Shown here piece after piece: positions 1 through 50,734 of a stretch of DNA of 50,734 nt; the stretch's first letter is position 1; each line of letters begins with the position of its first letter. This stretch comes from Ignavibacteria bacterium. Its GTDB lineage: Bacteria; Bacteroidota; Ignavibacteria; Ignavibacteriales; Ignavibacteriaceae. The notes beneath the pieces were generated by a model. That model saw only the letters and a list, made by a program, of their open reading frames with translations, had not been told where the DNA came from and made no database searches. A program made the translations under genes and the position numbers. Location of the stretch: positions 1 through 50,734 of the forward strand of contig JAJTBZ010000043.1 of assembly GCA_021286645.1 (NCBI GenBank), given 5' to 3'.

Positions 1-1994
1 TCTTTAGGAACACCGGTGAGTACTTCAAGTGCCTTGTTCCAATATATTACCCGATGCTCTTTGTCAATAAAAAACTGCGGAACTGGTGAGCCGTCAATTA
101 TCTCAGTTAATTTCCTTTCATTTTCTTTAAGGCTGCGTTCCAGCAGGATTCGCTCTGTTATATCCAGAAAGGCAGCAAGCAAATTATGCGTACCGGGAAT
201 AGTGCTTATGGTAACATGAACAATCCTTGTGTCTCCGTCGAATTTTTTCAATTTGCATTCATATGAGTGAGGTACGGCAGAAGGATCAATTTTTCTGAGA
301 TGGTGATAATTGACCATTCTTTCGAATTCGCTATTCAGGACGAAGAATGACTTCCAGTCCATTTTTTCTTCGATATCAGATTTTGTGAATCCGCTAAGTA
401 ACTCGAACTCTCTGTTAACTAATGAAATTATATCATTCTCGGCGATAAAAACTAATGGAGTCCCGGTATGTTCAAAAATTGTTCTATAATATTCTTCTGA
501 TCTTTGTAAAGCCTCAGCCGCATATTTCCTGTTTGTAATGTCAGTCGATGCCACGAATACATTCATTGATGTATCAAGTTCGGAAATAGAGCGTGCATAT
601 TCTTCAACCCATATTACACTTCCATCTTTTCGCTGCCGGCGGGCTTCCCACAATTGTAATTCGCCCGGGTTTTGCATACTCTTGGACAGATTTTCCTGAA
701 TGAGGAGTATATCGCCGGTTGAGTAAAAATCAGAGAGTGGTTTATTCAACATTTCTCTAATTTCGTAACCTAACTGCCGGGCTCCAAATTCATTTACTGA
801 AGTGATTATTCCGGTTGCATCCAGAGTTAAATACATTGACGGATTATTGAGGTACAATGCTTTGTATTTTTCCTCACTTTTCAGTAATGCTTCTTCTGTT
901 CGTTTGCGTTCAGTAATATCTGAGCAGGAAACGAAAATGGTTGTATGCCCATCTGCTTGGGTAATTGCTCTGGCAAATTCTTCAATCCAAAGAATTTTCC
1001 CATCCTTGCGGATTTTTCTAAATATAGAATGGTAGAGTTGAGAGGGATTTCGTGAGCAATTTTTTATTTGATCACGGATGATCTGTTGATCTGGTTCATA
1101 CGTTAGTTCATAGTACGAGCTTCCTTCCAGATCATATGGCCCGTAACCGAGTTGCATTGCCCCAAAGTTATTGGTCGAAATTATCGTCCCGTCAATTCCC
1201 AAGGTAAAAAACATTGAAGGGTTACTTAGAAATAGGGTTTTGTACCGTTCTTCACTTTGCCGAAGTTCCGATTCGATTTTATCGCGTTCTTCTTCACGAA
1301 AAGTAATCTGGTTAAGCATTTCGTTAAATCCATCGTACAATTGTCCGATTTCATCTTCATCTTTTTTTATTACCCGAACTTTGTAGTCGGCATCGGTTGA
1401 AATCTTTTGAGTTACTGCTGCAAGTCGAAGAATCGGATCAGAGATAATTTTTTGGATTTGACGTGCTCCTATAAACGATAGAATCATAAGTAAAAGTAAC
1501 AACACAACTGTTACCAGTACCAGGTTTTTAATGCGTGCATGCAGGGTATCGAGTGAAATAAGAAGCAAAATATTCCCATAAAATTTGCCCTTATACACGA
1601 TAACAGAATTAATACTTAATGAATTCTTACTAAAACTATAGGATTCCGTAGGATTAATCTGGTAGGGTAGAGTATCATTGTGATTAATCCGGGTGAAAGC
1701 AAAGAGTTTACCATGTTCATCATAAACTGCACCTGCAAGGAAATTTGGAATCGATTTTATACGTTCGAGGATTCTGCCGGCTTCTTCACGATCTCCGAAG
1801 GCAAGCGGTGAAATGCAGTTTTCACCAATGAGAACAGAATTTAAGCGAGTATTATTTACCAAATCTTCACGGTAGGTAGTTATGTTATTAAACAGAGAAA
1901 TACCCAGCCCAATCCCTAATGAAGAGACAGTTACCGCGAGGATAATAAATGTAAGTTTGTATTTAATTGATATTTTATTTACAGAGGGTATCAT
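1..1994 (-). CDS. CHASE8-HAMP-multi-PAS membrane sensor (3' end missing)
   Basis: This reading frame is open from the ATG at 1994 to the left window edge (664 residues seen), so its output domain is outside the window. In order: a membrane helix at about 12-35; an extracytoplasmic region at 36-155 that resembles CHASE8 (SPLAFGD, then an AGAVYDEHG stretch); a second helix at about 157-176; a HAMP linker at about 177-232; and PAS domains at about 245-365, 370-490, 497-615 and from 625 onward. Each PAS block is followed by a DITERK-like linker. The start overlaps the stop of the YfiR-like gene by 3 bases, so the two are probably co-translated. In YfiN, a CHASE8 sensor is held in check by periplasmic YfiR; this pair looks analogous. 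The missing output could be a histidine kinase or a GGDEF domain; four PAS repeats make a kinase somewhat more likely. Confidence 0.85.
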   Translation of the reverse strand, partial: MIPSVNKISIKYKLTFIILAVTVSSLGIGLGISLFNNITTYREDLVNNTRLNSVLIGENCISPLAFGDREEAGRILERIKSIPNFLAGAVYDEHGKLFAFTRINHNDTLPYQINPTESYSFSKNSLSINSVIVYKGKFYGNILLLISLDTLHARIKNLVLVTVVLLLLLMILSFIGARQIQKIISDPILRLAAVTQKISTDADYKVRVIKKDEDEIGQLYDGFNEMLNQITFREEERDKIESELRQSEERYKTLFLSNPSMFFTLGIDGTIISTNNFGAMQLGYGPYDLEGSSYYELTYEPDQQIIRDQIKNCSRNPSQLYHSIFRKIRKDGKILWIEEFARAITQADGHTTIFVSCSDITERKRTEEALLKSEEKYKALYLNNPSMYLTLDATGIITSVNEFGARQLGYEIREMLNKPLSDFYSTGDILLIQENLSKSMQNPGELQLWEARRQRKDGSVIWVEEYARSISELDTSMNVFVASTDITNRKYAAEALQRSEEYYRTIFEHTGTPLVFIAENDIISLVNREFELLSGFTKSDIEEKMDWKSFFVLNSEFERMVNYHHLRKIDPSAVPHSYECKLKKFDGDTRIVHVTISTIPGTHNLLAAFLDITERILLERSLKENERKLTEIIDGSPVPQFFIDKEHRVIYWNKALEVLTGVPK

Positions 1995-2572
1995 TTCTGC
2001 CCTCCATTATTAACAACGCGTGCGGATTTTAGCAATAAACTGCTTATCTGCAAGCCCGATTGGCGAAAGGAGGCATTGTTTATCTCAAACCCTATTTTTT
2101 GGTTTTCGATAAAAAAATTGATATGTGTGCCTTTGGAGGCTCCGCCCTCGGATTCAGAAACAATGAGTATTGGTTTATCTTTAATTAATCGTATCGCATG
2201 CGGTAATTCTGAAGTTGAAGCCTTGGGGATAAATAAGATATGACAATTTGGAATTTCAGAACTCGAACTAATAACAACTATCTCAACCCGCTTATTTCGG
2301 ATTTTCTGCTGTTTATATGTATCTGTTAGAGCAGAGGAAAAAGAAGTTTTTCCTAATACGCAAATGATAAATGGCTTATCATGATCATCAATTCCACATG
2401 AAGCAGGCCATTCGATAAACCGGGTAAAGCGTTCCAGAAATACCGACTTTACCGAGTATTCATCGTACGATTTATTTTGCAGGTCCTCGGGATTGTATGC
2501 TGCAACTGAAATCAAGACAGCAACAACTGCCAAGAAAATATTTTTAGATCTCCGAATAGTATCGCCTATCAT
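1991..2572 (-). CDS. YfiR-like (DUF4154) periplasmic regulator
   Basis: A 193-residue protein with an N-terminal hydrophobic stretch (about 12-25) that would act as a signal peptide. The mature part has the YfiR/DUF4154 pattern: an early K-x-x-F-L-E-R-F-x-R-F-I-E-W-P motif, a CVLGKTSF strand, a CHILFIP segment, an ILIVSES strand, then INFFIENQKIGFEIN and a C-terminal ISSLLLKSARVV helix. Proteins of this family sit in the periplasm and bind the sensor domain of a partner membrane protein. Here that partner is the CHASE8 sensor that begins inside the stop codon of this gene. The DUF4154 assignment is from motif recognition. What signal it reports (in Pseudomonas YfiR, redox or envelope stress) cannot be told from sequence. 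Confidence 0.82.
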   Translation of the reverse strand: MIGDTIRRSKNIFLAVVAVLISVAAYNPEDLQNKSYDEYSVKSVFLERFTRFIEWPASCGIDDHDKPFIICVLGKTSFSSALTDTYKQQKIRNKRVEIVVISSSSEIPNCHILFIPKASTSELPHAIRLIKDKPILIVSESEGGASKGTHINFFIENQKIGFEINNASFRQSGLQISSLLLKSARVVNNGGQK

Positions 2573-3113
2573 TTTCTTTTACTTGAAATTCTGTTTTTTC
2601 TCAATGATATTTCAGAAAATCAGAGCCCTACCTTAATATAATTGGAATTTCATGTTAATACAAATAGATTTTGGCAAAAGAAAAGTAATATTTTTTGGGT
2701 GCAACACCGTCTTGTTAAAATTTCCGATAAATATATTCCGAAAAGAAGAGAGAAATAAATGATAAATTTGGTATTACAATTTATCACCTGTATATTTATC
2801 TGGAATTTTTTAAGAAACTTTATGGTACCTTTTAAAGTCATTAATTTCTATTTTCAGAAACTTAACCCCCTCTTGCTCAGGCATTGCCCTGACCTGTAAA
2901 TATCACCATTCCTATTTCTCGACTCAATGCATAGAGCCGTATCTGCATAATTTCTGCAGCATGTGCTATATGTAATAGAGAAAGCTTTTCCGAGTAAAAA
3001 CCGAAATTATAGAGATTAAATGCCGCAAGGCTGGTTATTGGAACATAATTTATAGTCGAAAATGTGAAGAATAATCACATTTAACATTTCAAATAAAAGC
3101 GAGAGATATTCAT
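2573..3113. other. Intergenic region between divergent yfiR-like and ord genes
   Basis: About 540 AT-rich bases between two divergent transcription units. I found no convincing coding frame and no RNA gene. It holds a short stem (TCAGG/CCTGA around 2878-2893) and the strong dyad at 3060-3082 described separately. A TATAGT hexamer at 3051-3056 could be a -10 element for ord, but no matching -35 element is evident. Confidence 0.5.
3060..3082. promoter_or_regulatory. Candidate operator dyad upstream of ornithine operon
   Basis: A perfect inverted repeat, AAATGTGA then 7 bases then TCACATTT, ends 31 bases before the ord start codon. The half-site TGTGA is that of CRP/FNR-family regulators, but their usual spacing is 6 bases, not 7. 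It lies just downstream of a TATAGT hexamer (3051-3056), where binding would fit repression. Site identity and regulator are inference. Confidence 0.4.
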
Positions 3114-4157
3114 ATGGAAAACATTAAAGTTGTAATTTGGGGCTTTGGAGCCATGGGAAGTGGTATGGCCAGAATGTTATTAACTAAAAAAGGTGTTGAT
3201 ATTATTGGCGTTTGCGATCTGCATCCCGAAAGAGCCGGTAAAAGTATGTACGAAGTCTTGGGAGTGCCACGGGAAGGACATCCTGAGGTAATTATTAGTG
3301 ATAAAATTGAAGAAGTGCTCACAGAAAAATGCTGTGATGTTTGCTTATGCGCGACTGACTCATTTACAAAAAAAGCTTTTCCCCGCCTGAAATTTGCCCT
3401 TGAAAAGAAAGTGAATGTAATTTCTACCGCCGAGGAAATGGCCTATCCTAAAGCTCAGAACCCGGAATTAGCAGTTGAGTTGAATAAAATTGCAAAAGAG
3501 AATGGCGTTACCATTCTTGGAACAGGCATTAACCCGGGCATGATTATGGATTTATTGGTAGTATGTTTGACCGGTTGCATGACCGAAGTAAAGCAACTTG
3601 AAGCAAAACGTATTAATAGTCTTTCTCCATTCGGTCCGGCAGTTATGGAAGAGCAGGGTGTGGGTATTTCGGTTGAAGAGTTTGAAGAAGGAGTGAAAAA
3701 GGGAACTCTGGCAGGGCATGTTGGTTTTGCCGAATCCATTAATATGATTGGCGATGCAATTGGCTGGAAAGTTGAGAAATTCGAAACACAAATGGCACCC
3801 ATCGTTACCGAGATTGACAGGAAGTCCCCCTATGGCTTTGCCAAAGCCGGTAATGTAGCCGGAGTGAATATGACAGGGCAGGGATATGTGAATGGAGAAG
3901 TACTGATTAATATGGTGCATCCGCAACAAATTGAGCCTGAACTAGCCGGAGTTTACACCGGTGACTACATTACGATCAAAGGCACTCCGGAAGTAAATAT
4001 GCAGATAAAACCCGAAGTTCAGGGCGGTTTAGGCACAATTGCTATTTGTGTTAATATGATTCCCCATGTAATAAATGCAGCTGCGGGTTTGAAGACAATG
4101 ATCGATCTTCCGGTTCCGCGTGCAATAATGGGTGATATGCGCGAACTGATCGCATAA
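3114..4157 (+). CDS. ord: 2,4-diaminopentanoate dehydrogenase
   Basis: A 347-residue NAD(P)-dependent dehydrogenase. It oxidatively deaminates (2R,4S)-2,4-diaminopentanoate to 2-amino-4-oxopentanoate, releasing ammonium and NAD(P)H. The N-terminus is a Rossmann fold with the glycine motif WGFGAMGSG (residues 9-17). The next part (ATDSFTKK, then STAEEMAYP) resembles dihydrodipicolinate reductase-like enzymes, and ILGTGINPGMIMDLL follows. The assignment is made firm by context: ortA, ortB, oraS, oraE and orr follow on the same strand. It is the first gene of the operon, with a candidate operator 31 bases upstream and a weak purine-rich ribosome site before the ATG. A GC-rich hairpin separates it from ortA, so its expression may differ from that of the rest. 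Confidence 0.93.
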   Translation: MENIKVVIWGFGAMGSGMARMLLTKKGVDIIGVCDLHPERAGKSMYEVLGVPREGHPEVIISDKIEEVLTEKCCDVCLCATDSFTKKAFPRLKFALEKKVNVISTAEEMAYPKAQNPELAVELNKIAKENGVTILGTGINPGMIMDLLVVCLTGCMTEVKQLEAKRINSLSPFGPAVMEEQGVGISVEEFEEGVKKGTLAGHVGFAESINMIGDAIGWKVEKFETQMAPIVTEIDRKSPYGFAKAGNVAGVNMTGQGYVNGEVLINMVHPQQIEPELAGVYTGDYITIKGTPEVNMQIKPEVQGGLGTIAICVNMIPHVINAAAGLKTMIDLPVPRAIMGDMRELIA

Positions 4158-4164
4158 TTTTTTA

Positions 4165-4203
4165 GGCGGGGGTCGGGTATACGTGTAATATCTGGTCCCC
4201 GCC
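4165..4203 (+). promoter_or_regulatory. GC-rich hairpin between ord and ortA
   Basis: The arms GGCGGGG (4165-4171) and CCCCGCC (4197-4203) pair perfectly. The stem extends inward by G-U, U-G and C-G pairs to about 10 pairs, with a loop of about 19 bases. There is no T-run after it on the plus strand, so it is not a standard intrinsic terminator. It may set relative mRNA levels (an RNA-processing or 3'-end stability element). Confidence 0.5.
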
Positions 4204-4233
4204 AGCTAATATATTATTAATCAAGGAATTATA

Positions 4234-4542
4234 ATGCAATCCGGTAAAAAAGGCGATTGGGTTCAAATAACACAAATTGTTTTCGAAGCAGGCAGCAGGG
4301 CACCACAGGTTCCCGAAGATACTCAAAAAGTCCCACTCCAACTTTGGGTTAAAGGGTATTTACAGGCAGATTCCGCCATTGGAGAAACTGTTACAATTAT
4401 TACAATTACTGGTAGAAATGTTACGGGAGTTTTAACAAAAGTTAATCCCGGTTTCAGCCATAATTACGGAGATTTTGTACCTGAACTTCAAAGAGTAGGC
4501 GGAGAGTTGCGTTCTATTGTGTTTGAAGGAGATTCTGAATGA
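4234..4542 (+). CDS. ortA: 2-amino-4-ketopentanoate thiolase, alpha (small) subunit
   Basis: A 102-residue protein that matches the small subunit of 2-amino-4-oxopentanoate thiolase, the CoA- and PLP-dependent enzyme that splits 2-amino-4-oxopentanoate into alanine and acetyl-CoA. Features seen: a short N-terminal GDWVQI strand, a segment APQVPEDTQKVPLQLWVKGYL, an ITITGRNVTGVL strand pair, and a PGFSHNYGDFVPEL motif near the C-terminus. Length is normal for OrtA. Its stop overlaps the ortB start (ATGA), which supports coupled translation of the two subunits. A ribosome site, AAGGAATT, lies just before the start. The assignment depends strongly on the adjacent ortB. Confidence 0.9.
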   Translation: MQSGKKGDWVQITQIVFEAGSRAPQVPEDTQKVPLQLWVKGYLQADSAIGETVTIITITGRNVTGVLTKVNPGFSHNYGDFVPELQRVGGELRSIVFEGDSE

Positions 4543-5963
4543 AAACAGATATGAGTTATTCAGCGGTAATGGGGCGGAAAAATGAAATTATGAAAAAAGC
4601 TGTGGGTATCGATTACAGCGTTTTCGAATTAGGCGGGATGCGTTTTGATTATGAACGAATGATGCATGAGGCAGGTTACAGTCTCGAAGAAATTGAAAAA
4701 ATTCAGTCGATGACCGGTGTGGGGAATACACCGTTGCTTGAATTGCGAAACATTACGAAGTTGGCCAGGAAAATGGCTCCTGCCGGATATGGTGCAAGAA
4801 TTTTTATAAAGGATGAAGCGTGTAATCCATCCGGAAGTTTTAAAGCACGCAGGGCAGCAACAGCAGTGTACCATGCGAAGAAACTGGGCTATAAAGGGGT
4901 GATTGCCGCCACTAGTGGCAACTATGGTGCTGCCGTTGCTTCGCAGGCAGCAATGCATGGTTTACGTTGTATAATCGTTCAGGAATGTTACGATAGCAGA
5001 ATGGTAGGTCAACCCGAAATACTCGAAAAGCAACGGGCATGCGAAGCATACGGAGCCGAAGTTGTTCAACTGTCGGTTGGTCCTGAATTATTCTATACTT
5101 TTCTGTGCCTTTTAGAGGAAACCGGGTATTTCAATGCATCATTATACACTCCGTTCGGAATCGCAGGCGTTGAAACACTGGGATTTGAACTCGCAAGGCA
5201 GTGTAAACTGAGTTTAGGCAAGTTCCCCGAAGCAGTTCTCATTACCCACGCCGGCGGCGGCAATGTAACAGGTACAGCCCGTGGTTTAATGAAAGCAGGT
5301 GCTGAAAATACTAAGGTAATTGGTGCGAGTGTTGATCTGACGGGTTTGCATATGGCATCAGACAAGGATTTTAACAGAAAATCATTCACAACAGGTCACA
5401 CCGGGTTTGGTTTACCATTTGCTACCTGGCCCGATAGGGCAGATGTCCCGCGTAATGCTGCGCGTCCTCTTCGGTATTTGGATCGGTATGTTCTGGTAAA
5501 ACAGGGAGAGGTATTCTACATGACAGAGGCCCTGGCCTCACTGGAAGGCTTAGAGAGGGGGCCTGCAGGAAATACCTCGTTAACTGCCGCATTCGCGGTT
5601 GCACAGGAAATGCACGAAGACGAAATTATTGTTGTACAGGAAACTGAATATACCGGTGCCGGAAAACACCCCATGCCTCAATTGAACTTTGCTCGTTCCA
5701 ATGGCATAGAAATACTATATGGTGATCCGGATAAAGAAATACCAGGTAAAAACATAATTTTCCCTGACCATCCTTCGCGAATTAAAATTCGGGATTTTGA
5801 TTTGCGTAAAGCAAAAATATCATTTATTAAAAACTGTATCTCTACATATAAACCGGAATCTATTTCCGAAGAAGAAATACAATTTATTGCCAGTGAGACC
5901 AAAATGGAAGTATCGGGAGTACTTTCAGTTTTGCAAGAGATCGGCATGCCATTACAGGCATAA
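4539..5963 (+). CDS. ortB: 2-amino-4-ketopentanoate thiolase, beta (PLP) subunit
   Basis: A 474-residue fold-type II PLP enzyme, related to threonine synthase and cysteine synthase. With OrtA it cleaves 2-amino-4-oxopentanoate with CoA to alanine and acetyl-CoA. The PLP lysine is most likely K102 in NPSGSFKARRA, and the phosphate/substrate loop is ATSGNYGAAVASQAA (about 123-137). A glycine-rich HAGGGNVTGTARG loop follows in the middle of the protein. Near the C-terminus is the family-typical ETEYTGAGKHPMPQLNF stretch. It starts inside the ortA stop and is followed 47 bases later by oraS. Nothing looks broken or truncated. Confidence 0.93.
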   Translation: MKTDMSYSAVMGRKNEIMKKAVGIDYSVFELGGMRFDYERMMHEAGYSLEEIEKIQSMTGVGNTPLLELRNITKLARKMAPAGYGARIFIKDEACNPSGSFKARRAATAVYHAKKLGYKGVIAATSGNYGAAVASQAAMHGLRCIIVQECYDSRMVGQPEILEKQRACEAYGAEVVQLSVGPELFYTFLCLLEETGYFNASLYTPFGIAGVETLGFELARQCKLSLGKFPEAVLITHAGGGNVTGTARGLMKAGAENTKVIGASVDLTGLHMASDKDFNRKSFTTGHTGFGLPFATWPDRADVPRNAARPLRYLDRYVLVKQGEVFYMTEALASLEGLERGPAGNTSLTAAFAVAQEMHEDEIIVVQETEYTGAGKHPMPQLNFARSNGIEILYGDPDKEIPGKNIIFPDHPSRIKIRDFDLRKAKISFIKNCISTYKPESISEEEIQFIASETKMEVSGVLSVLQEIGMPLQA

Positions 5964-6010
5964 AACAAAGCAAGTTGAGATTATTATAAGAAACAAAACC
6001 GGAGAATAAA

Positions 6011-6364
6011 ATGAAACGTACAGATGACTTTCAAAATCGCAGGCAGCATTTAGCTGGCTTGACAGATGAACAATTAAAAGAACGCTTTTGGCAATTAGCC
6101 GAGCAAATAGTAAATCCGTTACTTGATCTGGGTTATAAGAACACGACCCCGGCAATAGAGCGTAGTGTATTATTGCGTATGGGGTTTTCCAGTCTTGAAG
6201 TAAAGCCTATCGTAGAGGGGGTAATAAAAAAAGGCCTCATGAAATATGGCTCTGGAAACGTGGTTTGGAGACTTTCTAAAAAACTCAATATTTCCGTTCG
6301 GGATGCCGGCATCGCGCTGGCTGAGGGGAAGTATTGGGACGAAGTCACAAATTTATTTATTTAA
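6011..6364 (+). CDS. oraS: D-ornithine 4,5-aminomutase, small subunit
   Basis: A 117-residue protein matching OraS, the small subunit of the adenosylcobalamin- and PLP-dependent D-ornithine 4,5-aminomutase. The pattern DDFQNRRQHLAGLTDEQLKERFWQL at the N-terminus, the central TTPAIERSVLLRMGFSS segment and the C-terminal GKYWDEVTNLF are what I expect for the family. OraS has no cofactor-binding motif of its own; it packs against OraE. It sits 31 bases ahead of oraE, matching the gene pair in clostridia. A CGGAGAAT sequence just before the ATG could serve as the ribosome site. Confidence 0.92.
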   Translation: MKRTDDFQNRRQHLAGLTDEQLKERFWQLAEQIVNPLLDLGYKNTTPAIERSVLLRMGFSSLEVKPIVEGVIKKGLMKYGSGNVVWRLSKKLNISVRDAGIALAEGKYWDEVTNLFI

Positions 6365-6395
6365 TAACCAGACCACTTGAATACGGAGGTAACAA

Positions 6396-8597
6396 ATGAC
6401 ATTGCAAATACATGAAAAACTAAATATCCGGGAAATACTCCAGGATTTGGAAAAATATGAACCACGCCGCAGGGGCTGGCATTGGCGTGAAGGCAGAAAT
6501 GAGACCAGAATAGTAGGCGATTTTGAATATCATGAATCATCAGAAGGGTTAAAAAACTATATACCACTACCCGGGTCACGTGGTATGGGTTATATAGATC
6601 CACAACCGGATTGTATTATTACCACGGAAATTGCTTCAGGCAGGTTTGAAGATGATATCCGCAGGATGCGTATGGCTGCCTGGCATGGTGCAGATCATAT
6701 AATGGTTATCAGAACAGCAGGGCAGTCTCATATTGACTCGTTGCTCGAAGGTACTACACAGGGCATTGGAGGTATTGCTGTTACACGTAAGCAGGTAAGA
6801 GCAAGCAGAAAAGCACTTGACCTTATTGAAGATGAGGTGGGGAGGCCCATAAATTTCCATTCCTATATTTCCGGAGTAGCAGGTCCCGATATTGCGGTAA
6901 TGTTTGCAGAAGAGGGTATTAATGGAGCACATCAGGATCCGCAGTATAATGTATTATATCGAAATGTAAACATGGTAAGAAGCTTTGTGGATGCCTGCGA
7001 AGCAAAAAAAATAATGGCATGGGCCGATATGTTGCAAATTGACGGGGCGCATAATGCAAACGCGACTGCAATGAAAGCCTGGAAAGTGCGACCTGAATTA
7101 ATGGTTCAACATGCAATAAACTGCATTTTTTCGAAAAAAGTTGGTATAAAACCTGAAAATATTGCATTATCTACAGTCCCCCCAACTGCACCACCCGCAC
7201 CATGTATGAGGCTGGATTTACCCTACGCGGTTGCTCTACGTGATATTTTTACCGAATACAAAATGAGAGCACAGCAGAACACAAAGTATATGGAATCTGA
7301 TATGCGTGAAGCAACAGTTTCCCATACGTTAAACCTGGTTATTAGTCGCCTGACAAGTGCCGACATCCAATCTACAATTACACCCGATGAAGGAAGAAAT
7401 GTTCCCTGGCATTATAACAATATTGCCGCTATAAGTACAGCAAAACAGGCCTTAACAGGTATGGACGGCCTGAGGGAGATGGTGAAACTGGATCGCGAGG
7501 GCCCTCTTGGCGTTGAGGTACGGGAATTGAAAGAACGCGCAATTTTATTCATGGAAGAAATTCTGGAAACCGGTGGTTATTTTAAGGCGGTTCAGGAAGG
7601 GTTCTTTATTGATAGTGGTTATTATCCTGAGCGCAATGGAGATGGTATTCCGAGACAAATTGAAGGTGGGATAGGATATGGTTGGGTATTCGAACGTGAT
7701 CCTCAATACTTCGCTCCGGTTTCGGTACATTTCGGTTACAATAATCTGCCGGAAGGTTTCCTGCGTGCAAGTGAAGCTATTGGCGGCGATACATTTGAAG
7801 ACAGGTCGAAAATTCAATATATCGATGAACTTGATGAATTTGATAACGTTAACACACGTCTAAAAGATGTAGAGAAATATGAAAATCCTAAACTAATGAA
7901 ACCGGAAGTGGAATGGAAAGCTGATGGTATTGTTTGTACTACTATCTTCCTACCCTGTGATGAGCGAACTGCAGAATTTGCTGCAATGAAGTGTGGCGAG
8001 AAAATGGGTCTTGAGGATGTAACCGTTGTTCATAAACAATGTATACATCCCTCGGAAGGTACAGTAGTTGAGATTAAAGGTAAGGTGAAATTCGATATTA
8101 ATGTAGATGAATTGGTGATTCCGGAAAAAGTGCAAGTCCTTTCCGATCAGGAAATTCGGGCTGCAATTAGTGAAAGACCATTATTTGTTGTTGCAGCAAC
8201 GGTAGGCCAGGATGAACATTCTGTTGGTCTGAAAGAAATTCTTGATATTAAACACGGCGGAATAGAAAAATTTGGCATTAAGTATTTATATCTTGGTACT
8301 TCGTATCCAATCGAAAAACTAGTCGATGCCGCAATTGAAACGAATGCAGATGCAATTTTGGCGAGTACAATTATTACACATGATGATATCCATGTAAAAA
8401 ATATGAGGAAGTTGCATGATTTATGTGTTGAGAAGGGTATTCGTGAGAAGGTAATGCTATGCTGCGGCGGTACGCAGGTTACGAATGAAATTGCTGTGGA
8501 AGCCGGTATGGATGCCGGATTTGGGCGGGGCACGCATGGCAACGATGTTGCAAGTTTCTTAGTAAAATACCGGAGTGAACGCGAAAGTGCATCTTGA
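6396..8597 (+). CDS. oraE: D-ornithine 4,5-aminomutase, large (B12/PLP) subunit
   Basis: A 733-residue catalytic subunit that moves the terminal amino group of D-ornithine from C5 to C4, giving (2R,4S)-2,4-diaminopentanoate. The N-terminal part (to about 500) is the TIM-barrel region. The C-terminal Rossmann domain carries the cobalamin-binding motif D606-x-H608-x-x-G611. K619 follows exactly 11 residues after H608; this matches the spacing of the cobalt-ligand histidine and PLP-binding lysine that I recall for the clostridial enzyme. LCCGGTQVTNEIA and a G-x-G-T-H-G stretch close the domain. A strong GGAGGT (6385-6390) lies 5 bases before the ATG, the best ribosome site in this operon. The last 23 bases overlap the next gene. 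Confidence 0.95.
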   Translation: MTLQIHEKLNIREILQDLEKYEPRRRGWHWREGRNETRIVGDFEYHESSEGLKNYIPLPGSRGMGYIDPQPDCIITTEIASGRFEDDIRRMRMAAWHGADHIMVIRTAGQSHIDSLLEGTTQGIGGIAVTRKQVRASRKALDLIEDEVGRPINFHSYISGVAGPDIAVMFAEEGINGAHQDPQYNVLYRNVNMVRSFVDACEAKKIMAWADMLQIDGAHNANATAMKAWKVRPELMVQHAINCIFSKKVGIKPENIALSTVPPTAPPAPCMRLDLPYAVALRDIFTEYKMRAQQNTKYMESDMREATVSHTLNLVISRLTSADIQSTITPDEGRNVPWHYNNIAAISTAKQALTGMDGLREMVKLDREGPLGVEVRELKERAILFMEEILETGGYFKAVQEGFFIDSGYYPERNGDGIPRQIEGGIGYGWVFERDPQYFAPVSVHFGYNNLPEGFLRASEAIGGDTFEDRSKIQYIDELDEFDNVNTRLKDVEKYENPKLMKPEVEWKADGIVCTTIFLPCDERTAEFAAMKCGEKMGLEDVTVVHKQCIHPSEGTVVEIKGKVKFDINVDELVIPEKVQVLSDQEIRAAISERPLFVVAATVGQDEHSVGLKEILDIKHGGIEKFGIKYLYLGTSYPIEKLVDAAIETNADAILASTIITHDDIHVKNMRKLHDLCVEKGIREKVMLCCGGTQVTNEIAVEAGMDAGFGRGTHGNDVASFLVKYRSERESAS

Positions 8598-9948
8598 TGT
8601 TCTCGTAGCCGAGATAGGCAGTACTACTACAGTAGTGAATGCCTTTCAGAATATTCATGCTGATGGCAGCCAGGCCCGCTTTGTTGGGCAGGGCCAGGCT
8701 GCCACAACTGTACTCGAGGGTGATGTAACTGTCGGGTTGAGAAATGCCATCGAAAATCTGAAACAAAACATCCTGGCTGTTGAACTTACCTGGGATGAAA
8801 TGCTGGCTACCAGCAGTGCTGCCGGTGGATTGCGCATGTCAGTGCATGGCCTTGTATTCGATATGACTGTTCGGGCAGCCCGGGAAGCTGCATTAGGTGC
8901 AGGTGCAATTGTTAAACTGGTTACGGCCGGTAAAATGCGCCTAAGCGACCTAACACGTGTACAGAATCTTAATCCTAATATTATTCTGGTTGCCGGCGGA
9001 GTCGATTATGGCGAAAGGGATACTGCTCTGCATAATTTTGAACAATTGGCCCGGGCAAGAGTGCAGGCTCCTGTTATATACGCCGGGAATGTTGAAAATG
9101 TTGATGATATACGTAACCTTGCAGATGTCGCCCGAATAAAATTGTATGTGGTTGAAAATGTTTATCCAAAAGTTGACCTGCTCAATGTTGAACCTGCGCG
9201 TAAAGTTATTCAGCAAGTGTTTGAAGAGCATATAGTTCATGCACCGGGTATGACAACAGTGCGTGAAATGGTTAACGGGCCTATTATTCCAACACCCGGT
9301 GCGGTTATGGAAGCAGCAAAATTATTGCGGAATGAAATAGGAAATTTAATGGTATTTGATGTCGGAGGAGCAACTACAGATGTTCATTCGGTTACTGAAG
9401 ATTCCGAGGATATCAGTCATATATTACTTAGCCCGGAACCTACGGCAAAAAGGACTGTAGAAGGGGATTTGGGTGTTTATGTAAACCTGCAGCACGTTGT
9501 GGAAAAGATCACCAGAGAAAAACTAAAGGAAGAATTTCCGGATACAGAAGAACTGATTTCTAATGCGAAACCAATACCTGAATCGGCAAGAGAAAAAGAA
9601 TTTATTGGACGCCTGGCCCGTGAAGCCACACTTACAGCCTTGGAAAGGCATGCCGGAAGGTTGCGAAGTGTTTTTGTGCTGCCCGGTAAAAAAACTATTG
9701 CAGAAGGCAAAGACTTAACGGGTGTAAAATACATAATTGGAACTGGCGGGGCGCTGACACGTTTGCCTTTGCGCGAACAAATTCTTGGGGCTGTGCTCAG
9801 CCATGGTGCCGGCGAAGAATTATACCCAAAATCCAGCGCTATTACCCTTTTTGATAATGATTATATTATGGCTTCTCTGGGTGTGTTATCAAAGAAATAC
9901 CCGCAGGCAGCGCTGGCACTTATGAAAAAAAGTTTACAAATAGATTAA
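8575..9948 (+). CDS. ASKHA-family (MutL/GlmL-like) putative aminomutase reactivase
   Basis: A 457-residue protein of the MutL/GlmL family, actin-like ATPases found beside B12-dependent mutases. Motifs seen: the N-terminal phosphate loop VAEIGSTTT (about 10-18), the second phosphate motif FDVGGATTDVHS, and a C-terminal adenosine-loop-like IIGTGGALTRLP. By analogy with other family members it would help replace inactivated cobalamin on OraE; that role is inferred from position. The GTG start at 8575 lies inside oraE, giving a 23-base overlap and hence likely coupling; a second GTG at 8587 is an alternative start. The stop is 8 bases from the orr start. Confidence 0.85.
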   Translation: MNAKVHLDVLVAEIGSTTTVVNAFQNIHADGSQARFVGQGQAATTVLEGDVTVGLRNAIENLKQNILAVELTWDEMLATSSAAGGLRMSVHGLVFDMTVRAAREAALGAGAIVKLVTAGKMRLSDLTRVQNLNPNIILVAGGVDYGERDTALHNFEQLARARVQAPVIYAGNVENVDDIRNLADVARIKLYVVENVYPKVDLLNVEPARKVIQQVFEEHIVHAPGMTTVREMVNGPIIPTPGAVMEAAKLLRNEIGNLMVFDVGGATTDVHSVTEDSEDISHILLSPEPTAKRTVEGDLGVYVNLQHVVEKITREKLKEEFPDTEELISNAKPIPESAREKEFIGRLAREATLTALERHAGRLRSVFVLPGKKTIAEGKDLTGVKYIIGTGGALTRLPLREQILGAVLSHGAGEELYPKSSAITLFDNDYIMASLGVLSKKYPQAALALMKKSLQID

Positions 9949-9956
9949 TTAGGTTT

Positions 9957-11024
9957 ATGAAAAATCAATATCCCGCCTTAATAATTGATACAAAAAAGAT
10001 AGAGCATAATACCAGAATACTGGTTACAAAATGCAAGGAGTATTCAATATCTGTTGCCGCTGTAAGCAAAGTTTTTTGCGCAATTCCGGAGGTGGTTCAG
10101 GCAATGATTCAGGGCGGGGCAGAAATGATTGCCGATTCGCGGATCGAGAATCTGGAGAAACTAGATAAAATTGCCATTCCGAAGATGCTCCTAAGAGTTC
10201 CAATGCCTTCACAGGCAGATGAAGTTGTTGCAGCCTGTGATATGAGCCTTAATTCGGAACTAATTACTATCCATGCTCTTTCTCAGGCAGCTGAAAAAAT
10301 CCATAAAATTCATGACATAATTCTCATGATCGATTTAGGGGATTTACGTGAAGGGGTTTGGTTTGCAGATGCTGTAGAGTTTGTCGGGCAATTGAGGGAC
10401 CTTGCCGGAGTCCGTCTCCGGGGGATAGGTACAAATCTTACCTGCTACGGCGGAGTTATACCGCGACCGGATAATCTGGGTATCCTCCTGGATATAAAAA
10501 AACAGATTCAGGAACAATACAATTTACAAATTGAGATAGTTTCCGGTGGCAACTCGAGTAGTTTACATCTGGTTTATACCGGTCAAATTCCTGAAGGCGT
10601 AAACCAGCTTCGATTAGGTGAATCGATAGTATTAGGAGTAGAAACTGCTTTTGGTGAACGGATAAATAATACATATCGAGATTCATTTACATTCGTTGCC
10701 GAAATTATTGAACTTAAGGAGAAGCCATCTATTCCAATTGGCGAAATAGGAATGGATGCTTTTGGCCAAAAACCGGTATTTGAGGACAAAGGAATTCGCA
10801 AGAGAGGCATTTTGGCCGCGGGCAGGCAGGATATGAATTTTAGCGGACTGATTCCCCGAGATGCGGGATTGAGCATTATTGGCGGTAGTAGTGATCACCT
10901 GATTGTAGATTTTACCGAGGGGAGCCGATTTTATTCTGTTGGGGATAAAGTAGAATTTGATCTTACTTATGGCGGGTTGCTGGCTGCTTCAACATCATCG
11001 TATGTAACAAAAGTTATACTATAA
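9957..11024 (+). CDS. orr: Ornithine racemase (alanine racemase-type, PLP)
   Basis: A 355-residue fold-type III PLP enzyme. It converts L-ornithine to D-ornithine, the substrate of OraSE. The PLP lysine is K38 in AAVSKVFCA. Next come an IADSRIENLEKL stretch, DLGDLREGVW, the glycine-serine phosphate-binding motif SGGNSSSLHL and a C-terminal beta domain. The sequence fits the single-domain-type amino acid racemases assigned to ornithine, and the operon context makes ornithine by far the best choice of substrate. It is the last gene of the operon and is followed directly by a strong bidirectional terminator. Confidence 0.92.
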   Translation: MKNQYPALIIDTKKIEHNTRILVTKCKEYSISVAAVSKVFCAIPEVVQAMIQGGAEMIADSRIENLEKLDKIAIPKMLLRVPMPSQADEVVAACDMSLNSELITIHALSQAAEKIHKIHDIILMIDLGDLREGVWFADAVEFVGQLRDLAGVRLRGIGTNLTCYGGVIPRPDNLGILLDIKKQIQEQYNLQIEIVSGGNSSSLHLVYTGQIPEGVNQLRLGESIVLGVETAFGERINNTYRDSFTFVAEIIELKEKPSIPIGEIGMDAFGQKPVFEDKGIRKRGILAAGRQDMNFSGLIPRDAGLSIIGGSSDHLIVDFTEGSRFYSVGDKVEFDLTYGGLLAASTSSYVTKVIL

Positions 11025-11028
11025 AAAA

Positions 11029-11057
11029 AGAGGCTGTCTATGTGTGAGACAGCCTCT
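11029..11057. terminator. Bidirectional intrinsic terminator (orr / ychF)
   Basis: A perfect 11-base-pair stem, AGAGGCTGTCT (11029-11039) with AGACAGCCTCT (11047-11057), and a 7-base loop. It is flanked by an A-run upstream and TAAAAA downstream. It lies between convergent orr and ychF and can serve both strands; the T-run is better for the minus strand. Confidence 0.88.
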
Positions 11058-11068
11058 AAAAATACCCT

Positions 11069-12148
11069 TTAACTATGGCGTATATTAAGAATATCGCCAT
11101 CCTTACAAATGTATTCCTTCCCCTCAAGCCTCCACGCGCCTGCATCTTTACACTTTGCCATACTTCCATAATTCATGAAATCATCATATCCAACCACTTC
11201 TGCACGAATGAACTTATTATAAAAGTCGGTATGAATGACGCCCGCAGCATCCTGTGCAGTCATGTTCTTTTTAATAGTCCATGCCCGGCATTCGTCTTCG
11301 CCGACAGTAAGGAATGACTGCAATCCAAGAAGGGCATAAATGGTACGGAGTATCTTATCCAATGCCGATTCGGTAATGCCAAAATCGGATTTGAACATTT
11401 CGGCTTCTTCATCGCTTAATTGCGAAAGTTCATATTCAAATCGGGCAAAAAATGGAAAAACAACAAACGCGTCCTTCCCGAACTTATTATCGACATCGCT
11501 AATAAATTTATCAACCAGGTCTTTGGAATTTTCATCCAGATTTAACCCGATAATAAGGGGTTTTAAGGTAAGGAATTGATAACCGGAAATGACTTTCCTT
11601 TCATTTTCATCCAAAACGAGAGTACGCAATGGTTTCTCCTGTTCGGTGTGTGCCTGCATTTTCTTGAACACGGGCAATTCTCTGGTGAGCTGATCGTTTT
11701 TCTGTTTCAATAGATCCTTTTCAATTTTCTCGAGCCGCTTCTCGATTAGCGACATATCAGAAAGCAGGAATTCGGTTTCTAGGAATTCAATATCCCTAAC
11801 AGGATCAATCGAAACATTTGGATGGGGGATAGAATCATCGGCAAACTGGCGAACGATGTGAATGAGCGCATCCGTATTTTTTACTTTAGCCAAAAAGTCA
11901 GAGGTAATCTTCAGTTTACCATCATCGGAGAGCGGTAAACCGGGAATATCAAGCACTTCCAGTACCGCGTTTACCTGTTTTTTGGGGTTAAATATTGCAG
12001 AAAGCTTATCAAGCCGGGTATCGGGTATTTTAATCACCGCGCGATTTTGTTCGGATTTACCCGCTTCACCGGAGTTGCCACCGTGAATCATTGTCTGGAA
12101 AAGAGTTGTTTTTCCGCTATTCTGAATACCTACTAAACCAATTTGCAT
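11069..12148 (-). CDS. ychF: Ribosome-binding ATPase YchF (Obg-family)
   Basis: A 359-residue P-loop protein of the YchF/OLA1 family, a cytoplasmic ATPase that binds ribosomes and is linked to stress responses. The G1 loop GIQNSGKTT spans residues 7-15, a DIPGLP G3 motif follows, and the G4 position reads NLDE rather than NKxD; this is the known reason YchF prefers ATP. The middle section (about 125-190) is helical, and the C-terminal TGS-like domain ends IRAEVVGYDDFM, AGAWRLEGKEYICKDGDILN. Length is normal. It is a single gene convergent with the ornithine operon and has no evident functional link to it. Confidence 0.95.
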   Translation of the reverse strand: MQIGLVGIQNSGKTTLFQTMIHGGNSGEAGKSEQNRAVIKIPDTRLDKLSAIFNPKKQVNAVLEVLDIPGLPLSDDGKLKITSDFLAKVKNTDALIHIVRQFADDSIPHPNVSIDPVRDIEFLETEFLLSDMSLIEKRLEKIEKDLLKQKNDQLTRELPVFKKMQAHTEQEKPLRTLVLDENERKVISGYQFLTLKPLIIGLNLDENSKDLVDKFISDVDNKFGKDAFVVFPFFARFEYELSQLSDEEAEMFKSDFGITESALDKILRTIYALLGLQSFLTVGEDECRAWTIKKNMTAQDAAGVIHTDFYNKFIRAEVVGYDDFMNYGSMAKCKDAGAWRLEGKEYICKDGDILNIRHS

Positions 12149-12276
12149 ATGTACCTAAAATAATTAATCTTCTTTTACTTATTGCAGCTAAATGACTTAC
12201 CGGCAGATTGTTAATTAATTGTTAAACTGATCTATCCCGGTGAGAATGAGAACTATATGTCGTTTCAATTTGTTAT

Positions 12277-12359
12277 TTTCTTTGGGTAGGCTGCTTCAAA
12301 AAGCCCAAAAGAAACAGACTTTAAATGTATCAAAAAGAAACCATACAATCAATGTATGG
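12277..12359 (+). promoter_or_regulatory. Two stem-loops upstream of glgC
   Basis: The 282 bases between ychF and glgC contain an imperfect stem, TTTCTTTGGG (12277-12286) with CCCAAAAGAAA (12304-12314, one bulged A), and a second stem, CCATAC (12341-12346) with GTATGG (12354-12359). Both would be in the glgC mRNA leader if transcription starts upstream of 12277. No Shine-Dalgarno masking is obvious, and I cannot match the arrangement to a known riboswitch. The rest of the gap appears to hold only promoter sequence. Confidence 0.35.
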
Positions 12360-12419
12360 AGGGTGTTCTATTTTATGTTTTATTTTTATAACTTAAATAA
12401 TATTTAGTGAATATAATTT

Positions 12420-12426
12420 AGGAGGT
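12420..12426 (+). promoter_or_regulatory. Ribosome binding site deciding the glgC start
   Basis: AGGAGGT lies 4 bases before the GTG at 12431. The next in-frame ATG (12458) has no such sequence, so the GTG start is preferred. Confidence 0.8.
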
Positions 12427-12430
12427 TTTA

Positions 12431-13669
12431 GTGTTTCCAGGTTCATCAATGTTACGCGATACAATTACGATGATACTCGCCGGCGGGCAAGGTGAACGTT
12501 TGTACCCCCTGACAGTTCACCGGAGTAAACCTGCAGTGCCATTTGGCGGCAAATATCGAATAATTGATTTCGCGCTATCGAACTGTTTGAACTCCGGCCT
12601 TCGAAGAATATATATATTAGTGCAATATAAAAGTGATTCTCTTAATCAACATATTTTTGAAGCCTGGAGTATATTCAATCCGGAATTGGGCGAATTTATC
12701 TATTCGGTTCCACCTCAAAGAAAATTAAATGGCGATTGGTACCTTGGTACTGCCAATGCAATATATCAAAACATGAATCTTTTCACGGGGGAACGTAAGT
12801 GTAAGTGGGTTTTGTGTTTAAGTGGTGACCATATTTATAAGATGGATTACTTGAAAATGCTTCAATTCCACAACGATATGTCGGCGGATTTATCAATTGC
12901 ATGTATGGATGTTCCGGTTGATGATGCTTCCCGTTTTGGAGTAATTGGAATTGACGAACTATATCGGGTGAACATGTTCCTGGAAAAACCCGAAAACCCG
13001 CCTGAAAACCCGAATAGACCGGGACAGGCTTTAGTGAATATGGGCATTTATATCTTCAATGAATCCGTGCTACGCGATGTTCTGATGGATATGCAGGCTA
13101 AAAAACTGAAAAATCAGGATTTTGGCCAGGATGTTATACCATATATGGTAGCAAATAAATATAATGTAATAGCGTATCCTTTTATTGATGAAAATAAGAA
13201 GAGCAAACCGTATTGGAAAGATATCGGAACGATTGACAGCTATTATGAAGCAAGTATGGACCTTATTTCCGTTACGCCGGAGTTTAACTTGTATGATAAC
13301 GACTGGCCTCTGCGCACCTATCAATATCAATTCCCCCCGGCAAAAACACTTTCCCACGAGGGTGAGCGAATAGGCCGAACGCTAAACTCGCTTATTTGTG
13401 ATGGAACTATAGTGTCAGGAGGTTTGGTTGAGCGATCAATTATCGGGGCGAATACCCGTATCAATTCGTATTCGTATGTAACCGATTCGATAATCATGAA
13501 TAATTGCGATATCGGTCGCCGAGCCAAGATTCGCAGAGCAATTATCGATAAGAATGTACGGATTCCTGAGGGAGTTGAAATTGGTTTCGATCCGATTGCA
13601 GATAAAAAACGCTTTTCTGTAACTGATAGTGGTATAGTTGTAATTCCCAAGAACTATTCATTTCAATAA
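12431..13669 (+). CDS. glgC: Glucose-1-phosphate adenylyltransferase
   Basis: A 412-residue ADP-glucose pyrophosphorylase. It makes ADP-glucose from ATP and glucose-1-phosphate, the committed step of bacterial glycogen synthesis. The N-terminal nucleotidyltransferase signature is LAGGQGERLYPLT (about 18-30), with SKPAVPFGGKYRIIDF after it. Later come LSGDHIYKMDY, the substrate loop FLEKPENP and the PYWKDIGTIDSYYEA segment. The C-terminus (from about 300) is a left-handed beta-helix with hexapeptide-like repeats, which carries regulation in this family. It appears monocistronic; no glgA or glgB is next to it. Confidence 0.95.
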   Translation: MFPGSSMLRDTITMILAGGQGERLYPLTVHRSKPAVPFGGKYRIIDFALSNCLNSGLRRIYILVQYKSDSLNQHIFEAWSIFNPELGEFIYSVPPQRKLNGDWYLGTANAIYQNMNLFTGERKCKWVLCLSGDHIYKMDYLKMLQFHNDMSADLSIACMDVPVDDASRFGVIGIDELYRVNMFLEKPENPPENPNRPGQALVNMGIYIFNESVLRDVLMDMQAKKLKNQDFGQDVIPYMVANKYNVIAYPFIDENKKSKPYWKDIGTIDSYYEASMDLISVTPEFNLYDNDWPLRTYQYQFPPAKTLSHEGERIGRTLNSLICDGTIVSGGLVERSIIGANTRINSYSYVTDSIIMNNCDIGRRAKIRRAIIDKNVRIPEGVEIGFDPIADKKRFSVTDSGIVVIPKNYSFQ

Positions 13670-13679
13670 TTTTTTTTTC

Positions 13680-13718
13680 AACCGGAGATAGTTTTTTTTT
13701 AGAATATTATCTCCGGTT
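13680..13718 (+). terminator. Terminator-like stem-loop after glgC
   Basis: AACCGGAGATA (13680-13690) pairs perfectly with TATCTCCGGTT (13708-13718) across a 17-base loop that contains a run of Ts. It lies 10 bases after the glgC stop. The T-run is in the loop rather than after the stem, which is unusual for an intrinsic terminator. Confidence 0.6.
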
Positions 13719-13803
13719 TGCACTTCATCAAATTTATTATTCCGGCACAACTCTCCTAAATAATTTAATAAATGTGACTGAAATTGTCCTTAATTGAAAC
13801 ATT

Positions 13804-13836
13804 AACGTAACTATATATAAAATAATTAGTTGCGTT
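13804..13836. repeat. Inverted repeat in the glgC-TonB receptor gap
   Basis: AACGTAACTA (13804-13813) and TAGTTGCGTT (13827-13836) form a 10-pair stem with one T-G wobble and a 13-base loop. It lies in the 387-base gap before the receptor gene at 14057. It could be an operator or a leader hairpin. The rest of the gap shows no gene or clear promoter; GGAG lies close before the receptor start. Confidence 0.35.
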
Positions 13837-14056
13837 ATCTTAACAATTTATTAACACACTGGTTATGAATAGAATATCTTTAATAGGTATAATTGAATCT
13901 GTAATGCAAAATAATTAGGAAATGACCGTAAGTATTTAGTATTTTTCTCATGGGCATATGACGTTTTTTTCGTCTGTCTTTATGTTGAGATTGGTTCGTT
14001 ATCCGAAGTTTGTTATTTAGCTACTAAATAATTCTATCAACTATCTGGAGATATCT

Positions 14057-17000
14057 ATGAATCTGAAGGGACTATTAGTTCTTCTCTTAGCATGTATGTT
14101 ACTTTCTTCCGGAATTACACTGGCACAGGGCACAGCAACAAGTGCATCAATTATTGGTCAGGTACTGGATAAAGATAATAGCACGCTTCCCGGCGCAACA
14201 GTTGTTGCAGTCCACAAACCTTCCGGTACTGTATTTGGTACCACAACACGGCTCGATGGCCGGTACACACTCCAAAATCTTAAAGTAGGCGGTCCTTATG
14301 AAATCACATATTCGTATGTTGGATATAATAAGAATGTTCATACGATCGACTATTTAAAATTATCACAAGTGTTTACATTAAACGTTATTTTAACTCCTGT
14401 TTCAATGCAAATGGGTGCTTTAACAGTTACCGGTGAAAAGAGTAACGTTCTTAATTCCGGTAAAACTGGTGCTGCAACCGATGTAGGCAAAGATGTGATT
14501 GAAAGAACTCCTACAATCAGTAGAAGTTTTCAGGATTTTTCTAAACTTTCACCAATGTTCTCCGGACAGAGCTTAAGTGCCGGTGGTAGAAATTCTAAAT
14601 TGAATAACATTCAATTAGACGGAACACAGTACAATGATATGTTTGGTTTAGGTAACTCGGGTACACCGGGTGGTCAGGCCAATACAAATCCGGTTTCATT
14701 GGATGCAGTACAAGAATTTCAGGTTGTAATTGCTCCTTTTGACGTTCGGCAAAGTGGTTTTACCGGTGGTGGTATTAACGCTATTACCCGTAGTGGAACG
14801 AATACACTTGAAGGTTCCGCGTTCTATTATAATCGCAATGAAAATTTCATGGGTAAAAGCCCTGATGCTGCCAAGAAAAAATATGATGAATTCTCTGAAT
14901 ATCAGGCAGGCTTCAGACTTGGCGGACCAATTATGCAGAACAAACTTTTCTTCTTCGTTAATGCTGAATTAACTCGCAGAAAAGCACCGATTTCTAACTT
15001 AGCTTTAACCAATGCTTCAATTTCAGAAACCGACAAAGCTAAGATTACTGCTTTGGCAGATTCAGTACGCAATATATTAGTTAACAAATACAATTATGAT
15101 CCGGGTACATATGCCCCGAAGAATGCTATTCGCCCCAGCTATAAATTTTTCACGCGTTTTGATTGGAATATTGATGACAACAATCACTTAACCGTACGTG
15201 AAAACTATGTATCGGCAAATGATGATATTCTTCAAAGAAATGATCGTGTATCATTTGATGATCGTATGTATACTTTCAAAAATACAACGAATTCACTCGT
15301 CGCCCAGTTAACGAGTACTTTCGGAAATAACTTATCAAACGAGTTAATTCTTGGTTATACAACGATACGTGATAAACGTACAGTTGATAATGCATTTCCG
15401 TCATTACGCTTCTACTCACCGGTAGTTGGTTCTGATGTATATGCAGGTACTGAAGAATACTCGGTAAGAAATGGCCTTGATCAGGATGTCTTTGAATTTA
15501 CTGATAACGTGTCTTTCTATTATGGTCCTCACATTTTTACGGTTGGAACACATAATGAATTCTTTAAGTTTTCGAACTTATTCACCAGGAATTTCTATGG
15601 TATGTACACATTTAACTATGCAAAGGAACTCGCCGATGCAAAGAGTGCTGCTTACTCATATAGATATTCCTTGACCGGTGATCCTGATTTTGCTCCTAAA
15701 TTTGGAGTTCGTCAGTATGGTTTCTATGCTCAGGATGAATATACTCCTATCAGCGGTTTGAAGTTAACTGCCGGTGTTCGTATTGATATACCTACATTCC
15801 CTGATTCACCATCTAAGAACGATTCAGTAACCAAATATTTTGGTTATATGAACCTTAGTACAGACAAATTACCTTCGGGCAAAGTTCTGTTTTCACCCCG
15901 CTTTGGTGTAAACTATGACGTGCTTGGTAATAAAGATTTAATCGTGCGTGGTGGTGTTGGTGTATTCACAGGCAAGATCCCGTATGTTTGGATTTCGAAT
16001 CAGTATAGCAATACCGGTATTGAATTCGCCGATATCTCGAATGCAAGCGGTAAAGTTCAGCCTTTCAATTCCGACCCATATAATCAGCCTAAATCGGGCC
16101 CGAATATTACACAGGGTGCTACAACAGAAATCGATATTACCGATCAGGATTTCAAGATGCCGCAATTATTACGGTATAATCTTGGCGCGGACGTTAAATT
16201 GCCATTTAATTTAACCGGTAGTGTAGATTATTTGTATTCGAAGAACCTCAACGATATGATGTATAAAGATCTGAATATTGGGCCTGCAAATGGTACCTTA
16301 CCTGACGGGCGCCCAACCTATACCGGAAGCCGTATTGCAAAATACTTCCAGCGAGTCATGTTGTTAACCAATACTTCAGATGGTTATCAGTCTAACTTTG
16401 CAGTTCAGATTCAGGGCGATGTACTTCCTGATCTGAATGTAAACGGCGCGTATGCTTTTGGAACCGCAAAAGATAAGAATAGCGTACTCTCAAGTCAGGC
16501 TTATTCACAGTTCCGTTATAGCCCGATCAATAACGATCCAAACAATCCATCGTTAACTACAGCCAATTTCGAAATTAAACATCGTATTTTGGTTAGTGTC
16601 GGTTATGGTATTGACGTGTATAAAGGTGTTCATGCTACTGTATCGTTATTCTACAACGGTCAGTCAGGCAGACCATTCTCTTATCGTTATTCAAACGATG
16701 CGAACGGTGACGGACACGATGCAAATGATCTTATTTTTGTTCCGGCTAACAAAGATGATTACATCTATGTACCAACGGATAAAAATGATACCAGAACAGC
16801 TGCAACAATCGGCGATCAATTCTGGGCTTACGTTAACAATGATGATTACCTTAAAGATCATAAAGGACAGATCATGGAACGTAACGCTGCCCGTGAACCA
16901 TGGGTTAGCCAATTTGATTTCCGTGCGGCGGTAAAGATTAATACCTATGCTACCCAATCAGTAGAACTCTCTCTCGATATTCTGAACGTTGGTAACTTAC

Positions 17001-17185
17001 TTAATTCCGATTGGGGTTGGGTAAAACAAGTTCCGAATCAGGCAGACGCTCTGTTGAAGTATCAGGGTATTGACGCTGCTACAAAGAAAATGAAAGTTAG
17101 CTTCACTAATAAAGATAATCCGTTTATTGCGGATAACTTGCTTTCACGCTATCAAATGCAGTTAGGTTTACGCTATAACTTTTAA
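14057..17185 (+). CDS. Oar-like TonB-dependent outer-membrane receptor
   Basis: A 1042-residue outer-membrane protein. A signal peptide (about 1-24, ending TLAQG) is followed by a carboxypeptidase-regulatory-like beta-sandwich (about 32-115; GQVLDKDNSTLPGATV, then DGRYTLQNL), as in Oar and many Bacteroidota receptors. The plug domain (about 125-250) contains SAGGRNSKLNNIQLDGTQYN and ends in GGGINAITRSGTNT. The rest is a long beta-barrel finishing LGLRYNF, with the terminal aromatic residue expected for Bam-dependent insertion. I see no partner SusD gene, so a SusC-type glycan system is unlikely. The substrate is unknown; Oar-type proteins have been linked to export or adhesion as well as uptake. 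It stands alone between two terminator-like hairpins. Confidence 0.88.
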   Translation: MNLKGLLVLLLACMLLSSGITLAQGTATSASIIGQVLDKDNSTLPGATVVAVHKPSGTVFGTTTRLDGRYTLQNLKVGGPYEITYSYVGYNKNVHTIDYLKLSQVFTLNVILTPVSMQMGALTVTGEKSNVLNSGKTGAATDVGKDVIERTPTISRSFQDFSKLSPMFSGQSLSAGGRNSKLNNIQLDGTQYNDMFGLGNSGTPGGQANTNPVSLDAVQEFQVVIAPFDVRQSGFTGGGINAITRSGTNTLEGSAFYYNRNENFMGKSPDAAKKKYDEFSEYQAGFRLGGPIMQNKLFFFVNAELTRRKAPISNLALTNASISETDKAKITALADSVRNILVNKYNYDPGTYAPKNAIRPSYKFFTRFDWNIDDNNHLTVRENYVSANDDILQRNDRVSFDDRMYTFKNTTNSLVAQLTSTFGNNLSNELILGYTTIRDKRTVDNAFPSLRFYSPVVGSDVYAGTEEYSVRNGLDQDVFEFTDNVSFYYGPHIFTVGTHNEFFKFSNLFTRNFYGMYTFNYAKELADAKSAAYSYRYSLTGDPDFAPKFGVRQYGFYAQDEYTPISGLKLTAGVRIDIPTFPDSPSKNDSVTKYFGYMNLSTDKLPSGKVLFSPRFGVNYDVLGNKDLIVRGGVGVFTGKIPYVWISNQYSNTGIEFADISNASGKVQPFNSDPYNQPKSGPNITQGATTEIDITDQDFKMPQLLRYNLGADVKLPFNLTGSVDYLYSKNLNDMMYKDLNIGPANGTLPDGRPTYTGSRIAKYFQRVMLLTNTSDGYQSNFAVQIQGDVLPDLNVNGAYAFGTAKDKNSVLSSQAYSQFRYSPINNDPNNPSLTTANFEIKHRILVSVGYGIDVYKGVHATVSLFYNGQSGRPFSYRYSNDANGDGHDANDLIFVPANKDDYIYVPTDKNDTRTAATIGDQFWAYVNNDDYLKDHKGQIMERNAAREPWVSQFDFRAAVKINTYATQSVELSLDILNVGNLLNSDWGWVKQVPNQADALLKYQGIDAATKKMKVSFTNKDNPFIADNLLSRYQMQLGLRYNF

Positions 17186-17214
17186 GTTATAGTATAACAA
17201 TTCCTGTTTTTTAG

Positions 17215-17242
17215 AGGCTGCCTGAAAATGGCAGCCTTTTTT
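17215..17242 (+). terminator. Intrinsic terminator after the Oar-like receptor
   Basis: AGGCTGCC (17215-17222), a 7-base loop, GGCAGCCT (17230-17237), then six Ts. It is 29 bases after the stop codon. Confidence 0.9.
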
Positions 17243-17330
17243 GTTCGGAAATGAGCAATATGATATTTAATGTTATCTGTGCATTTAAGCTTAAAAAAAA
17301 CAATTTTTTTTGTTAATTATGAAAATTATT

Positions 17331-17358
17331 TTGACAATTAAATGTAACTTCCTATATT
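17331..17358 (+). promoter_or_regulatory. Promoter of the trp operon
   Basis: TTGACA (17331-17336), a 16-base spacer and TATATT (17353-17358) make a good sigma-70-type match; the TATATTG part also resembles the Bacteroidota -7 box. Transcription would begin about 17363-17367, which is on or next to the leader peptide ATG at 17366. Confidence 0.65.
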
Positions 17359-17365
17359 GCATTAT

Positions 17366-17455
17366 ATGAAAAAGATCAATGAGACATATTATACCAACAT
17401 AAATCGCCAAAATATTTGGTGGTGGTGGCATATTGCGTATAGTCTGACTCAGTGA
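17366..17455 (+). CDS. trpL: trp operon leader peptide with four consecutive Trp codons
   Basis: A 29-codon reading frame whose residues 18-21 are four consecutive tryptophans (TGG at 17417-17428), ending at TGA (17453-17455). Trp is the rarest residue, so four in a row directly ahead of a terminator and trpE is diagnostic of ribosome-mediated attenuation. When charged tRNA-Trp is scarce, the ribosome stalls on these codons and the downstream terminator is not formed. There is no Shine-Dalgarno sequence before the ATG, and the best promoter puts transcription start within a few bases of it, so translation may begin on a leaderless mRNA. The peptide itself probably has no function after synthesis. 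Confidence 0.93.
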   Translation: MKKINETYYTNINRQNIWWWWHIAYSLTQ

Positions 17456-17516
17456 TTTTGAGATAATATATTTGTATGCGAAAAGCCTTTCTCAGTTCAC
17501 TGGGAAAGGCTTTTTT
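17448..17516 (+). promoter_or_regulatory. trp attenuator: antiterminator and terminator
   Basis: Terminator: AAAAGCCTTTC (17481-17491) pairs with GAAAGGCTTTT (17504-17514), capped by further pairs, with a T-run to 17516. Antiterminator as I pair it: 17448-17455 (CTCAGTGA, which includes the leader stop codon) with 17497-17504 (TCACTGGG), 8 pairs with one wobble, then TGAGA (17459-17463) with TCTCA (17490-17494). The two folds share 17490-17504 and exclude each other. A ribosome reaching the stop codon would cover the antiterminator's 5' arm; one stalled on the Trp codons would not. Confidence 0.8.
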
Positions 17517-17547
17517 CGTTTATAGAAGTTTAATTGATGGAATAGAA

Positions 17548-19023
17548 ATGCAGAAAGAAGAATTTTTAAGACTAGCAGAAAATTATAACCTGATACCCTT
17601 GTACAGCATAATTACGGCAGATATGGTAACTCCCGTATTGGCATATATAAAAATTCGGGAAAAAGGCAAAGCCAGTTTTTTGTATGAATCGGTTGAAGGT
17701 AACGCTCAAATGGCAAGGTTTTCCTTCATAGCCAGAGATCCGGAAGTTTTATTTTTTAGCAACGGCCTAAATCTCAGAATATGTACTGCCGAAAAAGATG
17801 AAGCCTTGGAAGGAGACCTATTTCGGTGTTTGCGGGATGTTTTACAAAAGTATCATCCAGCCCCGTGTCCTGATCTTCCCGATTTCTCCGGGGGGATAGT
17901 TGGGTATATTGGTTATGAGAATATATGTACTATTGAGCCTACCGTAACCAAAGCAGAAAAATCGCTTGGGGGATATGATTCTATTCTTGGTCTGTATAAA
18001 TCAATTGTAGCGTTTGACCATTACCGTCATCAAATCATTTTGATCAATAATGTTTTTATCGAAGAGGGAACAGACCCTGAGGTTGCTTATGATAATGCAC
18101 AGCTAAAAATTCAGGAATTGAAAAAGTTATTACGAAATGGGACAAGTTATCAGGAAAGCTTTGCCATATCCGGTGAAATATCTAACTCAGTGAATGACTC
18201 AGATTTTTTTGATATGGTCGAAAAAGCAAAGCGCCATATCATTGAAGGGGATATTTTTCAAATAGTTTTATCCAAACGCTTCTCCTCATCGTACAAAGGC
18301 GACATTTTTAATGTTTATAGGGCGCTCCGAATAATTAACCCTTCGCCATATATGTACTGCCTCGAATATCCGGGAGAATTTACGATTATTGGCACATCAC
18401 CTGAAGATTTAGTTAAGGTTAAGAATGGAAAAGCGCAATTACTTCCTATTGCGGGGACAAGAGCGCGCGGAAAAAGCGAAGAACAGGACCTGGCTTTGGA
18501 AACGAACCTTCTGGCCGATGAAAAAGAGTTAGCAGAACATACAATGTTGGTTGACCTTGGCAGAAATGATCTCGGACGTGTTTGTCAGTATGGCACTGTG
18601 AAAGTTACCGAGTTAATGAAAATTCAAAGGTATTCTCATGTAATGCACATTGTATCTAAAGTCGAAGGTGTACTGAGGGCAGATAAAGACCTGATTGACA
18701 CATTCCGCTCTTGTTTCCCCGCCGGAACAGTTACAGGCGCACCGAAAATTAGAGCAATGCAGTTAATCAGAGAATTCGAAGGATTTCAAAGAAACGTGTA
18801 TGCGGGGGCGGTAGGATATTTTGACTTTTCAGGCAATATGGATTTCTGTATCGCCATAAGAACCTTATTCGCAAATAAAGACATGTTGCATTGGCAGGCA
18901 GGGGCGGGTATCGTCGCTGACAGCCAGCCGAATCTGGAGTTAAAAGAAATACATAACAAAGCAGCTGCAATGGTGCAAGCTCTTCAATACGCGGAGGTGA
19001 TCGATGAAAATCCTGGTAATTGA
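17548..19023 (+). CDS. trpE: Anthranilate synthase component I
   Basis: A 491-residue chorismate-using enzyme that, with TrpG, makes anthranilate, the first step of tryptophan synthesis. The ATG at 17548 is chosen because the longer frame from 17476 would translate the attenuator stem itself. Seen: an N-terminal region with the LYESVEG element typical of Trp feedback-inhibited TrpE (followed by ARFSFIA), then the chorismate-binding domain with GDIFQIVLSKRF, LPIAGTRARG, DLGRNDLGRV, a CFPAGTVTGAPKIRAM block and QAGAGIVADSQP. Its last 20 bases overlap trpG. Control is expected at two levels: the attenuator upstream and allosteric inhibition by Trp. Confidence 0.95.
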   Translation: MQKEEFLRLAENYNLIPLYSIITADMVTPVLAYIKIREKGKASFLYESVEGNAQMARFSFIARDPEVLFFSNGLNLRICTAEKDEALEGDLFRCLRDVLQKYHPAPCPDLPDFSGGIVGYIGYENICTIEPTVTKAEKSLGGYDSILGLYKSIVAFDHYRHQIILINNVFIEEGTDPEVAYDNAQLKIQELKKLLRNGTSYQESFAISGEISNSVNDSDFFDMVEKAKRHIIEGDIFQIVLSKRFSSSYKGDIFNVYRALRIINPSPYMYCLEYPGEFTIIGTSPEDLVKVKNGKAQLLPIAGTRARGKSEEQDLALETNLLADEKELAEHTMLVDLGRNDLGRVCQYGTVKVTELMKIQRYSHVMHIVSKVEGVLRADKDLIDTFRSCFPAGTVTGAPKIRAMQLIREFEGFQRNVYAGAVGYFDFSGNMDFCIAIRTLFANKDMLHWQAGAGIVADSQPNLELKEIHNKAAAMVQALQYAEVIDENPGN

Positions 19024-19576
19024 TAATTACGATTCATTTACGTACAACCTGGTGCAGTTACTGGGGTTATTTACTTCAGATATTTCAATTTACAGAAATG
19101 ATGAAATAACGGCCAAAGGAATTACTGAGCTTTCACCCGACAGGATATTGATTTCTCCGGGACCTGGGAAGCCTGAAGATTCCGGTGTATCATTAGTCGC
19201 TATTCAGGAGTTTGGTAAATCAATCCCGATTTTGGGAGTATGTTTAGGGCATCAGGCAATTGGACTTAGTTTTGGCGGTGATGTCGTTAAAGCCGACTCG
19301 CTTATGCATGGAAAATCTTCCGGCATACTTCACGATGGTAAAAAATTGTTTAAGAGTGTCGATCAAAATTTTGTCGCGGCTCGTTATCACTCATTAGTAA
19401 TTAAGAGAGAAAGCTTACCGCCTGTATTGGAGATAACAGCGGAGACCAAAGACGGGGTTATTATGGGAGTAAGGCATAAGAACTTTCCCATCGAAGGATT
19501 ACAATTTCACCCGGAATCGGTATTAACTCGCGAAGGTAAGAAATTAATAGAAAATTGGATGAACTATGAAAAATGA
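19004..19576 (+). CDS. trpG: Anthranilate synthase component II (glutamine amidotransferase)
   Basis: A 190-residue class I glutamine amidotransferase that supplies ammonia to TrpE. The catalytic triad is visible: C80 in GVCLGHQAIG, H169 and E171 in QFHPES. The N-terminus ILVIDNYDSFTYN is typical of TrpG/PabA. PabA and TrpG are hard to tell apart by sequence, and one protein often serves both enzymes; the position between trpE and trpD argues for TrpG. It overlaps trpE by 20 bases and trpD by 11 bases. Confidence 0.95.
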   Translation: MKILVIDNYDSFTYNLVQLLGLFTSDISIYRNDEITAKGITELSPDRILISPGPGKPEDSGVSLVAIQEFGKSIPILGVCLGHQAIGLSFGGDVVKADSLMHGKSSGILHDGKKLFKSVDQNFVAARYHSLVIKRESLPPVLEITAETKDGVIMGVRHKNFPIEGLQFHPESVLTREGKKLIENWMNYEK

Positions 19577-20576
19577 AATATTTGCTAAGGTAATTGCCGG
19601 TGAAAAACTTTCTGTGAATGAAGCCTATGACACCATGTCCGAAATAATGAGTGGAAATGTTAATCATGCTCGTCTTGCAGCATTTCTTATAGCAATTAAA
19701 TCACGGGGTGAAGACCCGGCAGAGATTGCCGGATTTGCCACGGCTATGAGAGAAAAAAGTATTCGCATAAAGTCAGACAGTGAATTGGCCATAGATGTGT
19801 GCGGAACAGGCGGTGACGGGGCTTCTACATTTAATATCTCTACTGCGGCAGCTTTCGTGGTTGCAGGTGCCGGTGTTACCGTTGCAAAACACGGCAACAG
19901 GGCAGTTTCGAGTATATGTGGCAGTGCCGATGTATTACACGAACTTGGAGTTGATATAAACATGGATGTTAATAAAACCGAACGTGCTCTTAATTCAATC
20001 GGTATTGCGTTTTTATTTGCTCCAAATTATCATCCGGCTATGAAATATGCAGCACAAGTACGGAAAGAACTTGGCGTTAGAACTGTTTTTAATATACTTG
20101 GACCGCTTACTAACCCTGCAGGCGTAAAACGCCAACTGACCGGCACTTTTAGCGCTTCCGTTTCCAGTAAAATGGCCTTGGCCGCAAAGGAGCTGGGATA
20201 TGATAAGGTGTGTTTTGTTACTTCCGGGGCTAATATTGATGAAGTTACGCTCAATGAAAAAACTTCAGTTTTTGAATATTCCAAGGAGACAGATATCCTT
20301 CATTATCAGATTGGCAGCGACTCTTTCCGGTATCCAATAATTGAACATGAAAAATTAGGAGGAACTACGGCTGAACATAACGCAAGAATCCTGATGGATA
20401 TTTTCCAAAACAAATCAGCTAATGGTGCATTTCACGTTGTTGCGGCTAATGCCGCGATGGGATTGTACGTCGCAGGATATTCAAATGATTTGCTCGAGTG
20501 CAGTGACAAGGCTGAAGAGTCAATAAAATCGGGTAAGGCATTGGCGAAATTAAAGGCCTTACAAAACTTTTCGTAA
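19566..20576 (+). CDS. trpD: Anthranilate phosphoribosyltransferase
   Basis: A 336-residue enzyme that joins anthranilate to phosphoribosyl pyrophosphate. The pyrophosphate-binding signature DVCGTGGDGASTFNIST lies near residues 76-92, followed by VAKHGNRAVSS and later FLFAPNYHPAMKY and RTVFNILGPLTNP. All are standard for TrpD, and the length is normal. It starts inside trpG and is followed 17 bases later by trpC. Confidence 0.96.
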   Translation: MKNEIFAKVIAGEKLSVNEAYDTMSEIMSGNVNHARLAAFLIAIKSRGEDPAEIAGFATAMREKSIRIKSDSELAIDVCGTGGDGASTFNISTAAAFVVAGAGVTVAKHGNRAVSSICGSADVLHELGVDINMDVNKTERALNSIGIAFLFAPNYHPAMKYAAQVRKELGVRTVFNILGPLTNPAGVKRQLTGTFSASVSSKMALAAKELGYDKVCFVTSGANIDEVTLNEKTSVFEYSKETDILHYQIGSDSFRYPIIEHEKLGGTTAEHNARILMDIFQNKSANGAFHVVAANAAMGLYVAGYSNDLLECSDKAEESIKSGKALAKLKALQNFS

Positions 20577-20593
20577 AAGGAATCGGTTGGGAA

Positions 20594-21388
20594 ATGAATT
20601 TTTTAGATAAAATATTGGATACCAAGAGGCAGGAAATAGAGTTCTTCTTGCAAAGTGCTTCACTTGCCGAGTTGAAGGATAAGTCATTATATTCTCGTGA
20701 ATGCTCGAATTTCAAACAGGCAATTCACCAGGCTGATAAACTATCGCTTATTGCCGAAGTAAAAAAGGCCAGTCCTTCGAAAGGGGTATTGAGAGAAAAT
20801 TTCGATCATATTCAAATTGCTGAGGTATATCAATCGTGCAATGTCCAGGCAATTTCTGTTCTGACAGATAAACAGTACTTTCAGGGAGATCCGGGATTTC
20901 TAAAAGATATTAGGGCTTCTGCAAAGGTGCCCCTCCTACGTAAAGATTTTATAATCAATGAGATACAAATTCATCAGGCAAAAGCATTTGGAGCCGATGC
21001 GATTTTGCTAATTTCCGAAATATTATCCCGGGCACAAATACAGGAATTCACCTGCCTTGCCGGCGAACTTGGGCTTTCAGTCTTATTAGAACTCCATTCA
21101 GAGCAGCAACTGGAGAAGATAGATTTTGCAAGAAATTCGATTATTGGTATTAATAATCGGAATTTGGAATCGTTCATTGTTGATGTTAATACCAGTTGCC
21201 GAATTGCCAAGCTTATACCCGAGACTGTTACCATTGTCTCGGAAAGTGGAATAAACAGTATGGAATCGATTGCATTGATAAGAAATGCCAAAATACATGC
21301 AGTTTTAGTAGGTGAGTATTTTATGCGTGCAGACAATTTGAAGCTTTCAGTTAACGAATTTTTACAGTGGATGAATAATGAAAACTAA
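20594..21388 (+). CDS. trpC: Indole-3-glycerol phosphate synthase
   Basis: A 264-residue (beta/alpha)8 enzyme that closes the indole ring from carboxyphenylaminodeoxyribulose phosphate. Family motifs: LIAEVKKASPSKG with the catalytic lysine, VLTDKQYFQGD, LRKDFIINEIQI, the IIGINNRNLESF segment and the phosphate-binding VSESGIN near the C-terminus. It is a separate gene, not fused to trpF as in enterobacteria, and overlaps trpF by 11 bases. Confidence 0.96.
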   Translation: MNFLDKILDTKRQEIEFFLQSASLAELKDKSLYSRECSNFKQAIHQADKLSLIAEVKKASPSKGVLRENFDHIQIAEVYQSCNVQAISVLTDKQYFQGDPGFLKDIRASAKVPLLRKDFIINEIQIHQAKAFGADAILLISEILSRAQIQEFTCLAGELGLSVLLELHSEQQLEKIDFARNSIIGINNRNLESFIVDVNTSCRIAKLIPETVTIVSESGINSMESIALIRNAKIHAVLVGEYFMRADNLKLSVNEFLQWMNNEN

Positions 21389-21983
21389 AATATGTGGAAT
21401 CACAAACTACGTAGACGCAATTTTATGCGAATCTGCAGGTGCTGATGCATTGGGGTTTGTTTTTTATGAAAAAAGTCCACGCTTTATTCATCCTGAAACA
21501 GTTCGTGCAATTACCGCGAAGTTACATCCATTCATCATAAAAGTTGGAGTATTTGTAAACAGTTCTCCGGAATATATCAACGAGGTAGTCCGGATAGCAG
21601 GATTGAACATGGCGCAATTACATGGTGATGAATCACCAGTCATTCTTGAGGCTATTTCAGTCCCGGTTATCAGAGCGTTCAGAATTTCACCCGATTTTAA
21701 CTGGGATATTTTAGACGCGTGGAGAGGATGCAGTTTCTTATTCGATGCATTCAATGCAAAGCAATACGGAGGAACAGGTATAAGCACTCATCATAATTTA
21801 ATTCCACCGGCCAGGTACGGCAATGCCATTTTGGCAGGAGGTATTACGGTTGAAAATATTGGTGAAATAATTGCGCGGAAAGAAAAACCTCTGGCACTCG
21901 ATATATCATCCGGACTTGAATCTTCGCCCGGTAAGAAAGATGCCACGAGAGTACAGAATTTTTATAAAATATTACGAGGATAA
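21378..21983 (+). CDS. trpF: Phosphoribosylanthranilate isomerase
   Basis: A 201-residue (beta/alpha)8 enzyme that isomerises phosphoribosylanthranilate. It begins KTKICGITNYVDA, which holds the catalytic cysteine, followed by GADALGFVFYEKSPR and QLHGDES. The general-acid aspartate is expected in FDAFN, and LAGGITVENI plus LDISSGLESSPGKKD bind phosphate. It overlaps trpC and is followed by aroF after a single base, in the usual place for a free-standing trpF. Confidence 0.95.
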   Translation: MKTKICGITNYVDAILCESAGADALGFVFYEKSPRFIHPETVRAITAKLHPFIIKVGVFVNSSPEYINEVVRIAGLNMAQLHGDESPVILEAISVPVIRAFRISPDFNWDILDAWRGCSFLFDAFNAKQYGGTGISTHHNLIPPARYGNAILAGGITVENIGEIIARKEKPLALDISSGLESSPGKKDATRVQNFYKILRG

Positions 21984-21984
21984 T

Positions 21985-22998
21985 ATGTTAGTATTAATGC
22001 CGTTAAATGCTCCTCGTGAGCATATTGAATCTGTTAAAAGTAAATTACTCGAAAATGACTGTAAACCCCATGAAATTCCCGGTTTGGTTAAATTAGGAAT
22101 TGGTGTAACAGGACCTACAAATAAATTGAGGGTGGAAGACTTTCAGACAATGGATTCTGTGGATGAAGTAGTAAGAGTAACCAAGCCTTTCAAGCTTGTT
22201 AGTCGTGAAATGAAAAAAGAAGATACCACAATACAGGTCGGGTCTCAGTTAATTGGTGGTAAGAAATTAACGATTATCGCCGGGCCCTGCTCTGTTGAAA
22301 GCAAAGATCAGATTTTAGAAATATCTTCAACATTAAAGGAAGTGGGAGTATCGCTCTTGCGTGCCGGAGCTTTTAAACCACGGTCCAGCCCGTACGCATT
22401 TCAAGGTTTAAAAAGTGCAGGATTACAGATTCTTGCCGATGCAAAGAAGGAATTGGGCATGAGTATCGTTACCGAAGTTAAAGATACTGATACCCTTGAC
22501 GAAATCGCTGCGGTCGCTGATATTATTCAAATTGGCGCGCGGAATATGCAGAATTTTTCTCTTCTCGAACGTATTGGCGAGTTACGGCAACCTGTGTTGT
22601 TAAAGAGGGGGCTATCGGCAACAATTGAAGAACTTCTTATGAGTGCTGAATATATCATGTCACAGGGTAATTATCAGGTTATTTTATGTGAAAGAGGCAT
22701 CAGAACTTTTGAAACATATACCAGAAATACACTTGACCTAAATGCCATACCTGTTATCAAGCAATTATCGCACTTGCCGGTTATTGTCGATCCCTCGCAT
22801 GGTATTGGCATAGCTGACAAAGTACCTGCAATGGCACTTGCAGGTGTGGCATGTGGCGGGGATGGAGTTATTGTTGAAGTTCACCCGCACCCGGAATTAG
22901 CTCTTTCAGACGGGTTCCAATCATTAACACCAAAGAATTTTAAAGAAATGATTGGGAAAATTCGGCAATTGGCTCCAATTGTCGGGAAGGAAATATAA
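21985..22998 (+). CDS. aroF: DAHP synthase (type I-beta, with N-terminal ferredoxin-like domain)
   Basis: A 337-residue 3-deoxy-D-arabino-heptulosonate-7-phosphate synthase, the first enzyme of the shikimate pathway. The ATG at 21985, one base after the trpF stop, is chosen over an upstream in-frame start that would overlap trpF by 113 bases. Residues 1-70 form a ferredoxin-like domain ([13 protein letters not shown]), as in Thermotoga DAHP synthase, where it carries feedback control by Tyr or Phe. The catalytic barrel has [43 protein letters not shown] and a VDPSHGIG metal-site motif. Here it is part of the trp operon, so its expression should follow Trp supply. Confidence 0.94.
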
Positions 22999-22999
22999 A

Positions 23000-24205
23000 A
23001 TGAAGAATAATGAATATATACAGCCAAGTCTAAATGGACATTTTGGTAAATATGGAGGGAAATTTGTTCCGGAAACCTTGATGACTCCGCTGGCAGAACT
23101 TGAAACTATGTATCTGGAGTGTAGAAATGACTCAATGTTTCAAACAGAGTTATTTGAGTTACACAAAAATTATACCGGCCGCCCTACACCGCTAAGTTAT
23201 GCAGAACAATTGACCAAATATTATGGGAAAGGTAAAATATTCCTCAAGCGAGAAGATTTGTGCCATACCGGTGCCCATAAAATAAATAATGCGCTGGGAC
23301 AGATATTATTGGCTAAGCGCTTAGGAAAAAAAAGAATAATTGCCGAAACCGGGGCCGGTCAGCATGGAGTTGCAACTGCAACTGTATGCGCTAAATTTGG
23401 CCTGCAGTGTGTAGTTTATATGGGCGAGACCGATATTGAAAGACAAAAATTGAATGTTTACCGTATGCGCCTATTGGGGGCCGAGGTTCGTCCGGTTACT
23501 TCAGGAAGCAGAACATTAAAAGATGCGACGAATGAAGCTATTAGAGATTGGGTTACAAATGTCGCCGATACTCATTATATAATCGGTTCTGTAGTTGGTC
23601 CGCATCCGTATCCTATGTTGGTGCGAGATTTTCAATCAGTTATTGGAATGGAAACCAGGCAACAAATACTTGCCGCTGCCGGGCGGCTTCCTGATTATAT
23701 TGTCGCATGTGTTGGCGGAGGCAGTAATGCAATGGGAATGTTTTACCCTTTTATAGAAGATAGCTCAGTAATACTTATTGGTGTTGAGGCCGCCGGATAT
23801 GGCCTTACTACCGATAAACACAGTGCGACTTTGACTTTAGGTACCGATGGCATCTTTCAGGGAATGCGTACATATCTATTGCAAAATGAAGAAGGACAAG
23901 TGAGTGAGGTTCATTCTATCTCGGCCGGGTTGGATTATCCGGGAGTCGGGCCGGAACATTGTTTCCTAAAAGATTCCGGCAGGGTTCTTTATCGGGCAGT
24001 GACCGATGATGAAGCACTTAACGCGCTAAAACTTCTTACGATTAAAGAAGGAATTTTGCCAGCATTGGAATCCTCTCATGCTATCGCGTATCTGGAAAAA
24101 CTTATGTTGGAAACCCCAAAAGATGAAGTTGTTATTGTAAATGTGAGTGGCAGGGGAGATAAGGATCTTGCAACCATTATTGCTAATGAAGGAATGGACG
24201 AATAG
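23000..24205 (+). CDS. trpB: Tryptophan synthase beta chain
   Basis: A 401-residue PLP enzyme that condenses indole with serine. The ATG at 23000 (one base after the aroF stop) is preferred over a longer in-frame start inside aroF. The N-terminus [15 protein letters not shown] is typical of TrpB1. The PLP lysine is K94 in [26 protein letters not shown] and the phosphate loop [12 protein letters not shown] follow. The stop is one base from trpA. The partner TrpA channels indole to it. Confidence 0.97.
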
Positions 24206-24206
24206 C

Positions 24207-24995
24207 ATGAAAATCAGAGAATATATCGATTCTGTTAACAATAGCGGTACAAAAGTACTAACTGCCTTTCTTACTGCCGGATACCCGGAAAAGAATGGAT
24301 TTGTTGAGCTGGCTCAAGAAGTGTTTGAGGCAGGTGCAGATATGTTGGAAATCGGCATTCCTTTTTCTGACCCGCTTGCTGATGGTCCTATCATTCAGCA
24401 TTCTTCCCAGGTTGCCTTAGCGAATGGAATTACCATCAGGAATTGCCTGCAATATGCAGAAGAAATTCGAAAACTGACAGATAAACCGCTTATCGCGATG
24501 GGGTATGCTAATCCCATACTTCGTTATGGAGTAAAAAATTTCATTAATGATGCTGCATCAGCCGGTTATAGTGGAGTAATTATTCCGGATCTGGTTGTGG
24601 AAGAGTACAATGAATTATTTCCAGACGAAAGGATTCCCCTGGATGTAATACTGTTATGTACACCAACAAGTTCAGCAGAGCGTTTGCAGCAAATTGATAA
24701 CAAAAGTACAGGATTCGTCTATTGTGTAAGTGTGGCAGGTACTACCGGGATTGGGAAAACACATGATGAAGGCGTACTTGAATCTGTTGGTTTTTGCAGG
24801 GAACATGTAAAGAAAAATAAAATGCTGGTTGGGTTTGGAATATCCACTCCTGAAGATGTACTGCGTTTTGCTCCATTCTGCGATGGTGTAATTGTTGGCA
24901 GCGCGATAGTTCGCCTGTTGGAAGAAGATAAAAAAAGCAACTATCGCTCAATAAAGAACTTAATTAGCGGTTTAAAGAAATCCTGCATTTCTTAG
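24207..24995 (+). CDS. trpA: Tryptophan synthase alpha chain
   Basis: A 262-residue (beta/alpha)8 enzyme that releases indole from indole-3-glycerol phosphate. The start at 24207, one base after the trpB stop, is preferred over an in-frame start inside trpB. Catalytic residues E48 (DMLEIGIPFSDP) and D59 (LADGP) match Glu49 and Asp60 of the E. coli enzyme. VSVAGTTGIG and GFGISTPEDV bind the phosphate. It is the last gene of the operon. Confidence 0.97.
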   Translation: MKIREYIDSVNNSGTKVLTAFLTAGYPEKNGFVELAQEVFEAGADMLEIGIPFSDPLADGPIIQHSSQVALANGITIRNCLQYAEEIRKLTDKPLIAMGYANPILRYGVKNFINDAASAGYSGVIIPDLVVEEYNELFPDERIPLDVILLCTPTSSAERLQQIDNKSTGFVYCVSVAGTTGIGKTHDEGVLESVGFCREHVKKNKMLVGFGISTPEDVLRFAPFCDGVIVGSAIVRLLEEDKKSNYRSIKNLISGLKKSCIS

Positions 24996-25020
24996 TAAAA
25001 TTATTGTAAAATTTCCATTT

Positions 25021-25058
25021 CAAAAAAAAGGCAGTACCCGGGTGAGCAGGTACTGCCT
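25021..25058 (-). terminator. Terminator between trpA and aclA
   Basis: AGGCAGTACC (25029-25038) pairs perfectly with GGTACTGCCT (25049-25058), loop 10 bases. On the minus strand it is followed by a T-run (A-run at 25022-25028), so it mainly ends aclA transcription; the stem could also slow trpA transcripts. Confidence 0.85.
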
Positions 25059-25078
25059 CAATAGAAATGAAGATTAAA

Positions 25079-27805
25079 TTACAGTACGAAAGAAAGTTTG
25101 CTTTCTGGTGTACGGCAGTCCATATCCGTGCCACGATCACGATGATCTGCTATTTCAGCAGTACATCCAATGGCCCTACCGAATAAAAACATAGTAAATA
25201 CAATATCCTGTACCTGCTTGTTTGTCATTTTACCTTCAGCGATATCTTTCCAAACAAATTTCAAAATGGTTACCGCTAAAACTGCATCAACGTTTACACA
25301 AAAAACATTCTTAGTTACACCTTCGTTAAATAACTCCTGTACCAGATTATGGTAAAAATCGAGAAATACATTATATATTCCTTTTTCTTCAAGCTGAGTG
25401 CGGACATATTGTTCCCGTGGGTCAATATTTACATCATTCCCTTTAAAAACGGGGTGGTTAACACAAGGAATACGTTTGTAATTTAACTCTCCGGTTTCTT
25501 TTTCTTTTACCTTATACTGCGCGTATTCATTTACTGCAGCAAGACTGAGTTCTTTGAGATTGATACCATGATTCTTATCACCCGGATCTTTCAAGCCGGT
25601 TTTAGTAAAATTATCCAATAAGTATTGAACAGCCTCGAAGCCATTACCGCCGTGGGCTAAACCTGTATTAGAAAGGAAACCAACAAATGACATGGAGATA
25701 TTATTGCGTGCGCTGACGGATTCTTTTGCACCTTTGGCAGAAATAGTTCCGGGGCCATTTGTTACAGTTAAGCCGATAAGAGTTTGGAATTCAAATAACT
25801 CGGTTTCTGTAGGAACACGGTTAAACAGGGTCTTAAAAGCATTCTCGGTAAAGGAACTACTTGAACTTCCTGTTTTCGTGTCGATGAGTTTTCTCCAGAA
25901 AGTATTATGCTTTCTATCAATAACTGAATAGGCAACAATACGCGCAACTATATAGAAGTAACTAATTGAATCCTCAACAACCTGGCGTGAAATTCTGTTT
26001 TCAAGAAGCGGTTTCCAGAATATACTAATGGCCAGTGAGGCTAAAAGAAATTCATAATGATTTCTGATATTCATGCCATCTTTATCGGCTAATTTAATGA
26101 TATGCTGGCATACCTGTATGGCAATATGTTTCCGGGTACTTTTCTTAATCTCTTTCAAGAGCATATCAGAAACTGTGCTTTTCATCTGGGTTTCTTTAGT
26201 AAACAGATTCTCACGAATAAATTCGTCAACTTCTTCAGGAATCTTTTGAACCTCTTCATTCAATTCAAATTCCCTAATCAGGTCGATGATAAATTTCGCC
26301 TGTTTACGTGACATATCAAGCAAAGCTTTATTACCAATTAATGCAATCTGCGAGGCAATGTATGCATTTGGAGTGCATTCGTTCTCTTTTGCCAAATCTA
26401 CCAGATCCATCCTGCGTTCATCCATTTTAAGGAAAAGATTTAACAGCAAATTAATGGCACTGATATCCTGAGGATCAGGCATAACTTTAGCGAGGGAGAA
26501 ATAGATATTTTCTTCCATTGAACATTGCGAAAGTTCGAGAACGGTCTTCCCATGTAATTCTGAAACCTGATTTTTCGGATTCATCCGGGAAGCACCCGAT
26601 TTATCCTGCATATTTTGGCGAAGATAATGAGCGCCAACCTGCTTATTGATTTCACGTATCTGGGTATCATAGGGAGCAATAGCAGTAACTAATGGAATAT
26701 CAAGTTCTGCCGGTAGTTTTAGATGGGTATCACCAATCCACGGTTTCAAAGAAAGATCGCCTTCCGGTGCAAAGTCAACTTTTTCATCTATTTTATCGAA
26801 AACAGCCTTCATCGCTTCGGGAATATGTTGAATTGAGGTTACACGTACACCTCGCTTGGAGACTACAGGGTTTTTAGGATCAAAAGGACCGATTCCGAAA
26901 TAGTCATCAAACCAGCCTTCTTTGGCAATGGCATCATCGCCGGCTCCGGCGAGCGCACCGGCGTGCCCGCATGGACGATTAATGTCTTTTTTCCATCTAC
27001 CGGTAACGCATACAACAATTGGCTTGTTGAACCCGAACCGGCGTTCTTTAATCCACTCCAGAGCCATTCTTTCGTAGTATCCACCGGGCTCTACGTACAC
27101 TACCACAGCTTTGGTTCGGGGGTCGTTTTGGGCTGCATATAAAAATTCCGGCAGCGCGAAATGAATGTAAACGTCTTTACCGGAACTAACTGCTGTTGTC
27201 AATCCGAAGCCTTGTGTCCGCAGGTATTGAGCGATTGTAGTTGTAAAATTGCCTGAATTTGAGTGGATGGCAATAGAACCTTTAACGAGAGCTTCAACAG
27301 GATTATCACCTCCTAGGGCTCCGCCAACACGAACATGGTCCCATACATTTGCAACACCCAGACAGTTAGCACCAATAATATCTACCCCGGCTTCCTGGCA
27401 GATCATTCTGACATTTCGGGAATCACGGGCAGATACCTTTTCGGTAACAATTACTATTCTTTTTAATTTTTGGTTATAATTAACTAATTCGGCAACAGCC
27501 TGTGATACAGCTGCAGGCGGTAAATAAATTACCCCCGTATCAAACTGAATTCCATGTTCGCGCACATCGCGGATACTACGGAAAATAGGTATATCACCAA
27601 GTTTTGTTTCCAAAACCCCGCGCCGGCCATATTGAACACCCGCAACCACGTTACCACCGCTATATTCATGTGATATGGGGGTAACTTTTCGGCTTTCGGT
27701 GCCAAGTATATTTATTATACAAACTTTTGAATCTTTTGTAACCAGTTCCTCAAGAGAATGAACTCCGACAAAATAGGGAAACGGTTTAGTTATTAATTGT
27801 CTCAT
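25079..27805 (-). CDS. aclA: ATP-citrate lyase, large subunit (long form)
   Basis: A 908-residue protein with two parts. The first (to about 330) is succinyl-CoA-synthetase-alpha-like: a CoA-loop-like HSNSGNFTTT (about 181-190) and the phospho-histidine motif CGHAGALAGAG with H281. The C-terminal part (about 600-908) is citrate-synthase-like, with GLAHGGNGFEAV near 716-727 and a CVNHPVF site with H784 where animal and Chlorobium enzymes have GHRVKS. It cleaves citrate with ATP and CoA to oxaloacetate and acetyl-CoA. At about 900 residues it is well over the roughly 600 of Chlorobium AclA; the extra length is mainly a helical region between the two parts. It resembles what I recall as type II ATP-citrate lyase. 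It is 57 bases downstream of aclB. Confidence 0.85.
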   Translation of the reverse strand: MRQLITKPFPYFVGVHSLEELVTKDSKVCIINILGTESRKVTPISHEYSGGNVVAGVQYGRRGVLETKLGDIPIFRSIRDVREHGIQFDTGVIYLPPAAVSQAVAELVNYNQKLKRIVIVTEKVSARDSRNVRMICQEAGVDIIGANCLGVANVWDHVRVGGALGGDNPVEALVKGSIAIHSNSGNFTTTIAQYLRTQGFGLTTAVSSGKDVYIHFALPEFLYAAQNDPRTKAVVVYVEPGGYYERMALEWIKERRFGFNKPIVVCVTGRWKKDINRPCGHAGALAGAGDDAIAKEGWFDDYFGIGPFDPKNPVVSKRGVRVTSIQHIPEAMKAVFDKIDEKVDFAPEGDLSLKPWIGDTHLKLPAELDIPLVTAIAPYDTQIREINKQVGAHYLRQNMQDKSGASRMNPKNQVSELHGKTVLELSQCSMEENIYFSLAKVMPDPQDISAINLLLNLFLKMDERRMDLVDLAKENECTPNAYIASQIALIGNKALLDMSRKQAKFIIDLIREFELNEEVQKIPEEVDEFIRENLFTKETQMKSTVSDMLLKEIKKSTRKHIAIQVCQHIIKLADKDGMNIRNHYEFLLASLAISIFWKPLLENRISRQVVEDSISYFYIVARIVAYSVIDRKHNTFWRKLIDTKTGSSSSSFTENAFKTLFNRVPTETELFEFQTLIGLTVTNGPGTISAKGAKESVSARNNISMSFVGFLSNTGLAHGGNGFEAVQYLLDNFTKTGLKDPGDKNHGINLKELSLAAVNEYAQYKVKEKETGELNYKRIPCVNHPVFKGNDVNIDPREQYVRTQLEEKGIYNVFLDFYHNLVQELFNEGVTKNVFCVNVDAVLAVTILKFVWKDIAEGKMTNKQVQDIVFTMFLFGRAIGCTAEIADHRDRGTDMDCRTPESKLSFVL

Positions 27806-27862
27806 TTAAATTTCCGGTTTAAGTTTACAAACACATTAAAATTGCTTTACACGTGCCGGGGG

Positions 27863-29128
27863 TCAGTTCGGGTATTTTTTCAAATACTCAGTTTTACCGG
27901 CAGTGTCCCACCAATCATCTATTTTTTTTGCGTATTCCAATACTTTTATCATAGAAGTATCGTAACCAAACATACGATAGGGGAGCTTTAACGTATCCAG
28001 AATGCCTTTCGCATAGAACATACCTTTAATGAGATTCGGACCTCCACGCCCAATAACCACGTAGATGGGTTTTCTGCCTTTCGTTGCCATGTGATCGCGC
28101 AAAGCATCAAAAACACCTTTAAAAGTAACGTAGATATCCGTGTTGTTTGCCTTTCCGCCAATGAGCAATAAAACATTTGCCTTATCCAGCCAATGCTTGA
28201 AGACAATATTGGCAATGTCATACATTTTTTCGTATGGCGGGTTCCCACCAAAGTCTGAGGCGAAAATTGCCGAACTGCCAAGTGTTTCGGTTGCAGCACT
28301 GGTTGCGCCGCCGCCAAACATGAAAGGAATAATTGTACCCTTTGGATTCATTTCCAATACATCGCTTTGCCCCTGATAGGTGCGAAGCTGATTGATTTCA
28401 TTTTCGAATGGAGTGACATCGGTTTGGAAGATTGTTTGTGGCAGCATCAGCCTTTTCCATGCCGGGTTGTTTTCATCGAAGGACGCTTTAACATCACAGG
28501 CCATTGGCACAAGTTTATTGCCCTGTCGGGTAATACGGATAGGGTTGATTTCAATTGTCGTTAATCCGTAATTATCGTATAAATCCCAAAGCTTGGGTAA
28601 ATGTTGAACAAGTGTGGAGATATACTCTTCCGGGCATCCGGTATCGTTAAGGGCATTGGTCAAGTCAAACGATTTTAAACCGATAAAGGGATCTATGTCC
28701 GTAACTTTTATTTTGCCAGCCGGTAGACTCTCTATATCTACACCGCCAAAAGGCGTTATTGTGAAAATAGGTTTGCGGTAAACGGTAGAGGCTGCAATGG
28801 AAAAATAGACTTCCAATTCAGATGGAATGAATGCTTCGAATGTAACGCCATTGGCTTTTACAGTTTTCGAACCATATTGATGTGTGGCAAAATACAATTC
28901 TTCTTTTGCCTGAAGAGCATCGGTTACATTATCGACTATCCTGACAAGGCCTGCTTTGCCTTTTTTGCCTACACCGCCACTGAATGATGGTTTTACTACT
29001 AACTTTCCATACTTTGTAAGCATGTTTTGGATTTCATCGTTGGTTGCCCCGCCGGTAATGAACTCGGCCACGGGGAATTCAACGAGTTCGAGTAACTTGG
29101 AACCGTATCGTAATCCCGATATCTGCAT
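27863..29128 (-). CDS. aclB: ATP-citrate lyase, small subunit (ATP-grasp)
   Basis: A 421-residue protein with an ATP-grasp fold followed by a CoA-ligase-type domain, as in succinyl-CoA synthetase beta and AclB. Seen: KLVVKPSFSGGVGKKGKAGLV (nucleotide binding) near 43-63, a EFAF-like stretch replaced by FEAFIPSELEVYFSI, TTIEINPIRIT with metal-binding residues near 197-207, and a C-terminal domain with FMFGGGATSAATETLG and VIGRGGPNL. It works with the large subunit encoded just downstream. The start has a GGTAAG sequence 6 bases ahead. Pyruvate-forming or citryl-CoA synthetase-like roles are possible for relatives, but the fused citrate-synthase-like domain in the partner favours citrate cleavage in one enzyme. 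Confidence 0.87.
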   Translation of the reverse strand: MQISGLRYGSKLLELVEFPVAEFITGGATNDEIQNMLTKYGKLVVKPSFSGGVGKKGKAGLVRIVDNVTDALQAKEELYFATHQYGSKTVKANGVTFEAFIPSELEVYFSIAASTVYRKPIFTITPFGGVDIESLPAGKIKVTDIDPFIGLKSFDLTNALNDTGCPEEYISTLVQHLPKLWDLYDNYGLTTIEINPIRITRQGNKLVPMACDVKASFDENNPAWKRLMLPQTIFQTDVTPFENEINQLRTYQGQSDVLEMNPKGTIIPFMFGGGATSAATETLGSSAIFASDFGGNPPYEKMYDIANIVFKHWLDKANVLLLIGGKANNTDIYVTFKGVFDALRDHMATKGRKPIYVVIGRGGPNLIKGMFYAKGILDTLKLPYRMFGYDTSMIKVLEYAKKIDDWWDTAGKTEYLKKYPN

Positions 29129-29524
29129 TTTTTCTTACCTTACGTGTTAATGTAATATGTACAATTCTTTGTAAAGGCAGCCGTAAAAGTCAGAATACAA
29201 GATTACTCTCATACAAAATCACATTATAGCCAAATACTGACTTTCGAAGTTACCTTATAATTTCATAGAACTATCAATCAAAAATACACATTTAGTTTTT
29301 CTGCCCCAATGAAAGCATAACCGTTTAATAAGATTTAATAATGGATTTTTTTTGCGGAGGCAAAAAATACCCATCCTTCGAATTGAAAAATGGTGGCATT
29401 GCGAAAATTACACTCATTGCCCGTAGCGTTGAGATTAATTTGCTCAATTGAGTGGTAATAGGGATATGCTGAAGGTATTTATAGGTGTTTTTCTGCGAAT
29501 TTTAAGGAAAAATAAGCAGGTTAC
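29129..29524. other. Intergenic region upstream of aclB
   Basis: About 400 bases. It should contain the aclB promoter (minus strand), but no clear -33/-7 pair stood out. A stem-loop at 29407-29459 is listed separately. No coding frame or RNA gene is supported. Confidence 0.5.
29407..29459 (-). terminator. Imperfect terminator after the acyltransferase-like gene
   Basis: The arms at 29407-29419 and 29445-29459 pair over 13 base pairs with two single-base bulges, around a 25-base loop. Read on the minus strand the stem is followed by TTTTCG. It lies about 65 bases after the stop of the minus-strand gene at 29525. Confidence 0.45.
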
Positions 29525-30715
29525 TCACAAATGAAGCCGTAATTTTATTTTCCCTGCTGCGTGTGTAATTCCCAATAATACAAATGAAAAAATCAAGGAA
29601 CGGATAATACCTGTTATTCCGTAACCCAATTGGCGATAGAAAGTAATGCCGCTGAAATAGAAAAATAGCGAAACATATACAGGAAGTAAATATGCTAACA
29701 GGGGATTTGTAGCCGCGGGCCGTAAAAACAGAAACCACCCCTCATTATTATGGACATCAATAAGCCAGTATAGAAATGTAAAAATAAGAACACATATAGA
29801 TGAACTAAGCAGAACCCATGCCGGAGTAGCCAGATTTTTATTAATGCCATAGGGTGGAATGGTTAACAAACCAAGAACAGCTAAGATCATACCCAGTGAC
29901 AAAAGCGTGTATAGGCGGGTTTTTAGAGTTTTTAGCAGTGTTTTATTCGAAATTAATATTCCTACGAGCATCCCCGTGGTTGTAATTGCAGCGTGGGCGC
30001 CGAAATGTCCGCCTATCCACAGAAAGTTTCGCGTGCTTAAATGGTTAAATAAACCTAACTTATCCAATGGGTAAAGCAGTATAAATAAAGCAATACAAAG
30101 GCCGATAAGAACTGGTTTCTTGCCGAATAACATATATACTAAACTGGAACCCAGATATGCCCAGCCGATTAGCCCTAAAATACCCCAATATGAAGTATGC
30201 ATCCAAGCGATTTCGCCATTGTAATTACTTCTATAGATATATGCCAGATAACCTAGCAAAGCTATTCCAAGTATCCGAAGAATTACAATAACATTTCTTA
30301 ATCGTGCGCGGGTAGATTTATATGTATTCCAAACTAACAATATCGCAATCATAAATAAAAACAACCATACCCGGGAGCTCATGCCTGTTGCCTGAAGGTT
30401 AAAAGTTTCCAGGTTAACAAAATATAAGCCTAAGATCATCAGACCAATAGAGCGGATAACTATATGCATCCAGATCTTGCGTGAGCTTTCGCCTTTTGCG
30501 ACCCGGGATACTATGGCAAATGGAATTGACGTGCCGACAATAAACAGAAAAGCCGGAAAAACTACATCGACAAATGTCATTCCACTGCCTTCGGCAGGAA
30601 AGTGCTTCATCCACCACGGTGTATCAGATACACCGGCTACATCGTTCACGAATATCATCGTGAATATGGTAATCCCCCTGAATATATCAATTGATTTAAT
30701 TCTGTTGGTATTCAT
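29525..30715 (-). CDS. Multi-pass membrane protein, heparan-alpha-glucosaminide N-acetyltransferase-like (DUF5009)
   Basis: A 396-residue integral membrane protein with about 10-11 hydrophobic helices. The N-terminus (KSIDIFRGITIFTMIFVND) and the following PAEGSGMTFVDVVFPAFLFIVGTSIPFA stretch are characteristic of the HGSNAT/DUF5009 family, which moves acetyl groups across a membrane to sugars. In Bacteroidota such proteins are common but rarely studied; a role in acetylating envelope glycans or recycled amino sugars is plausible, not shown. The gene is alone on its strand, between aclB and a divergent lipoprotein gene. Confidence 0.8.
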   Translation of the reverse strand: MNTNRIKSIDIFRGITIFTMIFVNDVAGVSDTPWWMKHFPAEGSGMTFVDVVFPAFLFIVGTSIPFAIVSRVAKGESSRKIWMHIVIRSIGLMILGLYFVNLETFNLQATGMSSRVWLFLFMIAILLVWNTYKSTRARLRNVIVILRILGIALLGYLAYIYRSNYNGEIAWMHTSYWGILGLIGWAYLGSSLVYMLFGKKPVLIGLCIALFILLYPLDKLGLFNHLSTRNFLWIGGHFGAHAAITTTGMLVGILISNKTLLKTLKTRLYTLLSLGMILAVLGLLTIPPYGINKNLATPAWVLLSSSICVLIFTFLYWLIDVHNNEGWFLFLRPAATNPLLAYLLPVYVSLFFYFSGITFYRQLGYGITGIIRSLIFSFVLLGITHAAGKIKLRLHL

Positions 30716-30862
30716 GTAAAGCCGAAGTGGATATAAAAACTCTCATTTCCTAAATATAATAATTCCATTGGTTAAATTACTCTAAGAACTATTAAAATCA
30801 ATATATATATTTGAATTATTGCCTAAAGGTTAATACAAGTAGTCTGAAAAACTTTTTTTTTT

Positions 30863-30870
30863 TATCTTTG
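30863..30870 (+). promoter_or_regulatory. Bacteroidota-type -7 box
   Basis: TATCTTTG matches the TAnnTTTG consensus exactly and lies 31 bases before the lipoprotein start at 30902. A convincing TTG at the -33 position is not seen; a T-run (30853-30863) precedes the box. Confidence 0.5.
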
Positions 30871-30901
30871 ATGTTGCCAGGATAATTACATCAAAAATGG
30901 A

Positions 30902-31309
30902 ATGCCGATGAGAAGTTCTACATCCCGGGTTTATACTATTACCGGTAAATTATTGTTTGTTTTCGCGCTGCTGAACCTGTTAATGGTAAACTCTTGCGTG
31001 GTACCGAGTATTCGATTTGTTAATGGATCAGATAAGAAAGTCTTTGTTTACGCATATTTTTCAGATTCCAAACAAATCCGCGTCCCTCAAGGGAGACTGG
31101 AATCAGTTATGCCAAATTCCACCAGGAGTATTTATATCAATCGTTCTATCACCTTTCCTCCAAAAGATTTCCGATATTTAATTGTCGTTGTGACGGATAC
31201 CCGTTATGACAAGGGTTCTGAACCGGATACCATTAGCGAGCATTTACTGGGTGTGCAGATCGTTTCGTCCCACGCTGTATCTTTTGATATGGAATTCTAT
31301 TATCCTTAA
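30902..31309 (+). CDS. Small putative lipoprotein, function unknown
   Basis: A 135-residue protein I do not recognise. It has a positively charged start, a hydrophobic stretch (about 17-29) and MVNSC, a plausible lipobox with Cys32 as the lipidated residue. The rest looks like one small beta domain: SIRFVNGSDKKVFVYAYF, RLESVMPNSTRSIYI, YLIVVVTDTRY, and a C-terminal VSFDMEFYYP. Repeated beta strands with an early asparagine-glycine turn suggest an immunoglobulin-like or lipocalin-like sandwich; this is a guess. It is 203 bases ahead of efp and probably has its own promoter. Confidence 0.7.
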   Translation: MPMRSSTSRVYTITGKLLFVFALLNLLMVNSCVVPSIRFVNGSDKKVFVYAYFSDSKQIRVPQGRLESVMPNSTRSIYINRSITFPPKDFRYLIVVVTDTRYDKGSEPDTISEHLLGVQIVSSHAVSFDMEFYYP

Positions 31310-31512
31310 TTGAATTTCTGATTGGTCAATTAATTCTTGGAAATATTTTCCGATTATAAGTAAATGATGGCAGTGGACAACTGCAAGCACATTTTTTATT
31401 ATTGATGGGCGCAATAAAACACTGCAAAAATCGAATTTTCTAAAGTTCGCGGGAATTGTTATTTTTAAAGTCTTTAATAGTTTACATTTAGCGCAACAAG
31501 GAGTTAATTTAT

Positions 31513-32073
31513 ATGGCAAGTACTTCCGATTTCCGTCCGGGTTTTGTTATCCGATGGAATAATGAATTATGGGCAATCGTTGAATTTCAGCATGTTACCC
31601 CGGGTAACCTACGAGCATTTTATCGTACAAAATTAAAAAACCTAAAAAATGGGAAAATTGTTGAAAACAGATTCCGGTCTGGCGAGTCGGTTGATGCAGT
31701 TCGTATTGAGCGTAAAACATGTCAGTATCTGTATCGTGATGGTTCCGATTATGTTGTTATGGATATGGAGACTTATGACCAGATCAATGTAAATGAAGAT
31801 ATCATCGGTGAACGCAGCAAGTACATGAAAGAAAACACCAATATAGATATTCTATTTGATGGAAGTATAATCATTGCCGTAGAAACCCCTGTTTTCGTTA
31901 ACCTGGAAGTAACCATGACTGAACCGGGCGTTAAAGGAGACACTGTTTCTAATACACTGAAACCCGCTACTTTAGAAACCGGAGCCATTATTATGGTACC
32001 GTTGTTCGTTAATATTGGCGATATGCTAAAAGTAGATACAAGGATCGATGGTTACGTTGAACGCGTAAAATAA
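31513..32073 (+). CDS. efp: Elongation factor P
   Basis: A 186-residue three-beta-domain protein that relieves ribosome stalling at proline runs. The family pattern is clear (DFRPGFVIRWNNELWAIVEFQH, RTKLKNLKNGKIVENRF, a C-terminal TGAIIMVPLFVNIGDMLKVDTRIDGYVERVK signature). The tip loop reads TPGNLRAF (29-36). The lysine that E. coli modifies (K34) is replaced by N32 here, with R34 two residues later. That variant agrees with the form I recall from Chlorobi. No epmA, epmB, earP or ymfI gene lies nearby. A TACATTTA sequence at 31483-31490 may be a near-consensus -7 box. Confidence 0.95.
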   Translation: MASTSDFRPGFVIRWNNELWAIVEFQHVTPGNLRAFYRTKLKNLKNGKIVENRFRSGESVDAVRIERKTCQYLYRDGSDYVVMDMETYDQINVNEDIIGERSKYMKENTNIDILFDGSIIIAVETPVFVNLEVTMTEPGVKGDTVSNTLKPATLETGAIIMVPLFVNIGDMLKVDTRIDGYVERVK

Positions 32074-32147
32074 TTCTTCGGATAGTGTTGTGCCTGCATA
32101 AAACTCTTATTGAGTAATAACAATGCAAGCCGGCATAAAATTTTTAC

Positions 32148-32182
32148 ATTCTCTGGTTTTTTTTAGTGAAGAATCAGAGAAT
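32148..32182 (+). terminator. Stem-loop between efp and moxR
   Basis: ATTCTCTG (32148-32155) pairs with CAGAGAAT (32175-32182), loop 19 bases, followed by the T-rich CTTTGTTTT. It is a likely weak terminator for efp, 75 bases after the stop. Confidence 0.5.
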
Positions 32183-32259
32183 CTTTGTTTTAGGTAGAAC
32201 TTTTTTTTGCCCTGTATCGTCTAAAAATTATATTAAATGAATAGTAAGGAAATCGCACA

Positions 32260-33243
32260 GTGGATATTAATGCCTTAAATGAGAAAATTAAACAAGAAAG
32301 CGCGTTTATTGACTTGTTAATGAACGAGCTTAGCAAGACAATCGTAGGTCAGAAGGCTATGGTTGAGCGTTTGATCGTTGGTTTGTTGGGAAATGGCCAT
32401 GTTTTATTGGAAGGTGTGCCCGGATTAGCTAAGACACTTGCAATAAAATCATTGGCTTCGGCAATGAAAGCGAAATTTCAACGCATTCAGTTTACTCCCG
32501 ACCTGTTGCCCGCGGATTTAATAGGTACGCAGATTTATAATCAGAAAGATGGAAACTTTTTTATTAAGAAAGGCCCGATATTCGCGAATTTTATTCTCGC
32601 GGATGAAATTAACCGCGCCCCCGCGAAAGTTCAAAGTGCTCTTCTTGAAGCAATGCAGGAACGACAAATAACGATTGGCGAGCAAACTTTCAAGCTCGAA
32701 GAACCATTTCTTGTATTGGCTACCCAAAACCCGATTGAGCAGGAAGGAACATATCCTTTGCCCGAAGCACAGGTTGATCGGTTTATGTTAAAGGTTAAGA
32801 TATCATATCCTTCCCGTGAAGAAGAATTGAAAATCATGAGACAAAACCTGACAGCGGATTCAGCAGTTATTAACCCGGTTATTTCGCCGGCCGATATCCT
32901 TAGGGGCCGCGATTTGGTAAAAGAAATTTACCTTGATGAAAAAATTGAGCAATATATACTGGATATCATTTTTGCAACCCGTAACCCGGAAAACTATAAA
33001 TTGCCCGGATTACAGAATATTATTACTTACGGGGCCTCACCTCGTGCCAGTATTAATTTAGGTTTGGCTGCACGTGCTTACGCGTTTATTAAACGTCGTG
33101 GTTTCGTAATTCCCGAAGACGTACGCATTATGGCGTTCGATGTTTTACGGCATCGTATTGCGTTAAGTTATGAGGCCGAGGCAGAAGAAATGACAACAGA
33201 AAACGTAATCCAGGAAATTCTGAATACTATTGAAGTACCGTAA
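32260..33243 (+). CDS. moxR: MoxR-type AAA+ ATPase
   Basis: A 327-residue cytoplasmic AAA+ ATPase, first gene of the Bat operon. Walker A is GVPGLAKT (52-59) and Walker B is FILADE (111-116) followed by INRAPAKVQSALLEAMQE. ATQNPIEQEGTYPLPEAQVDRF is the typical MoxR sensor-1 region. MoxR proteins act as chaperones with von Willebrand factor A (vWA) proteins, here BatA and BatB. The start is a GTG, preceded by AAGGA at 32246-32250 with 9 bases of spacing; no upstream in-frame ATG fits. DUF58 follows after 8 bases. Confidence 0.95.
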   Translation: MDINALNEKIKQESAFIDLLMNELSKTIVGQKAMVERLIVGLLGNGHVLLEGVPGLAKTLAIKSLASAMKAKFQRIQFTPDLLPADLIGTQIYNQKDGNFFIKKGPIFANFILADEINRAPAKVQSALLEAMQERQITIGEQTFKLEEPFLVLATQNPIEQEGTYPLPEAQVDRFMLKVKISYPSREEELKIMRQNLTADSAVINPVISPADILRGRDLVKEIYLDEKIEQYILDIIFATRNPENYKLPGLQNIITYGASPRASINLGLAARAYAFIKRRGFVIPEDVRIMAFDVLRHRIALSYEAEAEEMTTENVIQEILNTIEVP

Positions 33244-33251
33244 GAAATAAA

Positions 33252-34142
33252 ATGACGACTAAAGAAATTTTTAAGAAGGTTCGCGAACTCGAGATCACTA
33301 CCCGCGGATTAGTCAATCAGGTGTTCTCTGGTGAATACCATTCGGTTTTCAAAGGCCGTGGTATGGAATTCTCCGAAGTACGGGAGTATCAGTTTGGTGA
33401 CGATCTTCGTAGTATCGATTGGAATGTAACAGCCCGATTTGGACACCCGTTCGTTAAAGTATTTGAAGAAGAACGCGAGCTTACTGTAATGCTCATGGTT
33501 GATATGAGTGCATCACAGGATTTCGGAAGCTCACAGAAAACGAAACGCCAGATTGCGGCAGAATTGAGTGCCATTCTCGCTTTTTCTGCTTTGAAGAACA
33601 ATGATAAAGTGGGCTGTATTCTTTTTACAAATAAAATTGAAAAATTTATTCCACCGCGTAAATCCAAAAGCCATGTATTACGTATTATTCGTGAAGTGCT
33701 GGGATTTACTCCGGAGAATCGGCAAACCAGTATCAGGGGAGCATTGGAGTATTTCAATTCTGTAATTAAAAAAAGGAGCATTGCATTCCTGATATCTGAT
33801 TTTCAGGACGAAGGCTATGATAAAATTCTCAAGATTGTTGGAAAAAAACATGATCTGGTTGGTATAGTTTTAGCCGACGAACTGGAATTTAAGCTTCCTG
33901 CACTGGGCTTGGTAAGCTTTATAAATCCTGAAACCGGGGCAAGAGCCGTACTGGATACCTCAGACCGCGGATTCCAAAGATCCTTTCAATCGCAACTTGC
34001 TAAACAGGCAGAGTCAATGAATAAACTATTTACAGCAAGCAAGTTAGATAGCGTAAAATTGCTCCTTCCAAGGAAGGCTGATGATTTTAATTATCTTAGA
34101 CCTTTAACATTGTTCTTTAGGCAAAGGGCTGCCAGATGGTAA
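33252..34142 (+). CDS. DUF58 domain protein
   Basis: A 296-residue protein of the DUF58 family, which regularly pairs with MoxR. The signature GRGMEFSEVREYQFGDDLRSIDWNVTAR lies near 36-63, and a vWA-like metal-site segment MLMVDMSASQDFGS follows. No membrane helix is seen, so it should be cytoplasmic. Its last 7 bases overlap the next gene. In Bat operons it is thought to link the ATPase to the membrane vWA proteins; the molecular job is not known. Confidence 0.93.
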   Translation: MTTKEIFKKVRELEITTRGLVNQVFSGEYHSVFKGRGMEFSEVREYQFGDDLRSIDWNVTARFGHPFVKVFEEERELTVMLMVDMSASQDFGSSQKTKRQIAAELSAILAFSALKNNDKVGCILFTNKIEKFIPPRKSKSHVLRIIREVLGFTPENRQTSIRGALEYFNSVIKKRSIAFLISDFQDEGYDKILKIVGKKHDLVGIVLADELEFKLPALGLVSFINPETGARAVLDTSDRGFQRSFQSQLAKQAESMNKLFTASKLDSVKLLLPRKADDFNYLRPLTLFFRQRAARW

Positions 34143-35086
34143 AATACTTATCACTTATTTATTTAATATGCGCATCCCTTTTATACAGTCAGGATGTAAA
34201 AGTTAAAGTTTCTACCGATGCGAGCCAATACCAACTCGGAGATCATATTAAATATGATCTTACCATTAACTGCCCAAAGAACAGTCGTGCTATTCTGCCT
34301 TCAGTTAAGGATTCTTTGGGGAAAATAGAATTCGTTGCGCTGGATAAAGGCGATACTATCAATAATCCCGATGGTTCATACCAAATGAATTATCATTTTC
34401 GCTTTATTAGTTTCGATTCCGGGCGTGTGGTTATTCCTTCAATTTCAATACCCTATAGCGCCAACGGGGTGAAAGAGCTTTTAACAGCACGGACAGATTC
34501 TGTGGTACTTAATATAAGCGGTGTGAAAATTGATACGACTGCTGAACTGAAGGACATTAAACAGCCGATGACTGAGCCGGTGGATTGGCTTCTATTTTTT
34601 ATTATTGCTCTGGTTGTTGTGATTTTTGTTGCCGGCTTATTCTACCTGATTAAGCGGTACAGAGCTAAAATGAAAGGAATTGTAATTGAAAGGAAAGAAA
34701 TAATTCCACCTTACGAGGAGGCTCTTTCCCGGTTGCGTTTTCTTGAATCACAAAAATTATGGCAGGCGGGAAAAGTTAAAGAATATCATACCGAAATTAC
34801 CGGGATTATCCGGTGGTATTTTGATAGGACTTTTTCTATTCCGGCTCTGGAAATGACATCATCTGAAATTATTGAAAAATTGCGTGGTAAAAACCTTAAC
34901 AGCTTTACTATTACAACCACACAGCAATTTTTAGAAAATGCTGATATGGTGAAATTTGCCAAGTTTATTCCGGTATCTTCAGTTAATGAAGAAATGATGA
35001 AACAGGCATTCGCGATAATTGAAGAACAGAAGAAAATTTTTCATGCAGAAGTGTCTGCTATCGATGGGAAGGGTGAACAGGCATAA
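34136..35086 (+). CDS. BatD-like exported membrane protein
   Basis: A 316-residue protein with a signal peptide (about 1-18, ending YSQD), a periplasmic beta-rich region (about 20-145) like those in BatD, one membrane helix (about 152-172) and a cytoplasmic helical domain (about 190-300) with a KEYHTEITGIIRWYFDRTF stretch like that in the DUF4381 family. It sits where Bacteroidota Bat operons carry an extra gene between DUF58 and batA. The helical domain resembles the C-terminal part of BatD in this same operon (AELSAGLFGYAENKF there), so the two may share an origin. It overlaps its neighbours at both ends. Confidence 0.78.
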   Translation: MVKYLSLIYLICASLLYSQDVKVKVSTDASQYQLGDHIKYDLTINCPKNSRAILPSVKDSLGKIEFVALDKGDTINNPDGSYQMNYHFRFISFDSGRVVIPSISIPYSANGVKELLTARTDSVVLNISGVKIDTTAELKDIKQPMTEPVDWLLFFIIALVVVIFVAGLFYLIKRYRAKMKGIVIERKEIIPPYEEALSRLRFLESQKLWQAGKVKEYHTEITGIIRWYFDRTFSIPALEMTSSEIIEKLRGKNLNSFTITTTQQFLENADMVKFAKFIPVSSVNEEMMKQAFAIIEEQKKIFHAEVSAIDGKGEQA

Positions 35087-36084
35087 TGAGAATTTTCGAC
35101 GTGACTTTTGCGTATCCGTGGGTTTTTGTCCTTCTTCTTATTGTTCCGGCTCTCATTGTATGGCAATGGCTCCGCGGAAGGAAAAGAGGTACTGTTTTTA
35201 GCTTCCCGCAGTTAAAGCTGCTGGTTGCAAGAGGGAAGACATTACGGGAAAGACTACATATTCTGCCATTCTATTTACGCATGCTTGCACTTATTTGTGT
35301 AATTATCGCATTGGCTCGGCCACAAAGCTTTTCCAGTGGAGAAAATATTTATTCTGAGGGAATAGATATAGGAATTGTTATCGATATCTCCGGCAGTATG
35401 TTGGCGGAAGATTTTAAGCCAAACCGGATTGAAGCAGCCAAGAAGATTACCCGTGATTTTATCGATGCCCGCACTAATGACAGGATGGGGCTGGTCATAT
35501 TTTCCCGAGAAGCTTTCACCCAATGTCCGATGACAGTTGACTATGGAGTATTAAAGAACCTGCTTAAAGAAGTTAAAAGCGGCATGATTGAAGATGGTAC
35601 TGCAATTGGAAATGCGCTTGCGAATGGTGTTAACCGTTTAAAAGATAGCAAATCCAAAAGCAAGGTAATAATTCTTTTAACAGACGGGGTTAATAATGCC
35701 GGAGAAATTGACCCTATGACAGCAGCGGAAATTGCTAAGCAGTTTGGTATTCGTGTTTATACTATTGGCATTGGTACTCAGGGCATGGCACCATATCCGT
35801 TGCAAACCCCGATTGGAATTCAATATCAGATGATGCAAGTGGAAATTGATGAAGCACTGCTTCGCCAAATAGCTTTCACTACAAAAGGAAAATATTTCAG
35901 GGCTACAGGTAATCAGAAGCTTGAAGATATCTATAAAGAAATTGATAAACTCGAAAAAACGAGAATTGAAGTGACATCCTACAGATCGAAATCCGAGCTT
36001 TTCTATCCCTGGGTAGGACTGGCTCTATTGCTTTTATTTATTGAAATTACGTTATCACAGACATATCTGCGGAGGCTGCCATAA
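35086..36084 (+). CDS. batA: BatA, membrane vWA protein
   Basis: A 332-residue protein with membrane helices near 10-28, 60-78 and at the C-terminus (about 308-325), and a vWA domain between them. The metal-ion site D100-x-S102-x-S104 is intact (VIDISGSM), with the Thr and Asp elements later (EDGTAIG and LLTDGVNN). It shares one base (TAATG) with the gene before. BatA and BatB together form the membrane core of the aerotolerance system named in Bacteroides fragilis; what it binds is unknown. Confidence 0.93.
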   Translation: MRIFDVTFAYPWVFVLLLIVPALIVWQWLRGRKRGTVFSFPQLKLLVARGKTLRERLHILPFYLRMLALICVIIALARPQSFSSGENIYSEGIDIGIVIDISGSMLAEDFKPNRIEAAKKITRDFIDARTNDRMGLVIFSREAFTQCPMTVDYGVLKNLLKEVKSGMIEDGTAIGNALANGVNRLKDSKSKSKVIILLTDGVNNAGEIDPMTAAEIAKQFGIRVYTIGIGTQGMAPYPLQTPIGIQYQMMQVEIDEALLRQIAFTTKGKYFRATGNQKLEDIYKEIDKLEKTRIEVTSYRSKSELFYPWVGLALLLLFIEITLSQTYLRRLP

Positions 36085-36085
36085 T

Positions 36086-37126
36086 ATGAGATTTGCACAC
36101 CCGGAATATCTGTATTTGTTTGTTTTGTTGGGAATTGCAATTATCGCAATAGTTTTCAATGCATTCAGGAAAAGGCGTATTATCAATAAATTGCTCGATA
36201 AGGCAGTACAGGAAGCTGTAATTGGGCAAAAAAGCTATATTAAGGAATATTTGAAACAAGGAGTGCTGATCTTATCGATAGCCTGCATTATTCTTGCTTT
36301 TGCAAATCCCCAAATAGGCACGCGGCTGGAAGAGGTTAAGCAGGTTGGAATAGATGTAATGATCTGCCTTGATGTCTCAATGAGTATGAATGCGGAAGAC
36401 TTAAAACCCAGTCGACTCGAATTGGCAAAAAGAGAAATTAGCGATTTGATGAAACGGCTGCATGGTGATCGTATCGGATTAATTGTATTTGCCGGTGAAG
36501 CTTATGTGCAATTCCCGCTAACCTCGGACTATTCTGCTGCTAATTTATTTCTTAATGCAGTTGATGCCGGTACTGTACCCCAACCCGGAACTGCAATTGC
36601 CTCTGCTATTACACTGGCCGGCAAATCTTTCGATAAGAATAAATCCATGAAGAAAGTTATTATTGTAATAACTGATGGTGAAGATCATGAAGGGAATGTT
36701 TCTTCTGCTGTGAAAGATGCCCGTGAAAACGGATCCATTGTATATGCAATTGGAATGGGTTCGCCCACCGGTTCACCAATCCCGTTATATAATGAAAAAG
36801 GTCAGCAGGTAGGATTTAAAACTGACCAATCCGGAAATACTGTAGTAACTAAACTGGATGAAACGATTTTAATGCAACTTGCCGGTGAGGGCGGCGGTAA
36901 ATATTATCTGTCATCATCGGCGGGAACAGAGCTACAACTGATTATGAAAGATTTATCATCGATTGAGAAAAGTGAATATGGCTCAAAAAAAATGACTGAT
37001 TTTGAAGATAAATTTTATTACTTCCTGTTACCGGGATTGATATTATTGATTGTCGAACTGTTTATGACAGATATCAAATCGCCGTGGTTTACTAAGTTTT
37101 TGAATAAGTTACGTTTGCGTGGATAA
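36086..37126 (+). CDS. batB: BatB, membrane vWA protein
   Basis: A 346-residue paralogue of BatA. The ATG at 36086 is chosen over a longer in-frame start at 36041 because a GGAGG (36071-36075) lies 10 bases ahead and because the shorter protein starts like BatA (RFAHPEYLYLFV). Helices are near 8-25, 57-73 and 310-327. The metal site is D96-x-S98-x-S100 (CLDVSMSM); PGTAIAS and VITDGEDHEG follow. It begins one base after the batA stop. A tandem pair of vWA proteins is the hallmark of this operon. Confidence 0.93.
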   Translation: MRFAHPEYLYLFVLLGIAIIAIVFNAFRKRRIINKLLDKAVQEAVIGQKSYIKEYLKQGVLILSIACIILAFANPQIGTRLEEVKQVGIDVMICLDVSMSMNAEDLKPSRLELAKREISDLMKRLHGDRIGLIVFAGEAYVQFPLTSDYSAANLFLNAVDAGTVPQPGTAIASAITLAGKSFDKNKSMKKVIIVITDGEDHEGNVSSAVKDARENGSIVYAIGMGSPTGSPIPLYNEKGQQVGFKTDQSGNTVVTKLDETILMQLAGEGGGKYYLSSSAGTELQLIMKDLSSIEKSEYGSKKMTDFEDKFYYFLLPGLILLIVELFMTDIKSPWFTKFLNKLRLRG

Positions 37127-37127
37127 T

Positions 37128-37874
37128 ATGATGCGATATAATAAAAAAGTAATTCTTATTTGTTTCATGTTTCCCTGTGTTCTGTTTAGCCAGTCCTTTC
37201 GCTCGTTGAATAATAAGGCGATTGATGACTATCATGCGCAAAAGTTTCAGGAGGCTGAGATCGGATTCAGGAAAAGCATCAATACGGATTCCAATAAATT
37301 TAATGGCCATTTTAATTTGGGCGACGCGTATTACCGCCAGCGAAAAGGGAATGAGGCTTTGGGTGCGTATGAAACTGCATTAAAACGTGCACAATCGAAT
37401 GAAGAAAAAGCATTCGCCTACCATAATATCGGTAATACCTACATGAAGCTTGAAAAGGTTAAAGAAGCCGTTGATGCGTATAAGAATGCTTTGAAACTCA
37501 ATCCCAAGGATAAAGACACAAAGTATAATCTGGCATATGCTATGAACATGTTGAAAAATCCGCCTGAGCAAAAACAGAACAAAGATAAGGATCAGAACAA
37601 GAATCAGGATAAAGACAAAAACAAGGATAACCAGAACAAGAACGATCAGAATAAAAATGATCAAAATGATAAGAACAAAAACGATAAGAATGATCAGAAC
37701 AAACAAAAAGATCAGAATGACCAGCAGCAAAACCAGCCGCAGTCTAAGGAACAACAGATGAAAAAAGAGCAGGCTGAAAAAATGCTCGAAGCTGTTAAAA
37801 ATAATGAAAAGGATATCCAGAAAAAACTTAGAAAAAAGGTTGGCGTCAGGGTAAAAACGGAGAAGGACTGGTAA
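37128..37874 (+). CDS. batC: BatC, TPR protein with Asn/Lys/Asp/Gln-rich linker
   Basis: A 248-residue exported protein. An N-terminal signal (about 1-22, ending LFSQS) is followed by about three TPR units (about 25-140; HFNLGDAYYRQ, AYHNIGNTYMK, DTKYNLAYAMN). Then comes a highly repetitive, charged stretch made almost only of N, K, D and Q (about 145-205), and a short Lys-rich C-terminus. The ATG at 37128 is preferred; a GTG three codons earlier, inside batB, is possible. TPR units suggest protein binding in the periplasm; the low-complexity part is probably unfolded. Confidence 0.88.
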   Translation: MMRYNKKVILICFMFPCVLFSQSFRSLNNKAIDDYHAQKFQEAEIGFRKSINTDSNKFNGHFNLGDAYYRQRKGNEALGAYETALKRAQSNEEKAFAYHNIGNTYMKLEKVKEAVDAYKNALKLNPKDKDTKYNLAYAMNMLKNPPEQKQNKDKDQNKNQDKDKNKDNQNKNDQNKNDQNDKNKNDKNDQNKQKDQNDQQQNQPQSKEQQMKKEQAEKMLEAVKNNEKDIQKKLRKKVGVRVKTEKDW

Positions 37875-37880
37875 AAGCAT

Positions 37881-39755
37881 ATGTATGTTCAGGTAAAAAA
37901 TAATAAGTTTTCTTATATACAGGGGTACAGATTGGTACTCCTGCTTGCTTTATTGAGTATTGGTAATATTTTTGGGCAAAAGTTTACAGCATCTGTAAGC
38001 AAAAATCCGGTTGCTGTAGGAGAAGTCTTCGAACTGACCCTGACATTTGCAGGCAGCGATATCAACGGAATAACCAGCTTTCAAGCACCATCAATGACTG
38101 GTTTTATTGTTGCCTCGGGCCCAAACCAATCTTCCAGTGTGCAGATAATTAATGGCGCTATGAGTGCTAACCGCTCATTCATATATGAACTGCAGGCGAA
38201 GGAAAAAGGGAAGTTTACCATTGGTGCTGCTTCGGTTATATTTAAAGGTACCACGGTTAAATCTCAACCTATTGTGGTTGAAATTGTAGTAGGGCAGCCG
38301 AAGCAAAATAAACAAGGGCAGGGCGACGCTGATGTATCGAATTCAGAATTGGCCGATAGAGTTTTTATCCGTGCTTCCGCTGATAAAACGACCGCTTATA
38401 TTGGTGAACAAATTAATGTAACATATAAACTGTATACTCGGGCTCGGATTCAGGCCCCCCAGGTTAGTAAATTACCTTCATATCAGAATTTTTGGTCCGA
38501 AGAAATCGTTATTCCTCCCAATACTCCGGCAACTCAGGAGGTTGTTAACGGTAAGCAGTATGTAGCCTATTTACTTAAGAAAGCCGCGCTCTTTCCTTCA
38601 TCTTCAGGTGAGCTGTCGGTAACACCCATGAGGTTAAAAATTCCTGTACTGATAGAAAAGCGCAGGAAACCAAGTAATAATCCGTTTGATGATTTTTTTA
38701 ATGATCCATTTTTTAATAATCAGACCCAAAAAGTTGAGTTTGAGGCTGTTTCCAATACCCTGAAAATTAAAGCGCAGCCCTATCCGGATAATGGAAAACC
38801 GGCATCTTTTAACGGTGCAGTCGGAAATTATACCATGTCAGTTACTTTTGATAAGACAAAGGGCAAGCAAAATGAACCGATATCAATGAAGGTTACTATT
38901 GCCGGAACCGGGAATATTCAGCTGATTTCTCCTCCAGAACTCAATTTACCCGCTACTATTGAGAAATATGACCCCAAAATCAATGATGAAATTCTGCGGT
39001 CAGGTACCGTTTCCGGGAAAAAAGTATTTGAATACTTGTTAATTCCCCGTACCGAGGGCCAATTGAATTTAAAGGGTATTGAGTTTTCATATTTTAGTCC
39101 TGATAAGCATAAATACTTTACTGTTACATCACAGCCGGTTACACTTCAGATCGAGAAGGGTAGCGACACATATACAGCCGGTGCGAGCGGAATGTCCAAA
39201 GAATCAGTAAAAATGCTTGGTGAGGATATTCGTTTTGTAAAAACCAGACTTGAAGATGTCTCACCGGCGGAATATTCGGCGGTGAATAGCCCTATATGCT
39301 GGGTATTTTTTGCTTTACCATTGGTACTGGTAATAGGTTTAACAATCTGGAAAGCACGACAGGATAAACTTTTACTGGATATGAATTTTGTTCGTAACCG
39401 TAAAGCCGAGCGATTGGCGAAGAGCAAGTTGAAAACCGCATTTAGGGCACTGACCATACATCAGGTGGATTTATTTTATGCAGAACTTTCTGCCGGCTTA
39501 TTTGGCTATGCGGAAAATAAATTTGCAATATCGCGTTCCGAATTTACTATAGATAAATTTAGAGAAGAGCTTACCCGTAGTGGTATGACACAAGAAATTA
39601 TCGATGCGTATATAGCAACAATTGAGCGCTGCGAATTTGCCCGGTTCGCACCCCAGGCAGATAAAGAACGTGACATGGCAACGGTATATGAAAATACTAA
39701 AAAATTGATTATGGCTACTGAAGATCAATTACAGGCTTTACGAGGTAAAAAATGA
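37881..39755 (+). CDS. batD: BatD, exported oxygen-tolerance-type protein
   Basis: A 624-residue protein with a signal peptide (ending NIFGQKF, about residue 34), a long periplasmic beta-rich part with repeated BatD-type strands (ASVSKNPVAVGEVFELTLTF; later RASADKTTAYIGEQINVTYKLY), one membrane helix (about 472-490, PICWVFFALPLVLVIGL) and a cytoplasmic helical C-terminus. A phenylalanine-rich stretch with NPFDDFFNDPFFN lies in the middle. The family name is BatD, or oxygen-tolerance protein. It starts 6 bases after batC and overlaps batE by 4 bases. Confidence 0.9.
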   Translation: MYVQVKNNKFSYIQGYRLVLLLALLSIGNIFGQKFTASVSKNPVAVGEVFELTLTFAGSDINGITSFQAPSMTGFIVASGPNQSSSVQIINGAMSANRSFIYELQAKEKGKFTIGAASVIFKGTTVKSQPIVVEIVVGQPKQNKQGQGDADVSNSELADRVFIRASADKTTAYIGEQINVTYKLYTRARIQAPQVSKLPSYQNFWSEEIVIPPNTPATQEVVNGKQYVAYLLKKAALFPSSSGELSVTPMRLKIPVLIEKRRKPSNNPFDDFFNDPFFNNQTQKVEFEAVSNTLKIKAQPYPDNGKPASFNGAVGNYTMSVTFDKTKGKQNEPISMKVTIAGTGNIQLISPPELNLPATIEKYDPKINDEILRSGTVSGKKVFEYLLIPRTEGQLNLKGIEFSYFSPDKHKYFTVTSQPVTLQIEKGSDTYTAGASGMSKESVKMLGEDIRFVKTRLEDVSPAEYSAVNSPICWVFFALPLVLVIGLTIWKARQDKLLLDMNFVRNRKAERLAKSKLKTAFRALTIHQVDLFYAELSAGLFGYAENKFAISRSEFTIDKFREELTRSGMTQEIIDAYIATIERCEFARFAPQADKERDMATVYENTKKLIMATEDQLQALRGKK

Positions 39756-40495
39756 TCAGATATCTTTTTGCATTTATAAGTATTTTTGCAATTTCAGCCT
39801 TCGGTATGAATGAATTGGATAGAGCCACAGAATTTTATAAAAAGGGCGCTTATAATGAAGCATTGCAAGCGTATCAATCCCTGCTCAACCCTGCCACTGT
39901 TAGTGCTTCGCTGTATTATAACATTGGTAATTGTTATTATCGAACCGGGAAAATTGGTTTAGCTGTGCTCTATTTTGCGAAGGCCCATTCGATTGCTCCA
40001 AATGATGAGGATATTTCCCGAAATCTTGAAGTGGCGCGTCTGCACGCGATTGATAAGATTGAACCCGTACCTAAATTTTTTCTATTTCGATGGATAGATA
40101 ATCTGGTAATGCATTATTCTTCAACCGGATGGATGAAATTATTAATACTTGAAAGTTTCATTTTGGGAATCTTTGCACTAATCTTTTTGTTTAGTAATCA
40201 AATACGGATTCGACAGTTTTCAATACTTGCAACATTTATCGTATTTATTTGCCTTATTTCAAGTGTCTTTTGTCTATATGGCAGGTATTCTTCAGAAAAA
40301 ATTCATAATACGGGCGTTGTTGTGGAATACGTAACGAACGTAAAAAATTCTCCAAATAACACGGCCAGTGATGCATTTGTAATTCATGAAGGGGCTGTAG
40401 TTCTTATTGAAGACAGGGTAGATGAATGGTTAAAAATTCGTTTAGAAGATGGCAAACTGGGCTGGGTACAAAAAGGACATATAAGCGTTATATAA
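39752..40495 (+). CDS. batE: BatE, TPR-SH3 membrane protein
   Basis: A 247-residue protein with a signal or anchor helix (1-18), two TPR units (about 20-95; NELDRATEFYKKGAYNEAL, then SLYYNIGNCYYRTGKIG), two membrane helices (about 127-147 and 155-175) and a C-terminal SH3-like domain (about 185-245, ending LEDGKLGWVQKGHISVI). This order is typical of BatE in Bacteroidota. Its ATG overlaps the batD stop. It is the last of the eight-gene unit. Confidence 0.88.
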   Translation: MIRYLFAFISIFAISAFGMNELDRATEFYKKGAYNEALQAYQSLLNPATVSASLYYNIGNCYYRTGKIGLAVLYFAKAHSIAPNDEDISRNLEVARLHAIDKIEPVPKFFLFRWIDNLVMHYSSTGWMKLLILESFILGIFALIFLFSNQIRIRQFSILATFIVFICLISSVFCLYGRYSSEKIHNTGVVVEYVTNVKNSPNNTASDAFVIHEGAVVLIEDRVDEWLKIRLEDGKLGWVQKGHISVI

Positions 40496-40548
40496 AGCTA
40501 TAATTAGTGTGTGTGTTACTATCTCATTAATCTATTAAGAGGTGCTCT

Positions 40549-40878
40549 ATGAAAAAAACATTCATGTTCGGATTGGTTTTTTCGCTTCTGGCAGCAGTAT
40601 CCGTACAAACAATTGCGCAGGATAAAAAAGCCGGTAAAGATGTAAAAACAGAGGAAACAAAATCTTCAGCAGTTACTCAGGCAGCTAAAGGTGTAAAGGC
40701 ATTTAATACTATCTGTCCCGTTACAGGCGAAGATCTTGAAAAGGATGCAACCGTGCTGACGTATCAGGGTAAGAACTATGGCTTATGCTGTAAACGTTGC
40801 GTGAAAAAATTCGAGAAGGAACCGGAAAAATATAGCAAAATGGTTTCTGAAGACGGAAAAAAGTTCATTAAAAAATAA
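40549..40878 (+). CDS. Secreted YHS-domain protein
   Basis: A 109-residue exported protein. The signal peptide runs to about residue 24 (SVQTIAQD). After a short Lys/Glu-rich spacer comes a YHS-type domain (about 52-97): NTICPVTGEDL, VLTYQGKNYGLCCKRCVKKFEKEPEKY. Cysteines in this arrangement bind metal in several YHS/TRASH-type proteins. A role in copper or another soft metal in the periplasm is possible but unproven. It lies 53 bases after batE, so it may be co-transcribed, and 8 bases before the next small gene. Confidence 0.85.
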   Translation: MKKTFMFGLVFSLLAAVSVQTIAQDKKAGKDVKTEETKSSAVTQAAKGVKAFNTICPVTGEDLEKDATVLTYQGKNYGLCCKRCVKKFEKEPEKYSKMVSEDGKKFIKK

Positions 40879-40886
40879 GGAATTAT

Positions 40887-41105
40887 ATGAAAAAGTTAGC
40901 ACTTATTATTACAGCAGTATTATTGGCGAATGCTTCGATAGTTTTAGCAGCTCCACAGGATGCAAAAAAAGATACAAAACAGAGTGCAAAAACTGAAGTT
41001 GTTACAGATAAACAAAAGAAATCTGTAAAAGGGAAAAAAGCAAAATGCTGTGTTGATAAAGAAGAGAAATCAGCCGAAAAGAAAAAAGACGCTGATAAGA
41101 AATAA
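40887..41105 (+). CDS. Secreted small Lys-rich protein with a CC motif
   Basis: A 72-residue protein with a clear signal peptide (1-21, ending VLAAP) and a mature part of about 50 residues dominated by K, D, E and Q. The only cysteines are an adjacent pair in KAKCCVDKEE. I do not recognise a family. Tight spacing (8 bases) to the YHS gene and the CC pair suggest a joint metal-related function; that is inference. A ribosome site (AAGGAATT) precedes the ATG and a terminator follows the stop, both supporting a real gene. Confidence 0.72.
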   Translation: MKKLALIITAVLLANASIVLAAPQDAKKDTKQSAKTEVVTDKQKKSVKGKKAKCCVDKEEKSAEKKKDADKK

Positions 41106-41121
41106 GAGTTATATATTTTAG

Positions 41122-41156
41122 AAGGCTGCATTAAGTATTTTTTACAATGCAGCCTT
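41122..41156 (+). terminator. Intrinsic terminator after the YHS pair
   Basis: AAGGCTGCATT (41122-41132) pairs perfectly with AATGCAGCCTT (41146-41156), loop 13 bases, followed by TTGTATTTT. It separates the Bat/YHS unit from the transporter gene. Confidence 0.88.
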
Positions 41157-41206
41157 TTGTATTTTAAATTCATGTTTACGAACCAACATAAATATATTAG
41201 GATTGT

Positions 41207-42094
41207 ATGCCATTTCTCGGCGAAATCGCTTCATTAATTACAGCATTATTATGGGCTTGCTCTTCAGTTGTTTTTACTGAAGCATCAAAAAGAATTGGGA
41301 GTAACCAAATCAATTTAGACAGGTTAATTGTTTCGAGTTTAATGCTGCTGGCCACAATTTTAATTATTGGCAATATTGCCTGGCCTCTTCCTCAACAATC
41401 AATGTTCCTGATACTGAGTGGAATGGTCGGATTGATTATGGGTGACGGTTTCCTTTTCAAAGCATTTAAATTAATCGGTGCCAGATACAGTATGCTTATT
41501 ATGTCTTTTGTCCCTGCAATTTCTGCTATATTGGCGTATTTTTTTCTGCATGAAGCCCTGAGTTGGCTGGTAATTTTAGGTATGACTCTAACCCTGACAG
41601 GGATAATCATTGTGGTTACTGATAGAACAGGCGGAGCTCCAAAAAACAAACTTACTTTCTCGGGAGGTCTGTATGCATTTTTAGGGGCACTTGGGCAGGC
41701 AATAGGTCTATTATGGGCTAAATCAGCATTCGCTTCAGGTGAAATAAATGGTTTTATGGCTGCTTTCGTACGTATTGCATCTTCTACAATTGTTTTTCTT
41801 CCGGTAATGATGTTCGTTGGTAAGTACAGAAATCCCGTTAAGGTATATTCGAACGATAAGAAATCACTATACTTAACAATGGCCGGCAGTATTTTAGGTC
41901 CGTATCTCGGAATTACATTTAGTTTGCTTGCCGTAAAAAATACTGATGTGGGTATTGCCTCGACACTTATGGCAACGGTACCAATTCTTATGCTGCCGGT
42001 GCTGCGGATTACATATAAAGAGAAAATTACATTTCGCTCGCTCGTCGGCTCAGTAGTTACAGTATCCGGAGTGGCGGTACTATTTATCCATTAG
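41207..42094 (+). CDS. EamA/DMT-family transporter
   Basis: A 295-residue inner-membrane protein with ten predicted helices in two repeated halves, each an EamA unit. Typical elements: ALLWACSSVVFTEASKR in the first helix, GLIMGDGFLFKAFKLIGA, then the repeat GALGQAIGLLWAKSAF and PYLGITFSLLAVKNTDVGIAS. Members export metabolites such as amino acids or nucleosides; the substrate cannot be read from the sequence. It follows a terminator and looks monocistronic. Confidence 0.9.
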   Translation: MPFLGEIASLITALLWACSSVVFTEASKRIGSNQINLDRLIVSSLMLLATILIIGNIAWPLPQQSMFLILSGMVGLIMGDGFLFKAFKLIGARYSMLIMSFVPAISAILAYFFLHEALSWLVILGMTLTLTGIIIVVTDRTGGAPKNKLTFSGGLYAFLGALGQAIGLLWAKSAFASGEINGFMAAFVRIASSTIVFLPVMMFVGKYRNPVKVYSNDKKSLYLTMAGSILGPYLGITFSLLAVKNTDVGIASTLMATVPILMLPVLRITYKEKITFRSLVGSVVTVSGVAVLFIH

Positions 42095-42194
42095 TTTTTG
42101 GAATTACTTCTCTACCGAAAACTAATTGAATAATGTATATTTTCCCTTACCTAAGCTGGGTTAGTACTAATGAGCATCAGTAATGAATAAAGAT

Positions 42195-43586
42195 TTAATA
42201 ACCCCACATTTTCATTACCCGCAACAAACTCTCCGAGTGAGTCCTTTTTATCATATCTAAAACTTCTTCACGGGTTTTATGCGGGAGTTTGAATTGTTGT
42301 GAATTCGCAAGTGAGATAATAACCGGAGTAAACACAGTTACAACTGAGCGATAATCTTCTTCAATAATTTTATCGAAAGTATCACCGAAATCGTGATAAT
42401 ATTTCCCACCCGGTAATGGTCCATCCGAATTTCCACCAAGTGCCGGAATTCCCCTCAGGATGAACGGAACAAAATCACTTCCGGAATGAGGAGTATTTAT
42501 TATTTTTTGAGCAGTATCTATGCATGAAAATACACGAGCTGCCGCGAGACAAAATGGCTTGAGTTCATCATATCCATAGGTATTAAAGCCATTTGGCGCA
42601 GCGGCCATATCAAAATTAACCATAGCGATTATATCATCGGTATTCTGATTATCGACATAGTGCTTCGAACCATGTAAGCCCAATTCTTCGCCATTAAACC
42701 AAACAAATTCAATTGAGTAATAATTTTCCGGATGTAATTGCTTTATCAATCGGGCCATTTCGTATAACTGTGCAATGCCCAAACCGTTATCCGTGGCGCC
42801 CTGTCCTAAATCCCAGGAATCAAAATGCGCTCCTACTACAATTTTTTTAGACGATTGGCCTGGTAGTAAAACTGACAAATTCGAAACAGTTACCGGTTGG
42901 CAGGAATCGCTTGCATGGATAAATAGTCGGGTAGTTTGTTTATTTTGAATAACCCTTTTCAACCATTTCCCATCTTCAAAACTTGTGGCAAAAGCCGGTA
43001 TAAGAGCTGCCTTTCCGCCGGTCGCTCCCATACTGCACATTACCATACCACCTTGCCGGCTATCGATAAAGATAGCCGCAGTTGCACCGGCTGCTGCCAA
43101 TGATTTAATTGCGTCATACCTGTAAACAGGATCCTTTCCCGGAAGATGTTCAAATGTTACCAAGGCAGCTTTCCCTTGTACATGAGCGGCAGTGATTTCC
43201 GAGTCGGTTCCCGATCCAGCAAATACCAATTCAGTTTCAAAATCGGGCTTTGCGATCGAATAACCCAGGGCAATGGCTCGCAAGTTCTTTTTTACGGGTG
43301 CAATGACCTGTATCTTATCATCGCCACGCTTCCAGCCGGGAATGATATAATCATCATTATTTACTGAAAAACCCAAATTTTTTAATTCTTCTGTAAGAAT
43401 TGAAATGCCTTTATAGTTGCCTTCAGTTCCTATTAGTCGTCCTCCGGCTTCATCACATATTCTGGAGAGCAGGCGATATCCTTCATGAAAAGAGTAATTG
43501 GTGTCAACAACCGGCGTAACGGTTTGCGAAAATGAGGAAATGTATAGAACAATAGTAAAAATACAAGTTTTGATATTCTGGTTCAT
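42195..43586 (-). CDS. Exported M28-family zinc metallopeptidase
   Basis: A 463-residue exported aminopeptidase- or carboxypeptidase-like enzyme with a signal peptide (about 1-21). A protease-associated (PA) insert is likely at about 115-215 (VQGKAALVTFEHLPG). The M28 metal ligands are visible in order: VVGAHFDSWDLG (His), GATDNGLG (Asp), FNGEELGLHGS (Glu-Glu), MVNFDMAA (Asp) and NTPHSGSDFVPF (His). It would release amino acids from peptides in the periplasm or outside. The gene is on its own, downstream of the EamA gene on the opposite strand. Confidence 0.92.
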   Translation of the reverse strand: MNQNIKTCIFTIVLYISSFSQTVTPVVDTNYSFHEGYRLLSRICDEAGGRLIGTEGNYKGISILTEELKNLGFSVNNDDYIIPGWKRGDDKIQVIAPVKKNLRAIALGYSIAKPDFETELVFAGSGTDSEITAAHVQGKAALVTFEHLPGKDPVYRYDAIKSLAAAGATAAIFIDSRQGGMVMCSMGATGGKAALIPAFATSFEDGKWLKRVIQNKQTTRLFIHASDSCQPVTVSNLSVLLPGQSSKKIVVGAHFDSWDLGQGATDNGLGIAQLYEMARLIKQLHPENYYSIEFVWFNGEELGLHGSKHYVDNQNTDDIIAMVNFDMAAAPNGFNTYGYDELKPFCLAAARVFSCIDTAQKIINTPHSGSDFVPFILRGIPALGGNSDGPLPGGKYYHDFGDTFDKIIEEDYRSVVTVFTPVIISLANSQQFKLPHKTREEVLDMIKRTHSESLLRVMKMWGY

Positions 43587-43706
43587 TTGGATTATGCTCG
43601 GTAATAATTATTCCAATATTCGGACAGGTTTTAAATTACAGATTTTTTTATAGAGTGCAAACAACACTATAGAATAAGGAAGTCGACATAAAGGAGGGCT
43701 TTAGTT

Positions 43707-44432
43707 TTATCCCATAATATCTTTTATTTTAGCCGCGTATCTGCGGCTCATGATAAAAGGGGACTCAATGCCATTAATGTGTACTTTAAATGAGCTATAA
43801 AACCATTCCTCAATATTCGCTATACTGCCAAGGTTCACAATCGTTTCTCGGTGAATTCGGGCAAAATGATTTTCTGGTAAACGGGCTTCCCATTCTTTCA
43901 TCGTTTTTTTTGAAAGTTTCTTTTTCCCGTCTGTTGTATGTACAAATGTATAGTCGGCGTTCGATGTAATTGCCGATATGGTATCGATACGCAAAAATTG
44001 ATATTTATCGCCCAGTTGCAAAAACAGGACATCCTGTACTTCCAATTTACGTTGTGACCCGGAGGTGGCAGCTGGTTTATCTTCCAGTTTCTCGATTGCC
44101 TGTTGTAGCCGTTCGGGGTTTACCGGTTTAAGCAGGTAATCCATCGCATTTACATCGAAGGCACGCAATGCATATTTATCGAAAGCAGTTACAAAAATTA
44201 TATTTACGGGGAAATCAATCTTTTCAATTAGATCAAATCCACTTTCTCCAGGCATTTGAATATCGAGGAAAATAAGATTCGGATGCAGTGTCTTTATTAC
44301 CTGTACCGCGCTTGCTACAGTATCGGCTTCACCGATCACTTCAATCTCAGGGAAGGAGAGCAGAATTCTCTTGAGATCCATTCTTGCCAATTCTTCATCA
44401 TCAACCAGGACTACCTTGAATTTTGCAGACAT
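43707..44432 (-). CDS. LytTR-family response regulator
   Basis: A 241-residue regulator with a receiver domain (about 5-120) and a LytTR DNA-binding domain (about 140-240). The phospho-acceptor is D57 in IFLDIQMPG, with the acidic pair near D11-D12, the conserved T in VTAFD and K in LLKPV. The C-terminal half has the LytTR pattern (FLRIDTISAI, HRETIVNLGSIANIE, FIMSRRYAAKIKDIMG). It is read 3 bases after the kinase gene, so kinase and regulator form one unit. LytTR regulators usually bind paired 9-base repeats; I could not assign a target site. Confidence 0.94.
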   Translation of the reverse strand: MSAKFKVVLVDDEELARMDLKRILLSFPEIEVIGEADTVASAVQVIKTLHPNLIFLDIQMPGESGFDLIEKIDFPVNIIFVTAFDKYALRAFDVNAMDYLLKPVNPERLQQAIEKLEDKPAATSGSQRKLEVQDVLFLQLGDKYQFLRIDTISAITSNADYTFVHTTDGKKKLSKKTMKEWEARLPENHFARIHRETIVNLGSIANIEEWFYSSFKVHINGIESPFIMSRRYAAKIKDIMG

Positions 44433-44435
44433 AAA

Positions 44436-45566
44436 CTACTTCCTTAATTCCTGAGTAATAGAAATTGCTACTTCTACAGATTCATCCGATTTAATAATTT
44501 CAAAAGAATGGCTATTAGGGCTATGAAGGACTAATCTGTTTTTAATGTTGTTTAACCCGCTTCCCAAACCATCTGCAGCGCCCTGTGTTCTCCATGCGCC
44601 TGAGTTCTTAACAGAAATGTAGAGGGTTGTACTTTTAACGTGAGCTGAAATCGATATATGAAGCACTCCCTTATTCGATTGCATACCATGTTTTATAGCA
44701 TTTTCTACAATGGGATTAAGAATAAAAACCGGAACAGGGAACTCTTCAGCTAACTGTTCAATTGCATATTCGATCTGTAACTTCTCGCCAAACCGTACTT
44801 TTTCAATATCGAGGTAATTCTTAATGATTTGTATCTCTTTGTATAAAGGGACTTCATCGTTTTCTGCGTCCATTAATGAATACCGTAGAAATTCACTCAT
44901 CTTTGTTATCATCATTTCGGCTCTTCGGGCATCGACGGAAACTAAAGCACGCAGCGAACTTAACGTATTGAACAAAAAATGCGGATTTACCTGGTACCTA
45001 AGCATTTGTAATTGAGCGCTCTGTGCCATTAATGAGGCCTGTTCGGCTCTCTTTTTTTCTTCCATCCAGTCGATCCACAACTTTATACCAAAGTACATCA
45101 TGCTCCAGGTAGTCATGATTGGCATAAACTGGGTTTGCCGTTGAGAAAAATAATGAAATGAGGTTAGTTGAATCATTAATTTCGAGAGATCGGGTTTTTC
45201 AAGCACGATAAACAGGATATGTGCTGAAAGATAGAAGAGAATTGCGAAAAGCTGCGAGAAAAATAATACAAACATCAAGAGCAGAAAAATAGAACTCTTT
45301 TTATATGGGAAACGGCGGTATATACTGCGTAAAAACAGTGTTAATAAATACCCTGTGGACCATTCGGCAGCATTGCTTAAAAGTCGGTAAGAATCTTTTA
45401 ATAATTCGGGACTTATTACGAACGTATCGATAATAATAAAAGCTAGCCAACCAACGCAATTTATTAACCAAAATGGTGGAATTATTCCTTTGCCCGTTAA
45501 TTTTTCCCAGATATGTCTTTTTTCACCCGCCATGGGGTCTGCTCCAAAATGATTTTCGTCACACAT
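44436..45566 (-). CDS. LytS-type sensor histidine kinase
   Basis: A 376-residue membrane kinase. About four hydrophobic helices lie within residues 30-170 (PPFWLINCVGWLAFIIIDTF; then IFLLLMFVLFFSQLFAILFY), followed by a short coiled coil and the His_kinase domain with RYQVNPHFLFNTLSSLR, which holds the phospho-histidine. An ATP-binding region has PVFILNPIVENAIKHGMQ and GLGSGLNNIKNRL. The partner is the LytTR regulator 3 bases downstream. A second ATG (45533) preceded by GGAG is an equally good start. No ligand domain is recognised. Confidence 0.93.
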   Translation of the reverse strand: MCDENHFGADPMAGEKRHIWEKLTGKGIIPPFWLINCVGWLAFIIIDTFVISPELLKDSYRLLSNAAEWSTGYLLTLFLRSIYRRFPYKKSSIFLLLMFVLFFSQLFAILFYLSAHILFIVLEKPDLSKLMIQLTSFHYFSQRQTQFMPIMTTWSMMYFGIKLWIDWMEEKKRAEQASLMAQSAQLQMLRYQVNPHFLFNTLSSLRALVSVDARRAEMMITKMSEFLRYSLMDAENDEVPLYKEIQIIKNYLDIEKVRFGEKLQIEYAIEQLAEEFPVPVFILNPIVENAIKHGMQSNKGVLHISISAHVKSTTLYISVKNSGAWRTQGAADGLGSGLNNIKNRLVLHSPNSHSFEIIKSDESVEVAISITQELRK

Positions 45567-45967
45567 TTCTACTACAAATATTACAAACTATTATCAAACC
45601 AAATATTAAATTACGACAAAAGGCGGTCATAATCGATTAGCGGTAGTGCACATATAAAATTCAATATGATTTTGTAGACAGGGAACCGGGAATTCCAATA
45701 TTTATACTACTTTTACTCTGTGTTTTATGACGGTTTTGTTATTACCGGCAAGGCGCCTGTAAAATTTCCGGATCAGGAAAAGAGTAACCTGTCACTAAAC
45801 ACTAACTATTGCCGTTAAGCCAGTAAAAATACCCGTTCGCGGTTTATTTCTACATATGGTATCAGAAATTATATAATTTAATATCCCAATAAAGGATTTG
45901 CTTAAGCATTTCTGCTTCGTTGTGGATACTTAGTAAACAATCAACATTAATTAAATTTGAGGAAATA
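45567..45967. other. Intergenic region between the kinase and pepF
   Basis: About 400 bases between divergent genes. It contains a 10-base palindrome (TGCTTAAGCA, at about 45899-45908) and AT-rich promoter-like sequence, but no clear -33/-7 pair. GAGGA (45959-45963) is the ribosome site for pepF. No RNA gene or coding frame is supported. Confidence 0.5.
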
Positions 45968-47884
45968 ATGAGGAAGTCTTTACTCTTTATAACAATGCTC
46001 TTTATAACAGCATGTAGTTTCACGAGTCTCTACGCACAGAATGTTGAAATACCGGACTTTTCATCTACACCACGTAAGGATGTCCCGGAAAAATTTACAT
46101 GGAATGAAAAAGATATATATGCCTCAATGGACGCATGGAAACAGGATAAAGAAGCGCTGGCAGTATTAATTCCGCAGATCGATAGCAAAAGAGAAGGCTG
46201 GACCAATTCCGGTAAAAGTATGTTGGAAATGTATGAACTGCTTGATAAAATATCATTGAAAGCTGCTCATGTGCTGTCATACCTCTTATGTTTGAAAGAT
46301 GTCGATTTAGGAAATTCAACCTATCAGGCTTTATTAGGAGAAACACAACCGTTAATGGTTGATCTGGGAGCTAAAATGGCTTTCCATGATGATGATGTTT
46401 CCAAACTTGATGTAAAAAAACTCGACGAATTTTATAAAGCTGAGCCGAAATTATTGCAATACAAAGTAAAAATTGATAATGTATTACGTGTTAAGGCTCA
46501 TGTATTGCCGGCTGATAAAGAAGAATTAGTCTCTATGACCTCACTCTTTAGTGGTACGGCTCAGGGCGCTAATGAAATCCTTAATAACGTTGAAATCCCG
46601 GCGCCTGAAGTGACTCTTTCCGACGGGCAAAAAGCTACTCTGAACTTCGCCACGTATTTGCAGGTTAGAGCTTCTAAAAACCCGGAAGATCGTTCTCTCG
46701 CGGTAAAAACATTCTGGGAAAACCGGGCAAAATATGAAAAAACTATTGCTCAGTTGTTCAATGGAGAAATGAAGAAGCACTACTATTTTGCAAAAGTATA
46801 TAAATATGATAATTGTTTACAAAGTGCTTTGGATGCATCGAATATTGATACCGAAGTTTACACTAAACTGATCAGTGAGGTACATGCAAATCTTGCCCCG
46901 TTACATAAGTATCTGACATTGAAAAAAGAACTTCTCGGTCTTAAGGAAATGAAGTTTGAAGATCAATATGCATCGGCAGTAAAAAAAATAGATAAAAAAT
47001 TTTCGTATGATGATGCCACAAAAATAGTACTTCAGGCTGTGCAACCGCTCGGCAATGAGTATGTATCGGTAATGAAACAGGGTTTTGAAAATAGATGGGT
47101 AGATATATATCCAAATAAAGACAAACAATATGGCGCTTATTCACGCGGAGTCTATGGCATTCATCCTTATGTCAAAATGAATTACAATGGAAAATATGAT
47201 GCTGTCTCTACACTCGCACATGAGATGGGGCACTCAATGCATACATATCTTTCAGAAAAAAATCAGCCATTCGCGTTGGCAGAGTATACATTATTTCTTG
47301 CCGAAATAGCTTCTACTTTCAATGAAAATATGCTTATAGAGTATATGTTGAAAAATGAAAAAGATGATTTGTTTAAGCTTTATTTACTCGATAATTATCT
47401 GGACCAGGTTCGGAATACATTGTACCAGCAAACCGCGTTTGCAGAGTTTGAACTAGCTATGCATCGCCGGGTGGAAGATGGTAAAGTGTTGACTGCAGAT
47501 TGGTTAAATGAAACATATTTACAAACTCTGCGTACATATTATGGACATGATAAAGGTGTTCTAATCGTGAATGAGTACTTTAAGCACGCGTGGACTTCTG
47601 TACCTCACTTCTTCTATAATTTTTATGTGTATCAGTACTCAACTGGTATTCTGGCATCATTGGCATTGAGCAATGCAGTATTGCAAGGCGGCCAGAAAGA
47701 TGCGGATAGATATTTAACAATGTTAAAGTCGGGCAGCAGCGATTACTCGCTAAATCTTTTAAAGAAAGCCGGTGTTGATATGACATCTGCCGAGCCCTAC
47801 AAAGCTGGCTTTGCGCGTTTTGAAAAATTAGTCGATGAAATGGCGGCTTTAGTTAAAAAACTGAAAGCAGAAGGTAAAATTTAA
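45968..47884 (+). CDS. pepF: Exported M3-family oligoendopeptidase F
   Basis: A 638-residue zinc metallopeptidase of the PepF type. The active site is H418-E-M-G-H422 in TLAHEMGHSMH, and the third ligand is expected in the AEIAST stretch about 30 residues on. The start at 45968 is set by GAGGA five bases ahead. The N-terminus is an export signal with two readings: a lipobox ITAC (Cys16), or signal peptidase I cleavage after LYAQ (24). PepF is usually cytoplasmic; here the enzyme would act on oligopeptides outside the inner membrane. It is followed by a strong terminator. Confidence 0.93.
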   Translation: MRKSLLFITMLFITACSFTSLYAQNVEIPDFSSTPRKDVPEKFTWNEKDIYASMDAWKQDKEALAVLIPQIDSKREGWTNSGKSMLEMYELLDKISLKAAHVLSYLLCLKDVDLGNSTYQALLGETQPLMVDLGAKMAFHDDDVSKLDVKKLDEFYKAEPKLLQYKVKIDNVLRVKAHVLPADKEELVSMTSLFSGTAQGANEILNNVEIPAPEVTLSDGQKATLNFATYLQVRASKNPEDRSLAVKTFWENRAKYEKTIAQLFNGEMKKHYYFAKVYKYDNCLQSALDASNIDTEVYTKLISEVHANLAPLHKYLTLKKELLGLKEMKFEDQYASAVKKIDKKFSYDDATKIVLQAVQPLGNEYVSVMKQGFENRWVDIYPNKDKQYGAYSRGVYGIHPYVKMNYNGKYDAVSTLAHEMGHSMHTYLSEKNQPFALAEYTLFLAEIASTFNENMLIEYMLKNEKDDLFKLYLLDNYLDQVRNTLYQQTAFAEFELAMHRRVEDGKVLTADWLNETYLQTLRTYYGHDKGVLIVNEYFKHAWTSVPHFFYNFYVYQYSTGILASLALSNAVLQGGQKDADRYLTMLKSGSSDYSLNLLKKAGVDMTSAEPYKAGFARFEKLVDEMAALVKKLKAEGKI

Positions 47885-47907
47885 CGTTTCTTCTTCCTCG
47901 TCACACT

Positions 47908-47944
47908 GCCAGGTTTCCGGTTATGCCCGGGGCCTGGCTTTTTT
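47908..47944 (+). terminator. Intrinsic terminator after pepF
   Basis: GCCAGG (47908-47913) pairs with CCTGGC (47933-47938), with an inner CCGG/CCGG pair, followed by six Ts (47939-47944). Confidence 0.88.
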
Positions 47945-48079
47945 ATTTTATTTGCATTCCATATTTTAATCAGAGTTTTTTTAAAAACTGTGGCCTTACA
48001 CATTGCTGCTGTAATACCTAAAGCAAAATTAGATTTTCAATTACGCTGGTTACTTAATGAAAGAAAGGAAGGGCTCTTT

Positions 48080-50164
48080 ATGTTCATAAGGAAAGTGAAT
48101 ATAATTATTTGTGTACTTATTTTAAGCGTGGCAATATACGCGCAGAAGAAATCTGATTCTATTTCTTATGCCTATCCCCACGATATTACCGTTTCCGGTT
48201 TGCAACTACAAACTACCGGAGTACAGCAATCGTTTCAACCACGTATTATAACGGGTGATAAAATCGGCAACGAAGGACGTGGCTTTGCAGCAGACGAAAT
48301 TTTTAGAATGCTGCCTGGTATTAAGATAGACAATCAGGCAAATGGTGCCAGGGTGCATGTCTCTATGCGTGGCATCGGTATTCTTTCCGAGCGTGGTATC
48401 AGAGGTATAAATTTCTATCTCGATGGAGTTCCGCTCAATGATCCATCTTCATTCGCCCCCGATTTATTTGATGTTGATGCCAATAATATTGCAAATGTTG
48501 AAGTCTTACGAGGTTGCGGGAACTCGTTATACGGACGTAGTTCAGCAGGAGGAATTGTTGATATTAAAACAAAGGTCTTTCGTGATGAAAAATTAAGTGG
48601 AGAAGCCTCGCATACATTTGGTTCAAACCGTTACGAAAGCTCTAATGCAGTATTCGGAGCAGCGGCCGGTAAATTTGGTTTTAATTTGTCGGCTTCGCAT
48701 ACCAAAGGTGATGGTTATCGTGATCATACATCTTTTTATAATGATAATTATTACGGGCAGGTAAACTTTCTATCTGAGCATAATCTATGGTTGAATGTTA
48801 TTGGCGGTTATTCACATACATACCACCAAAACCCCGAAGGTGTGTCTTTGGCTGATTACAATTCAAATCCCAAAATTGCAAATGGTGATGCCGCTCCGTT
48901 TAACGAAGGACTTGAGACAGAAAGATTAACAGGCGCTATTACCGGTTATATCTCTGTAGCAGAGGGCGTTAATCTTCGTGTTTTAACTCATATTAAACAT
49001 ACATTCTTCACTGAAGCAAATAATAAAGTTTTTACTCACAGGGAATTCACAACTCCCGGCGGTAGTATGTATGCTGAATTTGGATATGGTAATCCGGGAA
49101 AATTCGGTGCTCATGAAATTCAACTTGGAATAGATGGTCAGTACCAACAAATAACTGAACGGCAATTTGATAACTACCATTCTCAGGAAGGCGATACACT
49201 ACGTTCTAATTCGAAAATTAAGCAGTCCGGAATTGGTGCATTTATCACCGATAGATTCTGTTTGGGTAATAATTTATTTGTGAATGCCAATTTACGTGTT
49301 GATAATATGAAAAATGAACTCACCGATGAATTGAAATCAAGTGGTGATTTATCCGGCGACAGAAATTTTTCAAACATATCCGGCAAAATCGGATTGCAAT
49401 ATCAAATTATGGAAAAACTGAATATTTATGCCGGCTGGGGCCAAGGTTTTTTGCCGCCTGCTACAGAAGAACTGGTGAATAATCCTGTTACGTATGGTGG
49501 ATTTAATAGCAATTTATCATCCTCAACTTCCGGTTCATTTGAATTAGGCTTGAAAGACAGTCGATTTGAAGAAGTTAAATATGAAGTTGTTGGGTTCTAT
49601 ATGACAACGAAGAATGATTTCGATAGATTCCGTGTACCGGGAAGAGGTGATGCCACATTTTATCGCAATATCGACGGCAGCAGAAGAATAGGAGCTGAAA
49701 TTTCCGCTGACTTAACTTTGTGTAAAGAATTAAAGCTTGATGTTGCCTACACTTATTCGAAATTTACATATAAATTAGATAACCCGATGCAAATATTGAT
49801 GAATATCGATACCAGATATATTCAGGATGGCAATGTGCTTCCAAATTCTCCGGAGCATCAGGTAGGGTTGAATCTTAGTTACTCGCCGGTAACTGCCGTA
49901 ACAGCGGTAATTACAATGGATGCATTCTCAAAATCATATATTGATGGCTCGAATAAAGAATCAGAAGCATGTGATGGTTACGCGCTATTTGGTGCGGCTC
50001 TTAGTTATACTGCCCGGAGCCTTAATGATGCTACAGTTAGCGTTCGGTTTAAAAACATTTTTGATAAAAAATATGTCGCGTTCTCCGAACCTGATCCGGA
50101 TGGTAACTCATATCAACCCGGAGCAGGGCGTGAAATGTTCGCTTCGATAAAAGTGCATTTTTAA
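48080..50164 (+). CDS. TonB-dependent outer-membrane receptor
   Basis: A 694-residue receptor. The ATG at 48080 is preferred over an in-frame GTG at 47990 because a purine-rich GGAAGGG lies just ahead and the protein then starts with a signal peptide (about 1-22, ending AIYAQ). The plug domain (about 45-170) has RMLPGIKIDNQANGARVHVS, MRGIG, NFYLDGVPLNDPS and VEVLRGCGNSLYGRSSAGGIVDI. The barrel ends FASIKVHF. Unlike the receptor at 14057 it lacks an N-terminal carboxypeptidase-like domain, resembling CirA/FecA-type iron or cobalamin uptake proteins. The substrate is not clear from sequence; no ABC transporter genes lie within the window. Confidence 0.9.
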   Translation: MFIRKVNIIICVLILSVAIYAQKKSDSISYAYPHDITVSGLQLQTTGVQQSFQPRIITGDKIGNEGRGFAADEIFRMLPGIKIDNQANGARVHVSMRGIGILSERGIRGINFYLDGVPLNDPSSFAPDLFDVDANNIANVEVLRGCGNSLYGRSSAGGIVDIKTKVFRDEKLSGEASHTFGSNRYESSNAVFGAAAGKFGFNLSASHTKGDGYRDHTSFYNDNYYGQVNFLSEHNLWLNVIGGYSHTYHQNPEGVSLADYNSNPKIANGDAAPFNEGLETERLTGAITGYISVAEGVNLRVLTHIKHTFFTEANNKVFTHREFTTPGGSMYAEFGYGNPGKFGAHEIQLGIDGQYQQITERQFDNYHSQEGDTLRSNSKIKQSGIGAFITDRFCLGNNLFVNANLRVDNMKNELTDELKSSGDLSGDRNFSNISGKIGLQYQIMEKLNIYAGWGQGFLPPATEELVNNPVTYGGFNSNLSSSTSGSFELGLKDSRFEEVKYEVVGFYMTTKNDFDRFRVPGRGDATFYRNIDGSRRIGAEISADLTLCKELKLDVAYTYSKFTYKLDNPMQILMNIDTRYIQDGNVLPNSPEHQVGLNLSYSPVTAVTAVITMDAFSKSYIDGSNKESEACDGYALFGAALSYTARSLNDATVSVRFKNIFDKKYVAFSEPDPDGNSYQPGAGREMFASIKVHF

Positions 50165-50201
50165 GAAAAACTTGTCAGTATTCTAAAGAATTCTAATGTG
50201 G

Positions 50202-50226
50202 GAGCCGGGTTGATTATGCCCGGCTC
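50202..50226. terminator. Hairpin between convergent receptor and repeat-protein genes
   Basis: GAGCCGGG (50202-50209) pairs perfectly with CCCGGCTC (50219-50226), loop 9 bases. There is no clear T-run on either side. It probably ends one or both convergent transcripts. Confidence 0.6.
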
Positions 50227-50231
50227 TAATA

Positions 50232-50734
50232 TTAAATCCCAAAATGCGCGTTCAAAATTGGCAGCCAACTAAGCGCACCGTTGTTGCCTGCTATATTAAT
50301 AAGACCTATCTGAATTCCATTCAACTCTTCAGCCTCATTAATCAGGGCGATCGATAGCCCCGTTTGTCTTCCATTAACTTTGCAATAACCGGTAATTGCA
50401 ACCCCGGTAACCTGATTTGCTTCGATCCATCCGGGAACAATACTCAGACCGGTAATTTTGTTCGATTCAATTTTATACCCTGCAATATTAATTCCGGTTA
50501 TGGCTGTTTTAGCTGTAATCTCACCCAGAGTTACGTTAGTACCGGTTACCGAACCTTCAGAAGCAATAATACTTACACCGCCAAAATTACAACCGGTGAT
50601 TAATCCTTTGGATGAAATCATGGCAATCCCTGAAACGTTTAGACCGGTTAGATGGCCTCCCTCGCTGATGAGACCTACGCCGCCCAAGTTTATGCCGCTA
50701 ATATTTCCTTTCGTAGAAATGAGAGCTAAGCCCG
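50232..50734 (-). CDS. Glycine-rich surface-repeat protein (5' part missing)
   Basis: The frame stays open to the right window edge, so only the last 166 or so residues are seen. They consist of about nine imperfect repeats of roughly 13-19 residues with the core G-[IL]-x-[LI]-I-S-x-x-G-x-[IL]-T-G-x-N-x-G-G, most regular in the first four, ending with LNGIQIGLINIAGN and ALSWLPILNAHFGI. Regular small/hydrophobic spacing of this kind suggests a beta-solenoid or stacked strand fold. It resembles the LA_2272-type surface repeat proteins known from Leptospira and other groups; that match is from memory. An upstream in-frame TTG near 50687 is not taken as the start. Confidence 0.75.
   Translation of the reverse strand, partial: GLALISTKGNISGINLGGVGLISEGGHLTGLNVSGIAMISSKGLITGCNFGGVSIIASEGSVTGTNVTLGEITAKTAITGINIAGYKIESNKITGLSIVPGWIEANQVTGVAITGYCKVNGRQTGLSIALINEAEELNGIQIGLINIAGNNGALSWLPILNAHFGI

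Follow-up and report, generated by a model that had tools for sequence, protein, structure and literature searches.

A very probable ribosome-mediated trp attenuator with three competing helices in Ignavibacteria

In Escherichia coli, region II of the trp leader pairs with the 5´ arm of the terminator and not with its loop and 3´ arm. Enterobacterial leaders of this type (trpL, Rfam RF00513; PMC1183508) are characterized by Trp codons, by three helices (1:2, antiterminator and terminator) and by ribosome position as the signal, and the leader described here would have all of them in common with trpL. In E. coli K-12, the leader stop codon precedes region II, lying 10-12 nt beyond the last Trp codon; a stop placed far downstream in region II was predicted to lower basal readthrough (Elf and Ehrenberg, PMC1183508). 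In Sinorhizobium meliloti, the trpL transcript is leaderless and starts at the ATG (PMC7298713). Leader-peptide attenuation in Bacteroidetes has already been suggested for amino-acid operons of Flavobacterium (PMC9723704), and Rfam holds a Bacteroid-trp family (RF01692; Weinberg et al. 2010, PMC2864571). Our search of a literature collection for trp attenuation in Ignavibacteria found no paper.

Locus, promoter and leader ORF

We analysed a stretch of 50,734 nucleotides (the window) from an Ignavibacteria bacterium (GenBank GCA_021286645.1, contig JAJTBZ010000043.1), in which the switch precedes trpE on the + strand; all features described below lie on that strand. The nearest named relatives of its TrpE come from Ignavibacteria metagenome assemblies and share about 60% identity with it. 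The locus begins with a gene ending at 17185 whose product, judged from its sequence, is probably a TonB-receptor-like protein. A terminator-like site belonging to that gene (17213-17239) follows, and then come the promoter, the leader ORF, a 16-bp terminator and trpE (17548-19023), the first gene of the operon trpE-G-D-C-F-aroF-B-A, which runs to 24995. NCBIfam models name the downstream genes trpE, trpG, trpD, trpC, trpF, DAHP synthase, trpB and trpA. TrpE (score 511, curated cut-off 518) and TrpF (190, cut-off 215) are clear relatives that fall just below the equivalog cut-off. The aroF-type DAHP synthase gene (21961-22998) sits between trpF and trpB.

The leader ORF (17366-17455) encodes MKKINETYYTNINRQNIWWWWHIAYSLTQ in 29 codons and ends with a TGA stop at 17453-17455. 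Four consecutive Trp codons, read in this frame, occupy 17417-17428 and form the putative stall site. A short ORF with consecutive Trp codons ahead of trp biosynthetic genes is what one expects of an attenuator, and so is an intrinsic terminator ahead of the first structural gene; for comparison, we gathered leaders with both a Trp run and a terminator from the regions ahead of trpE at 68 loci. Removal of near-duplicates left 65 distinct leaders, 64 of them from the order of the window (Ignavibacteriales-like).

The promoter predicted for the window (17331-17358) consists of TTGACA at 17331 and TATATT at 17353, separated by 16 nt (11 of 12 matches). A -35/-10 pair lies 5´ of the leader ATG in 57 of the 65 leaders, against 6% expected from shuffles. 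Only 7 nt separate the -10 hexamer from the ATG in the window, where no Shine-Dalgarno sequence is present; the median spacing in leaders of relatives is 13 nt, and a Shine-Dalgarno-like motif occurs in none of the 65 leaders. From this spacing and the lack of a Shine-Dalgarno motif, we predict a transcript start 0-9 nt ahead of the ATG, so the leader ORF of the window should be leaderless or nearly so. S. meliloti trpL likewise has a Trp leader and a leaderless start, which for the window is predicted from promoter spacing; it differs in belonging to another lineage and in its 14-aa leader. In two collected loci (L128 and L129), the trp leader lies directly 3´ of a tRNA-Asn gene, has no TTGACA/TATATTTG promoter and may be co-transcribed with the tRNA.

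Three competing helices

The intrinsic terminator (17480-17516) has a 16-bp stem (17480-17495/17500-17515), a TTCA loop and a T tract at 17511-17516, and a terminator was found in 68 of 68 collected leaders. The first-pass annotation had drawn an 11-bp stem (17481-17491/17504-17514) and stated that an antiterminator excludes it. The stem was drawn too short; mutual exclusion stands. With 16 rather than 11 bp, the antiterminator takes up the terminator loop and the apical parts of both arms, namely loop bases 17497-17499 and five bases of each arm (17500-17504 in the 3´ arm, 17490-17494 in the 5´ arm).

The antiterminator itself, which had been paired by eye, consists of two helices with their 5´ halves in segment 2 (17448-17463). 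The outer arm CTCAGTGA (17448-17455) pairs with TCACTGGG (17497-17504), that is, with three loop bases and the apical terminator 3´ arm; the inner arm TGAGA (17459-17463) pairs with TCTCA (17490-17494) within the terminator 5´ arm. All these bases are found where they had been placed, and both helices are part of the minimum-energy fold of 17448-17504 (-16.5 kcal/mol; the two helices exactly as drawn, -14.6). The antiterminator duplex (-18.4) was equalled by one of 5000 dinucleotide shuffles made of the sequence that lies between Trp codons and terminator.

Conservation through compensatory changes had been proposed as a check on this pairing. We counted such changes by parsimony on a TrpE tree (n=68) and in an alignment of 41 sequences, built from sequence and not fitted to structure, so that the counts rest on one alignment and one tree. 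The 8-bp outer helix passed this check well, with 20 independent compensatory double changes against 0-1 when the arms were slid by 1-2 positions; among relatives it passes from CAGTGA/TCACTG to CCGGTG/CACCGG and CAGTAA/TTACTG. For the inner helix the outcome was weaker, 7 events against 2-4 slid. In the alignment, cells changed on both sides number 42 for the antiterminator (9.1 +/- 2.9 in shuffles), and 80% of its positions are paired, against 74.3% shuffled and 35-47% slid. Segment 2 also fits its own terminator better (-15.8) than a terminator swapped between species (-11.2) or a shuffled one (-6.6). The terminator shows 29 compensatory events on the TrpE tree against 0-5 slid, and 10 of its 16 pairs have changes on both sides. 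RNAalifold on the alignment yields the terminator alone, as expected with mutually exclusive structures, and for that reason the helices were counted one by one. The antiterminator is thus both backed by covariation and mutually exclusive with the terminator, a further property expected of an attenuator.

One might argue that only a classical antiterminator, in which segment 2 pairs with the terminator 5´ arm through TGAGA/TCTCA, matters, and that pairing of the stop-codon arm is secondary. The inner helix can indeed form first because its 3´ partner is transcribed earlier, and in L022 and L026 it has six uninterrupted pairs and the outer helix is broken. This reading is nevertheless improbable: compensatory events in the outer helix are about three times as many as in the inner one, the outer helix is paired in 85% of cases against 64%, and several relatives (L025, L012) have no inner helix but an outer one extended into the loop. 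As a conserved part of the switch with both helices, TGAGA/TCTCA appears weakly supported.

The first-pass annotation did not contain a third helix, which competes with the antiterminator. Segment 1, which lies within leader codons 2-11 (17371-17398), can form a helix of -19.5 kcal/mol with segment 2 and the flank upstream of it, a value equalled by 8 of 2000 shuffles. This 1:2 pairing shows 21 compensatory events against 2-7 when shifted, is formed in 61% of cases against 31-34%, and is stronger within species (-15.4) than between swapped partners (-9.8). The same codons encode a peptide motif, T-G/E-T/S-Y-Y, whose conservation at the N terminus might be due to the 1:2 pairing.

A covariance model built for the antiterminator, run on 294 genomes of the class, gives matches of more than 42 bits in the order of the window alone, and these lie at trpE. 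Weak matches outside the order (30-41 bits) were rejected, their best ones lying elsewhere than at trpE, save in genome G155. There, at locus L154 (512-610), in the same class and outside the order, trpE is preceded by a Trp-rich leader and a terminator, and the arm lies farther away.

Stop codon, ribosome position and kinetics

That the 5´ arm contains the leader stop codon is confirmed in the window, the TGA at 17453-17455 lying inside 17448-17455. Among the 65 leaders, 47 have the stop inside the arm, 12 upstream of it and 6 downstream. The stop follows the last Trp codon at a distance of between 12 and 51 nt (SD 7.4), and the distance from that codon to the start of the arm is 20-23 nt (interquartile range; SD 2.7). 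The constant feature is therefore the distance between Trp codons and arm; a stop inside the arm is common, not required. In the 12 leaders with an upstream stop, which resemble E. coli K-12 in this respect, a ribosome at the stop would leave the arm largely exposed, and termination must depend on the 1:2 helix or on a different step. Compensation by stronger 1:2 pairing in these early-stop relatives was considered and found unsupported (-15.2 vs -15.4).

Many leaders of the window's family end with MTQ or TSQ followed by the stop, as they might if the arm were kept for the peptide or the stop context and RNA pairing were a by-product. This is very unlikely, as changes in the arm are matched by the terminator and the arm is retained where it lies wholly outside the ORF (L013, L040, L052, L015, L027, L029, L138).

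Given the usual ribosome footprint, a ribosome at the last Trp codon leaves about 9 nt free before the arm, and at the window's stop it covers the arm completely. Folding under such footprint constraints, the other check that had been proposed, gave an antiterminator probability of 0 at all RNA lengths with a ribosome at the stop, and of 0.99-1.0 with a ribosome stalled at the fourth Trp codon and the RNA exposed to 17504. With the same stall and no pairing to upstream RNA, the probability is still 0.91 at 17510; 1:2 pairing across the stalled ribosome, if possible, would abolish the antiterminator at an exposed end of about 17508. The simple switch by ribosome position suggested earlier is supported, the antiterminator being blocked at the stop and free at the Trp stall, with the qualification that the terminator wins once complete. 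The full terminator is more stable (-24.0 vs -16.5), and the antiterminator wins during emergence of the 3´ arm. Since the terminator prevails at equilibrium in every ribosome state at full length, the decision must be kinetic, as in known attenuators.

The following course of events is proposed. When Trp is scarce, the ribosome would stall at the Trp codons with its front edge at about 17429-17438, some 9-18 nt before segment 2, and would separate segments 1 and 2, one on each side. Segment 2 would then capture TCTCA and TCACTGGG during their emergence from RNA polymerase, allowing transcription to continue into trpE. With ample Trp, a ribosome that has reached the stop would cover about 17438-17465, all of segment 2 included, and the terminator would form. 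After release of the ribosome, or without translation, segment 1 could take segment 2 and leave the terminator free again. We infer that the switch regulates the operon in the cell in response to tryptophan and that 1:2 pairing does not form across the stalled ribosome.

The view that the locus holds a plain intergenic terminator or constitutive hairpin, with chance pairings upstream, agrees with the terminator being the most stable structure at full length and is otherwise hardly credible in the face of compensatory changes in helices outside the terminator, a Trp-run leader at 68 trpE loci and a duplex equalled by a single shuffle in 5000; barring a wrong alignment, the covariation would already refute it. 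Considering the parts, the covariation of all three helices, the conserved spacing and the footprint-constrained folding observed here, the leader very probably controls the trp operon by ribosome-mediated transcription attenuation, with three helices in competition.

Relation to known trp leaders

No Rfam family matches the window at gathering threshold, and relaxed matches such as RsaJ and NrrF look like chance matches to the terminator. For Trp_leader (RF00513) there is no match in the window at gathering threshold or even at E up to 10. Bacteroid-trp scores 21.3 bits in the window, against a gathering threshold of 49, which places the window outside that family; none of the 294 genomes of the class matches it, nor does any of eight other loci at gathering threshold.

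In the 17 Bacteroid-trp members that we read (L168-L184), the leader ORF contains a Trp run and the terminator loop contains TCA, both as in the window. Their arm starts 17-18 nt after the Trp codons; in most members it reads CGTCGTGA, and in most it includes the TGA stop. Its partner, TCACGACA, lies in the loop and the apical 3´ arm of the terminator, which is the topology of the window; a second small helix to the terminator 5´ arm is present as well. The window differs in sequence and in its longer leader ORF.

Other leaders were also noticed. At two loci in Bacteroidetes assemblies (L091, L097), a short leader that reads MQTQHSNTNAWWR, or a close variant of it, lies some 140-86 nt ahead of trpE and may be an attenuator of another type. 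A His leader of the same kind was looked for in the window's genome, where 12 of 28 CAY runs were checked and none was in a short ORF.

We regard the window as a member of a new, well-supported attenuator family; the kind of switch is known, and the architecture is one that Bacteroid-trp also has. More tentatively, and with somewhat less than even confidence, the leaders of the order and Bacteroid-trp might be united in one Bacteroidota class of trp attenuators. Its ORF would be near-leaderless, its stop-codon arm would pair with the terminator loop (a toehold for strand displacement) and 3´ arm rather than with the 5´ arm alone, and the position of its stop in region II would be evolutionarily tuned for basal readthrough. 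The window has the arrangement that Elf and Ehrenberg (PMC1183508) treated as the far-downstream case. Stops ranging from 12 to 51 nt around an arm held mostly at 20-23 nt provide a natural series for testing their prediction. A covarying attenuator family is added for a lineage that had no Rfam match, and its antiterminator topology, with the stop in the arm, recurs in members of Bacteroid-trp, where it is omitted by the Rfam model, which stops at the terminator 5´ arm and whose consensus structure lacks the antiterminator.
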